Of a stretch of 64,000 nucleotides of DNA, positions 1-64,000 are shown piece after piece. The notes under the pieces were generated by a model, which saw only the letters and a program-made list of their open reading frames with translations, searched no databases and was not told where the DNA came from. The position numbers and the translations under genes were made by a program. Position 1 is the stretch's first letter; each line of letters starts with the position of its first letter. Source of the DNA: Diacronema lutheri (lineage: Eukaryota > Haptophyta > Pavlovophyceae > Pavlovales > Pavlovaceae); contig JAGTXO010000079.1 in NCBI GenBank assembly GCA_019448385.1, forward strand, positions 36,220 through 100,219, read 5' to 3'.

Positions 1-852
1 TGCGGCTGTCCCTTGGCGGCGTGGCGCTCGGCGCCTTCGCCTTCTACGTCGTGGTCTCGTGGCTCACCTACGTCGAGAACGACTTCCGCGTCGAGGTGAC
101 CGTGCTGCTCATCGGCGTCTTTGGCGCCTTCGCCCTCGCCGAGCTCGCGCTCGGCGTATCGGGCGTGCTCGCGGTCGTCACCTTTGGCCTGCTGATGGCG
201 AGGCGCGGGCTGTACACCTTCTCGCCGCACGCGGCAGCCGTCGCCGAGTCGGTGCGCCGCGCCCGCCTCGCGCCTTGTGCTCTCAAACGCGACGCAGCCG
301 CGCGTGGCGCCTCGCGTCTCTCCCCCCCAGCAGCGCGCCTCCGCTCACCGGCCCGTCGCTGCGGTCGTCGCGCCGCGGCGTGCGCACCGCCGCGGGCCAT
401 CCTCCTCGCAGGTCGTGCCGATGCTTGCCTTCATCTCGGAGACGCTCATCTTCTTCATCGGCGGCATCGCCGCGTGGACGGCACTCTCGTCGTACCCCGA
501 GCAGATCGCGTGGTGGCACGCGATCCCGCTCTACGTTGGCCTGATGGCGGTGCGCGCACTTACAGTCGCCGTCTTCTACCCATTCCTCGCGCGGACGGGG
601 TACCGCGTAACGCGTGGCGAGTGTTGCATGATCGTGTACGCCGGCTTGCGAGGCGCTGTGGGCCTGGCGCTCTCTCTGCTTGTGGTGCGTGACGAGCATT
701 TCCCGCCCATTGACAAGGGGCGCATCCATTTCTTGGTTGGTTCTGTCGTCGTGCTGACGAGTGCGCGCTCGCCCGCACCCTGCGCGCCCGCCAACGCGCG
801 CACGCCGCTTCGCGCACAGAGGCACGCGCCGCCTCGCGCACACCTCTGTGCG

Positions 853-898
<46 letters not shown>

Positions 899-3648
899 AC
901 CCTCCCCCCCCCTTCCACCCATCCCATCCCCCACATCCCCTTTCACCCGTCCCCCCCTCCCCCACCTTACCCCCCCCCCCCCCCCCTGCGCAGTGGCGAT
1001 CAACGGCACGACGACGCAGGCGCTGTACGATTGGCTCGACCTCTACCCGGCGAGCAAGTTCCGCGACGTGGTGGTGCACGAGGCGATCTGCAAGCTCGAG
1101 GGCGCAGGCATGGCTGCCATCCGCGAGGAGCTGATCACAAAGGCACACCTCCACCTGTACGCCCTCGCCGACTGGGAGGTGGTGCGCAGGATGGTGCCCA
1201 GCTTTAGCGACGCCAGAGTCACGCGCAGCGACGCGCTCTGGCTCCCGCCCACCGCCCGTGTCGACCCGCTCGAGACGACGCTCGTGCGCCGGATCGCGAC
1301 GAGCGCGCCGCGCGCGCCGGTTGGCGCGGGCGGCGTGCACACCGACTCGCACGAGCAGCTGCACGCCGACGCGCCGGAGGACGAGGCGTTCCCCGCCACG
1401 GCCACAGCCGCGCCGGCGGCGCGGCGGCGACCGCACCTCAACGGTGACGGCACGGGTGCGCCGCGCCCCATCCGCGCCGCCAGCGCTGCGCCGCCACCGA
1501 CGCAGGGCGGCAGCGCACTCGAGCTCTCGACGGAGCCGCCCTCGCCGCTTGCGCCGCGCCGCCAGCGGTCGCACACAGTCGACGCGCTGCCGGCAAGCGG
1601 CGCGCGCGGCGCGCGCCACACCGACGGCGACGACGACAGCGACGGCGACGGCGACGGCGCGCTGGTGGCCGCCTTCTTCGGCGCGGGCGTTGCGAGCGCT
1701 CGCGAAGACGCCCCCTCTTCGCGGCATGCGCTCGCGCCCTCGCGCGCGACTGACCCGCGCGTCGCGTGGCGGACGGACGCAGCGGCGCAGCGGCGCGCGC
1801 GGCGCGAGGACACTTCCGCCGGTCGCCGCTCGGAGGGCACACCCTGGTCTGCCTCCCAATCGCTCTTTGGCAGCGTGGCGCGCGGCGGGCCAAGCGGCCT
1901 CCTTGGCGAGCTGGGCGATGTGCTGCCGCGCGAGACGCGCGCGCGCAGCCGACCCGAAGGGCGGCCCGCGCATGAGCGCACGCACGCGCCAACGTCGGGC
2001 GGCGCGGCGGCGGCGCGCACGCGCGACAGTAGCAAGCACAGGACCACCACGACGCACAGCCGTGCGGGCGATGCGCGCGAGGCGGACGCGGCGGGTGGCG
2101 CCTCCGCCGCCACCTCCGCCGCGTGCAGCGCCTCCTCGCCTTCCGCGAGCGCGAGCTGCGCCGACTTTCCGACCAAGCCGCCGTCCGCAGAGCCGCCGGC
2201 GATTGAGCCGGCGGCCGCGCCCGACCCAACGCCTGACGCCGAGTCGGCCGCCGCCGTCGCCGCCGTCGCTGCGGCGCACGCCGGCGCGCGCGGCACGGAC
2301 GTCGTCACGCTGGCGTCGCGCGAGCTGGACGCGGCGGAGCGCGCCGCCATCGCCGCAGTCGTGCGTGCCGGCGGAGGCGCGCCGCCCACGCGCGACGCGC
2401 ACGACGCGTCCGCCCGCGCGCAGGCCGCGTCGCCGGCCGATTCGCCGCGCGGCGCGCCGTGGCGCGCGGGCGCGCTCGGCGCGCGCTGGGCGCGGCGCGC
2501 TCGCGCGCTCTCGTCTGAGTGCTCGTTTTACGAGAAGAAGGTGGAGTTGGTCGGCGCGCTCTTCTCGATCCTGCGCAGGGCCTACATGGAGCAGTACGAG
2601 GCCAAGCAGCTCGATGGCGCCGCGCTCGCCGTGTGCATGGAGGGCCTCTCCTCCGGTGCGTGCGCTGCGCCCGACCGCGCGCGCAAGCGCCGAGGCGCGC
2701 GCGCGCGCAAGCGCGTCGGCGCTGAGCGAGCGCGCGCGCGCGCCGAACGCGCGTTCGAACGCGCAGGCGAGGAGTACCTCTACGACCACCCGATCGCGTC
2801 GCCGACGGGCGCGTTCGAGCTCGAGCTCGACGTGCTGCTCTACGAGCTGCCGCCGCCCTCGCCGGCGTGGCTGCCCTACCTGCTCATGCTCCCCTCCGTC
2901 GGCCGCGCGCTCTGGCGCAATCAGATCTTCCGCCGCACCTACGTCGTCACCGAGGCGCTCGCCGCGTACATCCACGCGCACGACGAGCTTCGCAAGCTCT
3001 GCGCGCCCGACCCGCGCAAAGCGGCGCTGCTGCGCGACGCGGTCGAGCCCGCGCTGCACCGCGCGCGGCTGCGCCTGCAGGAGCACCGGTTGCGCTATTG
3101 GTCTCTCACCACCCTTCAGATCAACCTTCTCACCGCACGCGCAGCCATCGACCTCAAGCGCAAGCAGGCGCGGCGCGCATGCGCGCCGGCAGCGGCGGTG
3201 CTGGCCGCTTTTCGCGCGCGCTCTGAGCCCGCCGCCCTCGTGCCGCCCCTCCTTTTCGCGCGCGCAGGTGCGCGCGCTCGGCGCGGCGGGCGACCTGACC
3301 GCCACCAACGTGTCGCAGCTGACGGGCGCGCTCGACTCGGCGTTGTACGCCGTCGAGACGATCAGATACTCCGCGCTCGCGCCGCGCCGCTTCCACCGCA
3401 AGCTGCGGCTCGTGCTGCGCGCGCTTGACCTCGGCGCGCCGCGCATCGGCCGCTCGGCCGACCGCGCGGCGGACGCAGCGACGGACGCCGAGGCGAGCGC
3501 AAATCGGCAAATCGCCGCGGCCGCGCAGCGCGCGCCGCCAGCGAGCGCGCAGGGCTCGGCGCGGCGCGCGGTCCCGGCGCACTCGGCGCTCAACAGCCAC
3601 CAGCACTCGCACGACTCGCACGTGCAGTTCGCCGGCGCGCCACCTTAG
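1..3648 (+). CDS. SOS1/NHE-type Na+/H+ antiporter, 5' partial
   Basis: Monovalent cation/proton exchanger of the plasma membrane or an endomembrane; the N-terminal transmembrane helices lie upstream of the window. Exons read as <1..251, 412..760, 994..2655, 2767..3167 and 3268..3648, all in phase, giving 1013 visible residues. The first two exons encode the last hydrophobic helices of a CPA1 exchanger (for example FALAELALGVSGVLAVVTFG and RGAVGLALSLLVV). Exon 3 starts with AINGTTTQALYDWLDL, the usual end of the exchanger core. About 430 low-complexity residues follow, rich in A, R, S and D, then a conserved-looking helical region (SFYEKKVELVGALFSILRRA onward) like the cytoplasmic half of plant SOS1 and protist NHEs. 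Intron 4 (3168..3267) has a GC donor. Intron 2 carries a 46-nt C tract ahead of its acceptor. Family call is firm; SOS1 versus other NHE subfamily is inference. Confidence 0.82.
853..898 (+). repeat. Poly-C tract in antiporter intron 2
   Basis: Forty-six uninterrupted C residues, with a second run of 17 at 970..986 just before the acceptor at 991..993. Both lie in intron 761..993 and are C on the coding strand, so they could serve as an extreme polypyrimidine tract. Confidence 0.9.
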
Positions 3649-3793
3649 GGCTTTACGCCGTGGTCGCCGCGGTTCACCCAGCAGCGCCAGCGGAGTGGGG
3701 TGTGAACAAATCGACAGACGGACGCGTGGCTCTGAACGGACGGACACGTGGACGAGCTGTCACTGTCCGCGCCTTGTCAGACGCCCGCGCACC

Positions 3794-5146
3794 TCAGAGC
3801 TCGTCGTTGAGGATCGCCTCGCGCAGCCGCTGCATCCGCCAGTTCATGAAGGCGAGGTTGTGCATGCTCGCGAGCGTCGCGAAGAGCGGCTCGCGCTGCT
3901 TGAGCAGGTGGTGCATGTACGCGCGCGACGCGCCGGCCGTCGCGTCGGCAAGCTCGGGCACGTCGCGGTCGATTGGCCCAAAGTCGCGCGCGTGCGCCGT
4001 GCCGCGCACGTTGAAGCGGCCGGCTGCGGTGAGGAGCGTGCCGTGCCGCGCGACGCGCGTCGGCCAGCAACTGTCGAACGAGTCGATGCCAAACGGCACG
4101 GCGGCGGGCACGCTGAGCTCGTCGGCGATGCCGAGCAAATGCACCGGCCGGCCGGCGGGCAGCGCCGGGCGCAGGTCCGCGAGCAGGCCGAGCATCTCCG
4201 CGCGGTCGGCGCCGAGCGAGCCGCCGATCGCCGTGCCGTCAAAGCGCGCGCCGGCGAGGAACGCCGCGGACTCGGCGCGGAGCGCGCGGTCGGTGCCGCC
4301 GTGCAGCACGCCATACATGGCCTGCCCCGCGCGGTCGCGCTCGTGCTCGGCCAGGCTGCGCGCCATCCACCGGTGCGAGCGCGAGACGGACGCGCGGAGC
4401 GCGCTCGCGCCAACGTCGTTGGAGGGCAGCTCGTCGAGCGGGATGATGATGTCCGAGCCGAAGGCCTTCTGCGCGGCGACGGAAGACTCGGGCGTAAGGA
4501 GGAGGCGCGAGCCGTCGCGGTACGAACGGAACGTCGCGCCGCGCTCGCTCACGGAGAGCAGGCAGGGCGAGCCCTCCTTCGCGGCGCGCGAGCGCGACTT
4601 GAGCTCGCCCGCCTCTCTCAACGCGCTCCCGTCCGGCGCGCGCGCGACGTCGCCGAGGCTGAAGAGCTGGAAGCCGCCCGAGTCGGTGATGATCGGCCGG
4701 CGGCGGCCGATGAAGGCGTGCAGCCCGCCCGCCGCGCGCACCACCTCCGGCCCCGGGTGCACGAGCAGGTGGTACGTGTTGCAGAACATGAGCTGCACAC
4801 CGCACGCGTCGGCCTGCGCGCTCGTCACGCCCTTGAGCGCGCCGTTCGTGCCGACCGGGACAAAGGTGGGCGTCTCGATGTCGCCGTGGCGCGTGTGGAT
4901 CACGCCCACCCGCGCGAACGAGCCTGGCTTGCGCGAGCGGTGCAGCACCTCGAAGCTAAACTCGCCGCCGCGCGCCGCGCCCGCCGCGCCGGCCACGCCG
5001 GCCGCGCCGGCCGGCGCGCTCGTTGGCGCGCCGGCGGTCGAGGCAGCCGACGTGAAGCGCAGCGCGGCGGCCGCCGCGCGACCCGCGAGCATGCCGAGCA
5101 GGACGAGCGACTTTGCCGCCGCTGCCCTGGACGGCGCGACGGCCAT
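3794..5146 (-). CDS. tgt: tRNA-guanine transglycosylase, chlamydial-like type
   Basis: Exchanges the wobble guanine of GUN tRNAs for a queuosine precursor base. Intronless, 450 residues from the first in-frame ATG at 5146. The TTG-started extension to 5194 is less likely. The first about 85 residues are Ala/Ser/Thr-rich and could be an organelle transit peptide. The TIM-barrel core shows GDIETPTFVPVGTNG, the catalytic-Asp motif TDSGGFQLFS, DIIIPLDE, VLHGG, IGGSLG, RPVHLLGI and the second catalytic Asp in GIDSFDSCWPTR. The CxCxxC zinc cysteines expected after the barrel are absent (PELADATAGASRAYMHHL), although the family His in SMHNLAF remains. From memory, HGG, IGGSLG and HLLGI are shared with chlamydial TGTs rather than with typical bacterial or human enzymes. 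Substrate (queuine or preQ1) cannot be decided here. Confidence 0.9.
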   Translation of the reverse strand: MAVAPSRAAAAKSLVLLGMLAGRAAAAALRFTSAASTAGAPTSAPAGAAGVAGAAGAARGGEFSFEVLHRSRKPGSFARVGVIHTRHGDIETPTFVPVGTNGALKGVTSAQADACGVQLMFCNTYHLLVHPGPEVVRAAGGLHAFIGRRRPIITDSGGFQLFSLGDVARAPDGSALREAGELKSRSRAAKEGSPCLLSVSERGATFRSYRDGSRLLLTPESSVAAQKAFGSDIIIPLDELPSNDVGASALRASVSRSHRWMARSLAEHERDRAGQAMYGVLHGGTDRALRAESAAFLAGARFDGTAIGGSLGADRAEMLGLLADLRPALPAGRPVHLLGIADELSVPAAVPFGIDSFDSCWPTRVARHGTLLTAAGRFNVRGTAHARDFGPIDRDVPELADATAGASRAYMHHLLKQREPLFATLASMHNLAFMNWRMQRLREAILNDEL

Positions 5147-5906
5147 GCGCAAACACGTCGCCGCGCTCAGTTTCGTCGTGTGGGTTGCATGCAAGGCCGC
5201 ACCTCGGACATGTCATCGAGGTCCAGGCATCCAGCTGACCGCTGGCCGGGCGGCGGGCGGGATGTGAATCACAAGGCTCGTGAAGAGGCGCACCTTCCCG
5301 CCGGACGGCCACGCGCGAGCACGGCCGACGAGGACGCAGCCACGCAGGCCGCCGCACGGCCTGTGCGCACAGTCAGTCTGTCACGAGGGGTGAGTGCGAC
5401 CGTGGCTCGCGCAGTCGATGCCAGCCGCCGATGTGTGCTGTAACGTCTGTCGATCTTCACAGCTCAAGCAGGCGCGTGCTGCATTTTCAGCAAGATCACA
5501 CCGCCGCTCCGCGCTACGCAACAGTCTCCGAAATCTCGTCCTGTCTGCGCGGACGTTGCCATTTTTCGGATAATACTAACGGCGCTTACGTCAGGGTTAG
5601 GGTTAGGGTTATTTTTCGGATAGTAGGGGGCGCGGCCCTGGGGCTGGAGACCCCGCCGGGGGGCGGGGGGCCGTTCGATTGGCCAGGCTAATTCGATTGG
5701 CCGGTCATATGCCAAAATGACGAAACGCTAGGGACAAACTCGTTTGGATTGTAGCATCTCAGGGCTCGGTGTCCACCTCCGCTCGGTTTTTAAAAGGTGA
5801 GGGGTCTCCAGGATTTTGCGATCCAATGCTTTGCATGAGAGATTTCCGCGAACCACCAGCAGCAGGTTGAAACGAGTCGAGTTTGTGGCTCGTTTTCGTT
5901 CAACTC
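5147..5906. promoter_or_regulatory. Divergent intergenic region, TGT / channel
   Basis: 760 bp between two divergently transcribed genes. It holds the small insertion described at 5561..5622, a GC-rich block at 5630..5672, and two direct repeats of TTCGATTGGCC (5674..5684 and 5692..5702). Each repeat contains an inverted CCAAT box (ATTGG), spaced 18 bp apart, about 210 bp upstream of the channel ATG. Promoter function is inferred from position only. No gene is visible. Confidence 0.4.
5561..5622 (-). mobile_element. 38-bp insertion with 12-bp flanking repeats and telomere-like units
   Basis: ATTTTTCGGATA occurs at 5561..5572 and again at 5611..5622. Between them lie 38 bp: ATACTAACGGCGCTTACG followed by TCA and three TTAGGG-type units. 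The 24 bp AATACTAACGGCGCTTACGTCAGG (5572..5595, motif given in two overlapping parts: AATACTAACGGCGC and GCGCTTACGTCAGG) is identical to 50317..50340. The flanking repeats look like a target-site duplication around a very short copy of the dispersed terminal motif. Confidence 0.5.
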
Positions 5907-8702
5907 ATGCGCAACCTCATCGAAACGAGCGGCGACGAGAACGAGGGCTACCGCCGCGCGCGCTTGGTCGACGACGAGAACAAGGTCGTGGTGCTGATGG
6001 ATCCAACGGCGCGTTCCTTCGCCGAGCAGCCGCCGCCCGTCGCCGCGCCGCTCGCGCCACCGGGCGCGCCGCTACGCGTCGCGCCTGGCGCGGCGCCGAG
6101 CGCGCCGTCCAACGGCGAGCTGCACGCGCGCATGAGCGAGCTGCTCATCGTGCAGCGCGAGCAGCAAGCGCTGCTCGCGGAGCTGCTGCGCGAGGTGCGC
6201 GCGCTCAAGCCGCAGGCGAGTTCGTCCGATGCGCCCCTCCTCGTCGCGCGCAGCCTGCCCGGCTCGGCGCACGCCGAGCGGGCGCAGCGCGGGCGCTCGG
6301 AGCCGAGTCGCGCGCCAGCGGACGAGCCGACCGACCGCCTGAGGTCGCTGCGCGAGAGTGGCGGCGAGTACGACTCGTCGCAGAGGCGGGCGGCCTCGCC
6401 CACGCTGGCCAACCGGCCGATCGCCGCATGCCGGCGCGGCTCGCACATCGGCGCGGCGCTCGAGGTGCTCAAGGGCCTCGCCGCGCGCCGGCCGGCCGGC
6501 GGCGCGCGCGGTGGCGCGCTGCGTGGCGGTATCGTCACGCCGGTGGCTTCGATGTCCGCGGGCGGCGCGGGCAAGCGCCGGCACATGTCCTTTTTGAGCG
6601 CCAACCACGTGGGCGAGGCCCTCAGGGGCGACCACAACCTCGACGACCTGGTCAGCGCCATCGAGCGCGACCAGCAGCGCGAGCTCGAGCGGCGGCGCGC
6701 GCTCGCCGGCGGCGCGCAGCCGAGCCCGAGCTCGTTCCTGCGGCAGTGCACCTCGGCGGCGGTGCGCGCGCCACATGCGGCGAGCCCTGCGCCGCGCCTC
6801 AGCGCGTGGTTCGGCCAGGTGCCCGCGAGCAAGCGCGCGCACGCGTCGCGCTTCGTCGTCCATCCGGACAACCGGCGCAGGGCGCGCTGGAACGCGCTGA
6901 TGGTCGCGGCGATCGTCGCCTCGTCGATCACCGTGCCGCTCCGCCTCGCCTTCTCCGTCGATTACGAGCCGATCATGGGCCCGGTCACGTGGACGGACAC
7001 GGTGTGCGACGTCTTCTTCGCGCTCGACATCGTCGCCAACTTTTTCTTCGGCTACCGCGTCGCCGACGAGGGCGGCGCGGCGACGACAACGGTCGTGATG
7101 GACCACGCGGCCGTCGTGCGGCACTACACGCGCACGTGGCTCGTGCCCGACGTCGCGAGCACCTTCCCCTTCGACCTCGTGCTCGGCGCCGACTCGGACG
7201 CGGGGCGGCTCAACCGGTCGCTGCGCCTGTTCCGCATTGTCAAGCTCGTGCGCGTCTTCCGCATGAGCCGCGCCCTCGACCAGCTCGAGCAGCGGCTGAC
7301 GGCGCTCAACCCGGCCATCTTCCGCATCATCAAGCTGCTGCTGCTGCTGCTGCTGCTCTGGCACTGGACGGGCCTCATCTGGTACACGGTCCGCTTCTTC
7401 GACCAGAGCGCCGTGCCCAACCTCATCCTCCTGCACGACCCGGCGCACGTCCCGCCCGCGTCCTCGACGCCGGCCGAGCTGCACATCTCGCCCGCGCAGT
7501 ACGCGCAGCTGCCGGCGGAGGCGCAGGCGGGCGCGCGCGCGCTGCTCGCGTCCAAGCTGCTCGACCAGTACGCGTGGCTCTTCCTCTGGGCGGCGGCGGC
7601 CATGTCTGGCGAGATCCTCACCACGCCTCGCCACTGGGGCGAGGCGTGGTTCACGACCCTCGTCGCCGCGCTAGGGGTGCGCGCACGCGAGGCTGGCTGC
7701 CGCCGCGTCCGCGCGCTGGCGCCGCGGCGCGCGCGCGCGCCGACCGCCGACCGGCCGCGCGTCGCCACGCTGCGCGCGCGCGCGCGCGCACGCCAGGCGT
7801 TCCTCAACGCGGCGGTGATCGGCTCCGCCTCGTCCGCCTTCTCCAACCTCGACGCCGCGTCCGCGCGCAACAAGGAGCGGCTCGACAAGCTTCGCGCCTT
7901 CCTGCGCCACAAGCGGACGCCGGCCAGCATCTCGAGCCGCGTGCTCTCGTACGCCGAGTTTGCATGGACGCGCTCGCGCTCGGAGAACGAGCGCTGGCTG
8001 ATGCAGGAGCTGCCGTCGACGCTGCGGCTGCAGGTGATGATCTCGCTGCAGCGCAAGCTCTTCACGCGGATCGAGCTGTTCATGCGCCTGCCCGTCGCGA
8101 TCTCGTGCTCCATCGTCTCATGCATGAAGCCGCTCATCTGCCTGCCGGGTGAGGAGATTGTCAGCACGGGCGATGGCGTCGGCCTCTTCTTCATCACCGA
8201 GGGCACCGTCTCCGTCGTCCGGCACGGCGAGTATGGCTCCTCCGACGCGAAGGTGGGCGAGCTGCACGACGGCGACTTCTTCGGAGAGCGCTCGCTCCTC
8301 GGCGAGGGCGAGCCCACCAACGAGTCGATCATCGCGCAGAGCTTCGTCAGCCTGATGGTGCTCTACGCGACTGAGTTCCGCAGGCTGCGCGAGGCGCACC
8401 CCGAGATCGCGAGCGCGATGGCCAAGCTGCGCGCGGAGCAGCAAAGGGTGGTGGACGTGCTCCACGCGTTCCGAAAGCTGCCGCCCACCTCCTCTACGGG
8501 CCAGCCGTTCTACAAGGCGCCCGGCTTCATCGCGCGCGTGCTCGCCTCCGAGGGCAAGGCCTCCGCGTGCGGGCGGTCGCCCGCGCCGCGCCAGGGCGTG
8601 GGCGATCGCGCCTGCGGCGGCGACGAGCCCTCCGACGGCAGCTTGTTGCCCTCGCGACAGCGGTGCGCGGCGACGTTGCGCTACAAGCCGCCGGGACTGT
8701 GA
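5907..8702 (+). CDS. Six-transmembrane CNG/EAG-like cation channel with CNBD
   Basis: Membrane ion channel, 891 residues from ATG 5907, exons 5907..7676 and 7797..8702. The 120-bp intron has no stop in frame, so a retained form (931 residues) is also open. About 330 disordered residues come first. Then follow S1 (RWNALMVAAIVASSITVPLR), S2-S3 (DVFFALDIVANFFFGY), a charged S4 segment (RLFRIVKLVRVFRMSR), a leucine-rich S5 (IKLLLLLLLLWHWTG) and a pore region YAWLFLWAAAAMSGEILTTP. The pore lacks the TxGYG potassium signature; its SGE resembles the GET filter of CNG channels, with Glu at about residue 569. The C-terminal cyclic-nucleotide-binding fold shows PGEEIVSTGDGVGLFFITEG and GDFFGERSLL (about residue 749). 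The Arg-Thr pair that normally grips the cyclic phosphate is not evident (EPTNESIIAQ), so ligand binding is doubtful. Selectivity is unproven. Confidence 0.85.
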   Translation: MRNLIETSGDENEGYRRARLVDDENKVVVLMDPTARSFAEQPPPVAAPLAPPGAPLRVAPGAAPSAPSNGELHARMSELLIVQREQQALLAELLREVRALKPQASSSDAPLLVARSLPGSAHAERAQRGRSEPSRAPADEPTDRLRSLRESGGEYDSSQRRAASPTLANRPIAACRRGSHIGAALEVLKGLAARRPAGGARGGALRGGIVTPVASMSAGGAGKRRHMSFLSANHVGEALRGDHNLDDLVSAIERDQQRELERRRALAGGAQPSPSSFLRQCTSAAVRAPHAASPAPRLSAWFGQVPASKRAHASRFVVHPDNRRRARWNALMVAAIVASSITVPLRLAFSVDYEPIMGPVTWTDTVCDVFFALDIVANFFFGYRVADEGGAATTTVVMDHAAVVRHYTRTWLVPDVASTFPFDLVLGADSDAGRLNRSLRLFRIVKLVRVFRMSRALDQLEQRLTALNPAIFRIIKLLLLLLLLWHWTGLIWYTVRFFDQSAVPNLILLHDPAHVPPASSTPAELHISPAQYAQLPAEAQAGARALLASKLLDQYAWLFLWAAAAMSGEILTTPRHWGEAWFTTLVAALGVRAREAGCRRVRALAPRRARAPTADRPRVATLRARARARQAFLNAAVIGSASSAFSNLDAASARNKERLDKLRAFLRHKRTPASISSRVLSYAEFAWTRSRSENERWLMQELPSTLRLQVMISLQRKLFTRIELFMRLPVAISCSIVSCMKPLICLPGEEIVSTGDGVGLFFITEGTVSVVRHGEYGSSDAKVGELHDGDFFGERSLLGEGEPTNESIIAQSFVSLMVLYATEFRRLREAHPEIASAMAKLRAEQQRVVDVLHAFRKLPPTSSTGQPFYKAPGFIARVLASEGKASACGRSPAPRQGVGDRACGGDEPSDGSLLPSRQRCAATLRYKPPGL

Positions 8703-9188
8703 TGTGTTCTGCAAAGGCGCCGGGCCAGCCGCGCCGGCCGTTCAGCTCTCCGTTTGATCACACTGTGCTCTGCAGTCTCAACAGGCGTGCGCCAGCACGC
8801 GAAGCCCCGCCGCCCACGGCGGGCGTCATGAGTCATGAGTGTCATGACCACCACCGCCTCGTCAGCGACGGACAGTACACAGCGAGCGCGACGAGAGCGC
8901 GCGCGTCGCGAGCGCGAACGGCAAGCAAGCTGCGCGCATGCCGCCGCCACTCCCGCCCGCGCGGTGCCCAGCCCAGCGGGCGCGCCGCGCGCCGCGCGCC
9001 GCGCGCGGCCGCACGCCGCGCCGGACGGCGCCGCCACCCGCCGCCCGCCCCGGTCGGCGGCGGGCGGCCTGCGCGTGACGTGACGCGGGCGGACGGTAGT
9101 GACGGAGCTGCGCACGCCCCACCCACCCACCCCCATCGCCCGCCCTTCCCGCGTCACACGTCGCGCAGCCCTCGCCGGTGCGCTCAGC
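8703..9188. other. Convergent intergenic spacer, no gene seen
   Basis: 486 bp between the 3' ends of the channel (+) and the glucanase (-). It is very GC-rich, with purine/pyrimidine alternation and many CG palindromes. I see no coding exon, RNA gene or clear repeat; presumably the two 3' UTRs and terminators. Confidence 0.5.
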
Positions 9189-11289
9189 TCACGGCGCACG
9201 CGGCGCGTCGTCCGTGAAGTCCGTGGCGTCCGTGGCCTCGGCGCCAAGGAGCGAAGCGCCGAGCGCGCCGTCGGCGCCGCGCGCCTGGCCCGCGCGCGCG
9301 CGCGTGGCCGCGGCGGCGAGGCGGCGACCGCCGACGGCGAGCAGTGCGCCGAGCGCGGCGGCGACGGCGACGATGGCGGACCCGAGCACGGCGGGCGCGA
9401 CCGTCGCGGCATGCGCGGCGATGGCGGACGCGCGCTCAATGGCGATCATCGAGGGCGGGAAGGGCGGGTAGGGCGGAGGCGGCGGCGCGTTGGGCTGGAG
9501 CGGCGGCGGCGGCGGCGAGCGCGGCGGGCTCGGCGGCTCGGCGGGCGGGAGCGGCGGTGAGCCCGGCGGGACGGGCGGCGGGCGCGGGTTCTTCGAGGGC
9601 GGCGAGAAGGGCGGCGGCGGCGGGCGCGGGCTCGGGATGGGCGGCGGCGGGCTCGCGGGCGGCGGCGGCGAGAATGGCGGCGGGCTCGGGTTCTCAAGCT
9701 CCTCCTCCCATGGCGCCGCCTCGCACGTGAGCGGGCGCGGCCACACGCGCGGCGCCGAGCGGTTGTGGTGCATCTGCGGCCTCGTGGCGATCCAGTAGAG
9801 CAGCGCCGTGCGCGAGTTGCCGTTACCCGCGGGCGCTTGGCCGGAGAAGACGAGGTCGGGCAACGCCATCGCCTGCTCCCACGCCTTGGCCGGGTCCATC
9901 ACCGCAAGCTGCTGCACAAAGAGCGTCACCCACCCGTCCTTCTCGCACTGCGGCGAGAGGAAGCAATCACGAGCGCCCAGACGGTATGACGAGAAGGACC
10001 ACTCTGTGCACAGCCAACGCGGAGGGGTCGGCGGAGGGGTCGGCGGAGGGGTCGGCGGAGGGGTCGGCGGAGGGTCGGCGCGGCGAGCGGGGGGTCGGCG
10101 CGGAGGGTCGGCGCGGGCCGTCGCACGCGCGCGCGTCAGCCGCCCGCCACGCTCGCCACGCCCGCGGCGCGGCGCGCGCAGAGGCTGCGGCTGAGGCTGA
10201 GGCTGCGGCTGCGGCTGCGGCTGAGGCTGCGCGCACTTGGCTGGATGTAAAACTCGGAAGCTGGTGTGAAGGGCATCATCTGGATACCGTGCACCATATA
10301 GGGTGCAGAGCCAAACCACGTCTGGTACTGCACAAGGTTCTGCCACAGGATGCCCACGATCGTCTTCTTGTGGATGATCTCCGGGTACACCTGGGAACGC
10401 GCAGCGTAGCGTGACGCAGTGTGACGCGGCGTCACGCATAACGCAGCGTCACGCAGCGTCACGCAGCGCGTGCCCCCGCCCTGAGCCAAACGGCCCGCGC
10501 CACACACCCCCCCCCACCCCCCCCCCCCCCCCCCCCCCCCCCCGCGCGATCTTGGCAACCGCCAGCGGCCCTCGCAAAAGCGCGCGCGCGCGGCCTTGGC
10601 GTCGAGGTCGCACCTCCGAGCCCTCTGCGATCTGCCAGTAGGTCATCGCCGAGAAGACCTCCGACGCCAAGGCCGCGCGGCCCCAGTCACGCATCGCCGC
10701 GTCGCCGAGCGCGTCGCCGAGGAGCTGCAGGCCGAGGTACGCGTTGATCGACTCGGAGGTGCTCTCCTGGTTGTGGCCGTTACGGTACGGCTTGCCACCG
10801 CCCAGCGCAATGCCCGACGCCCACGACCAGCCCGTGTACCTGCCGGGGGCGCGGCACGGCGGGGCGCGGCGCGGCGCGCTCCCGTTCAGCATGGCGGCAC
10901 GGCGGGGCGCGGCATGGCGCGCTGCACGCAGGGCACGCGGACACGGCGCGCGGCCGCGCTGCCATCCGAGGCCAACCCCCCCCCCCCCCCCCCCCCCCTC
11001 CCCTTCCCGCCCCCAGGGAACGAACCAAGGGAGGGGGGGGGGGCAGCACCGCGAGCAGAGTCGGTGCACGCACCAGTCCTTGTTGCGCCAGACGGGGAAA
11101 TGGGGGTCCTCCTCGCTCGGGTTTGCGATGTCGCGCGCGTAGAGGTAGAGCCACTCCTTGTTGCGCGCGCCCCACGCCGGGTCGAGCTTGGCGGCGACGG
11201 CGGCCGCATACATGTGGTAGCTGGCGCGGCGTGCGGGGTACGCGCGGGGTGGCGGGTGAGCTCAGTTGGCCAAGGGGGCGGGCGGGTTA

Positions 11290-11332
<43 letters not shown>

Positions 11333-14300
11333 CGGCGGGGCAGGGCCGCGAGGGGCGACGCCATGCTGCCGAGATGCGCGCAGCCGCTCACCCCCAGTGG
11401 AAATGGTGGTCGTTATAAAAGCCGTTACCAAAGTCGAGGCCAGGGTCGGTCGTCGTCGGGCACACGCCAGCGGGCGGCGGCTCGTTCTTGCAGTAAGCCT
11501 GCCGGGCGGCAGCAGGTCGCAATGCGCAGGCACAGGTCAGCGCGGCGGCGCGCGGCGCGGGCGGCGCGGGGCGGCGCGGGCGGATCGGGCGGGCCGGGCG
11601 GGGCGAGCGGGGCGAACGGGGCGGCGCGCACCTGACTCGGCTCGCAGTGGCATGTGTCGGGCGGCGCGCCGTTCGGGTTGCACCCCTTGGGGCGGCAATC
11701 ATCGTAGAGGCAGCCACACGAGATGTAACCGCCCCACGAGCTGTCATAGACGAAACGGTTCGCGCCCTTGCCGTGTGCCCACAATTCAACCTGCACCGCA
11801 GCGGCGGCGATGGCGGCGGGAGCGGAGGCAGGGAAGGCGCGCGCCCGTGCAAAGTGAGCGGGCGAGGGGCGGGGCGACGCAGGTCGGGGTGCACGAGCCC
11901 GCGCACAGCGGGCGGGGCGCGTCGCCACACCCTGCCCGCTCACTTTGCACGGGCAGGGCAGCGGGCGGGGCGCGACGGCGGCTGCGGTGCGGCCGGGCCC
12001 GCAGGGCAGGGCAGGGCAGGGCAGGGCAGGGCAGGGCAGGGCAGGGCAGGGCAGGGCAGGGCAGGGCAGGGCAGGGCAGGGCAGGGCAGGGCAGGGCAGG
12101 GCAGGGCAGGGCAGGGCAGGGCAGGGCAGGGCAGGGCAGGGCAGGGCAGGGCAGGGCAGGGCAGGGCAGGGCAGGGCAGGGCAGGGCAGGGCAGGGCAGG
12201 GCAGGGCAGGGCAGGGCAGGGCAGGGCAGGGCAGGGCAGGGCAGGGCAGGGCAGGGCAGGGCAGGGCAGGGCAGGGCAGGGCAGGGCAGGGCAGGGCAGG
12301 GCAGGGCAGGGCAGGGCAGGGCAGGGCAGGGCAGGCGGCCGCAAAGCCAGCCGCGCACGGCACCTGCGTGGCGAGCTTCTTGCCAATCCGCTCGGCAATC
12401 CGCTGCTCGCCCAGCTCGTCGGCAATAATCGCCACGTGCCCGAGCCGCGCGAGCATCTTGCCCGCGTTGTACGGATCGCCCGCGCCGAACTGGTAGTTGA
12501 GCGGTGGGTCCCAGTCCGCGTCGAGACGCAGAGCCTCGCGCACCTGCGAGCGCGCGACGCACACGCGCGCGGCGCCGTGGGCACACGCGCGGTGGGACGG
12601 GAGGCGTTGCGCGGTGTGGCGGGAGGGGTGCAGCCGTGGGCGGGACGGGAGGCGTTGCGCGGCGTGGGCACAGCGCGCGCTCGCGACCCGCGCATCGGCC
12701 ACGGGCGCAGACGTGGCGTGCCGAGCCGCGCATCGGCCACGGGCGCAGACGTGGCGTGTCGACCCGCGCATCGGCCACGGGCGCAGACGTGGCGCGCCCT
12801 GCCCGCGCCGCGCCCTGCGCGTGCCCTGCCCTGCGCGTGCCCTGCGCGCAGCAGCGCGTGGCAAGCGCGGGAGCTCTGCTCGCGCACACCATCTCGCGCT
12901 TGGAGGTCGCAACGCCGTGCACCGAGCGCCAGCCGACGGGCAGCAGCGAATAGCTGAGCGGCAGGTGCGTTTTTGAAAAGGGGCGGGGAGGGGGGTTGGG
13001 TGGGGGTTGAGTCGAGACCGGCTCATGCCGCGCACCGCACCGCGCACACTTGGGACGGCACGTGCATGCGGGGCGCATGGCGCATGGCGCGGGGCGCATG
13101 GCGCGGGGCGCAGGGCGCCGGGCGCCTCACGGCAGCAGCCACTCGTTGCCGCTGACGAGCGTCAGGTTGCCGTTCAGGTTGCGCGCGTAGTTGGTGCTAT
13201 GCTCGAGCGTCTTGCCGCCCACCGCGCAGAGGCCCATCTTGCGGTGGTGCTCCATCGCCGCCATCAGCACGGGCATCCGCGTCGCCTTGCTCTCGGCCGC
13301 GTGCGCGCGCGCCTCTTTGGGCGGCTCGGGCATTTGGCGCGTGAGCCACGAGAGGCGCACGACCTGGGACAGAGCAATGGCGGCCGGGGGAGGGAGGGAG
13401 GGAGGGAGGGGGGGGGGGGGGGGGGGGGGCAGCACCGCATGCCGCGGGCGGGTGGGTGAGTGTCTTGGGAGGGCATGGGTGGCCCCACCAGGAGAAGGGG
13501 GAGAGGGAGGCTGCCCCAAGATCGCAGGGCAGGGCAGCGCAGCGCACGGGGCGCAGGCGCGCACCGAATCGTCCTCGGCAGCGGTCAGATCGACACTTGC
13601 AGCGACAGGATACGTGCGAACGTGCGCCTCGAGCAACGCCTTGTGGTGGGCGGGCTCCGGGTCGGCTGGCGGCCTGCGCGCGCACTGGAAGGCGGAGCGA
13701 CCCATCGTGCAGTTGTTCGTTACCGCGGCGCGCACGACGCCGGTGAGCGGCGAAGTCGAGCGAAGCGTCGCGCCACCTGCAATCCGGAATACGGGTTCGG
13801 GAGGTCCGGGAGAGGTCCGGGAGAAGGTCGGGGGGAGGTCAGGGAGGTAGGTGGGGAAGGAGGGGGGGGGGGGGGGGGGGGGAGCTTCTCTTGAACAGAA
13901 ACGTGGTGCACGGGCAGGGCTGCGCACGGGTGGCGGAAAGGCGCTGACGGTGGGGGGGAACTGACTGTGGGAAGGCGCTGACTGTGGGTTGGGAGGCGCT
14001 GACTCACCGGTCTGGCACATCATCGTCAAGTTGTGAGACAGCCAGATCGTCCAGGTCTCGTCGGATTGCACGAGCACCAGCTCGAACTTGCGACCCGCAA
14101 AGGTGCCCGGGCACGTCTGCGACACGCCATCCACAGTCAGGCCGACCTGCGCCAGTGAAGGGGTCGAGGGGGACCGGGGGAACGGGGGGGGGCAAGTAGA
14201 TGAGCGGGTGGGACCGCAGCGTGCCACGGGGACGCAGCGCTGCACGCCCTGCGCGGCAACCACGCGCGGAGCCCACGCCCTGCGCGGCAACCACGCGCGG

Positions 14301-15086
14301 AGCCCACGCCCTGCGCGGCAACCACGCGCGGAGCCCACGCCCTGCGCTGCACGCCACCACCGCCAAGCTGCGCCGCGCCGTCGCCGCCGCGCGCGCCTGC
14401 GGGTCGAGCTGCTGCGGCGTGTCGAAGAAGGGGATCGAGTTGTGGTACTCCATCGTCAGGTACGGCGAGCCGCGCACGATCGGCATCCGCGCGAACGACG
14501 ACCAGCCCGCCGACGCGTTGACCGCGCCGGGCGCGGGCGCGCCGACCGCCGCGCCGGGCACGGCCGGCGTGTCCGCCGGGTTCTCGCCGCGCGCGTCCCA
14601 CTGGAGCGTGACGGAGAGCGGGTCGTGCGAGACGACGCGGTGCCCGACAGCCACGTCCCACGCGCCGAGCGTCACGAAGTTGATGTTCGAGTCGAAGCCG
14701 TTCTCGACCTGGTTGGCCTGCGCGAGCACGAACGGCATCGCCGCCGAGATGCCGCGCTTGGCCGCCCACACGATGAAGGGGATCTGGAAGCCGTTGGCGT
14801 TCTCCATCTCGGTCGGGCCCTTGCCGAGCACCATCATCGTCCACCACGCATTCGTTGGCCGCGCGAACGAGCCCGTCGCGTCCATCTTGCCCTCGGCCGC
14901 GATGAAGCGCTCCGCGTCCGGCGCCTGTGCGCGCTCGCGCAGCACGACGGTCACGTTGAGCGCGCGCGGGTCGAGCTTGGAATAGGGCTTTACGAGCGCC
15001 GAGGCGGGTGACGCGCCGAGCGCGAGCGCGAGCAGCGCGGACGCGCCCGCGCCGAGGGCGCGGCTACGCGCTCGCAGCATCGGCAT
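9189..15086 (-). CDS. GH81 endo-1,3-beta-glucanase, membrane-anchored
   Basis: Hydrolyses beta-1,3-glucan (laminarin, chrysolaminarin or callose-like walls). Twelve exons, all in phase: 14397..15086, 14008..14146, 13565..13776, 13131..13363, 12890..12953, 12364..12543, 11632..11790, 11392..11498, 11074..11220, 10614..10839, 10237..10390, 9189..10003; 1041 residues. A signal peptide follows the start (RALGAGASALLALALGASPASA; ATG at 15086 or 15080). Family landmarks: NAWWTMMVLGKGP near the N-terminus, GVVRAAVTNNCT, GAGDPYNAGKMLARL, NDHHFHWGYHMYAAAVAAKL (about 588-607), GHNQESTSESINAYLGL with the probable catalytic Glu near 669/673, and MVHGIQMMPFTPASEF. The tail has about 85 Pro-rich, extensin-like residues, then one hydrophobic helix (VLGSAIVAVAAALGALLAVG) and a short cytoplasmic end, suggesting a surface-tethered enzyme. 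Intron 1 uses a GC donor; several introns hold minisatellites. Confidence 0.92.
10021..10080. repeat. 13-bp tandem repeat in glucanase intron 11
   Basis: About five copies of a GTCGGCGGAGGGG-type unit, followed by a decayed GGGGGTCGGCGCG stretch and (GCGGCT)n-like sequence to 10230. All inside intron 10004..10236. Confidence 0.75.
10517..10543. repeat. Poly-C tract in glucanase intron 10
   Basis: 27 C residues on the plus strand (G on the coding strand) in intron 10391..10613, preceded by another 9-C run. This is opposite in polarity to most other tracts in the window. Confidence 0.85.
11293..11332. repeat. 40-nt poly-G tract in glucanase intron 8
   Basis: Uninterrupted G on the plus strand, so C on the coding strand, within intron 11221..11391, whose borders join the NDHHFHWG and YHMY halves of the GH81 motif. 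Confidence 0.9.
12001..12335. repeat. Perfect (GCAGG)67 pentanucleotide array
   Basis: 335 bp of the 5-bp unit GCAGG (CCTGC on the minus strand) with no interruption that I can see. It lies inside glucanase intron 11791..12363, about 30 bp from the donor at 12361..12363. It is open in every frame and produces false Gly-Gln-Gly-Arg-Ala or Pro-Ala-Leu-Pro-Cys repeat ORFs. Confidence 0.95.
12688..12797. repeat. 38-bp tandem repeat in glucanase intron 5
   Basis: About three copies beginning CGCGCATCGGCCACGGGCGC and continuing AGACGTGGCG, differing by single bases at their ends; in intron 12544..12889. Confidence 0.8.
14235..14350. repeat. 31-bp tandem repeat in glucanase intron 1
   Basis: Three full copies and a partial of the unit CCCTGCGCGGCAACCACGCG plus CGGAGCCCACG, in intron 14147..14396, which has a GC donor. 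Confidence 0.85.
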
Positions 15087-15234
15087 CGGGTCGAGGGGTG
15101 CCGAAGGGCGGGGCCGATCGATCTTCCCGAATTGGTTGGCTTCACACACAGCGGATGACGCGCGGTCACGTTTTCTTTTCGGGCAAGTTTTATCCTCTTC
15201 CGGGCCTTCCCTGCAGCTACCGGACTGGGTGCGG

Positions 15235-18200
15235 CTACGAGTGCTCGACGCCGTCGATGTCGACGTAGCGGTTGGCCGCGTCTGGCATCGTGAACACGTT
15301 CGCGCCGCTCACCGCGCCGAGGAGCGCATGGTTGTCGCGCGCTTCAAGCTCGCGCCGCTGGCAATCCACCTGCGGCACGCTCGCCGCGATTGTACGGTGC
15401 GTGAGCGGCGTGAGCGAGCGCATCGCGCTCGCCGTGCTCGACGCGCGGAGGCGGCCCGCGCGCGCACCTTGCACTTGAGTAGGCGGTGGAGGTCCTTGTA
15501 CAGGTGGATCTGGCCGGCGTTGCGGTCATGGTTCTCCTTGACCAATCGCTGCTGCGCGCGCAGATCCTTGGTCTGCTCCTCCTGCGCGCGCATGCGCGCC
15601 GCGTACGCGTCGCCGATGCGCGTCGAGCCCGCCGCCTCCGAGCGCGCGCGTGACGCGGAGACGTCAAGTATCTGCGAGAGGGAGTTGAGGTAGTGGTAAC
15701 GGCTCTCCTCCTTTGCAATGTCCTCTTCGTACGCGCCCACCTCCTCCTGCAGCTTTGAGAGCTCGGCATCAAGGCCGACCGCCGTGTTCTCGTACGAGGA
15801 CTGCACGGGACAAACAAAAGGGAGGGAAAAACAAAAATGGGGGACAAGGGGGGAAAGGGTGTGAGCGGGCCGACGCGCGGCTCCGTCGAGCGTACTCGCA
15901 GGCGCGTGCGGCAACGCGCCGCTGCGTGCGCTCGACAACCCCCAAACATCCGCTCCCATCTGTTCCTCTCTTCTCTCTTCTCTCTCTCTCCCTCTCACCT
16001 TCTTGTCGATGTACTCGGCCTCGAGCTCTTGGTACTGGGCACGCAGGGCGCGTAGCTCCTTGATCTGCGGCGCGAGCTTGCCCTTTTGCGCGCGGATCTG
16101 CGCGTTGATCTCCTCGACGACGACGGCGATCTCCTCGAGCGTCTGCCCCTTGCTCTCGTCAGCCGCCGCCTTCGCCTCGGAAGCCTTCTCGAGCCCAGCC
16201 TGCACGTCCGTGTACCCGACGATCCCGTGCGCACTCTCGACGGCGCTCAGCTTGGCGCCGACGGCGCGCGCCTGCACGTGCAGCAGCTGCGGGGCGACAG
16301 CAGTGCGCGGGAACGGACGCGGGACGCGCCACGCCAAAGCGGGCGGGGTGAGAGCGTGTCATGCGCGCGCGGGCGGGAAAAAGCTGTGCGCGCCATGCCG
16401 CACGCGCGGGTGTGTGGCTGGGACGGGCTGCCATGCCGCGCATGCGTGGAAAGGCTGAGCCGTGCGACAGGCCATCTGCAGATTCGCGCGCCCTCGCCAC
16501 AGCCCATCCGCTCCTCACGCGATTGACCCATCTGTTCACCAGCCCACCCGCCCAGCCACCCAGCCTCCCACCCACCCAGCCTCCCACCCGCCCGCCCACC
16601 AACCCCCAAACATTCACCCACCCACCCATTCGGGGGTCCTGCCCCCACCTGCTCGGTCCGGTGGAGCAGCCCGTACTCCGCGCGCAGCTCGGCGAGCGCC
16701 GCCTTGCACTTCTTGTACTGCGCCGTCTTGCCGCGCAGGTTGGCCGCATACCTGCGCAACAAGACGTGGTCGCGCGCTCGTCGACGTGTCACATCGTCTC
16801 ATGCCGCGCCGTGCGCACTGCGCGTGCGCGCGCGCGCGCGCACTTTTTAAAGTCGTCATTCTTGGTGGAGAGCGCGGCGGAGCGTGCCTGCGGCGCAATC
16901 TCCTCGAGCGCCGCCATCTTGGCCATCAGCTCGCGCTCGAGGCTGTCGCGCTCGGCGGCGGACGCATCCAGGCGCATCCGCACCGCCTCGTGCTTGCGCG
17001 AGATCAGGGCGGCCTGCTGGCGGAACATGGCGAGGCCGTCGTCGGCGGACGACGCGCCGCCGGGCCCCGGGCCGCCATCGCCGCCCATCGCCGCCTGTGC
17101 GAGCTCGAGCTGGCGCGCCTTGGCCTGCAAGCCGGCCAAGTTGGCACGCGCCTCTCGCAACGCCTCTTCGCCGACGGGGCCGTCGGCGAGCGCGCCCTCC
17201 AGCTCGGCGAGGCGCTGGCGCGCGTCGTCGATGTTGGCCGGCAGCTCCCTCTCGAAGAGCGCGCGCTGCGCCTCCACCTCGCCCATGATCGCACGGAGCA
17301 GCGCCTCGCCACCGCCGCGCAGGTCCTGGGCGTTCGCGTCGCGCACGGCCGCCTGCAGCGCCTTTGCGGACTGTGCGGCGTGCGCGAGCTGCGCGCGCTG
17401 CTCGGCGACGCGCTGCACGAGGCGGCCGCCCTCGTCCTGCTCCTGCCGCAACGTCGAGATCTGCGCGCGCGCCGCGCCGAGCGCGCGCGTGCGCGCCATG
17501 GGGGGGGGGGGGGGGGGGGCATGGTGTGTTTGTGTTTGGGGGGGGGGGGGGGGGATTCGGGTGTCGCGCGCGCACGGCGTCGAGCATGTCGGTGAACGAG
17601 TCGATGGAGCGGAGGCGGTTGTCGAGCGCCTCAATCTTTGCGAGCAGCTGCTCGCGGTCCTCCTCCATCTGCACGATCGCCTTTTTAATCTCGAGCGGCG
17701 AGATGATGGCTGAGCCCGCCTTCTCGACGGCCTTGTGCGCGGCCTTGAACTGCTCCTGTAGCTCGCGCAGGTGGCCGGCGAGCTCGGCGACCTCCTCGTC
17801 GGCAAACATGTGCTCGGGCATTTCCACCGGCGTAAGGAAGCGTGCCAGATAGCTGAGCCCAAAAGGGAAGGGGGGGGGGGGGGGAGAGAGTTCACCGCAA
17901 AGCCGCGGCCGGCGCGCGCGGCCCGCGATCGCGAACACGCCGAGTGAGGTCGGCGCTCAGCCAACGCGCACACGCGCGTCCGCACTGCGCCGCGTCGGGA
18001 CCGCGCGAAGCGCGCGGCCTCTGCGCGCGCACGCTCGCTTCTTGAGCTCGGGCATTCGGACAAGCATCCACGCAAGCATGGGGTGAATGGCGCGCGGGTC
18101 GCCCTGCAGCAGCGCGGTCTGGAACTGGAGCGCGTCCGCACCCGTGGCCGGCTTGAAGTTGAGCTGTCGGAGGAAATCCATCATGCTGCGCGCGACACAC

Positions 18201-18740
18201 GCGCGCAACGAGGCGGCGCGGCCGGTGGCGCGCGGCGCGCGCGGCGCGCGGCGCACGGCGCGAGGGTCCGCGAGGGTCGGGTGGGGCGAGGCGCAGGCGA
18301 GCGCGCGCGCGCTGCAGCCGCGCCAAGGGAGCAGGCATGTCGTGACGAGCAGCACGCGGCGCGGCCGGCCGCGCTGGCCGCCTCGCCGCCGTGTCGGCCA
18401 CGCAAGGGAGCGCGCCGTCGGATGATCGAGCGGCAGCGCGCGAGAACGTCCGGCATGCCGGCCAGCCCGCGCCACGCGCCAGCGTGGAGCAAAGGCGCGC
18501 AACGCGCGCGCCGCCAAGCCGCCACGCGCCATGCCCGGCCGGGACGTACCGGTTGATTGTGCGCTCGGGCGTCTCGTCGCGCAGGTCGATCCGGTGCGCG
18601 TCGGAGAGCGTGCCCATGATGAGGTTGACGATCTCGAGGAGCTCGAAGGGCGACTTCTCGTCGAAGGACGCGAGTGTGAGCTTCAGGTTGAACGGAGCGT
18701 CATTCAGCCGCTCGACGATCACGTGGATCTCCGTCGCCAT
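15235..18740 (-). CDS. IFT81: Intraflagellar transport protein 81
   Basis: Core IFT-B subunit; with IFT74 it carries tubulin into growing cilia and flagella. Eight exons in phase: 18550..18740, 18033..18185, 17576..17852, 16844..17460, 16649..16751, 15999..16286, 15468..15800, 15235..15369; 698 residues, close to the usual about 680. The N-terminal calponin-homology-like tubulin-binding domain spans roughly 1-125 (VERLNDAPFNLKLTLASFDE, FLRQLNFKPATG, LKKRAYLARFLTPVEMPEHM). The rest is coiled coil, with family segments KYAANLRGKTAQYKKCKAAL and YGLLHRTEQLLHVQARAVGA. The splice joins are supported because LKKRA|YLARFL and TEQ|LLHV restore the family sequence. It shows that the organism builds flagella. 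The C-terminus (VDIDGVEHS) is short. Confidence 0.93.
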
Positions 18741-19225
18741 CGCGCCGGCCCGGCGGGCTGCACGAGCGCCGCGGATAACGGCCAAGCAGCCCTTAGGCCC
18801 GTTCCCTGTAAACTTTTTGGCGTCAAGTTTACGAAATTTGGGGTTTCGGCATATGTGACGATACCGAAAATCCATGGCGGCGCAAAATCGAACAGGGGCC
18901 CGAAGAGCGTCACGATTTTTGTCTGCAGAAATTTTTGTCTGCAGGGAACGGGCCTAACAGACAAAAATTTCTGCAGACAAAAATCGTGACGCTCTTCGGG
19001 CCCCTGTTCGATTTTGCGCCGCCATGGATTTTCGGTATCGTCACATATGCCGAAACCCCAAATTTCGTAAACTTGACGCCAAAAAGTTTACAGGGAACGG
19101 GCCTAGGGGGTAAATGGGCTGTATGCGCTCCCAAAAAAGGGCAACAGCACCTGTACGGTGACGCCCGGCAAATTTGGCGCGCTTCACGCACCGCACGATC
19201 GGGAGGGAGCCCAACGCCGACAACA
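18741..19225. promoter_or_regulatory. Divergent promoter region IFT81 / MCMBP
   Basis: 485 bp between two divergent start codons. More than 60 percent of it is the foldback element at 18796..19103, leaving about 55 bp on the IFT81 side and 122 bp on the MCMBP side as unique DNA. No core promoter motif is obvious. Confidence 0.5.
18796..19103. mobile_element. 308-bp foldback MITE, 146-bp perfect inverted arms
   Basis: Left arm 18796..18941 and right arm 18958..19103 appear to be exact reverse complements around a 16-bp loop. Termini are GGCCCGTTCCCTGTAAAC and its complement, flanked by TA on both sides (18794..18795 and 19104..19105), as expected for a TA target-site duplication. The loop CAGGGAACGGGCCTAA is itself another copy of the terminal sequence plus TA. 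The left half alone (18796..18954) therefore looks like a complete 159-bp MITE that later gained an inverted half-copy. No transposase is present in the window. It is much more AT-rich than its surroundings. Confidence 0.9.
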
Positions 19226-21324
19226 ATGCTCGCAGACGAGGACGCGCTCGCGCAGCCGCTCGCGCTCGTGGACGCGGCGTTCCGCGCGGCGTGCGATGAC
19301 CCCGCTCGCCTCGCCTCCGGCCACGGCTGGGGCGTGCGCGCCACCATCGAAGCCGCCGTCGCGCGCGCGGGCGGGCTCGCGCGCGTGCCGGCGCTCGACG
19401 CGACGCCGGTCGAGACGCTCCGGCCGGGCTCGCTCGTGCGCTTCCAGGGGATGGTGCAGGACACATGGGACCCAGAGTACTACCTCGGCGTCTACGAGCT
19501 CCGCGACCTCGCCACCGGCGCCATGTGCGCCGCGCCGCGCGCCGCGCCGCCGCATGCGTGCGCGCGCGCGCGCGCGCGCGCGCGCCGACCGCGTCCGGCG
19601 CGGGCGCGCGACACGCGCGCGTCGCGCGCGCAGCACGCTCAAGACGGGCAAGTTTTCCGACGCCGTCGACGCGCCACCCGGCAGCGAGGTCCTCCCGCCG
19701 CCGCGCGGGCCGCCTGCCGAGCGCGACGGTTGCCGCGGCCGCATCTACCAGCGCACGCCCGTCTTCGTCGTGCCGACGCCCGGACTGTCCGGCTGGGCGG
19801 CGGCGGCGCGCAAGGCGCAGTGCGCCGGCGCGGCGCCTGGTCCCGCCGCGCACCCCGCCCGCGCCAAGCGCGCCGCACCCGACGACGCGGGCGCCGGCGC
19901 GGGCGGGCGCGGCGTCGACGCGGACGCGGGCGGGATGGATGTCGACGACGCGGCGCACGACGCGTTCGCGACGAAGCGCACGGGCGCGCGCGGCGTGCGC
20001 GGCGCGGCGGTCGACGCGTCGCTCCACCCGGCCGTTGCCGCCGGCTTCCGCTACGCCGGCGCGGCCAACGGCAATGCGGCGGTCGGCGCGGGCGCGACAG
20101 CGCCGGCGGCCGGCGCGGCGGCGACCGGCGGACGGCGGACGGCGGTCGTCGTCAAGCTGTACGACGAGGAGGAGACGGGCGGCGTGCCGCACGTCTCCGA
20201 GTTGGTCGAGTTTGTGGGCATACTCTCCCTCGAGCGCGACACGCCCGAACCCGAGACGATCGCCGCCGGCGCGCCGCGCGGAGGCGCGGGGGTGGGCGGC
20301 GGCGACGCCGACGGCGGCTGGGTCGACAACGACGACGAGCGCGCACACCGCCCACCATCGTCGGCGGTGCCGCGCCTGCACTGCGTCAGCTGGGCGCGCG
20401 TCGGTGGTCGGCCGAACCCGCTGCTGCCGCCCGCCGCCGACGCGGCCGCGCGCGCGGCGGCGACCGCCGCCGCGCGCGCGGCGGCGCCCGCGCTACGCGC
20501 CGCCGCGCGCGGTGCGTTCGCCGCCGCGCTCGGCGGCGACGAGCTCGCGGCCGAGTGCGCGCGGCGCCGCGCGCCGCCCGCGCGCGTCCGCGCCGCCGCT
20601 CCCCTCTTCTCCTGCGTCCCGCCGACCACCATGCGCTCTGACCCCTGCCCAACCCGCCCCTTCCCACCATCCCGCCCTCCCGCCGCTTTTTCGCCGCCCC
20701 TTTTAAAAAAGGTACGTGCTCCTCTGGGCGCTGTCGGCCGTGACCGCGCGCGTCGGGCCGGCCGGCGCGCAGACGGCCGTCGGCGCGCTGCCACTCAGCC
20801 TCGTCGCGCCGCCGCCGCGCGCGCAGCGGCCTGCCGCGCCGCCCGCGCCGCTGCCGTCGCCGCCGGCGATCTCGCGCGCCCTCGCCGCGCTCGCCCCCGT
20901 CACGCGTCACCTGCCCGTGACGATCGGCGCTCTCAACGCCGGCGCGTACCGGCCGGTGCGTGACGTGGCCTCGGCGCTGCTCTCCGACGCGGCCCTGCAA
21001 CTGCCAGCCGGTGCCCTCCTCGTCGCCGACGAGCGCACGATGGGCGCAGGCGAGCTTAGCACCGCAGGCGTCGCCAACCTGCGCGCCCTCGCCGCCCTCG
21101 CCAGCCGGCAGACCTTGGAGTACGGCTTCGGCCCTTACGAGCTCGCCTTCGAGACGGACGTGCCCACGCTCTTCCTCTCGCAAGGCAAGCCGCTCGCCGC
21201 CTCCGCCGCCACGACGCTCGCCGACGCCGGCCCCGGCGGCGCGGAGGCGTGCGAGGTGCCTGTCGACGCTGCGTCGATCGGCGGCGACGACGGCGCGCGC
21301 GCGCCCGACGCCGCCACCGCCGCA

Positions 21325-21361
<37 letters not shown>

Positions 21362-21717
21362 AGGTGGACGCGGCCATGGAGGCGGTGGTGTCGCGTGCGC
21401 CGGGCGGCGCCGACGCCGTCCGCGCCTACCTCACGCTCGCCGCCGAGGCGCCCGCCGCGCTCGGCGAGGCGATCGCGCGCACCGCGCAGGACGCGTTTGT
21501 CGCCGCGCGCCAGGCGGACGCGACGGTCGGCGCGCCGACGCTTCACCGCTGGTGCACGCTCGCGCGGCTGCGCGCGCAATCCGAGCTCGCCGCCGAGGTG
21601 ACCACCGAGCACTGGTCCGCCACGCTCGCCCTCGAGGCCGAGCGCGCCGCCCGCGTGCGCGCGCGCGCGTCGGCCGTGCCTGCGCGCGCCGGCGGCGGCG
21701 GCGGCGTGCTCGTGTGA
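19226..21717 (+). CDS. MCMBP: MCM-binding protein (MCMBP/ETG1)
   Basis: Nuclear factor that binds and unloads MCM2-7 complexes and is needed for replication and sister-chromatid cohesion. Exons 19226..19524, 19634..20554, 20712..21717, all in phase; 741 residues against about 640 in animals. Family landmarks in order: GSLVRFQGMVQDTWDPEYYL, IYQRTPVFVVPTPGLSGW, VVVKLYDEEETGGVPHVSEL, FVGILSLERDTPEPE, LHCVSWARVGGRPNPLLP, YVLLWALSAVTARVG, LSDAALQLPAGALLVADERT and TLEYGFGPYELAFETDVPTL. Extra length comes from Ala-rich low-complexity inserts, including a run of about 11 Ala near 21330..21362. The start at 19226 is the first ATG in frame after the foldback element. Confidence 0.92.
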
Positions 21718-21966
21718 GCGCGCGCGGCCGCCTCCGCCGCCTCCGCCGCCCGCGGAGCGCGCGGCAAACAAAACAACACACAAAAAAACACCTTCAACGA
21801 TCTACCCCGCACGGGCTGGGTGCTCACAAAGCTTGCGCCGTCAAGCGTCTCGCAAAGGCAACGTTGAGCGACTCATTTTTGCGAGGCGGGCACAGTTCGA
21901 TAGCGTAGTGCTGCCGTCGCCGCTTCCGCTAGCTCTCACAGAGGCGGCACAGAGTCGCACGGGCGG
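21718..21966. other. Convergent spacer with partial duplication of the protease 3' end
   Basis: 249 bp between the MCMBP stop and the protease stop. 21893..21945 repeats, with deletions, the sequence at about 21971..22045: CGATAGCGTAGTGCT and CCGTCGCCGCTTCCGCT appear in both. It looks like a decayed local duplication of the last about 25 codons of the protease. Confidence 0.5.
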
Positions 21967-24900
21967 TCACAGCTCGATGGCGTAGTGCTCTGAATTGCCC
22001 GTGCTTGCCGGCTGCAGCCGTCGCCGCTTCCGCTGGCCCTCACGCGGCGGAGACGGGCGCACGGCCGGTGGCGTCCCGCCCAAGTCGTCGATCTGCGAGA
22101 CGCCCTTCCGCACGGCGCCTGCGCGCGCACTCGCAAACAAGTCACCCGCGCCGTCCGCATCGGCACCCACGGCCATCCAACGCACGAGCGGCGGCTCAGC
22201 CGGTCGTTCGAGCGCTGCGGCGTTGCTGGCAGACGGCGGCAGCGGCGGCGCGTCCGCGCGCGGCTGCAGCGGCGCGCGCGGCGGCTCGGCCGCCGCGCGG
22301 CTCGTCCGCGGCTCGATCGGCGCGTCGACGCGCGCGCTGTTCGTGTCTGCGGCGCGGGCGCGTTTGCCCAGGGGTTGCGGGCTGTCGGCGGCGGCCGCTC
22401 TGCGCGTGCGCGCCGAGCCGCCGGTGCGCGACACGACCGGCCGACTCGCCGCGTCGACCGGTTGCGCGGGCGACGCGCCGACTTCGTGCCGCGCGTGCGG
22501 CGCTGCGCGCGTGTCCTGCGAGAGGAGCTGCACACCGTCCGATGAATCCTCGCACTCGGCCGGCGCCGGCGCCCCCGCCGCCATCGCCGCAGCTGCCGCC
22601 GCAGCGGCTGCGTCCGCGTCCGCGCGCCGCTGGGCCGCGGCCTTGGTGTCGATGACCGCCGCCATGCGCTGGCGGAGTGCGCATGCCTGCGATGGTGGGT
22701 ACCAGTCGGGGCGGCGCAGCTGTGCACGCGTGGCGCGGAGGGGCGAGCGCGCGCCGGCGTGAGCGGGGCGCGCGCTCCGGGCGGAAGCGCGCGGCGCGCA
22801 CGCGCGCGGGCGCGCTGGGCACGGAGGGCTGTGCGCGCGCGTGCCGCGCCGGCGGCGCGCCCCCTGCACGGGCCGCCAAGCCAGTCCGAAGGTCCGACAG
22901 TCCGACACTCAGGCCATCGGACAGTCCGGCGCGCGCACCGGATAATCCTTGGCCGAAACGACGCCCTCGAGCCACGCACTGACGCTCTCGCAGACGAAGA
23001 GGCCGCAGTCGACGCCATTCGGCTGCTGCGGCACGCGGCAGCCCACCATCGGGATCGCCTCGCAGCTGAAGACGGGCGGCGTCGCGATGGGCGCGCCGTC
23101 CGCGCCGCCCGCGCCGTCCGCGCGCCGCGCCGCCAGCTGCCGCGCGTACAGCTCGGCGTTGCCCTTGTCCTCCCACTCGTCCGCGAGCCAATCAACGAGC
23201 AGCTCGTGCGCGCGCGTGTGGTGCATTCGGCCAAGCGAGTCGAGGAAGAGCACGACGGGCCGATTCGTGCTGCTCGCCAGTGCAGAGGCCTCGGCGAGCT
23301 CGCGTCCCACGATGGCTGCCACACCGCCCGCCGCACGCGGCGCGGCGCCGATGCGATCGGCGGCGGCGTCGGCGCTGGCGGGCGCAGCAGCGGCGGCGGC
23401 GGCGGGCGGACGCGCGTCCGCCCCGCCCGCCTCCGCCACCTCGTCCTCCGCCGCCTCCTCCTCGTCGATCAGCGAGACCACGCCGCCGCGCTCGACGCCG
23501 CAGCCGGCGGGGACGCGCCACGCGCTGACGTACGCGCTGGGACGATCGAGCCCGGCCGGCTGAGCGGCTGAGCCGGCGGGCAAATCAGCCGTGGCGTCGA
23601 GCGCGGCGAGCGCGGCGATGGACACTGCCGCGATCGGCGAGGCGGCCTCGCCGCTCATGTAGCGGTGCGCCAGCCTGCCCAGTCGCCCCACCCGCCAGGC
23701 GTCCGATTGCCAGGCCGCGCCGGGCGCGGTCGGCCTCACGGCCGCCGCGGCAGAGGCGCGCGGCAGCGGCAGCGGCAGCGGCAGCGGCGTGGACGCGCGG
23801 TCGGCCGCGCCGCCCAGCGGCAGCGGCGGCGCGTTGCGCACCTCGAGCGCCTCGTCAAACATGGCGGACTGCGCCATCTCGTCCAACAGAGGCCACGCGC
23901 TCGCACGAGCGTCCGCGCTCCCCGCGGCGTCGCTGCCCCTGCGCGCGGTGCGCAGGGCACCGCACTCCGCCCCGCGACCGGCCGCGGCAGCGCCACCCAC
24001 GGCGTGCAGCGCGCGCGTGCATGGCGGCGTCATCGGCGTGCTCTCGTCGTCCTCGTTGCGCACGATGGCGGCCTCCTCAGCCGTTTCACCGATTGCCGCC
24101 GCCGTTTCAAGCCGTGCCGCGATGCGCGCCTCCGCGTGCGCGTGCATGTGACGCCCACCCTTAAAGCGCGCGAGCGCTTCCTCCTCCGCACATCCCTTCT
24201 CCTCCGCATACCCCTTCTCCTCCTCCGCATACCCTCCCTCCTCCTCCTCCGCATACCCCTTCTCCTCGTCCTCGTCCTCGTCCCCAGCTCGCCATTCGTG
24301 CGCCTCTGCGCGCGCCTCGGGCAAGTCGTCGTGCGCTCCGCCGCCGTCGTATCCGCCGTCGTCGCGCGCGGCGCGGTCGTTGGCGGGGCCGGAGCGCACG
24401 TCGGACTCGCCGTCGTCGGAGCCAGCGCGCGAGCGTAGCTCGGATCGCAGCTCGGATCGCAGCTCGGACTCGGACTCGGACTCGGACTCGGACTCGGACT
24501 CGGACTCGGACTCGGACTCGGACTCGGACTCGGACTCGGACGCAGCCGCCGGCGTCTCCGCCGCGGCGCGCGCGTCGGCGCGCGCAACATCGGCGAGGGC
24601 GCGCTGCTTGTCCCAGCCGGCGTGCGGGTAGCACACGACGGCGAGGCTCCAGTGCAGGTCCTCGTTGATTGGCACGAGCAAAAAGTCCTTGCGGAACACG
24701 TCGACCCGCCTCGTCCACCGCCGGACCTTTTCAAAGGCGGCGCAGCGCGGCACGCGGCGCGGCGGCGCGGCGGCGTCGGCGGCGACATCCGCGTGCGCCG
24801 CGGCGCCAACGGCGCCCGCGCGCGCGCTGCCGCGCGCGCTCGCGCCCTGCACGAGCCGCCGCCAGAAGAAGGTCGAGAAGACGTGACAGCGCGAGCGCGC

Positions 24901-27189
24901 GCCCGCGCCGCCGTCTGCCGTGGCGGCGAGTGCCTCGCCCTCGGCGCGGCGCAGCCAAAAGTCAATCAGTGAGTCGTTGACGAAATGCGAGCCGTCAAGC
25001 CGCGCGCGGTCGTTGTGTGTGATCGTCACCGCGCCACGCGCCGCCCTCTCCGGGTAGACGAGCAGCGGCACGTACGACGCGCGCGCGCTCGCCGCCGCTG
25101 AGCGTGTCGAGCGCGCGCCGCACGCGCGCGCCATCGTGCCCGCCCCGCCGCTCGTTGCAAACGGCGGCGTGAACGAGCGCGAGCGGGCTACGGGCGGGCG
25201 CTGTGCCGGCGGCGCGGTGGCGCCAGACGCCACCGCCGCGCGCTGCAAGCCCACGCCGCGGCTCGCAGGCCGCGCGCCCGCCCCGTCGCTCGCGCGAGAC
25301 ACGGCCGCGCGCGCGCGCGCGGCCGTGTCCACGACGCGCCGCGCGTGCGCCACGCGCTCGCGCTGCTGCTGCGCGAGCTGCCAGCTCGACACCGCGGGCT
25401 GCACGTCGCTCTCGCACAGGCCGATCGCGCGCTCGACCTTGGCCTCGCGCAACGAGCGCGCGCCCGCGCTCGGCCGCGTGCCCAGCATGAAGCCGCTGAA
25501 ATTGAAAGGGCGGCACAGGCTCGCGACGACCGCCGCATCCCTGCGCGGCGACGGCGACGCGGCGAGGCGGCGAGGCGGCGGCGCATTCCCGCGCACAGTC
25601 GGCCGAGCGCCGCGCGTCGCACGCGCGCGCCGCGCCGCGCCGCGCGCCAATTTCGCGCGCGGCGCTCGGCGCGCCGCGCGCACGTGACGGTGTGCACGCG
25701 CGCGTCCCGCCTCGCGGCATCGCGCATCCGCTCCAACGCGCCGCTCGCGAGCAGCTCGTCGCACGCGGCCGCGCTGAGCCGCAGCGCAAGCTGCGTGTGC
25801 GCGCCCGCCAGCTCCGAGTCGCGCGCCGACCGGCGTAACGGCGTCACGGCAACGGCCGTGCGCAAAATCAGCCAACTCGCTCCGTGCGATTGGGCGCGCG
25901 CGCGCCTGCGCGCGCGCGCGGCGCCGCGCGCCATGCAGAGCGGCCGGTGGGCGGAGCGGCGCGCGACCGCGTGAGACGCGGCGCGGTGGGTGGGTGGCGG
26001 GCGGCGCCGCGTGCGCACCACGAAGGCCACGCGCGGCGCGCGGCGCGTGGCGCGCGGCGCGCTCGCACGGGCAGAGCGCCGCCTCAATTAAATCGGCGTA
26101 GCGCAGCTCGAGGTGGAAGACGCCCAGGTCCTGCGCTTCGAGCGCGCGGCCTTTTGGGGGTTCGAGCCGTACGCGTGCGGCGTGCGCGCCGCTGTCCGCG
26201 CCGAGCTGCGCGCCGCGCAACCCACCGCAGCCGCCTCCGCCTCCGCCTCCGCCTCCGCCTCCGCCGCCGTTGTCGTCGTCGCGCGCGCCCGCGTAGAGGC
26301 AGTCGTCGCCAAAGATGACGGAGGGCGGATGCAGCGCCTTGCCCGACGTCGCCGTTGCAACGACCACCGTCGTAAACTGCAAATGCATCCGCTCGGGCTG
26401 CACGCGCGCAACGCGCGCGCTCGCGCGCACCGCGCTGCTCGTGCGCCGATTTCCATCACCCGCACCACAGCCTCGGCCACCGCCGGCCGTGCCGCTCTCG
26501 CCGCTGGCGCGCGCGGCGGCTGGCGGCGGCCGCGGCATAGGCATCTGCTCGAGCGCGCCCTCGTCGTCGCTGTCGTTGAGCAAGTCGATGGTCGGCGCCG
26601 CGCGCGCGCCGTCGCCGGCGGCGGCCGGATGGGCGCGGCGCTTTGGCGGGGGCCTGAGCTGCGCGCTCGCGCTCGGCACCTTGGGCGCGCTGCCGCCAAA
26701 GAGGGACGCGGACGGCATGCGCGGCCACGCAGGCGCGTGCGCCTGCCGCGACGCCTCGGCGTCGCCCTTGAAGAGCCTCGCGCGCGATACTGTGTCGAGC
26801 GCGCTTGGCAAGACGTTTAGCGCGCCGCTGCTCGCGCCGGCCGACGCGCGCGGCACGAAGGCGGGCTCACGCCAAGATGAGCTGGGCATTGAGCTGATCC
26901 CAGCAACCTGTGAGAGCGACGGCCGCGCGCCCGTCGCGCCGAGCTGGCTTATCGTCTGCACGCCGGCTAGCCGGTCGCCGCCCGCGCCGATGCGCGGCGC
27001 GCTGCGACCGCCCGAGCGTGACGCTGTGCCGACGCCCGCTGCGCCGTGGGCGACGCGTTCCGGCGTGCGCTTGTCCTCCGTCGGCTGCTTCGCCGGCGCG
27101 TGCGTCCGATGGAACGCGAAAGGCATAGGCGCGAGAGCGCCGACGTGCTCCACCCCTTTGCCGCGCCCCGGCCGGTCTTCGCGCCCCAT
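21967..27189 (-). CDS. Ulp1/SENP-family SUMO protease (peptidase C48), large
   Basis: Cysteine protease predicted to remove SUMO or cut poly-SUMO chains, probably nuclear. Exons 26069..27189, 25684..25905, 22939..25540, 21967..22719; 1565 residues from ATG 27189. The catalytic domain starts near VTITHNDRARLDGSHFVNDS and LIDFWLRR. His is in NEDLHWSLAVVCYP (about 744), Asp in VLFLDSLG (about 1215), the oxyanion Gln in QQPNGVDCGLF (about 1287) and Cys at about 1293. About 470 residues separate His from Asp, against under 20 in Ulp1. The insert is acidic, with long Glu-Ser alternation at 24466..24540, and resembles in principle the SENP6/7 subgroup. A SUMO-interacting motif candidate TIDLLNDSDDE lies in the N-terminal region. 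Splice joins inside the N-terminal part are less certain than the rest. Confidence 0.85.
24466..24540. repeat. (GGACTC)n coding hexamer in SUMO-protease insert
   Basis: About 12 copies of a hexamer encoding alternating Ser-Glu on the minus strand, within the His-Asp insert of the protease. Frame is preserved because the unit is 6 bp, so length changes alter only the acidic linker. Confidence 0.85.
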
Positions 27190-27387
27190 ACGTTGTCGCC
27201 CCAAGGCTCTTTGACTGTGGACAAGACGTGTACCGCGGAGATATTTGACTGTGGACAGCGAGATGGTCCGCAAACGAGTGGTGGCGCACACTCACATTCA
27301 CACGTTGTGCTGACGCGCCGCCCATTTCCTCCCTCGGACGGAGTCGGACCCCATTTCGAAGTTTGCGCGAGCCGCGTGCACGCGGCG
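27190..27387. promoter_or_regulatory. Upstream region of the SUMO protease with paired direct repeat
   Basis: TTTGACTGTGGACA occurs at 27210..27223 and 27244..27257, 34 bp apart, 21-70 bp upstream of the protease ATG. This could be a duplicated regulatory site. The region also holds the 3' flank of the neighbouring STPGR-like gene. Confidence 0.35.
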
Positions 27388-28221
27388 TCAACGCAGCGGG
27401 CCGGTTCGGTGGTCGACGAGGCGCGGCGAGCCACCCGTCGGGCGCCCGCGCGAGTTGTATGCAGCGGGGCCGATGTAGGCGCCAGGCCCGGGCGACGCCG
27501 TGCGCGCCGCGCCATCCGCGCCAAAGCGCGGCGCGCGCGGGAACGCGTGCCCACGCGCGTGCGTGCGCGGCCGCATGCAGCCACCGAACAGCTCGCCGCC
27601 GTCGACGTAAGCCTGTGGCGATGGTGCCGGCGGGCGCGCGGCCGCCGCGGCAGGCCGGCCGAGCGCAGCGCCGCCCGCCGTGCGCGCAGTTCGCGATTCA
27701 AAGCTTGGCGAGCCGCGCGGCCGGCCGGATCGCGTGAGGCCCGAGCCTCCGCCGCTGCCGGCGCGCTTTGTGGCCGCGGCGCTCATGCTGGCGCGCATTT
27801 GCTCGCACGCTGCGCCGCCTGTCGAGCCAGCGCCGCCGCGCGCCAAGAGATGCGCGCCGCCACGCGACGGTGCGAGGGCGCCCGTCGCGCTCGCGCCCAT
27901 CACGACCGAACAGCAGCGCGAAAGCGTAGAACCGAGGCCGGCGTAACTATCTGGCGTGGTGTCGACGCGATGGACAGGTACGAGCGCGCCCGCGCCGACG
28001 AGCGCGTGTGCGAAGCGCGGCGCGCGCGGGAACGAGTGCGCCGAGCCGTCGCGCCCCTCGCCATGGTCGCCGAGCCAGTAACGCCGGTCGGTGGCAATCG
28101 TCGAATAGGCGAGCTCAGCGCCATCGTCGCCTGGCCCGGCGCACGTGCCCGTCTCGCGGAAGGGCGCGTAGAGCGACTGCGAGACGTTCACGTGCGCCGC
28201 GCTCGTGGCGCGGACGAGCAT
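27388..28221 (-). CDS. STPGR/SHIPPO-like ciliary protein
   Basis: Intronless, 277 residues from ATG 28221. The C-terminal segment SPGPGAYIGPAAYNSRGRP matches the sperm-tail PG-rich repeat pattern (PGPGxY). HSFPRAPRFAHAL and HAFPRAPRFGADG are an internal pair of the FxxAPRF type that usually precedes such repeats. YSTIATDRRYWLGDHGEGRD near residue 40 may be a further degenerate unit. Proteins of this kind are structural components of axonemes or cortical microtubules. The middle third is Ala/Arg/Ser/Gly-rich and without recognisable domain. It is divergent with the phosphodiesterase, start codons 79 bp apart. Function rests on the short motif, so the call is moderate. Confidence 0.6.
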   Translation of the reverse strand: MLVRATSAAHVNVSQSLYAPFRETGTCAGPGDDGAELAYSTIATDRRYWLGDHGEGRDGSAHSFPRAPRFAHALVGAGALVPVHRVDTTPDSYAGLGSTLSRCCSVVMGASATGALAPSRGGAHLLARGGAGSTGGAACEQMRASMSAAATKRAGSGGGSGLTRSGRPRGSPSFESRTARTAGGAALGRPAAAAARPPAPSPQAYVDGGELFGGCMRPRTHARGHAFPRAPRFGADGAARTASPGPGAYIGPAAYNSRGRPTGGSPRLVDHRTGPLR

Positions 28222-28300
28222 GAGATCGTTACACGTGCCAACGCGCGCAACGACGACAAGCCGGAAATTTCAAATTTCAGCTGAATTCGTCCCGTCACAA
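28222..28300. promoter_or_regulatory. 79-bp bidirectional promoter, STPGR gene / PDE
   Basis: Only 79 bp lie between the two divergent ATGs. It contains an AT-rich near-palindrome GAAATTTCAAATTTC (about 28264..28278) in otherwise GC-rich DNA. Shared regulation is inferred from this arrangement. An alternative PDE start at 28220 would make the 5' ends overlap. Confidence 0.45.
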
Positions 28301-29682
28301 ATGGACTCAACGGGTGAACTGGCAAGCACCGCGCCGTCGTTCGACATCCCGCCCGTGGCGATCCCTCCCGACAGCGCGAGCCCGGGTGGCGAGCTGCGTG
28401 CGCCCGCGCCAGCCCCACGCGCCACCGCCACTGACGGTGGCTCATGCAGCCCGGCGGAGCGCTTGCGCGCACAGCCAGCCGCGCAGCCGCCGTCGCCGCA
28501 CACCGAGATGGCGCTGCGGACGGCGCGCTCGATGCTCGCCTCGCGCAACGAGGCGCACCGTCACGCCGAGACGGTCCTCTTTGTCATGCAGCAGCTCGCA
28601 CCCGACGACATACGCTCCGAACTTGAGCGGATGGTCACGCCGCGCTCCAAGGCGTCGCGCGCCGACGAGTGCGACTCGTCCGCGCACACGCTGCACACGG
28701 AGCGTTCGCTCGCGAGCGCAAGGTCGAATCCGTCGGGCTACTCGCAGCCACCGTCAGGTCACGCCTCGCACCGCTCGATCGCCGCGCCCACTGGCGGCGC
28801 GTCGCCCGACCAGCGCCATGCGCTGCCGGCGGCGGCGCGCACCGCGCCGGACGGCCCGCCGCCCGGCTCGCCGCTCGCCGGCGCGTCGGCCGCCGCCGTC
28901 AACCCGGCCGCGCTCACCGCCGATGGCGCCAGCGCTGGCGGCGCGATGACGGGCCGCGTCGACCGGCAGCGCGCCGATTCGATCCCGGCCTTTTTGACGC
29001 TCCCGCGCGCGCCGCCCGTGCCGCTCGCGCTCACGGACAGCCCGCGCGTCGCCGAGCTGCTCACGATGGCGCGCGCGTCGTGGGACTTTGACGCCCTCGA
29101 GCTCGACGCGCTCACGAGCGGCCACGCGCTCGTCGCGCTCGGCGAGCACGTCGCGGGAGGCGCGGCGGACGCGCTCGGCCTCCGCCGGCCGGCATTGCGC
29201 GCCTTCTTGTCGGCGCTCGAGGGCTCATACCGCATCGACGCGCCCTACCACAGCGCGGCGCACGCGGCGGACGTGCTGCACGGCGCGAGCTGGCTGCTGC
29301 ACGAGGGCGCGCTGCCCGCCGGCCTCTGCGCCGCCGCTGGCGCGGGCGGCGGCGAGCCGCCGCCGCTCGTCGTGCTCGCGGTCGCGATCGCCGCCGCGGC
29401 GCACGACGCGGCGCACCCGGGCGTGAACGCTGACTTTCTGATTCGGACGGGCGACCCGCTCGCGCTGCTCTACAACGACCAGTCCATCCTCGAGAACATG
29501 CACGCCGCCATCTGCTTCCAACTGCTCAACGACTGCGACACCGACCTGCTCGGCCCGCTCTCGGCCGCGCAGAAGGCGCAGCTGCGCTCGTGGGTCATCT
29601 CGATGATCCTCGCGACGGACATGAAGGCGCATTACTCGATCCTCGCACGGCTGCACGCCGCCGCCGCCATCGCCGCCGATCC

Positions 29683-29733
<51 letters not shown>

Positions 29734-30133
29734 CGCGGCCGCGCGCGACGAGGCGCTCAGTTTTGCGCTCGGCGCGCTGATGCACGCCGCCGACCTCTCG
29801 GGCCCGTGCAAGCCGTCGAGCGCCGTGCGCTGGTCGCGCCGGATCGCCGAGGAGTTCTTCCTGCAGGGCGAGCGCGAGCGCGAACTCGGGCTGCGCGTCT
29901 CGGACGGCTTTGACCGCGAGTGCGCGGGCGGTTCGTGGGCCGTGCGCAACGCGGCCTTCATCGAGCACGTCGTCCGGCCGCTCTACGGCGCGCTGCATGC
30001 CGCGGCGCCGGGCACGCCGCTCGGGCTGATCGTCGACGCGATCGACGACTCGCTCGACGCGCTCGGCGAGGCCGACGAGCATCTGCCGTGTGACACTCCG
30101 CGTCGCGCTGCCCACGTTGGGCTTGCCGATTGA
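28301..30133 (+). CDS. 3',5'-cyclic nucleotide phosphodiesterase (class I)
   Basis: Hydrolyses cAMP and/or cGMP. Intronless, 610 residues from ATG 28301. The first 240 residues are disordered. The catalytic HD domain covers about 260-600: APYHSAAHAADVLH (family YHNxxHAADV, first His pair), AAAAHDAAHPGVNADFLI (metal His368-Asp369 and the HPG motif), LYNDQSILENMHAA, LRSWVISMILATDM, LMHADLSG-type motif MHAADLSGPCKP (metal Asp) and VSDGFDRECAGGS. All metal ligands are visible. A poly-Gly run of about 15 residues (29687..29730) interrupts the domain as a loop. No GAF or membrane segment is seen, so it is probably soluble. Nucleotide specificity cannot be read from the sequence. Confidence 0.92.
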
Positions 30134-30310
30134 GCCCGACTGGCCCGGAAGGATGGGCCCGGCCCACGGGCGGCGGCGCGATCGCGCGGCCGCCATCTCG
30201 GGGGTGAATTAATTAACGAATTTCCAGCGGTGATTAACGGCCCGATTCCCTCCCTTTGAAAAGTTGGGCATCGAAGACTTTTCAGCATTCTCAGAGTTGC
30301 GGGGGAGGTT

Positions 30311-32185
30311 ATGGCCGGGATCATGCGCCTGTTCGCTTCCGACGGCCACTCGTACGGCGTCGACACGTCGCCAGTCGGCCTTCTCGGGCACGGCGGGCAG
30401 GGCGTCGTGCGTATCGCTCACCGCGAGGCCGATGGCGCCCTCTTTGCCGTCAAGATCGTCCCGCCGCACCCGAGCACGGGCGCGTCGGAGCTGGCGCTCG
30501 AAGCCGCCGCGCTCCGGCAGGTGGCGGGGCACGCGAGCGTGGTGCGGCTGGAGGCGCACGCGCTGCGCGAGGACGACGAACCGTCGTTCATCGTACTCGA
30601 GCTCTGCACCGGCGGCGAGCTTTTCGACGAAGTCCTCACCGCCGCCGACGCGCGCCGGCGCGGGCGCGCGCCGCCCGCGCGCTCGGCGTGCGACGGCGAC
30701 GACGTCGGCGCGGCCGAGCCGTCGTCGGGCGGGCTCTCGCACGCGCAGGCGCGAGTGTACCTCGAGCAGCTCCTCTCAGCACTCGCGCATTGCCACGCGC
30801 GCGGCGTTTACCACCGCGACGTCAAGGCCGAGAATGTGCTGCTCGACGCCGACGGCCACGTGAAGCTCGTCGACTTTGGCCTCGCGCGCGTCGACGCGCG
30901 CCGCGCCGGCGCGGCGGGCGGTGCGGCAGCGGGCGTGGACGCGTTGGCGGCCGACGACGAGCTGCTCAGCCGCACGCAGTGCGGCTCTGTCATGTACGCC
31001 GCGCCTGAGCTTCTCCTCTGCTCGCCGAGCCGCCCCGCGGACGGGGCGAGCGTCGGCTGCCAGCGCTCGGTCGGCGGCGGCGGCGGCGCGGGCGGCGCGG
31101 GTGGCCCGGCCGCGGCGACGCCGCTCGCCGCGCCGCGCAGCGATGCGTCTGCGGCCACCGCCTCCGTGCGCGCGTCCGCGTCCGCCCTCATGCTCGCGAC
31201 GCACGTGCCGCTCGGCGGCGGCACGGCGTCGCGTGGCGGCGACGCGGCCGCCTGCGCGCGCACTGGCGCGCAGGCCGCGGCCGACGCGCCGTGCGCGCAG
31301 TACGCGCCGGGCAAGGCGGACGTGTGGTCGTGCGGTGTGGTCTTCTACGCCATGCTGACGGGCATGCTCCCTTTCGCATGCGCGCACGTGGGCACATGCG
31401 CGCGCTACGCTGCCTTTGTCGGCGCGCGCGCCGCAGCCGACGGCACGCCGCAGCAGCTGAGCGCGCTGCCGCGCGTAGTGAGCGACGTGCTGCTGCGCAT
31501 GCTCGAGCCGTCGCCCTCGGCGCGCGAGTCGGCCGCGAGCCTTCTCCGCCATCCGTGGCTGCGCGGCGGCATCTGGGTCGACGTTGCGCACGTGCCCATG
31601 GCGCTCGTCGCGCCATCGCCCGCGCCAACGCCCGCGCCCACGCCCGCGCCCGCGCTGCCCACCGGCGCGCAGCTCGCCGCGCCGACCGCCGTGGCCGGCG
31701 CGGGCGCGTCGGCGGACGGCGTCGCGCCCGGCGCGCACGCGACGAGTGCACCCGGGCCGACGCCATCGCTCAAACGCCGCCATGGCGCCTTCGTCTCCGA
31801 CAATGACCTCGTGACGCTCTTCGCGTGCGCCGGCGGCTCGTCGTCTGAGCCGCCGTCGCCGCGCGCGCCACCGTCGCCGCCGCCGCCGCACGTGCGCCGC
31901 GCGAGCGTTGGCTCCAACGCGGACGCCGCCTCGCTCTCGGACGCGTACGCCTCGCACTCGGGCGCGCACTCGGCGCGCTGCGCGCCGTGCGCCGCGCCGC
32001 CGCCGTCGTCGCCGCACTCCGCCGCGAACTCGCCGATGCCGCACGCGCTCTCATTCAGCGGAGGCGCGCATCGCAAGGCGGCGCGGCACGGCGCGGCCTC
32101 GGGGCCGGGCGGCGTGGCCGCCGACGAGGCGACCGACGGCGGCGTCGCAGGCGCGGGCGGCGGTGGTCGCGCGCGCGTCGACTGA
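30311..32185 (+). CDS. Serine/threonine protein kinase, CAMK/SnRK-like
   Basis: Intronless, 624 residues from ATG 30311. The kinase domain spans about 15-425: Gly loop LLGHGGQGVV, ATP Lys in FAVKIV (Lys48), FIVLELCTGGELFDEV, catalytic loop VYHRDVKAENVLLD (Asp170), DFGLAR (Asp188), activation-segment end GSVMYAAPELLL, and KADVWSCGVVFYAMLTGMLPF, ending with LLRHPWLRGG. Low-complexity inserts sit between the DFG and APE motifs and after APE, the latter about 85 residues rich in Ala and Gly. The C-terminal 190 residues are Pro/Ala/Ser-rich without a recognisable UBA, KA1 or EF-hand domain. The general family is clear; the subfamily is inference. Confidence 0.9.
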   Translation: MAGIMRLFASDGHSYGVDTSPVGLLGHGGQGVVRIAHREADGALFAVKIVPPHPSTGASELALEAAALRQVAGHASVVRLEAHALREDDEPSFIVLELCTGGELFDEVLTAADARRRGRAPPARSACDGDDVGAAEPSSGGLSHAQARVYLEQLLSALAHCHARGVYHRDVKAENVLLDADGHVKLVDFGLARVDARRAGAAGGAAAGVDALAADDELLSRTQCGSVMYAAPELLLCSPSRPADGASVGCQRSVGGGGGAGGAGGPAAATPLAAPRSDASAATASVRASASALMLATHVPLGGGTASRGGDAAACARTGAQAAADAPCAQYAPGKADVWSCGVVFYAMLTGMLPFACAHVGTCARYAAFVGARAAADGTPQQLSALPRVVSDVLLRMLEPSPSARESAASLLRHPWLRGGIWVDVAHVPMALVAPSPAPTPAPTPAPALPTGAQLAAPTAVAGAGASADGVAPGAHATSAPGPTPSLKRRHGAFVSDNDLVTLFACAGGSSSEPPSPRAPPSPPPPHVRRASVGSNADAASLSDAYASHSGAHSARCAPCAAPPPSSPHSAANSPMPHALSFSGGAHRKAARHGAASGPGGVAADEATDGGVAGAGGGGRARVD

Positions 32186-32365
32186 GCGGCCAATCGCGCG
32201 CGGCCGCGGTGGTCGCTGTCGTCGCTGCGGTCAGCCTCTTCTGCGCTCTCTTCCGACTTTGCGACTGACAAGACAGAAAACAAGGTAGTCTCCCGTCTCT
32301 TGCGAGAATGTACACTTTGATCCAGGAGGTCTAGAAAAAGGAACGGGAATCCTAATTCATTTTAG

Positions 32366-32473
32366 ATATACTAACGACGCTTACAGGCGGGTCAGCAGGA
32401 GGGGCGCGCACGGGGCCGAGGCTGGACAAACGGAGCGAGCGAAAGGGCGCACGCAACATCAGGCCGAAATCAG
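32366..32473 (-). mobile_element. 108-bp dispersed repeat, truncated element copy B
   Basis: Base-for-base identical, as I read it, to 57743..57850. It begins ATATACTAACGACGCTTACA and contains GGCTGGACAAACGGAGCGAG. It lies just beyond the stop codon of the CoA synthase gene, probably in its 3' UTR. On the minus strand it ends with the CCTGTAAGCGTCGTTAGTAT motif that ends the longer retroelement-like copies near 54 and 57.8 kb. Confidence 0.8.
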
Positions 32474-32479
32474 ATGTGT

Positions 32480-35400
32480 TCAAGTTGTTTGACCCGCCGT
32501 ACACGCGTGCGCGCACAGCCTCGCGAGCTCGGCGCGCAGGTTGGCGCGCGCGGGCGCGTCGAGCGCTGCGTGCAGCCGTGCCGTCACAAAGAGGCGCGGC
32601 TCGGCGAGCAGCGCCTCGGCAAGCGCGCGCGCCGCGCGCGCCGCGCCGACGCTCGCGCCGAGCTGCGCGCGCGCGTCCGCGCCCGAGCGCGACACGCTCC
32701 GCTCGTACTCGGCGCCGTCGGCGAGCGCGAAGAAGGACGCAGGCGACGCGCCCAGCGGCGCGCGCTCGACGTCGAGCAGCAGCGCCGCCACGCGCCGCTG
32801 CGCTGCGTCCGCACCGCCGCCGTCGCGCGCGCGCGTGTCGCGCCGGCGGCGCGCGTGCAGCGCACGCAGCGCGCGCTCGGCGGCGGCGGCGGCGGCGGCG
32901 GCAGTGGCACGGGCGCCCGTCGCGGCGGCAGCGTCGGACGCGACGTCCGCGGCGAAGCGGCGGAGCAGCGCGATCGCCGCGCTGCCCTCGACGTGGGCCC
33001 CTTCGCTCGGCGCACGCGGCGGCGCTCGGGTGGGCGCTTTGGCGTCGCCACCGGCGGACGGTAGGCACCACGCACCGTCGACCTCGGCGCGCGTCGACGC
33101 GGCAGAGTCGAAGAAGAGCGAGAGAGCGAGCGCGTCGCACACCAGCGCGTCGTCTGTGCCGCGCGCGCTGCGCACGCCGCCGCTGCCGCCACCGTCGCCA
33201 CCGCCGTCGTCGTCGCCGTCGCCCACCTGCGCGAGCGCGTTGCCCAGCGCGAGCAGCGCGCGGAGGCGGCCGAGCGTGCGCTCGGCGCGCGCGCCGCTCG
33301 CGCAGTCCGGCGCGCAGCGCGCCGCGTGCGCGTCGTACACGACGCGCCACCATGCGCGCGCGCGCTCGTCGCGCACACCGAGCGACGCGCAGAGTTCGCG
33401 CCAGCGCGCTCGCGCCGTGTCGCGCGCGCGCGCGCCGTCGGCGGCGTCGGCGGCGGCGTCGGCGTCGGCGTCGGCGGCGTCGGCGTCGGCGGCGTCGGCG
33501 CGCGGCGCACCGACGCGCGCACGCGCGCGCGCGCCTTCGAGCGCTTCGAGGACCTGCGCGCCGAGCACGTCCGCGTCCCACTCGGAGGACAGCGCCACGT
33601 GCGACCGCGCGCCGCGCGCGCCGTTCGACAACTGCGCGTCGACACGGCCGGCCGCGTCGGCTTCGGTGCGGCCGTCGCGCGCGCGCACGCGCGCGATGGC
33701 GAGGTCTCGCGACGCGCTCACGGTCCACACCTCGTCCACCCACGCGTCCCACCCCGCCTCGAGCAACACCGCAGCCTCAACGATGGCGATCTGTGGCGGC
33801 GGCGGCGCGGCTCCGCCGCTGCCGCCGTCGCCGCCGGCGGCCCATCCGCCCGCGTCGGCCACGCCGCCCGCACCGTCGTTGCGATCGCGCGCGAGCGCGG
33901 CGATGCGCTCGCGCGCCATCGCGCAGACCTGCGGCCAGACGATCCGCTCGAGCCGCTGGCGTGCCGTTGGGTCGGCGAAGACGAGCGCGCCGAGCGCCGC
34001 CCGGTCGATAGGACGCGCCGCGTCGCCGCCACCGCCGTCCGCGCCGCCGTCCGCGCCGCCGTCCGCGCCGCCGTCCGCGCCGCCGTCCGCGCCGCCGTCC
34101 GCGCCGCACAGCACGCCGCGGCCAAACTGGGCGACAATCTGTGCGTGCGCCGCCGTGCCCGGCGCGTAGGCCGCATGGCCCAGCCGATCGCAATCGATGT
34201 AACTGCCAGATGCCGCGCGCGAGGCCCCGACCGCAGCGGCGCGGGCGGTGAGGGCGCGTGCGCGGTGCATGGCGCGCGCGCGCGCATGGACGTGTTGGAC
34301 GTGATGCGGCGCGCGCGCGCGCGGCGCAGCACCTGCAGCCGCGCTGCCGCGCGAGCAGCGCCGCGGCCGTCGACTTGCCCGCAGCGATCCCTCCAGTCAG
34401 ACCGACCACGTAGACTCGCCCACAGTCAGAACGCCGCGCCCACTCGCCAAATGCCGACCGTGCGTCGGGCTCGGCGCCGGACGCACCGTCGGACCCGCCG
34501 TCGGACCCGCCGTCGGAACGCAGCGGGGAGTGCGCGGTTTCGTCAGGCGCGCGGGCCAAGCCGGGCACCACGTCCGACCAGCATGGCGCAGGCGGCGGCA
34601 GGGCGGCCGGCCAGAGCGGCGGAACGGGCAGGAGGTGGCCGAGCTGCGCGCGCCTGCCCTGCGTTGATGAGAGCTTCGACGCCGACGCCAACGACACCGC
34701 CTCTGCCGGCTCGCGCGCGGCCGCGGGCGACGGCGCGTCGACGAGCGCGGCCTGGAGGTGCGCGAGCTCGCGCAGCCCCGCCGCGCGGCGCAGCTCGGCA
34801 ATGGCGCGCGCGCCCGCGCTCGTCTCGCCGGTGTGCACGATGGCGTCGAGGTCGGCGCGGTGTGCGGCCGGGCCGGCGGCGTCGGTGAGCGCGACGAGCT
34901 CGAGGCGGAGCGACGGCGCGACGGACGCGAGGAAGCGGCGCACGGCGCACGCGCGTGCGCCGATCGGCTCGACGAGCTCGAGGAGCGCCTGCGCCAGAGG
35001 GTCGGGCAGTACGGGGCAGTACGGGGCAGCAGTACGGGGCAGTACGGGGCGCGCGGCGGACGTGTGGGCGGGTGGAGCAGCGTCCGCAGCTGCCATCGTG
35101 CGGTCGCGCCCGCCACTGCCCCGGCGCGCGCGCTCGCCTTGTTGCGCAGCAGCGCGTCAGAGGCGACGCCAACGGTTAGCTGAGAGGCGCTCGCGAGCGC
35201 GGCCGTGGAGAGGAGCAGCTTATGGCCCGCGTGCAGCCGGTCAAAGGTGCCTCCGACGCACACACGGCCGTACGCGCGCAGCGGCAAGGCCGCCCCGGAC
35301 CCGGACCCGGACCCGGACCCGGACCCGGACCCGGACCCGCCAGTCGCATCGCCGGCGCCAGCCGCGACCGCGCCGTGCTCGCGCGCACTCGAGTCGTCCG

Positions 35401-36100
35401 TGTCGTCCGCGTCCTCGCCAGCGCCAGCCGCGGCCGCGACGAGCGGCGGGAGCGCGGCCACGCGGATCTGGCAGAGCCCCGCCGCGCAGCGCGCCTCGTT
35501 GATCTGCGCGAGCCTCTCTCTCGCGCGCGCGCCCGTCTGCAAGCCGGGCGCTTCGGACCGCGCGCGAGGCCGCGCGGTGCGCGCCGCTCGCGCTGCGCCG
35601 TCGTGGGCGGGCGCGGCGGCGCAATCGAGCGCGTCGCAGGAAAGCAGCACCTGCAGGTCAGGCGCGCCGAGCAGTGTGTCCTCCAGCGCCGCCCGCTCCG
35701 CGCCCGCCGCGCCCGCACACGCGCCCGCGCGCGCGGCGTCGCGAACGCGCGACGCATCGAGGCCGGCGGCGACGGCGCGAGCGCGCTCGGCGGCGCGCGG
35801 CGCGGGCGGGAGTAGGACGCGCACGTCTGGCCCGCACGCCCGATCTGCCGCCGCGTACACCGCCGCGAGCCGCTCGTGGCACCCGTGCCAGCCGAGCGCA
35901 TCCCAATCGCCCGCCAGGCGGACGTAGAGGCGGCGGTCGACGGCGGCAGTGGCGCGCGCAAGGGCGAGCGCCTCGAAGGGCGAGCGTGGTACGAGCGGCA
36001 GCTCGATAAGCCCAACCGACGCGATCGGTGCGCCGCCGTATGCGCCGCGCACGCCGCGGACGAGCGCGGGCAGCGCGATCCCGAGCGCGCGCAGCGCCAT
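32480..36100 (-). CDS. COASY: CoA synthase (PPAT-DPCK) fused to a degenerate HD-like domain
   Basis: Catalyses the last two steps of coenzyme A synthesis. Exons 35138..36100, 34333..34988, 32480..34202, in phase; 1113 residues. PPAT domain: VCVGGTFDRLHAGHKLLLST (from about 283) with the nucleotidyl-transferase HxGH motif, then QALLELVEPIGARACAVRRF and VALTDAAGPA across a GC-AG intron. DPCK domain: P-loop YVVGLTGGIAAGKSTAAALL (about 514), SYIDCDRLGHAAY, IAIVEAAVLLEAGWDAWVDE. The final about 310 residues (WRELCASLGVRD to RANLRAELARLC) follow the helical plan of small predicted HD-superfamily phosphohydrolases (LALSLFFDSAAS, HVEGSAAIALLRRF, LLLDVERAPLGASPASFFAL). The RHYH and FHD metal ligands are replaced, so that part is probably non-catalytic. 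Divergent with GCN2, starts 74 bp apart. Confidence 0.88.
34988..35138. repeat. GCAGTACGGG repeats in CoA synthase GC-AG intron
   Basis: Four or five decanucleotide units (about 35006..35050) inside intron 34989..35137, whose donor reads AAG|GCGAGC on the minus strand. Confidence 0.7.
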
Positions 36101-36174
36101 CGTGGCGTTTGCGCCTTCCGACGGACGCGCCTCCTGAAACGCGCGCGCGGCGCGGCGGCCGTGGCGCGCGCTCG
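36101..36174. promoter_or_regulatory. 74-bp bidirectional promoter, CoA synthase / GCN2
   Basis: The two start codons face away from each other across only 74 bp (36098..36100 and 36175..36177). No TATA-like or repeat element is visible; the sequence is GC-rich except GTGGCGTTTGCGCCTTCC. Confidence 0.45.
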
Positions 36175-39100
36175 ATGCCGCGGAAGGGGCCGAAGGCGGC
36201 GGCCAAACCGATGGGCGGCGCCGACGGCGCCCTTGACTGCGAGGCCGAGCAGCGCGACGAGGTTGTCGCGCTCGAGTCGATCTTTGGCGACGACTACGCG
36301 CCGTGTGCGGCGCGCGAGCACGAGCTGCACCGCTTCGCGCTCACGATCAAGCCGTGCCCGGGCGAGGCGGAGGGCGAGAACCACGCGGTGGTCAAGATGC
36401 TCGTCGGCCTCCCACGCACCTACCCGATCGAGCCGCCAAAGGTCTCGTTCGAGCCCGTGCGCGGGCTGAGCGACGCGCACTTCTCCGAGCTGTGCGCTCT
36501 CACCGCCACGCGCGTCGCGCAGCACTGGGGGTGCGCGCGTGACGCTGCAGCGCGCGCGGCACGCGCTGCGTCGGGCTGCGCGCGCGTGCGTGCCGCACGC
36601 CCCCGCGCGCCTCACCGCCGCCGCGAGCGTGCTCCGCCCGCGCGTGCCGCGCCTGCTGCAGCGACGTGGTCATCTTCGAGTTGTCAGAACTCGTGCGCGC
36701 CTACCTTCACCAACGTAACGACAAGGCGAAGGCGCTCGACACGGACTTGCACGCGGACATGCTTCAGCGCCACCGGCTCGCGGCCGCGGGCGCGGACGCT
36801 GCGGATGCGGGCGCGCGCGGCGCGCAGGCCCGCGCGGCCGGCGGCGGTCGCGGCCGCGACGGGCTTGGCGGCGGCGGCGGCGGCGGCGGCATGGGCGGCG
36901 ACGTGCGTGGCGGCGGCGCGGACGTGGCTGGCGCGCGTGCCGCGGGAGGCAACGACGGCACACCGCACGGCACACCGCCCGTGAACCCGACGCGCGTCGC
37001 CCTGCCTGACCCGACGCGGCTTGCGGCCGAGCTCCAGCGGATCGAGCGGGAGCAGCGGGCCGGCCGCGCGGCGCAGGAGCAGCGCGAGCGCCGACTGAGC
37101 CGCGCGGCTGCGCGCGACAGCCGCCGGGCCGCCGTCGGTGGCAAGGGTGCCGCGCGCTCGGCGCTCGCGCGCAGCGTGGCGCGTGCAGGCGGCCATGGCC
37201 GCCATGATGAAGCCCACGGCCGTTACAACGAATGCAGTGAGGGCTGGTCGAGCGATGGCGGCTCGCGCGCCGACGGCGCGGAGCTGCGCGCGCGCGCGCG
37301 GGTTGGCAGAGGCGCGGCGGGCGCGACGGAGAGGGCTGCGGGCGGCGCGCCGCCCGCCGCCGCCGCGGCGCGAGCCGCGCCGCCGACCGACGCAGCGACC
37401 GCCCCAACCGCCGCCGGCGCGACGGCGGGCGCGACAGGCGCGGGCTCGGGCGCTCCCGCCGGTGGGCTCTTGGGCAGCCTGCTCGGCGCGCTCAGCCGCT
37501 CGGTCTCCTCGCTCTCCATCTCCGCCGCGCGCGTGCGCGCGCAGTCGGCCGAGCACCTCGCGGCCGGCGCGGCGGGCGCGGCGGGCGCGGCCGGCGCGGC
37601 GGGCGCGGCGGGCGCGGCCGGCGCGGCGGGCGCGGCCGGCGCGGCCGGCGCGGCGGGCGCGGCGGGCGCAGCTGTCGGCATGGCGCTGGCGAGGCGTAGG
37701 TCAGCGGCGCGGCGGCGCGGCGCGAACCGGCGCTCGCGCGCCAGCGCGCGCGCCGGCGATTCTTCGGACGACGGCGACGACGGCGGCGGTGGCGGCGGGG
37801 GCGGCGGCGGCGCTCAGGGCCCCGCACGTGCGTCCGGCCGAATGGGGTCCGGCGCGCGCCGCACGGCCGCGGCGCTGGGCGCGTTGGCCATCGGCCCAAG
37901 CTCGGACGAGCGCGGTGCGCGGAACGACGCGAGCGCGGCCTTCTTGCCGCCCTTCGTGCCGCCCAGCCGCGGCGCGAACCGCTTTGCGCGCCTTGAGCAA
38001 CCTTTGGCGCAGCGCGCGCGCGCGCGCGAGCGCTCGGGCGCGAACAGAGTGGGCATCGCGTCGCGCTACTTGGACGACTTTGAGGTGCGCGAGCAGCTGG
38101 GCGCAGGCGGCTTTGGCTGTGTGTACAAGGTGCGCGTTGCTCGGTTGTCCGCCCGCCCGCCGTCAGCGACTGCCGCGCGGGAGGACGCGCGCGCGTGTGT
38201 CGCGCCCGACCTCACGCGCCACCACCCGCGCGCGCCGCGCGTGTGTCCGTTACGGCTGCGCGTGCAGGTGCGTAACCGTCTGGACGGGCTGCTCTACGCG
38301 ATCAAGGTCATCCCACTGCGCGCCAAGGAGTCAAGCGCTGGCACGCGCAAGATTCTGCGCGAGGTGAGAGGGCAGAGGGCGGGAATCGCCTCTTCGAATC
38401 ATGCCGGGATGGGATGGGATGGGATGGGATGGGATGGGATGGGGTGGGATGGGAATTGGAAGCGCCTGCAAACCTCCATGCGACGCCATGAATGGCGCAC
38501 CCACGTTACGCACGCCGTTACGCAACAACACGCTCTCGCGCCTGCCCCGCCTCTTCGCAGGTGATGACGCTCTCGCGCCTGCACCACGAGAACATTGTGC
38601 GCTACTTCCAGGCGTGGCTCGAGGACGCGCAGATCGCGCCACGTGGCTCCGCCTCCGAGTCGAGCTCGGACGAGTCCGACACGTCCGACGGCTCGGACGA
38701 GTCCGACACGTCCGACGGCTCGGACGAGTCCGGCACGCCCGACAGCTCGGACAAGTCCGACACGAACGCGAACAAGTCGGCCAGGCGCGTTGAGCCGGGC
38801 GTGTCAGAGAGTGGCTCCGAGCGCTCGGAGGAGGACGAGACGGGCGACGACGAGTCCGAAGGCGAATCCGACGACGAGTCCGAAGGCGAGTCCGACGACG
38901 AGTCCGACGGTGACGGGTCCGGCATTCAGCGCGGGCCGGCCGAGCGCTCGCGCGTTGACGCTTCGCCAACGCGGCACGCGATCTCCGCGCCGCGCGTGCG
39001 CTCGCCGCTCGCTGCGTCCGCCGCGTCCGGATCCGAGTCCGGATCCGAGTCCGGATCCGAGTCCGGATCCGAGTTCGGATCCGAGTCCGGTGCGATCGCG

Positions 39101-39705
39101 GCGGCCAACGCGGCGGCGGCCGGCTCTGCGTTGGACGAGAGCGCCGCCACGGAGCGCTCGGAGATCGACGGATCGGACGGGCTCTCCGCGCTGCTGTGCG
39201 CGGCCGCCGCGCGCGCACCGCGCCTCATCTCGGCCGACCCCGCCGCCAGGCTCCGCCCCGCCGCCAGGCTCCGCCCCGCCGCCAGGCTCCGCCCCGCCGT
39301 CGCGGACGCGCGCGCGGCGCGGCGCGGCGGCGCGAGCGCGCGCAGCGGCGCGCGCGGGCGCAGTGGGCCACGGCAGCGGCGCGCGCTCTACATCCAGATG
39401 GAGTACTGCCACCAGACACTCGCCGACGTGATCGCGCGCGCACATGCGAGCGGCGGTCCGCTCGATGAGGAGGAAGCTTGGAGACTTTTCCGGCAAGTTC
39501 TTGTGGGCGTCAATTACGTCCATGCCAAAGGTGCTGCCGCGCACGGGCAGCGCCGTGGCGTGAGCCCCCGGACCCTTTGGCGAGCCCCCGGACCCCTCGG
39601 CGGGTGGCGTGGGCGGGAGCTCCGGCCGCTCTCCGTCTGCGTGTGCGCCGCCACCCGCTACGTGCCCACTGAATGGCCTCTCCTCTCCTCGCCCTCCCCC
39701 CCCCC

Positions 39706-39745
<40 letters not shown>

Positions 39746-41364
39746 TTCCCCCCGCCCGCGACAGGCATCGCGCATCGCGACCTCAAGCCGACAAACATCT
39801 TCATCGACGCTGCTGGCAACATCAAACTGGGCGACTTTGGCCTCGCGACCAACCTCGCCGCGGGCGGAGGCGGAGGCGGCGGCGGAGGCGGCGGCGGCGG
39901 CGGCGCGGGTGGTAGCGTCACCACCGCGATTGGCTCGCGAGAGCGGCGGCCGGGCTCCTTCTCGTCGAACGCCGGCATGAGCGGCGCCGCCGCCGCCGCA
40001 GCCGTGATCGGCGGAGGCGGCGGTGGCACGCTCGACGGTGGGGCTGGCGGATCGGACGGTGGCGACGCAACGCACACGTCGCTCGTCGGCACGGCGCTCT
40101 ACCTCGACCCGCACGCCTCGCGCCTTGAGCTCGACGCCTCGCGCACCGACGGCGGCGATGGCGGCGGCGGCGGTGGTGGTGCCGTCGCCCTCGGCGACGA
40201 TGGCGGACTCGGCGGCGCGGTCGTCGGTGGAGCGGGCGGCGTGCATGCGCGCGTGCTGCTCAAAGCGCTCGACATGTACGCTCTGGGCATCGTGCTCTTC
40301 GAACTGAACTGCTCCTTTGCAACGGCGATGGAGCGACACGTGACGCTGATGGGTTTGCGCCAGACAGGCGAGGTGCGTGCTGCGCCCGTGTGATTGGCCG
40401 TCGTGCCATGGCGCGCGCATTTGGAAAAGCGGCCGCGGCCGCCTGGCGTCTTTGCCGCTCTGTGGTGCACGGCCTCCGCCTGCTCGCCTGCCCCCTGTCC
40501 GCGTGTGCCCATCCTGTGGCCGAGCTGTGTCTCTGCCCCCTGCTCTTTGCCGCTGCAGCCCACCCTGGGCCCCGCTTCCTTTCAAAGTCAGCCACGAGCG
40601 TGCAGATTCAAACGAGCGCGCGCTTCTCTCGCCTCCAACCGCCCCGCTCGGCATTCGCGCCAAAACGTCCCACCTCGTGCGCCAGCGCGCCCGCCACCTG
40701 CACGCTCGCGCACCTCACCGCAGGTGCCCGCGTCATTCGCGCAGACTCGACCGCGCCAAGCGGCCCTGATTCGTCAACTGCTCAACTCCAATTCGCGCCT
40801 GCGCCCGAGCGCCGCAGCGGTGCTCTCGTCCGAGCTGCTCCCGCCGGTGCGCGAGGACGAGCGGACGCGCGAGGCCGTGCGTATGCTTCTTTCAAACCCG
40901 CACTCGCCATTCTTCGCGCAGCTTCTCGAAGGCCTCTTCCACCCGCAGCGGGCGCACCTGCCCCTCGACGCGCTGCCCGCGCAGCCGTGGGCGCGCGCGA
41001 GCGGCGCGGGCGTGAGCGGCGGTGGCGGCGTAGGTGCGGTCGTCGCGGCGGCTGCCGCCGGCGCTGCCGCCGGCGCGGCGTCGGGCGGCGGCGGGCGGTA
41101 TGGCGGCGGCGGCGGCGGCGCGCACGTCGGCGCCGCTTTGCGCGAGGCGCACGCGACGCGCCGGCTCGTCGCGCGGCTTGAGCGCATCTTTGACCTGCAC
41201 GGCGCGCTGTGCCACGAGCCGCCGCTCCTCGTGCTGCGCCCCGAAGCGGACCACGGCCTCGCGCCTGGCGTGGGAGACGGCGCACGCGTCGATTCGACGG
41301 GCGGTGGCGGCGATGCCGCCGTCGGCGGCGGCGCCGCGCTCGCCGCCGACGGCGGCGGCGCGCT

Positions 41365-41396
<32 letters not shown>

Positions 41397-42210
41397 GCGG
41401 CGGCGGCGGCGGCGCGCGCGGTGGCGACGGCGAAGCGGCGGTGCTGATGGAGCCCGGCGGCTCGTTGCTGCAGCTCCTCGCCGACTCGCGGCACGACCTG
41501 CCAAGAGTGCTCTCAGAATGGCCGCAGGGCGTTTCGCTAAGACGTTACTCCGTCACGCGCACGCACCGCCGCCGGCGCAAATTCGCGCCGACTGCCGCGC
41601 ACGGGCTGGGCGCGGGCATCGGTAGCAATGGCGGCGGCGTGAGCGGCGTCGGGCTTGGCGGCGGCAGTGTCGGCGCGCTGGGCGGCGGCGTCTTCGGCAG
41701 CGTCGGTGCGGGCGTCGATGGCGCGGCGGCGTCAGCCATCCTGCCTGAGACCTCGTTACTCGCCGATTTGGACATCATCTCGGCGCTGCCTCCGCCCGCG
41801 GACGGCGCGGCCTTTGCGCCTGCGACCGCTGAGTGCATTCGCGTGCGCGCGCCGCTCGCGCTTGTGGCGACACGGCCGCGTGGCGTGCGGGGGTGGCGCG
41901 CGCGGCCGCGCGTCGTGCCCTACCCGCGCTGCCCTGCCCTCTCCCCGCGGCCAATTGTCGTGCCCTACCCGCGCTGCCCTGCCCTCTCCCCGAGGCCGAT
42001 TGTCGGGCGTGCGAGTGTCCACGGCAGGGCGATGTCCGCCGTCTGCGCCCGCCCCGCGTGACCCCATCCCACCGCGCCTCGCGGCCCACCGCACGATGCC
42101 GCGCCACGCCTCACGCCGCGCGCGCCGCGCGCAGGTCGCGTGGTCATGCCTCAACGCCGCCCTGCCCGACGGCGAAACGCACCGCTCGCCGTCGGCAGCT
42201 GTCGGCCATA

Positions 42211-42264
<54 letters not shown>

Positions 42265-45200
42265 GTGGCCAAGCGCATCTTCACCACCGCCACGACGGTC
42301 GCGGCAGTGGCGCGGCGCGTTTCGTCATTCTGCTCAACCACGGCGCGCTGCGCGACGCGGTCCTCGACGCGTGCGGCATGCCCTTTGACGAGGCGCGCCG
42401 CGCAGCGGTCTCGCGCGCGCTGCTCGGCGGCGCGCGCGGCGTGGCGGCCGGCTCTGCCGCCGCCGCGTCCGCTGTCTCCGACGCCGAGCTGCTTCGCCTC
42501 GCCGGTTCCGACCGCGCAGTTGCCAACCGCCTCGTCGAGTTTGCAGCGGCGGCGTGGTCGACTGTGCGTCTGCCCGACCTTTGGCTTTGGGCGCTCGCCG
42601 GCTCGGCACGCGCGCGCGCGTCGCACGCCGCGCACGCGGCGCGTGCAGAGCTCGACGCGGTGCTGCGTTCGCTCACGCTGATGGGCATCGACCCCGTCTC
42701 GTGCGTGCAGGTGAGGCGCTGGCGTGGCCTGCGCCGTTGCCGCGGCCGTGCGTACCCCTTCGCGCGAGCATCTGCGGCCGTAGCTCCGTCGTGCGCCTAC
42801 CCGCCGGGCACATCGCGCACCGCGCATGCTTTCGTTTAGCCGTTCCCCGCCGCCACCACCGTCTTACACTGCACTCTGCAATGCGGGGGGGGGGGGGGGG
42901 GGGGGGGGATGAGCACACTGTACTTGCACACTGCATGCACACTGCATGCACACTGCATGCACACTGCATGCACACTGCATGCACACTGCATGCACACTGC
43001 ATGCACACTGCATGCACACTGCACTGCGCACCGGCACACTGCGCACGGGCACACGTTGCGCGCGCTGCACGCAACGCATCGCACATGCATGCACGCACAC
43101 TGCGCGATGCTCACTGTGGACACTGCACACACGCCGCATGCATGCACGCACTCTGCGCGATGCTCACTGTGGACACTGCACACACGCCGCATGCATGCAC
43201 GCACTCTGCGCGATGCTCACTGTGGACACTGCACACACGCCGCATGCATGCACGCACTCTGCGCGATGCTCACTGTGGGGACTGCACACACACCGCATGC
43301 ATGCACGCACTCTGCGCGATGCTCACTGTGGGCATGGCACACACGCCGCATGCATGCACGCACTCTGCGCGATGCTCACTGTGGGCACTGCACACACACC
43401 GCATGCATGCACGCACTCTGCGCGATGCTCACTGTGGGCACTGCACACACGCCGCATGCATGCACGCACTCTGCGCGATGCTCATTGTGGGCACTGCACA
43501 CACGCCGCATGCATGCACGCACTCTGCGCGATGCTCACTGTGGGCACTGCACACACGCCGCATGCATGCACGCACTCTGCGCGATGCTCACTGTGGGCAC
43601 TGCACACACGCCGCATGCATGCACGCACTCTGCGCGATGCTCACTGTGGACACTGCACACACGCCGCATGCGTGCACGCACTCTGCGCGATGCTCACTGT
43701 GGGCACTGCACACACGCCGCATGCATGCACGCACTCTGCGCGATGCTCAATGTGGGCACTGCACACACGCCGCATGCATGCACGCACTCTGCGCGATGCT
43801 CACTGTGGGCACTGCACACACGCCGCATGCATGCACGCACGCTGCGCGATGCTCACTGTGGGCACTGCACACACGCCGCATGCATGCACGCACTCTGCGC
43901 GATGCTCACTGTGGGCACTGCACACACGCCGCATGCATGCACGCACTCTGCGCGATGCTCACTGTGGGCACGGCACACACGCCGCATGCATGCACGCACT
44001 CTGCGCGATGCTCACTGTGGACACTGCGCACACGCCGCATGCACGCACGCACTCTGCGCGATGCTCACTGTGGGCATGGCACACACGCCGCATGCATGCA
44101 CGCACTCTGCGCGATGCTCACTGTGGGCACTGCACACACACCGCATGCATGCACGCACTCTGCGCGATGCTCACTGTGGGCACTGCACACACGCCGCATG
44201 CATGCACGCACTCTGCGCGATGCTCATTGTGGGCACTGCACACACGCCGCATGCATGCACGCACTCTGCGCGATGCTCACTGTGGGCACGGCACACACGC
44301 CGCATGCATGCACGCACTCTGCGCGATGCTCACTGTGGGCACTGCACACACGCCGCATGCATGCACGCACTCTGCGCGATGCTCACTGTGGACACTGCAC
44401 ACACGCCGCATGCATGCACGCACTCTGCGCGATGCTCACTGTGGGCACTGCACACACGCCGCATGCATGCACGCACTCTGCGCGATGCTCAATGTGGGCA
44501 CTGCACACACGCCGCATGCATGCACGCACTCTGCGCGATGCTCACTGTGGGCACTGCACACACGCCGCATGCATCCACGCACGCTGCGCGATGCTCACTG
44601 TGGGCACTGCACACACGCCGCATGCATGCACGCACTCTGCGCGATGCTCACTGTGGGCACTGCACACACGCCGCATGCATGCACGCACTCTGCGCGATGC
44701 TCACTGTGGGCACGGCACACACGCCGCATGCATGCACGCACTCTGCGCGATGCTCACTGTGGGCACTGCACACACGCCGCATGCATGCACGCACTCTGCG
44801 CGATGCTCACTGTGGGCACGGCACACACGCCGCATGCATGCACGCACTCTGCGCGATGCTCACTGTGGACACTGCGCACACGCCGCATGCATCCACGCAC
44901 ACTGCGCAGGTGGCTCCCCTCTTGCCGTGCTCGGCGCGCGCGTCGTTTGGGTCAGGTGAGCTGCGCTTTGACCTGCGGCTGCGCGGCTCGTCGCGCTCGC
45001 TCGCGCGCGGCGGGCGCGTCGACGGCGCGCTGCTCGGCGGCCGCATGGCGACCGGAGTCTGCGTCGCGGTGCGCCCGCTGCTTGCAGCCGTCGGGCGCGC
45101 GGCCGCACGCGCACGCAGCGGCGGCAGCGGCGGCGGCTCGAGCGGCGCGCACGGCGGTGGCGATGGCGGTCTGCTCCCGTCCGGCCTGCCCAGCGCGCAG

Positions 45201-45923
45201 TGCGATGTGCTCGTCTGCTCGATGGGGCCCAACCTGCACGCCGAGCGCGTCAGCATCACCGCCGAGCTGTGGAGCGCGGGCGTGCGCGCGCGCTGCCTCT
45301 ACGCGCCAGAGGACGTCAGCTACGAGGAGCAGCTCGGCTGGGCACACGCGCACCGCGTTGGCTGCCTCGTGCTCGTGCGCGAGTCGACCAAGACGACGGG
45401 CCTCGTCCGTGTCAAGGCGCTCAGCGTCGCAGGACACGCGGCCGGCGGGTACGGCGGCGGCGGCGGCGGCTCGCGTGACGGCGGCGTGGCGGCCAAGCGC
45501 GGCGAAGTTGATGTTGACCGGCACGACCTGGGCCGATATCTCCTGACGCACGCGCCGCCGTCGGCGCACGGCGGCGATGTGCACGGCGGCTGGCTCGGCG
45601 CGGGCGCGGGCGGAGGCGGATCGGGCGCGCATGGCGCGGGCGGCGCGGTGGCGATGGGCGGCTTTGCCGCGGCGGCGGCGGCGGCGGCGGCCAATGCGGC
45701 CAACGCCGCCAGCGCGCTCGTTCCCGCCAGCGCGGCCGCAGGCGCGGCCGGCGGCGGCGGCGCGTGCGCGTCGCGCGACGGTGCGGGCGGCGTCGGCGCG
45801 GGTGGCGCCGAGCACGGCACTGACACCGGCGGCGGCGGCGCGTCTCTCCTCGGGCTCACCAAGGGCCAGCGCGCAAAGCTGCGGCGCGCGCAGCAGCCCG
45901 CGCACGGGCGCGGGGGGCACTGA
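36175..45923 (+). CDS. GCN2: eIF2-alpha kinase GCN2 (RWD-kinase-HisRS-like)
   Basis: Senses uncharged tRNA or stalled ribosomes and phosphorylates eIF2-alpha. Eight exons: 36175..36530, 36662..38129, 38268..38363, 38561..39530, 39765..40372, 40724..41842, 42135..42710, 44910..45923; 2068 residues (about 1650 in animals). RWD domain about 15-150 (EVVALESIFGDDY, YPIEPPKVSFEP). A disordered region follows to about 590. Kinase: FEVREQLGAGGFGCVYKV, AIKVIPL (Lys about 621), SRLHHENIVRYFQAWLED, an acidic Ser/Asp/Glu insert of about 230 residues as is usual for eIF2-alpha kinases, LYIQMEYC, HRDLKPTNIFID (His about 967), GDFGLATN, LVGTALYLDP, DMYALGIVLFELNCSF. The HisRS-like part (LVARLERIFDLHGA, VLMEPGGSLLQLLAD) and anticodon-binding-like part (CDVLVCSMGPNLHAERVSIT, VGCLVLVRESTKTTGLVRVK) end the protein. 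Intron 7 holds the 53-bp satellite. Confidence 0.9.
37570..37675 (+). repeat. Ala-Ala-Gly coding repeat in GCN2
   Basis: About a dozen GGCGCGGCG-type 9-bp units encoding a Gly-Ala-Ala run in the disordered region before the kinase domain. Confidence 0.8.
38400..38455. repeat. (GGGAT)n array in GCN2 intron 3
   Basis: Around ten GGGAT pentamers with two interruptions, in intron 38364..38560. Confidence 0.85.
39238..39299 (+). repeat. 15-bp coding repeat (RLRPA) in GCN2 kinase insert
   Basis: Four copies of GCCAGGCTCCGCCCC encode four Arg-Leu-Arg-Pro-Ala units inside the acidic kinase insert. A GAGTCCGGATCC-type repeat giving Glu-Ser-Gly-Ser lies just upstream (39029..39090). Confidence 0.85.
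42927..43024. repeat. 11-bp (CTGCATGCACA) tandem array
   Basis: About nine near-perfect copies, the apparent seed of the later 53-bp unit, which contains GCATGCATGCAC. Inside GCN2 intron 7. Confidence 0.9.
43084..44909. repeat. 53-bp minisatellite, about 34 copies, with 742-bp higher order
   Basis: The unit runs TGCGCGATGCTCACTGTGGG, CACTGCACACACGCCGCATG, CATGCACGCACTC (53 bp). It lacks stops in all three plus frames, which produces three overlapping false ORFs of 800-1000 codons. Diagnostic single-base variants recur exactly 742 bp (14 units) apart: GGCATGGC at 43331/44073, CTCATTG at 43481/44223, CAATG at 43748/44490, GCTGCG at 43841/44583 and CGGCAC at 43971/44713. A 14-unit block has therefore duplicated. 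Confidence 0.93.
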
Positions 45924-46018
45924 GCCACTGACCCAGAGGAGAGAGGTCAGAGGAGAGGGTCGTCAAATATGTCCGTTCAGTTTGGTAATTACGCAACCGC
46001 CGTCACGGGTGACGCAGG

Positions 46019-47985
46019 ATGCCACCTCCGCTCTCGGCGCTCGGGCTGGCGTTCGCGCTCGCGGTGGGCGCGCGCGGCGCGACGACACCGCCGTCGCTCG
46101 GCGCTCGACGCGCGGCGCACGTGCAGGCACATGCCAAGCAGTGCCAAGACGCGCTCGCCCTCTACCCGCCGACCGAGTCGGCGCGCGCGCTCGGCACGAC
46201 GCGCGTGACGACGCGCGCGATCGCGACGGGCGGCGGCGGCGGAGACCGAGGCGTGCCCGTGGGCGTGTTGAGCACGAACGAGCCCGTCTTCTCGCGCGAC
46301 GCGTGCGAAGCCGTCATTGCCGAGGCCGAGGCTGAGGCAGCCGCGGGCGGTGGGTGGAGCACCACGCGACACTCGCGCCACCCGGCGGCCGACGTGTCGC
46401 TCGAGCGGCTGCCGCGCACGCGCGCGTGGCTCTCGACGGAGCTTCACGGCTGCCTCGCGCCGCTGCTGAGCACGTGGTTTCCCGCTCTGCTGCCCGAGCC
46501 GAGCGCGCTTCGCGTGCTCGACGGGTTCGTCGTGCGGTGCGCGCGGCCCTCGACGGATTGAATGGGGGGGGGGGGGGGGGCACGCGGGGTTGCGCACGCT
46601 CCCAGCTCCATGCCATCTCGCTGTTAGCATCAAGCCAATTGCGCGCAGTCTGCGCCGGAGCAGCGTCCGCTCCCCGACCGCAGCCGCGCCATCCACCCCC
46701 GCTGGCGCACGTGCTTCCCGCGTCTCGCCCCGTGCGCCATTTTTGTTCCCCCATCGTGCGGCCCCACCTCGCAGCTACTTGTGGGAGGCCGGGCAGATCG
46801 AGCTGCCCACGCACCGAGACGGATCTCTGCTCACGATCAACATTGCGCTCAACGGAGACGGCGCCTTCGACGGCGGCGGCACGCTCGTTGAGCACGCGGC
46901 CGAGCGAGCAGTCGCCCAGGTTGCCCGCCGCCGGGTCGCCCGCCGCGCTGCGCCCCGCGCACGTGCCGTCCGATCCGCGCGCAGCGCACTGCGCGCGCGG
47001 CTGGCGTGGCGTGCAGTCTGGCTGCCTGCGCCGCCCATGCGCCAACCCGCGCGCACACGCGCGCGCGCGAGCGGACGGGCGGACGTGGGGAAGGGGAGGG
47101 GGGGGGGGGGAGGGGATGGGGGGGGGGGGGGAAGGGAGGGGAGGGGGAAAGGGAGGGGATGGGAAGGGGATGGGGAAAGGGAGGGGGGTGGGAAGGGGAT
47201 GGGGGTCACGCGGCACGGTCGGTTTTGACCACCTGTATGCCGCACACCGTGCCGCGCCCGCCTAAGCCGCGTTCATGTGCTTGCTTACCACCCCCCCCCC
47301 CCTTTCCCCCTTTTCCTCCTTTCCCCTTTTCCCTTTTTCCCTTTTCCCTTTTTCCCCTCCCCCCTTTTCCCGGCCCCGCCCGTCCCGGCGCGCGCCGCGC
47401 TAGACGGGCGGCGTCATCGCACACGCGTCGGCCGCTCGGCACGCCGGCGCGCCCATTCGCCGCGGCGTGCGTTACATCCTCGTCGCATTTTGCATTTCGG
47501 CGGCCAACGTTGAGCATGGGCGCCGGTTCCTCGAGGAGGGAGTGGCGTTGGCAGCGGCGGGGCGGTTGGGCGAGGCGGAGGCGACGCTGCGCGCGGCGAT
47601 TGGCGACGACCCGTCCCTGCAGGTGCTGCCCTCCCCCCCCCCCCCCATCTCTCCCTCCCGGGGGAGAGAATAAAGTCAGCCGCTCGCCCGACCGCGCGCC
47701 CGCGCCCTCCTCCGCCTGCCAAACCCCGCGCGCCCCTTGCCAACGGCCGCAGGCGGCGCATTTTAATCTTGGGCACGTGCTGCGCGCCAAGGGGCAGCCA
47801 TCGCGCGCGCGCGCGAGTTACGAGGCCGCGCTGTCGCTCGACGGCGGGTTGGGCGCCTCGCGCTACCAGGAGGCCATCATTGGTGTGCGATAAGCATGGC
47901 TTGCTGCCCTCCCCTCCCCCTCCCCTCCCCCTTCCCTCCCCCTTTCCCCCCCCCCTTTCCCCCCCCTTCCCTCCCCCTTCCCTCT

Positions 47986-48020
<35 letters not shown>

Positions 48021-49016
48021 TTCCCTCCCCCTTCCCCCTTCCCCCCCCCCCCCCCCCCCTTCCCTCTTTCCATCTCCTGCTCCTTCGGCCCTTTGCCACG
48101 GCCACCGCCCATTGCCCCGACACTTCGGTATGCCTCCCCCCCCCCCCCCCCCCACCCCGCCGCTCTCCCCGGCAGGCCTCGCGTCCGTGCTGCCCCGCGC
48201 CGCCGCCGCCCTCGCCGTCGCGCAGCGCGCGGTCGCGGCGGACGGCGCGTCGGCGGAGGCGCGCATCGCCCTTGCCGTCCACTTGAGCGCCGCGCAACGC
48301 GAGCGCGTGGGCGCGGCGGCCGGCGCGGAGGTGCTTGCCGCCTTCGACGCGGCGGACGAGCTCGCGCGCACGGACGAGCAGCGGGCCGACTCGCGGCACC
48401 AGCGCGCGCGCGCTCTTTTTGCGGACAATCTTGTCGCGGAATCTCTCAGCCAGTTTGAGCTCTCACTGAGCGCAGACGCCTCCGTTGCGCAGGTGCGTTG
48501 CCCCTGCCCCTGCCCCCGCCCCTGCCCCTCCCCCTCCCCCTCCCCCTCCCCTCTCCCATCCTGGGCCTCGCGAGGCACGCTGCGCTGGCGCTTGACTGGC
48601 GGCTCTTTGCGCGTCAGCTTGCCCGAGCCCCCGCACGACACCGCAACGTGTCTCTGCCCACCGCCAACGTGCCCCTGCCCCTCCTCCTCGCGAGCGCGCC
48701 CCCGGACCTCCGGACCTCAATCCTCTGCCGTTCAACCGTTGGCGCCATGCGCCACACCCACGCAGCACACGCGCAAACAGCCGCCGCCCAGACGCCCCCC
48801 CACCCCCTCCCCCCCCGCTCCCCGCGCCTGCCGCCATGCGCGCAGGTGCATGCCGGCCGCGCCGTCTGCCTCTTTGAGCTCGGACGCACCGACGAGTCGC
48901 TCGCCGCGTTTGCCAAAGCGCTCGGCCTTGCGCCGGCCGACGGCGAGATCCGCGCGCAGGGCGAGGCAGTTGCAGCCTATGCGGGCAAGCCCGCCTTCTT
49001 CCGGTCCAGGCAGTAG
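46019..49016 (+). CDS. 2-oxoglutarate/Fe(II) oxygenase with TPR-like C-terminus
   Basis: Probable secretory-pathway hydroxylase of the prolyl-hydroxylase type. Six exons in phase: 46019..46536, 46775..46919, 47404..47622, 47753..47882, 48176..48492, 48846..49016; 499 residues. The N-terminus is a likely signal peptide (SALGLAFALAVGARG). The double-stranded beta-helix shows the Fe ligands His187 and Asp189 in IELPTHRDGSLLTINIALNG, the strand FDGGGTLVE, the distal His234 in SAARHAGAPIRRGVRYILVA and a basic residue for 2-oxoglutarate at 241 or 244. Exons 3-6 encode helical repeats like TPRs (GVALAAAGRLGEAEATLRAA, AHFNLGHVLRAKGQPSRARA, AVCLFELGRTDESLAAFAKA). The order of oxygenase before TPR is the reverse of animal P4H-alpha. 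Substrate unknown. Intron 2 acceptor is TAG. Confidence 0.82.
47991..48020 (+). repeat. Poly-C tract in oxygenase intron 4
   Basis: About 30 C residues, with further CCCTTTCCC-type pyrimidine sequence filling 47905..48160 of intron 47883..48175. Coding-strand C. Confidence 0.85.
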
Positions 49017-49072
49017 CCCTCCGCTTTAGATCAGATTGTACAAAGAGGTCACCGCTAAAGCCTGCCCAACGG

Positions 49073-50245
49073 TCAGCTGGAGAGCAGCTCGGCCGAGCCC
49101 ACGACGAGCGCGCGCAGCTCGGCCTCGAGCTGCGCGATCCGCGCCTCCTGTTGAGCGCACACGACGCGCACGCGCCGCTCGACGGCGGCGAGCTGCGCCG
49201 CGTGCTCGGCGCGCAGCGCGTCGAGCGCACGCGCGTGCGCGTCGCGCTCGGCCGCGAGGGCCGCTTCGGCGGCGGCCGCGCGCGCCTCGCCCCGCAGCGC
49301 CGACGCAGCGGCGGACGCGCCCGCCGCCGACGCGGCGCGCAGCTCCGCGCGCAGCGCGCCCGTCGCTTCGCTCGCGACCTCAGCGTCGGCGGCCGCGGCT
49401 GCGGCCGCGCGCTGCGCGGCCGATGCGACCGCGGCGTCGCGCACGTCGCGCGCGTCGAGCGCCGCGGCGCACGCCGCGAGCGCGCGCGCGAGCTCGTCGA
49501 CGCTGCGCGCGGTGTGCGCCCAGCACGCCGCATGTTCCGCGCTCTGCACGAGCAGCCGCGCCTCCAACTCGCGCGCGCTCGCCTCCACAGCGTGGTCGGG
49601 CGGCGCGGCAGTGCACGCACCGCCGCCACCGACCGCCCCTCCTCGCGCGCGCGCCTCGTCCCGCGCGGACGCCGCGGCTTCGGCTCGCGCGTTCCCAAGG
49701 TCCGCGGTCAATCCGTCGAGCGCCGCGCGCACGCGCGCGAGCTCGGCGGCTTTGGCGCGCGCGTCGTTGAGGGCGGCGCGCTCCGCATCCCGGTGGCGAA
49801 GAACCTGCGCCTGGAAGTCCTGCTCGAGCCGGCGCGCCATCGCGACGATGGCCGCCTGCTGTTCGGCGCGCAGTTCAGTGCGCAGCTCGCAGACCTCGGC
49901 GCGCCGCGCGGCGGCCGCCGAGGCTCCGAGCGCGTCGAGGGCGCGCCGATGCTCTTCGCGCTCGGCGCAGAGCGCGCGCTCGTGCGCCGCGGCGAGCTGC
50001 AGCGCGAGTGCCGCCTCTGACGCGCCGCGCGGCTCGGGTGCCGCGGCACGGCCGGCGTAACCTGCCGGTACGAGTCGCGCGCCGCGCGCCTCGCCGCGCC
50101 CCTCTGGCGAGGCTGGCGGCGAGTCCGCGGGCGTGCTGAATGCACTGCATAGCGGCCGGTGCGGCTTGCGCGGCGTCGGCTCGGGCGAGCTGCTCAGCTC
50201 CTCGAGAGCGGCGAGCTCCTCCGCGAGCTCGTCGAGCAGGCCCAT
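49073..50245 (-). CDS. Ala-rich coiled-coil protein, unknown function
   Basis: Intronless, 390 residues from ATG 50245 (MGLLDELAEELAALEELSSS). From about residue 80 to the end it is one long predicted coiled coil, rich in Ala, Arg and Glu, with heptad-like blocks such as ELRTELRAEQQAAIVAMARR and QQEARIAQLEAELRALV. A Ser/Pro-rich stretch (SPEPTPRKPHRPL) precedes it and could be phosphorylated. I recognise no family; centrosomal, basal-body or other scaffold roles are possible. It is convergent with the oxygenase (56-bp gap). The minus-strand ORF is kept open over 1.1 kb and starts with a plausible non-Ala-rich segment, which argues against a shadow ORF, but GC bias makes this only moderate. 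Confidence 0.55.
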   Translation of the reverse strand: MGLLDELAEELAALEELSSSPEPTPRKPHRPLCSAFSTPADSPPASPEGRGEARGARLVPAGYAGRAAAPEPRGASEAALALQLAAAHERALCAEREEHRRALDALGASAAAARRAEVCELRTELRAEQQAAIVAMARRLEQDFQAQVLRHRDAERAALNDARAKAAELARVRAALDGLTADLGNARAEAAASARDEARARGGAVGGGGACTAAPPDHAVEASARELEARLLVQSAEHAACWAHTARSVDELARALAACAAALDARDVRDAAVASAAQRAAAAAAADAEVASEATGALRAELRAASAAGASAAASALRGEARAAAAEAALAAERDAHARALDALRAEHAAQLAAVERRVRVVCAQQEARIAQLEAELRALVVGSAELLSS

Positions 50246-50316
50246 TTTTTTGAAGCCGCACTTCCCGCCGAAATCCACAGGGAGTTTTTCCCCTTCAAAT
50301 GCACTGACTGGGTCAG

Positions 50317-50340
50317 AATACTAACGGCGCTTACGTCAGG
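50317..50340. mobile_element. Solo copy of the dispersed 24-bp terminal motif
   Basis: Identical over 24 bp to 5572..5595. It lies 72 bp upstream of the coiled-coil gene start and is surrounded by short repeats of CTGGGTCAG and GGTCAGAAT (50304..50385). Confidence 0.55.
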
Positions 50341-50454
50341 ACAGCGGGGTCAGGTCAGAATGCACTGGGTCAGTGTCCGTGTGCCCGTGTCAGCACGACG
50401 CATTGTCGCGTTCTGGTGCTCTCGCCTCTGGCGACAGCCGGCATGCTCACGCGG

Positions 50455-53400
50455 TCAGAGCGTCGAGAGGCGCACGTCGGGCAGGGGCGAGGTGGTCGAC
50501 GGGCTGCTCGACGGCACGGCGGCCGAGCGGCGCGACGGGCTGAAGTAGCCCTCCTCGCTGGCATCGGCAAATGGCATCGCGCTCGTGTTGGATGGCGCGT
50601 GGGAGGCGCGGCTTTGGCCCTCGGGCACGGCGGGCAGCACGCCCGCGGACGAGACCCAATCCGCTGAGCGGAAGCGAGGCGGATCGACCCGTTTGCCTGG
50701 GGGCGTTGCAATTGGCAACCTGTTGAAAGCGGCGAGCGCGCCGGCGCGCGTGTGCAGATGCTCCCCGCGCTCGTCGGCCGGGTCGGCCGGCGGGTCGGCG
50801 CCGAACGCTGCGATCGGGCTCGGCTGCATGGCCACGATCGGCGATGGGTGTGGCGGCGCAATGGACGGCGCGACGAGCGTCGAGCCATCGCTCGACATCC
50901 GCTCGACGCTCACGAGGCCGCGCGCGAGCGGCGAGCGCTCGGGCGAGAGCACCGCGCCAGGCGCCCACCATTCGGTCGCGACGGGTGGCGCAAAGCGCAC
51001 CCAGCTCGCAACGGCCACATCGGGCGTCCCCGCCGGCGCGCCCGTGGCGAGCTTGGGCGCAGGCCCCGCCCAGGACGCATCAGCCGAGCCCCTGTGCCCG
51101 CGCGACGACGCGCTCATGCTGCTCGCGCCGTGGCTCGCGCGCTCGCTCGCGCCTGCGGACGGGCTGAAGAAGGACGACGTCGAGCCGCCGCGCTTGCCGC
51201 GCCCGCCGCCGCGCGACTGCGCGCCGGAGCTGCCGCCGCTCGTGCCGAGCGCGGCAAACATGGCGGACGGCCCCCACTGGCCTTCGTGCGCACAGGCCTT
51301 GGTCGGCGTGTCAAGGCTCGCACTGCGCCTGGCCGCGGACTCCTCCGACGGTCGCTGCGACCTGCGAATCCCCTCGTCGACTGCGTCCGACAGCTCAGTC
51401 GACTGCGCCCGGTTGCGCGCGATGACCGACGGGTGCGCGCCGGCCAGCGCGCCGTTCGCGACGCGCGCCGTGTACACGCGCCTCGCGTGCACGCTCCAGT
51501 CCTTCGAGCCGTAGGGGCTCGGAGACTTGGCGTTGAGGAAGGCGGGCCGGACCGAGCGCGAACGGCTCAGTGCGAGCAGCGGCCTGAGCTCCCGACGAAA
51601 CCACGAGTCGACGCGCGTCGAGAGATGCGCGCGCCACGTGCGGTCGCCCGCGATCCCACCCGAGCGGAACGCGTCATCGCGGCCGGCGGGCTCGGCGTGC
51701 TTGAGCCACGCGGCAGGGCGCGCGCGGCTGAGCACGTCGGCGAGCTGCGCGAGGCCCAGCTCGGCCGCAAGGTGCGCCCACACGAGCAAGTCCGACTCGG
51801 CCGACGTCGGGTCGTGCGTGAGGCCCGTGCGCTTGGCGACGGCGACCGCAACGTGCACGATCGCCGCGAGCTGCACGAAGCGTTCAAAGTGCTCGATCGA
51901 GTGATACATGGCCTCGACGCGCTGGCGCACAAGCTCAATGTCGCTCTCGTAAAAAGTGCGCGCGTCCGCAAAGCGAAAGGCGCGGATCGCCTCGACGTAG
52001 CGCGGCAGCGTCCGCTCGTTTAAAAAGAAGTCGACGCACAGCTGCACGTGCTCCGCGTCGTGCAGCACGAGGAAGAGCGCCCACTCGTACACGCACCTGC
52101 ACGCCGAGCGCAAAGGCACGCGCAGCGAGCATGGCACGCGCGCGATCGCGCGGTGGGCTCGCCGGCCGTGCGGCGCGCACGCCCCGCGCCCGTATGCCGC
52201 GGCGCGCGGGCGCGCGGCGCACCAGAGGCGCGCGAAGAAGTCCCACGTGAAGAGCACGATCATCCCCTCGCACCTGCGCACAAACTGCTCGAGCAGCGCG
52301 ATCGTCGGCACCATGATTGGGTGCTGCTGCGCGACGCAGCACTTGTCCACCCACAGCGTCGCGTCCTGCCACCGCTCGATCGGCGCCGCGCGCTGCGTCA
52401 GGCGCGCGCCATCCGCCGCCGTCGGCGGGCCGTCGCCGCGCGCGCCGTTCGCAGCGTCGAGCGCAGCGGACAGAACCGTCGTCGGCGACGTGATCGACTT
52501 TCTGCGCGCGAGGTCGATGTGCCGCCTCCGCTGCCAGACGAGGTCGCGCGCGGCAGTCGAGAGCACCGCGGCCTTCACCTCGGCAAAGTCGCACTTGGCG
52601 CCCATCAGTGCGTGCCAGTCGGTGGGCTGCTGCCACGTGTGCGAGACGAAACGGGCGGCGAACTCTGCGGGCGCCGACAGCTCGTAGTCGTCGATCGAGC
52701 CCACGTTGGTCCGCCAGAAGGTTGACGCGCGTCGCAACTTGGCCGCGTCGTCCAGCGATGCAGCCACCCTGCCGCACGGCACGGCGCGCATCAGCGCCGC
52801 GCCCGGGTCGGCGAGGCTCGGCAGCGCGCTCAGCAGCCGGTCGAGCTGGCGCAGGTGGATGTCGCGCACCAAGTCGTCGGGCCCGTCGCCGCGCCGGCTG
52901 TCAGCGTCAGTTTCGTGGGACGCGGCGCTGGAGCGCGCGCCGATCGACAGCTTGCCGAGCGGCACCCATCGCGCATTGGGAGACCTGGAAACGCTCCACG
53001 CCGACAGAGGCGAGCGCCCGGCTGGTGAGCCGGAATGCGCGCCGGCGGACCGCGCGGCCGTGTCGGGCGCAACCGCCACGCGCGCGTGGCGCGTCCACCA
53101 GCCCGCGATGATGCCCGGCGCCGGCTGCGCCCGCGGCGCTCGCTGCCCTCCGCCGCAGCACGACTCGACGAGCGCCCGGTGCCAGCCGCGCGCCATCCGC
53201 CGCTCGTGCTCCATCCGCACCGGCGCGGCCGAGCGCTCGGCCGGCGCGGCGCGGGGCGCGCCGAGCGCGCACGCCCACGTCACATCGTACCCGGCATGCG
53301 GCGCGTCGAGCCGGCGCATCTCGAGCGGCGCATCCACCTTGAGCAGCGAGACCGCGCGCAGGATGCCGACGACGAGCGGCGCGAGCAGCTCGCCGCGGAC

Positions 53401-53935
53401 CGACGCGTACCTGCGCGCGCCGGGCGGGCGAGTGCAGTGAGCGGGCGAGAGCGCGCGCGCGCGCGAGCCGATGCGAGGCGCGGTCAACAGGATATCGGTG
53501 CCCGCAGCCGCGCCCGCGCGGCGCTGCGCCGCACGAGATGACGAGCGTGCCGTCGGCGGCGCAGCCCTCGACCTTGAAGGTCGGGAACTGCGCGTCGCGG
53601 TGCGTGCGCGCGAGCGCGTGGTGCAGCGAGTTGAGGTTGCGCAGCAGGTCGTCAAGCGTCGCACCCATCGCGTCGATCATGCGCATCTGCCCCATCTCGG
53701 CGAGCCACGACACGAAGTACTCGCCAAACGCGTCGAGCGCCGCGCCGAGCTCGAGCCGGAGCGCGGCCGCGACCGCGCTCACGACCGCAAACGTCGCGGC
53801 GTCGGGGTACTGCTCGGCATCGAGGATTGCGCTTTCCTCCGTCACGCCCGCCTCGCGCAGCGCCGCCGCCCATACCGCTGCGCCGGCGGTCTCGCGCACG
53901 AAGCTGCGCAGGGCGTGGTGCACGAGCCCGTGCAT
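50455..53935 (-). CDS. H-NOX heme sensor fused to TIR-like domain, paralogue 1
   Basis: Predicted gas sensor coupled to a signalling domain; 1076 residues, exons 53535..53935, 52223..53410, 50455..52096. Residues 1-184 are H-NOX (HNOB): MHGLVHHALRSF, FGEYFVSWLAEMG, proximal His105 in NLNSLHHAL, and Tyr135-x-Ser137-x-Arg139 formed exactly across the first splice (S|YASVRG). The spacing equals that of soluble guanylate cyclase beta-1. A variable linker runs to about 360. A TIR-like domain follows: ARFVSHTWQQPTDW (about 386), LWVDKCCVAQ (about 486), EGMIVLFTWDFFARLWCVYE with Glu534 where plant TIR NADases have their catalytic Glu. Helical sequence comes next, then a Ser-rich tail of about 330 residues. 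No cyclase or kinase domain is present. Assigning the second domain to TIR is inference. Confidence 0.78.
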
Positions 53936-54978
53936 GCCCGCGATTTAACTGCCGCCGTGGAGTCCCTTGGACGTCCTGATTACTTTTACCTCAAAGGTCG
54001 TTGGCTCAACTTCCCCGAACAGGCAGATGTCGCCTGTAAGCGTCGTTAGTATTTATAGCAATACCAACAACGATGCTGATCACAGGCGGGTCAGCGGGAG
54101 GGGGGCTCACGCAGCGTCGGCCCGAAATCAGGGCGTCGACCCCGTGCACGCCGGCAGCGGGGACGGCCGGGACGGCAAGGGTGCGGCTGGACGCGGCATG
54201 GGCGGACACCCACACACGCCTAGCCACCCCTCGCCGGCCCCCGTCGGTCGCCGCCGCCGTTGCCGCGCCGGAAGCAGACGCCGTCCACACCGCCGCAGGC
54301 GTCCACATCCGCCTGGACGCCGTGAGCGGCGTGGCGGTGCGGCGGTGCCTGCCCCCGCGCCACCTGCGCACGCGAGAGCAGGAGCTGCGCGTGCCCACGC
54401 ACGGCGCACGCGGCGAGCTGGAGGCGCATGTGCCGCTCGAGCGCCGCCCGGGCGACGGCGCGCGAGGGCGCGCCCATGCGCGCCATCCACGCGTCCGCGC
54501 CCACGTGCGAGAACGTGGCGAGCAGGTCGGCGATGCCGGCCGACCACTTGCCAAACGAGCCGACAAGCAGCGCGCGGATCGGCGGGAACGAGTTGAGTCG
54601 CGCCTGCTTTGGGCCCACGTGGCCCGGCGGCATGCCGAAGAGCTCCTCGTCAAGCTGGGCGCACGCGCGCCGCCGTTCGCCGCCGACGGCCGCCGCCCGC
54701 CGCTCAGCGGCCTGGCAGCGGCGCGTGTCCGAATGGGCGTAGCGCGTGGGGCAGTACGAGATCGACTTGAGCTCGCACAGCGTCTGCACGAGTTGAGGGG
54801 CCGAGCCCGCACCGGTGAGCACAACGACGAGATCGACAGTGGGCACGCGCCGACGCCGCAGGGCGGCGCGCCCGGCCGGCGGCACGCCCATGATACGACG
54901 CTATTCTTGCGGGTCGCGCGTGCCACTCGCGACGGCGTCGCGCTCGTCGGCCGCGCGCGCGCCGGGCAGCTGGACAAT
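53936..54978 (-). mobile_element. Truncated retroelement between the two H-NOX genes (copy C)
   Basis: The minus-strand ORF 54220..54891 (223 codons) includes HVGPKQARLNSFPPIRALLV and GSFGKWSAGIADLLATFSHV, a pattern I associate with the C-terminal end of algal LINE-type polyproteins; no reverse-transcriptase catalytic motif remains. Downstream (54060..54243), the sequence GGCGGACACCCACACACGCC to CAGGCGGGTCAG is shared with 57760..57950. The end carries a degenerate palindrome of the dispersed motif (54031..54082). A 5'-truncated, dead copy is the simplest reading; family assignment is weak. Confidence 0.5.
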
Positions 54979-57423
54979 CTACGGGCGCCCACCTTCGGAC
55001 GTGCCGCTCGCGCCGCTCGCGCGTCGAGATTCGAACGCGAGGCTCGCAGCGGCGGCCCAGCCGCTTGACGAGGGCGGGCTGGGCAACGCGAACGCCACCT
55101 GGCTAGGCAGCTCGGCGCGTAGGGCGCGTGTGCGGCTCGCGTCGAGCAGCGGCCTGAGCTCGCAACCCAACCAGATGTCGACGTTCTTCATGACGTCCGC
55201 GCGCCACGACTGGTCACCCGCGATGGCTTCCGCTCGCAGCGACCCGTCGCGGCCGGCGGGCTCGGTGTGCTTGAGCCACGCGGCAGGGCGCGCGCGGCTG
55301 AGCACGTCGGCGAGCTGCGCGAGGCCCAGCTCGGCCGCAAGGTGCGCCCACACGAGCAAGTCCGACTCGGCCGACGTCGGGTCGTGCGTGAGGCCCGTGC
55401 GCTTGGCGACGGCGACCGCAACGTGCACGATCGCCGCGAGCTGCACGAAGCGTTCAAAGTGCTCGATCGAGTGATACATGGCCTCGACGCGCTGGCGCAC
55501 AAGCTCAATGTCGCTCTCGTAAAAAGTGCGCGCGTCCGCAAAGCGAAAGGCGCGGATCGCCTCGACGTAGCGCGGCAGCGTCCGCTCGTTTAAAAAGAAG
55601 TCGACGCACAGCTGCACGTCCGCGTCGTCGTGCAGCACGAGGAAGAGCGCCCACTCGTACACGCACCTGCACGCCGAGCAAAGCATGGCACGCGCAGCGA
55701 GCATGGCACGCGCGCGATCGCGCGGTGGGCTCGCCGGCCGTGCGGCGCGCACGCCCCGCGCCCGTATGCCGCGGCGCGCGGGCGCGCGGCGCACCAGAGG
55801 CGCGCGAAGAAGTCCCACGTGAAGAGCACGATCATCCCCTCGCACCTGCGCACAAACTGCTCGAGAAGCGCGATCGTCGGCACCATGATTGGGTGCTGCT
55901 GCGCGACGCAGCACTTGTCCACCCACAGCGTCGCGTCCTGCCACCGCTCGATCGGCGCCGCGCCTTGCGAGAGGCGTGCACCGACGGCGGCCTCCGCAAT
56001 GCGGCCCTCTGCTAGCCGGCGCTGCCAGACGAGGTCGCGCGCGGCCATGGAGAGCACCGCGGCCTTCACCTCAGCAAAGTCGCACTTGGCGCCCATCAGC
56101 ACATGCCAGTCGGTGGGCTGCTGCCACGTGTGCGAGACGAAACGGGCGGCGAACTCTGCGGGCGCCGACAGCTCGTAGTCGTCGATCGAGCCCACGTTGG
56201 TTCGCCAGAAGGTTGACGCGCGGCACAGCTCGGCCGCGTCGTCCAGCGATGCAGCCACCCTGCCGCACGGCACGGCGCGCATCAGCGCCGCGCCCGGGTC
56301 GGCGAGGCTCGGCAGCGCGAGCAGCAGCCGGTCGAGCTGCTTGAGCAGGCCGGGGTGCGCGCGAGGCTGCGCAGAGCTCGCGTCTTCCGCCGAGGAGGCC
56401 GCCGACGCTGCGCTCGTGCGCGCGACGATGAAGAGCTTGCGCAACGGCATCCAGCTCGTTGACGGCGCACCGGTCGTACTCAGCGGCCGGATGCGCGAGC
56501 GGGCGGCCGTCGCTCGCGCCACAACGTACGCTGCGGCCGGCGTCACGTCCGGCGCTGCGGACGGCAAGAAGCGCGTGCGGCGCGTCGACCAGGTCGAGGG
56601 TGCGTATGCTGGCTGCGCCCGCGGCGCTCGCTGCCCTCCGCCGCAGCACGACTCGACGAGCGCCCGGTGCCAGCCGCGCGCCATTCGCCGCTCGTGCTCC
56701 GTCCGAACCGGCGCGGCCGAGCGCTCGGCCGGCGCGGCACGCGGCGCGCCGAGCGCGCACGCCCACGTCACGTCGTACCCGGCATGCGGCACGTCGAGCC
56801 GGCGCATCTCGAGCGGCGCATCCACCTTGAGCAGCGAGACCGCGCGCAGGATGCCGACGACGAGCGGCGCGAGCAGCTCGCCGCGGACCGACGCGTACCT
56901 GCGCGCGCCGGGCGGGCGAGTGCAGTGAGCGGGCGAGAGCGCGCGCGCGCGCGAGCCGATGCGAGGCGCGGTCAACAGGATATCGGTGCCCGCAGCCGCG
57001 CCCGCGCGGCGCCGCGCCGCACGAGATGACGAGCGTGCCGTCGGCGGCGCAGCCCTCGACCTTGAAGGTCGGGAACTGCGCGTCGCGGTGCGTGCGCGCG
57101 AGCGCGTGGTGCAGCGAGTTGAGGTTGCGCAGCAGGTCGTCAAGCGTCGCACCCATCGCGTCGATCATGCGCATCTGCCCCATCTCGGCGAGCCACGACA
57201 CGAAGTACTCGCCAAACGCGTCGAGCGCCGCACCGAGCTCGAGCCGGAGCGCGGCCGCGACCGCGCTCACGACCGCAAACGTCGCGGCGTCGGGGTACTG
57301 CACGGCGTCGAGGATTGCGCTTTCCTCCGTCACGCCCGCCTCGCGCAGCGCCGCTGCCCACGCCGCCGCGCCGGCGGTCTCGCGCGCGAAGCTGCGCAGG
57401 GCGTGGTGCACGAGCCCGTGCAT
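54979..57423 (-). CDS. H-NOX heme sensor fused to TIR-like domain, paralogue 2
   Basis: Tandem copy of the preceding gene, 730 residues, exons 57023..57423, 55795..56898, 54979..55666, with introns at identical positions and phases. His105 and Tyr135/Ser137/Arg139 are kept, as are ARFVSHTW, LWVDKCC and RLWCVYE (Glu about 506). H-NOX and TIR-like exons and both introns are nearly identical at the DNA level to paralogue 1. The linker (about 210-300) and the segment after the VWQRR motif differ, and the long Ser-rich tail is missing; the last about 40 residues are unrelated and end beside the retroelement. Similarity begins exactly at the ATG, with unrelated upstream DNA. It is likely a functional but separately regulated duplicate; the C-terminus may have been trimmed by the insertion. 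Confidence 0.77.
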
Positions 57424-57447
57424 GAATCGATTAATAAATAGACATAC

Positions 57448-57490
57448 CACCGGTGGCCGCCGGTGGTGTGGTTGACGGCGGCCACCGGTG
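57448..57490. repeat. Inverted repeat 25 bp upstream of an H-NOX start codon
   Basis: Arms CACCGGTGGCCGCC (57448..57461) and its exact complement (57477..57490) around a 15-bp loop. On the minus-strand mRNA it would form a 14-bp GC-rich stem just before the ATG at 57423 if transcribed, so it could hinder translation; alternatively it is a protein-binding palindrome. Confidence 0.7.
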
Positions 57491-57727
57491 CGGCGGCGCG
57501 CGGGCGGCGGCGCGCGGTGGCTAGGCGCGTGTGGGCCTTTGGGCCTGCTTCGCCTGGCGCCTCGCTGCGCACTTCCTGACCCCGCACTTCCTGACCCGTC
57601 GGAAGCGTCGTTAGTATCTATCGCTGAGAGGGGCACACCGCTGATGATGAGGCGAAAATATGAAAAGCCGTGAGGAAAAATGGGCGACGAAGCGGGTGTT
57701 TAAGTGCACATCATATATACTAACGGA

Positions 57728-57759
57728 AAGCGTCGTTAGTATATATACTAACGACGCTT
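57728..57759. repeat. 32-bp perfect palindrome of the dispersed motif
   Basis: AAGCGTCGTTAGTATA followed by its exact complement. It places two copies of the terminal motif head to head; a third partial copy (ATATATACTAACGG) ends at 57726. Confidence 0.95.
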
Positions 57760-57952
57760 ACAGGCGGGTCAGCAGGAGGGGCGCGCACGGGGCCGAGGCT
57801 GGACAAACGGAGCGAGCGAAAGGGCGCACGCAACATCAGGCCGAAATCAGGGCGTCGACCCTGTGCACGCCGGCAGCGGGAACGGCCGGGACGGCGAGGA
57901 CGTGGCAGGACGCGTCATGGGCGGACACCCACACACGCCTAGCCACCCCTCG
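57743..57952 (-). mobile_element. Truncated element copy D (210 bp)
   Basis: 57743..57850 is identical to 32366..32473. 57840..57952 continues with similarity to 54118..54243 (retroelement copy C), ending at GCCTAGCCACCCCTCG. All three copies share one end and differ in how far they extend, the pattern of 5'-truncated non-LTR insertions with a common 3' end on the minus strand. Confidence 0.7.
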
Positions 57953-58115
57953 ACATCATATATCACCCATGCTTTTGGCTTTTAAGCGAAGATGAAAAGA
58001 CAGACTGCTCACGGCGGGCGCAGCCTCTCACGCTCTCCACGCGTGGTCTCGGGCTGAGCGACTCGCGGCTGGTGCAGACGAAGTGTCTCAAGCGTGAAAC
58101 CTCTCACTCGTCCTG

Positions 58116-60344
58116 TCAATACTTGGCCTTCTTCGACGGCGGCGCCTGCGCCTTGCCGCTGCCCGGCCTCGGCGGCGCGCCCTTGCCCGGCCCGCCCGCG
58201 CCCTTTGGCGCCCCTTTTGGCGGTGCCGGCCTGGCCTGTGCCTTTTGCGCGGGCGCGCCGCCCTTCTTCTTCTTGGGCCGGTCGTCCGAGTCGTCGTCGT
58301 CGGCGCTCGCAGACTCGTCGTCGTCGCGCTTGGCCTTCTTCTTGCCCGGCTTGTCGTCGTCGAGCGCGCGCTTTCGGTCGTGCTTGACTGCCTCCTTCTC
58401 GAGCTCGTCCCAGTCCTTGCCCGACGACTCGCCCGAGTCCACCGACGCGTCGTCGTCCGAGTCGTCCGAGTCGGACGTGGAGCCAGCGTCCGAGTCGTCG
58501 TCGTCATCGTCGTCGTCATCATCGTCGCCCTCGTCATCGTCGTCGCCCGTCGGCTGGAACGACGACTCCTCGTCCTCCTCGCTCGACTCCTCGTCCTCCG
58601 AGTTGCGCTGCTCGAGGTCGAGGAAGCGCCACGAGTCGCCCTCGTAAAAGCCGCGCGGGTCGTCTCGCACCGTCTTCATGATCGCCGGCCAGTGGAGGTT
58701 GGCGACGCCCTCGTAGAACTTGATGTTGCACGAGTCGAGCCACGTCTTCACCTGGTCGAGCTGCTGCATGTTGATCGTGCCGATTTGAATCTGCGCGCGC
58801 TCAGGCAGTGGCGTGCGGTCGGGCGGGCGGGTGGGCGGGCGGGCGGGCGGGCGGACTGGAGGGGGCAGGCACGCGGCCCGGCCCGGTGGCCGCGCACGCC
58901 CGCGGGCGTCGCGCGAGCTCGCGCGCGGTGGACGCGGCGACCGCCCGCGCACCGGGTCGCGCTTGAGGTCCTTGAATACGATGACCATGTCAAAGTTCTT
59001 GAGGCCAAAGATGACGCGCTCAAAGTGCACGATCTCGATGGCGGAGATTTGCACCACCTGCGCGCTCGCACGGGATGCGAGCGGGTCGGAGAGCGCGCGG
59101 GGGTGGGTGCACAAGTCAGGGCGGACAAGGGAGAAAGAAGCGCGCGCGGCAGCAAGGCGCAGAGGGCGCTCAAATTCAAAATGCGGCACGGCGGAGAGGC
59201 GAGGCGTGCGTCGCGCGACGGGTTGGCGAGAGGGCGTCCAAAGTGCACGGCCCGCAGCCGTTGGCAGAAACGGCACCGACGGGCAGCGGTGCGTCCACCC
59301 GCACGCCGCGCGCACCAACCACGGCGGCTCGACAAGCTCGACGAGGGCGTTCACTGTGGGCATGATGAGGGACGTCGTCTTGTTCACCAGCCCGTGGAAG
59401 CCCAGCTCGCGGTACGGGATGTCAAACTCGATCTCGCCAGCCTGGAGCGACGTAGCCGCGACGGCAGCGCAAGGCGGCGGCCGCGGCGGCGACCGGCGGC
59501 GACTGAGCGGCACGCGCGCGGCAGCAGAGCGCCCGGACGCGCGGCAGCAGAGCGCCCGGACACGCCACCGCGCGGCAGCAGAGCGCCCGGACACGCGGCA
59601 GCAGAGCGCCCGGACACGCCACCGCGCGGCAGCAGAGCGCCCGGACACGCCACCGCGCGGCAGCAGAGCGCCCGGACACGCCACCGCGCGGCAGCAGAGC
59701 GCCCGGACACGCCACTACCGCATGACAAGGCTCATGGCAGAGTGCCTCGCCGCGCGGCACGTGTGCGCGCCAAGACTCGGGCGGCGAACGAGCGCGCGCG
59801 TCGCGAGCTGTAAGAGCGGCCGTCGAGCCACGGCCGCCGCGCGACACGAGCAAGCGCGCGTTCAACGCGCGCTGCACGCACTCGGCCAGGGGCGCGTGGC
59901 GGTCGGGCGGCGGCGCGCGCGCGGCGGCGGTGGCGACGACGGGGTAGCTGCGTGCGCGCACCTGGTCCTCGATCTTCTGCGCAAAGGCCTTGAACTCAGC
60001 GTTCATCCGGTTGCGCAGCGCCCGCTCACGCTGCTCCTCCTCGAGCTCGTCCGGGTCGTACCCGCCGCGCCGCGCCTGGTCGAGCGCGTACCTGCGCGCG
60101 TCGCGGGCGCGTCGCGTCCCCATAACGGCTCGATCCCCCGGATGGGACGGCAGCGGGCACCATGCGCGGCCAGCATGGCGTCCCCATGCCAGCGCGGCCC
60201 CGCACGGCACGACCCGGTGTCCACGGCACGCAAAAGCCAAGCGGCGGCGCATGGCGGCACGCTAAAGCCAAGCGGCGGCGCATGGCGGCACGCGCACGCC
60301 ACGCGCACGCGCGCGCGCGCGCGCGCGCTGCGCGGCAGGGCGCC

Positions 60345-60390
<46 letters not shown>

Positions 60391-63300
60391 AACAGCCGCC
60401 GTCCGCGGCAGCGCGCGCGTTGCGGCGCGCGTCGCGCGCACGACTGCTCGACGACCTCGACGTAGAACTGGATGTCGTTGTGCCGCTTCTTGCCGACCAT
60501 GATGCCGTCCTTGAGGTGGAAGTGGAGCAGCACGAGGTGCTCCTTGTGCGCGGGCTGAAAGAAGCAGTTACGCAAGTTTGCGAAGAGCATGTCGACCCGC
60601 TCGCCCTTGTTGGACGTGTAGCGCAAACCGTTGGCCTGCAGCTCGAGCGTGCCCTGCGACTTGCGCCCGGACGGGTGCGGGCGCATGTTAACGTCACGCA
60701 GCTTGTGCACGCGCGCGCCGGCGAGGAGGCGGAGCGGCTCCTGCGCGACAAGGTCCTTCTTCTCGTCCTCCTCCTTGTCCCGCCGCATCACACGCGTGCG
60801 CAGCTCCTTGATCAGCCGGAACGCGTTGCTCAAGTTGCGCGGCTCGCGCGCACGCAGCGTGAGCTCCTTGATCGAGTCGCGCATCCGCAGAGCGTCGGCG
60901 AGCGGGCCGGCGTCCTTGGCCGTGCCGAGGCCGTGGCCGGGCGGCGCAAAGTTGATACGCAGGTAGGTGTACCTGCACGTGAGTGGGGTGGGGTGGGGGT
61001 GGGGGGGGGGGGGGGGGGGGCGGGATGGGGGAAGGGTGGGCGGGGGGGCGGGGAGCGGGGGGCGGGCGGCGGGCGGCGCGCGGGGGCGCGCTCACGCGCC
61101 CTCCTCCGACTTAGTGACGTTCTTGATCGTCGAGATGTGGAACGGGACGATCGAGCCGAAGAGCGGCACAAGCACCGCCTCGGCGCGCACGTCGACAAAG
61201 GTCTGCGTGTGCCTGGCGTCGCGCGGCAGCTGGTCGGCGGAGGTGTACGCCGTCGGGATCGCACCGGCCGTCGACGGCGCGGCGGCGCCGGTCGAGCGGC
61301 CCTCGGCGGCGGCGAGGCGGCGGAGCGCGTCGCGTGTGACCGTCTCCTCCAGCTCGGCCTGCGCGGCGCGCCACGGGAGAGGCGCGTGGGTATGCCGTGC
61401 GCGGTGATTGAAAGGGTGCGGGTACGGGTACGGGTACGGGTACGGGTACGGGTACGGGTACGGGTACGGGTACGGGTACGGGTACGGGTACGGGTACGGG
61501 TGCGGGAGCGGGGTAACGGGTAACGGGTATGCGTGGGTGCAGTCCGAGTGCACACGCGCGCATCAAGTGGGCGGACAGTGCAGTCAGCGAGGGGAGGAGG
61601 GCACGCGCACTGACTGGCCAGCGCAAACGCAGGGGCGGGGACAGTGCAGTCAGAGAGGGGAGGAGGGCACGCGCACTGACTGGCCAGCGCAAACGCAGGG
61701 GCGGGGACAGTGCAGTCAGAGAGGGGAGGAGGGCACGCGCACTGACTGGCCAGCGCAAACGCAGGGGCGGGGACAGTGCAGTCAGCGAGGGGAGGAGGGC
61801 ACGCGCACTGACTGGCCAGCGCAAACGCAGGGGCGGAGACAGTGCAGTCAGCGAGGGGAGGAGGGCACGCGCACTGACTGGCCAGCGCAAACGCAGGGGC
61901 GGGGACAGGAACCGGACAGCGCGCCGCGCCGGACAGCGCGCCGCGTGACGTGCCTGATGCTCGCGCAGCTTGTCATCAACGGCGGCGTGCGCGGCGGACT
62001 GCGCCTTGTTGCGCGTGCGGCTCTGCGTGAGCTCGACCTTGGCAGCTTTGCTGCCGCCCTTTCCCGGAACGTTCTCCTTGCCGTTACGCCCGGGCGCAGC
62101 GGACGCGCCGCCGTCGGCTTCGTCCTACGCGGCAGCGGCAGGGGGGGCGGGGCAGCGGCAGGGGCAGGGGCAGGGGCAGGGGCAGGGGCAGGGGCAGGGG
62201 CAGGGGCAGGGGCAGGGGCAGGGGCAGGGGCAGGGGCAGGGGCAGGGGCAGGGGCAGGGGCAGGGGCAGGGGCAGGGGGCAGGGGCAGGGGCAGGGGCAG
62301 GGGCAGCGGCAGGGGCAGCGGCAGCGGCAGCGGCAGCGGCAGCGGCAGCGGCGTGGCGTGGCGCGATGGGGCGGGAGGGCGGGCGGAGGGCGCAGGCGCC
62401 GCGCGTGGCCGGCCGTGAGGCGCAGAATGGCAGCGGCGTGAGGCGATGGGAGAGGCGCTCGCGGCGCGTGGCGCGGAGGGGAAGCGTGGGAACGCAGATG
62501 GCGCTAGCGCAGGGAACGCACGCGCGTAGGCGCCGCCCTGCCCGCTCGGCAGGGGGTGGCAGACGGAAGCGCCGCGCATTTTTCAAAAAAAAAAAGCGCG
62601 CGAAAGGGCAAGGCGAGGCGTAACGCACCTCAATCTCAAAGCTCACGTCCGCCCAGCCAAGGGCCGCGCCGGCCGTCAGCACCTCCGCCCCGCGCGCGCC
62701 GCCCTCCGCCCGCACGAGGACCGTGTCCGACAGGTAGAGCGCGTAGGTGCGTGCCTTCGCGTCCTTGGCCTTTGGCGAGACCAGCCCCTCGAGGCCAAGG
62801 GTGAGAGCCAAGGTCATGCCCGCACGCAGGGGGCGCGTGTTCTTGGCGGAGAGGACGAAGGCAGAGTCGCGGAACTCGAGGCCCTGCGCAGTCCGGGGGT
62901 GCAGTCCGGGAGTGCGGTCCGGGGGTGCGGTCCGGGGGCGCGGTCCGGGGGCGCAGTCCGGGAGCGCCGCGGCGGGCGGTCGCGAGCTGAGCCAACGCGT
63001 GCGACGCGCGACGTGCGCGCGCGGCATGGCGCGGCGCGATGCGCTGGCGCTGGGGCCAATCCCAGCGCGCGCCAATCCCAGCGCGCGCCAATCCCAGTGT
63101 GCGCCAATCCCAGCGCGCGCCAATCCCAGCGCGCGCCAATCCCAGTGTGCGCCAATCCCAGTGTGCGCGCACGGCCGCGGCGCTGGCTGGCGTCGACGAC
63201 GCGCGCCGCGCCGTGACCCGCGCGCCGCACCGTTGCGAAGCCGAGCGTCTTGCCGAGCTTCGTGGCGAGCTCAGGGCTGCCGTGCGGCCCGCGCGACACC

Positions 63301-63867
63301 GCGTCGAAGGCCGCGGCGGCCGCGTCCGCCGCGATCGCGCCGGGCACGAGTGCGGCGATGAGGGCGGAGCGTGCGGCGAGGAGGGCGGTGTACTCCTTCT
63401 GCTGCGCGTTGGTCGGGTTGATGATGTACCTATTAAGACCCAGGATGGGAAGGGGGCGGGGGGAAAGGGGATGGGAAAGGGGATGGGAAAAGGGATGGGA
63501 AAGAGGCAGGTGCAGGGGCAGGGGGCAGGGGCAGGGGCAGGGGCAGGGGCAGGAGCAGGGGCAGGGGGCAAGGGCAGGGGGCAAGGGCAGGGAGTTGAAG
63601 GCAGCGTAACGCACGTCCTGCCAACATTCGAGCAGTACGTCTTGTAACGACCGCCGAGTGAAACGGTGATGACGTGCTCATAGAGCAGCTCGTCGTTCGA
63701 CTGGGCGCTCGGCTTGAGGTTGAACTCGCCGCCCGACTGGATGATGGGCGTGTAGCACACGTCAAGGTCAGCGCGGTCAGGCAGCTGCGCGGGGGTGAGC
63801 TTGAGCTTCTGCAGCAGCGATGGCGACACGACGAGGTCCTCCACATCAGCGGCGAGGTCGGAGTGCT
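58116..63867 (-). CDS. SPT16: FACT complex subunit SPT16, 5' partial
   Basis: Histone chaperone that, with SSRP1/POB3, handles H2A-H2B during transcription and replication. Ten exons in the window: 63615..63867, 63231..63429, 62629..62883, 61954..62124, 61096..61358, 60442..60972, 59962..60091, 59316..59441, 58953..59057, 58116..58790; 901 visible residues of an expected about 1030, the first exon(s) lying beyond the right edge. Pseudo-aminopeptidase domain: CYTPIIQSGGEFNLKPSAQS, VITVSLGGRYKTYCSNVGRT, YIINPTNAQQKEY, GLEFRDSAFVLSAKN. Dimerisation/middle domains: YTYLRINFAPPGHGLGT, ANGLRYTSNKGERVDMLFAN, FHLKDGIMVGKKRHNDIQFY, IEIVHFERVIFGLKNFDMVI, NMQQLDQVKTWLDSCNIKFY. The acidic tail (58420..58600) is the H2A-H2B binding region, followed by a Lys-rich end. 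One intron is GC-AG (61953 side). Confidence 0.94.
59520..59715. repeat. 31/21-bp minisatellite in SPT16 intron
   Basis: About seven copies built on GGCAGCAGAGCGCCCGGACA followed by CGCCACCGCGC (31 bp), with 21-bp short forms lacking the second part; inside intron 59442..59961. Confidence 0.88.
60351..60376. repeat. Poly-C tract followed by (CA)n in SPT16 intron
   Basis: About 26 C residues then CACACACACACACA (to 60391) within intron 60092..60441. G on the coding strand, opposite to most tracts. Confidence 0.85.
61420..61500. repeat. (GGGTAC)n hexanucleotide array
   Basis: About 13 copies of GGGTAC in SPT16 intron 61359..61953. It resembles a telomere-type hexamer in form but is neither TTAGGG nor terminal. 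Confidence 0.93.
61571..61908. repeat. 66-bp minisatellite, five copies, SPT16 intron
   Basis: Unit of 66 bp beginning GGGGACAGTGCAGTCAGMGA and containing CACTGACTGGCCAGCGCAAA; copies differ mainly at CAGCGAG versus CAGAGAG. Same intron as the GGGTAC array (61359..61953). Confidence 0.92.
62155..62352. repeat. (GGGGCA)n then (GGCAGC)n arrays in SPT16 intron
   Basis: More than 20 GGGGCA hexamers grade into GGCAGC hexamers, inside intron 62125..62628. A related GGGGCA array lies at 63500..63590 in intron 63430..63614 of the same gene. Confidence 0.92.
63050..63170. repeat. 16-bp (GCCAATCCCAGCGCGC) array in SPT16 intron
   Basis: About seven copies alternating GCGCGC and TGTGC variants, in intron 62884..63230, following a (GTCCGGGGGTGCG)n-like stretch at 62888..62965. 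Confidence 0.9.
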
Positions 63868-63913
63868 CTGCTCGGCGCGGCGCGCAGCGCAGCGCAGCGC
63901 AGGTGCGGTGCGG

Positions 63914-63914
<1 letters not shown>

Positions 63915-64000
<86 letters not shown>
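63915..64000. repeat. Poly-G tract at window end, at least 86 nt
   Basis: Uninterrupted G to the last base, in the SPT16 intron upstream of exon 63615..63867 (C on the coding strand). The longest homopolymer here; true length is unknown and could be affected by sequencing. Confidence 0.85.

Follow-up and report, generated by a model that had tools for sequence, protein, structure and literature searches.

Two tandem genes encode an H-NOX domain and a TIR/HET-like domain

The window analysed here, a 64,000-nucleotide stretch of the Diacronema lutheri contig JAGTXO010000079.1 (positions 36,220 to 100,219 of the forward strand), contains two tandem genes on the minus strand, gene A at 57423-54979 and gene B at 53935-50455, as an earlier sequence-only reading had placed them. 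In our spliced models the coding span of gene A (54979-57423) comprises three exons (57423-57023, 56898-55795 and 55666-54979) that encode 730 residues, and that of gene B (50455-53935) likewise three (53935-53535, 53410-52223 and 52096-50455) that encode 1076 residues. All four introns are of the GT-AG type. Intron 1 measures 124 bp in both genes (56899-57022 in gene A and 53411-53534 in gene B), and its removal from gene A yields LVISYASVRG, which carries the YxSxR motif. Retention of intron 2 of gene A (55667-55794, 128 bp) breaks the frame and, because the length of this intron is not a multiple of three, the RLWCVYE motif of gene A is present only after splicing; in gene B the frame stays open if intron 2 (52097-52222, 126 bp) is retained. 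Both intron positions are conserved in four paralogues, with differing lengths, and the second is additionally found in two more paralogues as a GC-AG intron. A dispersed repeat with at least 42 matching places across the genome has one copy upstream of gene A (57821-57951) and another upstream of gene B (54102-54232), the two being 90% identical and neither assigned to a strand.

The H-NOX domain occupies residues 1-155 of each protein (56835-57423 in gene A and 53347-53935 in gene B, minus strand, intron included). The spliced proteins score 94.5 and 100 bits against the PF07700 (HNOB) profile, far above the curated cut-off of 25.5 (E = 8.4e-27 over residues 2-155 of gene A and 1.8e-28 for gene B), and the domain of gene A matches soluble guanylate cyclase (sGC) beta-1 (5mnw) with an E-value of 4.8e-17. 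As in sGC beta-1, the domain is N-terminal, begins at residue 1 and aligns without gaps over the first 103 residues, and H105, P118, Y135, S137 and R139 bear the same numbers in both genes as in the human protein. The earlier view that both genes encode a complete-looking H-NOX domain with His105 and YxSxR at sGC beta-1 numbering is thus borne out by profile and residues alike. At the position of sGC I145 the H-NOX domains described here have a non-polar residue and no Tyr, the residue that PMC8738867 describes at this position in O2-binding H-NOX proteins.

The three motifs that had been noticed downstream (FVSHTW, WVDKCC and RLWCVYE) are all found in both genes, the second in the form LWVDKCC, and the gene models agree with the proposal that they are fused to the H-NOX domain in one gene. 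The output domain does not, however, follow the H-NOX domain directly as had been stated: about 200 residues intervene, variable at 186-330 and conserved at 331-386. That neighbouring but separate H-NOX and output genes have been wrongly merged by annotation is barely credible. Order and strand are identical at nine loci on five contigs, the introns are conserved among paralogues, and in three paralogues the fusion can be read in one frame: C55a and C55b each carry both domains within a single open frame (794 and 953 codons, respectively, with read-through of intron 2), and a 658-codon frame of C11b runs from the H-NOX domain to RLW of the output domain. On the basis of these one-frame loci we reject the artefact. 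Three RNA-seq libraries of D. lutheri are described in PMC8379373.

The fusion recurs at nine loci of the genome

Ten H-NOX loci were found in the D. lutheri genome, and in nine of them the output domain lies downstream on the same strand, so that the design of genes A and B is present at seven further places. The tenth locus (C40) has histidine-kinase and receiver pieces instead and is the sole kinase-type H-NOX here. C55a and C55b depart from the others in having YTGER in place of YxSxR. Spliced models were built for eight of the fused genes, the ninth (C55c) being represented by pieces. The nine output domains form a single group in a tree of 26 rows (support 100/100), and identity between H-NOX domains tracks identity between output domains (r = 0.96 over 28 pairs from eight genes, which are not independent of each other). 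For five pairs from six genes, dN/dS ranged from 0.23 to 0.63 in the H-NOX domain, from 0.18 to 0.54 in the output core and from 0.45 to 1.05 in the linker, and reached 0.94 in one pair for the stretch after the core. A pseudogene reading was rejected on the basis that dN/dS is below 1 in both domains.

We also rejected identity with soluble guanylate cyclase, since a Pfam scan of both spliced proteins reveals neither HNOBA nor a cyclase domain and the six cyclase matches of the genome lie elsewhere, on contigs C5, C12, C32 and C83 and on no contig with an H-NOX gene. The output of the fusion proteins, unlike that of sGC, is TIR/HET-like; a genome search for HNOBA likewise gave no match, a weak control in that the control search exceeded the cut-off in no genome. 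Relatives of the output domain are numerous in the same alga: one family member gave 152 exon-level matches in the genome, and a simple hydropathy rule finds four to six membrane-like segments ahead of the domain in 10 of 11 open frames of the family; it also flags parts of the H-NOX and output domains in some of the fused proteins. Several of ten further members lack the W, C or E of the WCxxE motif. Outside the alga, pattern scans gave 17 and 21 matches on viral contigs and 13 in bacterial and archaeal genomes, none of which was confirmed, and tblastn found no relative in phage records.

The output domain resembles TIR and HET domains

The TIR/HET-like core extends in gene A from FVSHTW to about WALFLV (55639-56141) and in gene B over 52069-52650, both on the minus strand with intron 2 included. 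The sequence-only reading had assigned it to the TIR domains, and this stands at the level of the superfamily only. Searched against the PDB, a profile of 14 family members matched 13 distinct sequences at E ≤ 10 (best 0.0027), all of them from TIR proteins. A 17-member profile gave four matches, again all TIR (best 0.013). The 13 matches are local, covering 27-57 profile positions around WCxxE, and two of them fall below E = 0.05; in the best, SIGIRR, the family Glu faces an Asn. Elsewhere this Glu aligns with that of WCLDE in 7xoz, a TIR whose listing names it an ADP-ribosyl cyclase/hydrolase. Each of the eight spliced models of H-NOX-fused genes retains the Glu, as do the pieces of the ninth gene, and in gene A (E506, or E131 of the segment) it is invariant in A1 and A3.

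On the other hand, neither gene reaches the Pfam cut-off for TIR (PF13676, PF01582): gene B scores 13 bits against 28 for TIR_2 (E = 0.15) and gene A has no match. Two hhalign comparisons of the family with the same six Pfam-recognised, TIR_2-matching TIRs of this genome were not significant (probability 0.1% with the register as expected, and 0.3% with the register not as expected), and a profile built from four H-NOX-fused domains only gave four PDB matches at E ≤ 10, none of them TIR. No canonical BB loop was evident by eye, and an AlphaFold2 model of the gene B domain had a pLDDT of 34.8 and a pTM of 0.20. The HET profile (PF06985) was missed as well, the domain segment of gene A scoring 10.8 bits against 22.5, and a genome search for HET gave no match, with a control that matched nowhere. 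In Pfam scans of the family, 14 members at E ≤ 5 included eight with HET, seven with TIR_2 and five with TIR matches (best 0.007, 1.8e-4 and 0.085, respectively), and 17 members at E ≤ 0.1 included five, three and one (best 0.018, 6e-5 and 0.085); some members also weakly match unrelated families (DUF1751 in two, best 0.023).

The most suitable description of the output domain, as judged from these comparisons, is a domain of the TIR/HET superfamily that retains a catalytic-type Glu. Its distance from HET, the cell-death domain of fungi, appears about the same as its distance from TIR. PMC4986451 reports the fungal HET domain to be TIR-related, with homologues in Haptophyceae. The family shares with HET the weak matches in 8 of 14 members and differs from it in lying below the Pfam cut-off, in the WC-x-x-E block that matches TIR proteins of the PDB and in its fusion to a heme sensor. 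With plant and animal TIRs (RPS4, RPP1, Roq1, SIGIRR) it shares the WC-x-x-E block, as the uniformly TIR matches illustrate; unlike in them, its first two blocks are separated by a long insertion, no canonical BB loop could be seen, and the Pfam TIR cut-off is not reached.

A proposed NO-gated switch

The H-NOX assignment and the fusion, extending to nine loci, are well supported by the sequences, which also establish the heme-ligand and contact motifs, the WC-x-x-E Glu, the single grouping of the output domains and dN/dS values below 1 in both domains. We consider it probable that these loci constitute a pavlovalean haptophyte family whose members begin with an H-NOX heme sensor and continue, after a linker, into a TIR/HET-superfamily output, and that they act as NO-gated TIR/HET-type signalling or cell-death switches. 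Because Tyr is absent from the position equivalent to sGC I145, we infer that the heme would bind NO rather than O2. Binding of NO would then shift the H-NOX domain as in sGC and thereby release or assemble the output domain, which by analogy might signal as a TIR/HET module, that is as an oligomeric scaffold, an NAD-consuming enzyme or a cell-death effector.

Two alternative readings concern the action of the output. It is possible, if short of probable, that H-NOX gates a non-enzymatic scaffold, in which the fusion proteins assemble homotypically with membrane-anchored members of the family, of which the alga has many. The abundance of the family and the predicted membrane-like segments agree with such a scaffold, as does the discussion of TIR and HET domains as homotypic adaptors in PMC4986451; yet a pure scaffold would not need the Glu that the H-NOX-fused copies seen here retain, and the hydropathy rule also picks out parts of the sensor and output domains in some fused proteins. 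That Glu speaks for an enzymatically active TIR-type domain, with NAD cleaved or cyclised upon NO binding, given its constancy in the fused proteins, its alignment with 7xoz and the report in PMC10022894 that all examined TIR enzymes need a conserved Glu. We regard such a NADase as rather unlikely, since the domain has no recognisable BB loop and misses the Pfam TIR cut-off, and since the loss of W, C or E in several further members indicates that the family tolerates inactive-looking copies.

The signal itself could also be another one (O2, CO or oxidation), perceived by a heme or redox sensor with the same output. No NO synthase match was found in the genome search, a result in favour of such a signal. 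Nitrate reductase, too, can yield NO. One H-NOX protein is reported in PMC7108781 to respond to oxidation without heme, which would suit a different signal; the sGC-like residue set and the non-polar residue where O2-binding H-NOX proteins have Tyr (PMC8738867) argue against it, and we hold this alternative to be improbable.

Relation to other H-NOX systems

In a haptophyte genome in which no H-NOX-cyclase gene was found, the NO-gated switch that we favour would join the fold of an NO sensor to an output of a class known from immunity and cell death, an arrangement that hints at an unusual role for a gas sensor. It offers a molecular route, concrete and open to testing, by which NO could lead to death or defence in phytoplankton, with single candidate genes. 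A more far-reaching version is doubtful: that of the ten H-NOX proteins found, nine no longer take part in cyclic-GMP signalling and now serve as NO-triggered TIR/HET switches, consuming NAD or initiating cell death within a lineage-expanded, receptor-like TIR/HET network, which would amount to a direct nitric-oxide input into an immune or death pathway. No pairing of H-NOX with TIR or HET was found in the open-licence papers searched. According to PMC8738867, bacterial H-NOX proteins either have a histidine kinase or diguanylate cyclase as their target or are fused to chemotaxis domains; they resemble the proteins described here as modular gas sensors with variable output, whereas in D. lutheri the output is of the TIR/HET superfamily, the two parts are fused and the host is a eukaryote, a kinase-type H-NOX occurring only at C40. 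Among eukaryotes, the H-NOX proteins without cyclase that PMC4053784 describes in Acanthamoeba are similar in not being tied to a cyclase and in having no distal Tyr.

Genes A and B encode H-NOX domains with sGC beta-1 numbering

Genes A (57423-54979) and B (53935-50455), each predicted as three exons on the minus strand, encode an H-NOX domain whose residues 2-155 match PF07700 (8.4e-27 and 1.8e-28, respectively). The closest PDB relative of the gene A domain is sGC beta-1 (4.8e-17), and H105, P118, Y135, S137 and R139 carry the numbers of human sGC beta-1, bearing out the sequence-only reading of tandem H-NOX sensors on this point. In the alignment of gene A with sGC beta-1, Leu occupies the I145 place, whereas O2-binding H-NOX domains need Tyr there, according to the available text of PMC8738867. 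Because of this Leu, the domain may be selective for NO.

Intron 1 (124 bp in both genes) lies within the H-NOX domain, immediately before YxSxR, and intron 2 (128 bp in gene A, 126 bp in gene B) splits RLW-CVYE. Since retention of intron 2 breaks the frame of gene A, splicing is required there; the frame of gene B stays open. Both intron places are common to four more paralogues, where the introns differ in length, measuring 93-98 bp and 107-138 bp; a further two paralogues have the second intron only (GC-AG, 126 bp).

Nine of ten H-NOX loci carry the same output domain

We searched the genome (43,492,796 bases in 103 contigs, the window lying on C102) in six frames with PF07700 and obtained 11 matches at 10 loci: two on contig C102, one on C97, two on C11, one on C28, three on C55 and one on C40. 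At nine of these, a domain with FVSHxW, LWxDKxC and WCxxE lies downstream on the same strand. Single open frames that read through introns hold both domains at two C55 loci (C55a, 794 codons; C55b, 953 codons), and another such frame, of 658 codons at C11b on C11, spans the H-NOX and the output domain as far as RLW. Spliced models cover eight of the nine fused loci, the third C55 locus (C55c) being read in pieces only. At the tenth locus, on C40 (L033:3260-8627), the H-NOX domain is followed in further open frames on the same strand by matches to HisKA (0.0063, below cut-off), HATPase_c (8.7e-11) and a receiver domain (8.2e-7, 29.6 bits versus 30.2); this eukaryotic locus probably encodes an H-NOX hybrid histidine kinase. 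Exon-by-exon genome searches, in which split domains can be missed, gave no match for HNOBA (with a weak control) or NO synthase (control matched in 2 of 14) and six for cyclase, none of them on H-NOX contigs.

In a 26-row tree, flagged by the program for long branches and including C55c as assembled by eye, the nine H-NOX-fused output domains form one group (100/100). H-NOX identity tracks output identity (r 0.96 for 28 pairs from eight genes, the pairs not being independent), and the two fused subfamilies share 30-36% identity in H-NOX and output domain alike, which points to an old fusion. Nei-Gojobori dN/dS, for five pairs from six genes outside C55, ranges from 0.23 to 0.63 in the H-NOX, 0.45 to 1.05 in the linker and 0.18 to 0.54 in the core of the output domain (FVSHTW to about WALFLV), and from 0.26 to 0.94 after the core (the four computable pairs). 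By block, dS between A and B is 0.04 for the H-NOX and 0 for the stretch after the core, against 0.48 for the linker and 0.23 for the core. The two genes (50455-57423) are thus mosaics in which almost identical blocks alternate with diverged ones, which suggests local gene conversion.

The output domain probably belongs with the TIR/HET superfamily

We aligned 14 members of the output-domain family (3 H-NOX-fused and 11 others) and found eight invariant columns, of which LWxDKxC contributes three (W, D, C) and RxWCxxE four (R, W, C, E). The resulting profile matched 13 distinct PDB sequences at E<=10, all 13 of them TIR proteins, the matches being local and centred on WCxxE. SIGIRR (twice; 0.0027 and 0.0033) and 7xoz (twice; 0.055) scored best, followed at 0.16-1.1 by RPS4, RPP1, Roq1, IL1RAPL2 and a TLR; 7xoz and 7crb are entries that we take to be TIR proteins. 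Similarly, the PDB matches of a 17-member profile were TIR in 4 of 4 cases (best 0.013). Two results speak against a TIR assignment: when the profile was built from just four H-NOX-fused domains, it matched no TIR in the PDB, and hhalign of the family against six Pfam-recognised TIRs of this genome returned probabilities of 0.1% and 0.3%.

Member-by-member Pfam scans returned HET as well as TIR. At E<=5, HET was matched in 8 of the 14 members, TIR_2 in 7 and TIR in 5 (best 0.007, 1.8e-4 and 0.085), in a scan that also weakly matched unrelated families (DUF1751 in two members); at E<=0.1, the counts among 17 members were 5, 3 and 1. Six whole frames gave HET in four and TIR_2 in one at E<=1, every match below cut-off. 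HET is TIR-related and has homologues in Haptophyceae, as stated in the available part of PMC4986451. On sequence grounds, TIR/HET-superfamily domain would be a fair name: the TIR label, originally drawn from short motifs, probably holds at the superfamily level only, through the PDB profile, but genes A and B themselves fall short of the Pfam TIR and HET cut-offs in a scan of both proteins. The output domain may or may not consume NAD: the key WCxxE Glu is present, no BB loop is evident, and several relatives have lost W, C or E.

A putative gas-sensing fusion and its precedents

At the level of predicted proteins, our comparisons demonstrate the H-NOX/output fusion, its motifs and its conservation. 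The H-NOX heme would bind NO, a shift like that known for sGC would be transmitted via the linker, and the TIR/HET-like domain might then assemble or turn active. In the open-licence literature we found neither an H-NOX paired with a TIR or heterokaryon-incompatibility domain nor an H-NOX in a haptophyte; the nearest precedent there is an Acanthamoeba H-NOX that occurs without cyclase (PMC4053784, excerpted text). PMC2811198, which came up for an H-NOX/TIR fusion, is unrelated, judging by its excerpted text.

The output-domain family and the setting of the window

The TIR/HET-like family is large in this genome: the gene A domain found at least 63 matches and another member at least 152, both exon-level counts that exceed the number of genes. 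Five of the 152 lie in a tandem array on contig C48 (C48:342367-351995). A simple hydropathy rule, which also flagged stretches in some H-NOX-fused proteins, places four to six membrane-like segments ahead of the domain in 10 of 11 long open frames; in the eleventh (locus L038) it finds one, overlapping the domain. One of these frames, at locus L047 (C85, ORF 711-3386, minus strand), has a receptor-like predicted layout: membrane-like segments at the N terminus, the TIR/HET-like domain and, at the C terminus, a C-type lectin domain (PF00059, 4e-12). Locus L026 on C88 has another, separate TIR-like type, with the sequence RLWCNFELACF (TIR_2 E 0.09).

GC content of the window is 71-78% in 4-kb blocks, and the published Diacronema lutheri NIVA-4/92 genome is given as 73.25% GC in the available text of PMC8379373. 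A dispersed repeat of ~130 bp lies upstream of gene A (57821-57951) and of gene B (54102-54232) and matches at least 42 places in the genome. Upstream of gene A, a minus-strand open frame (58119-59714) matches the FACT subunit SPT16 (Rttp106-like middle domain, 5.1e-13; SPT16_C, 8.1e-9).
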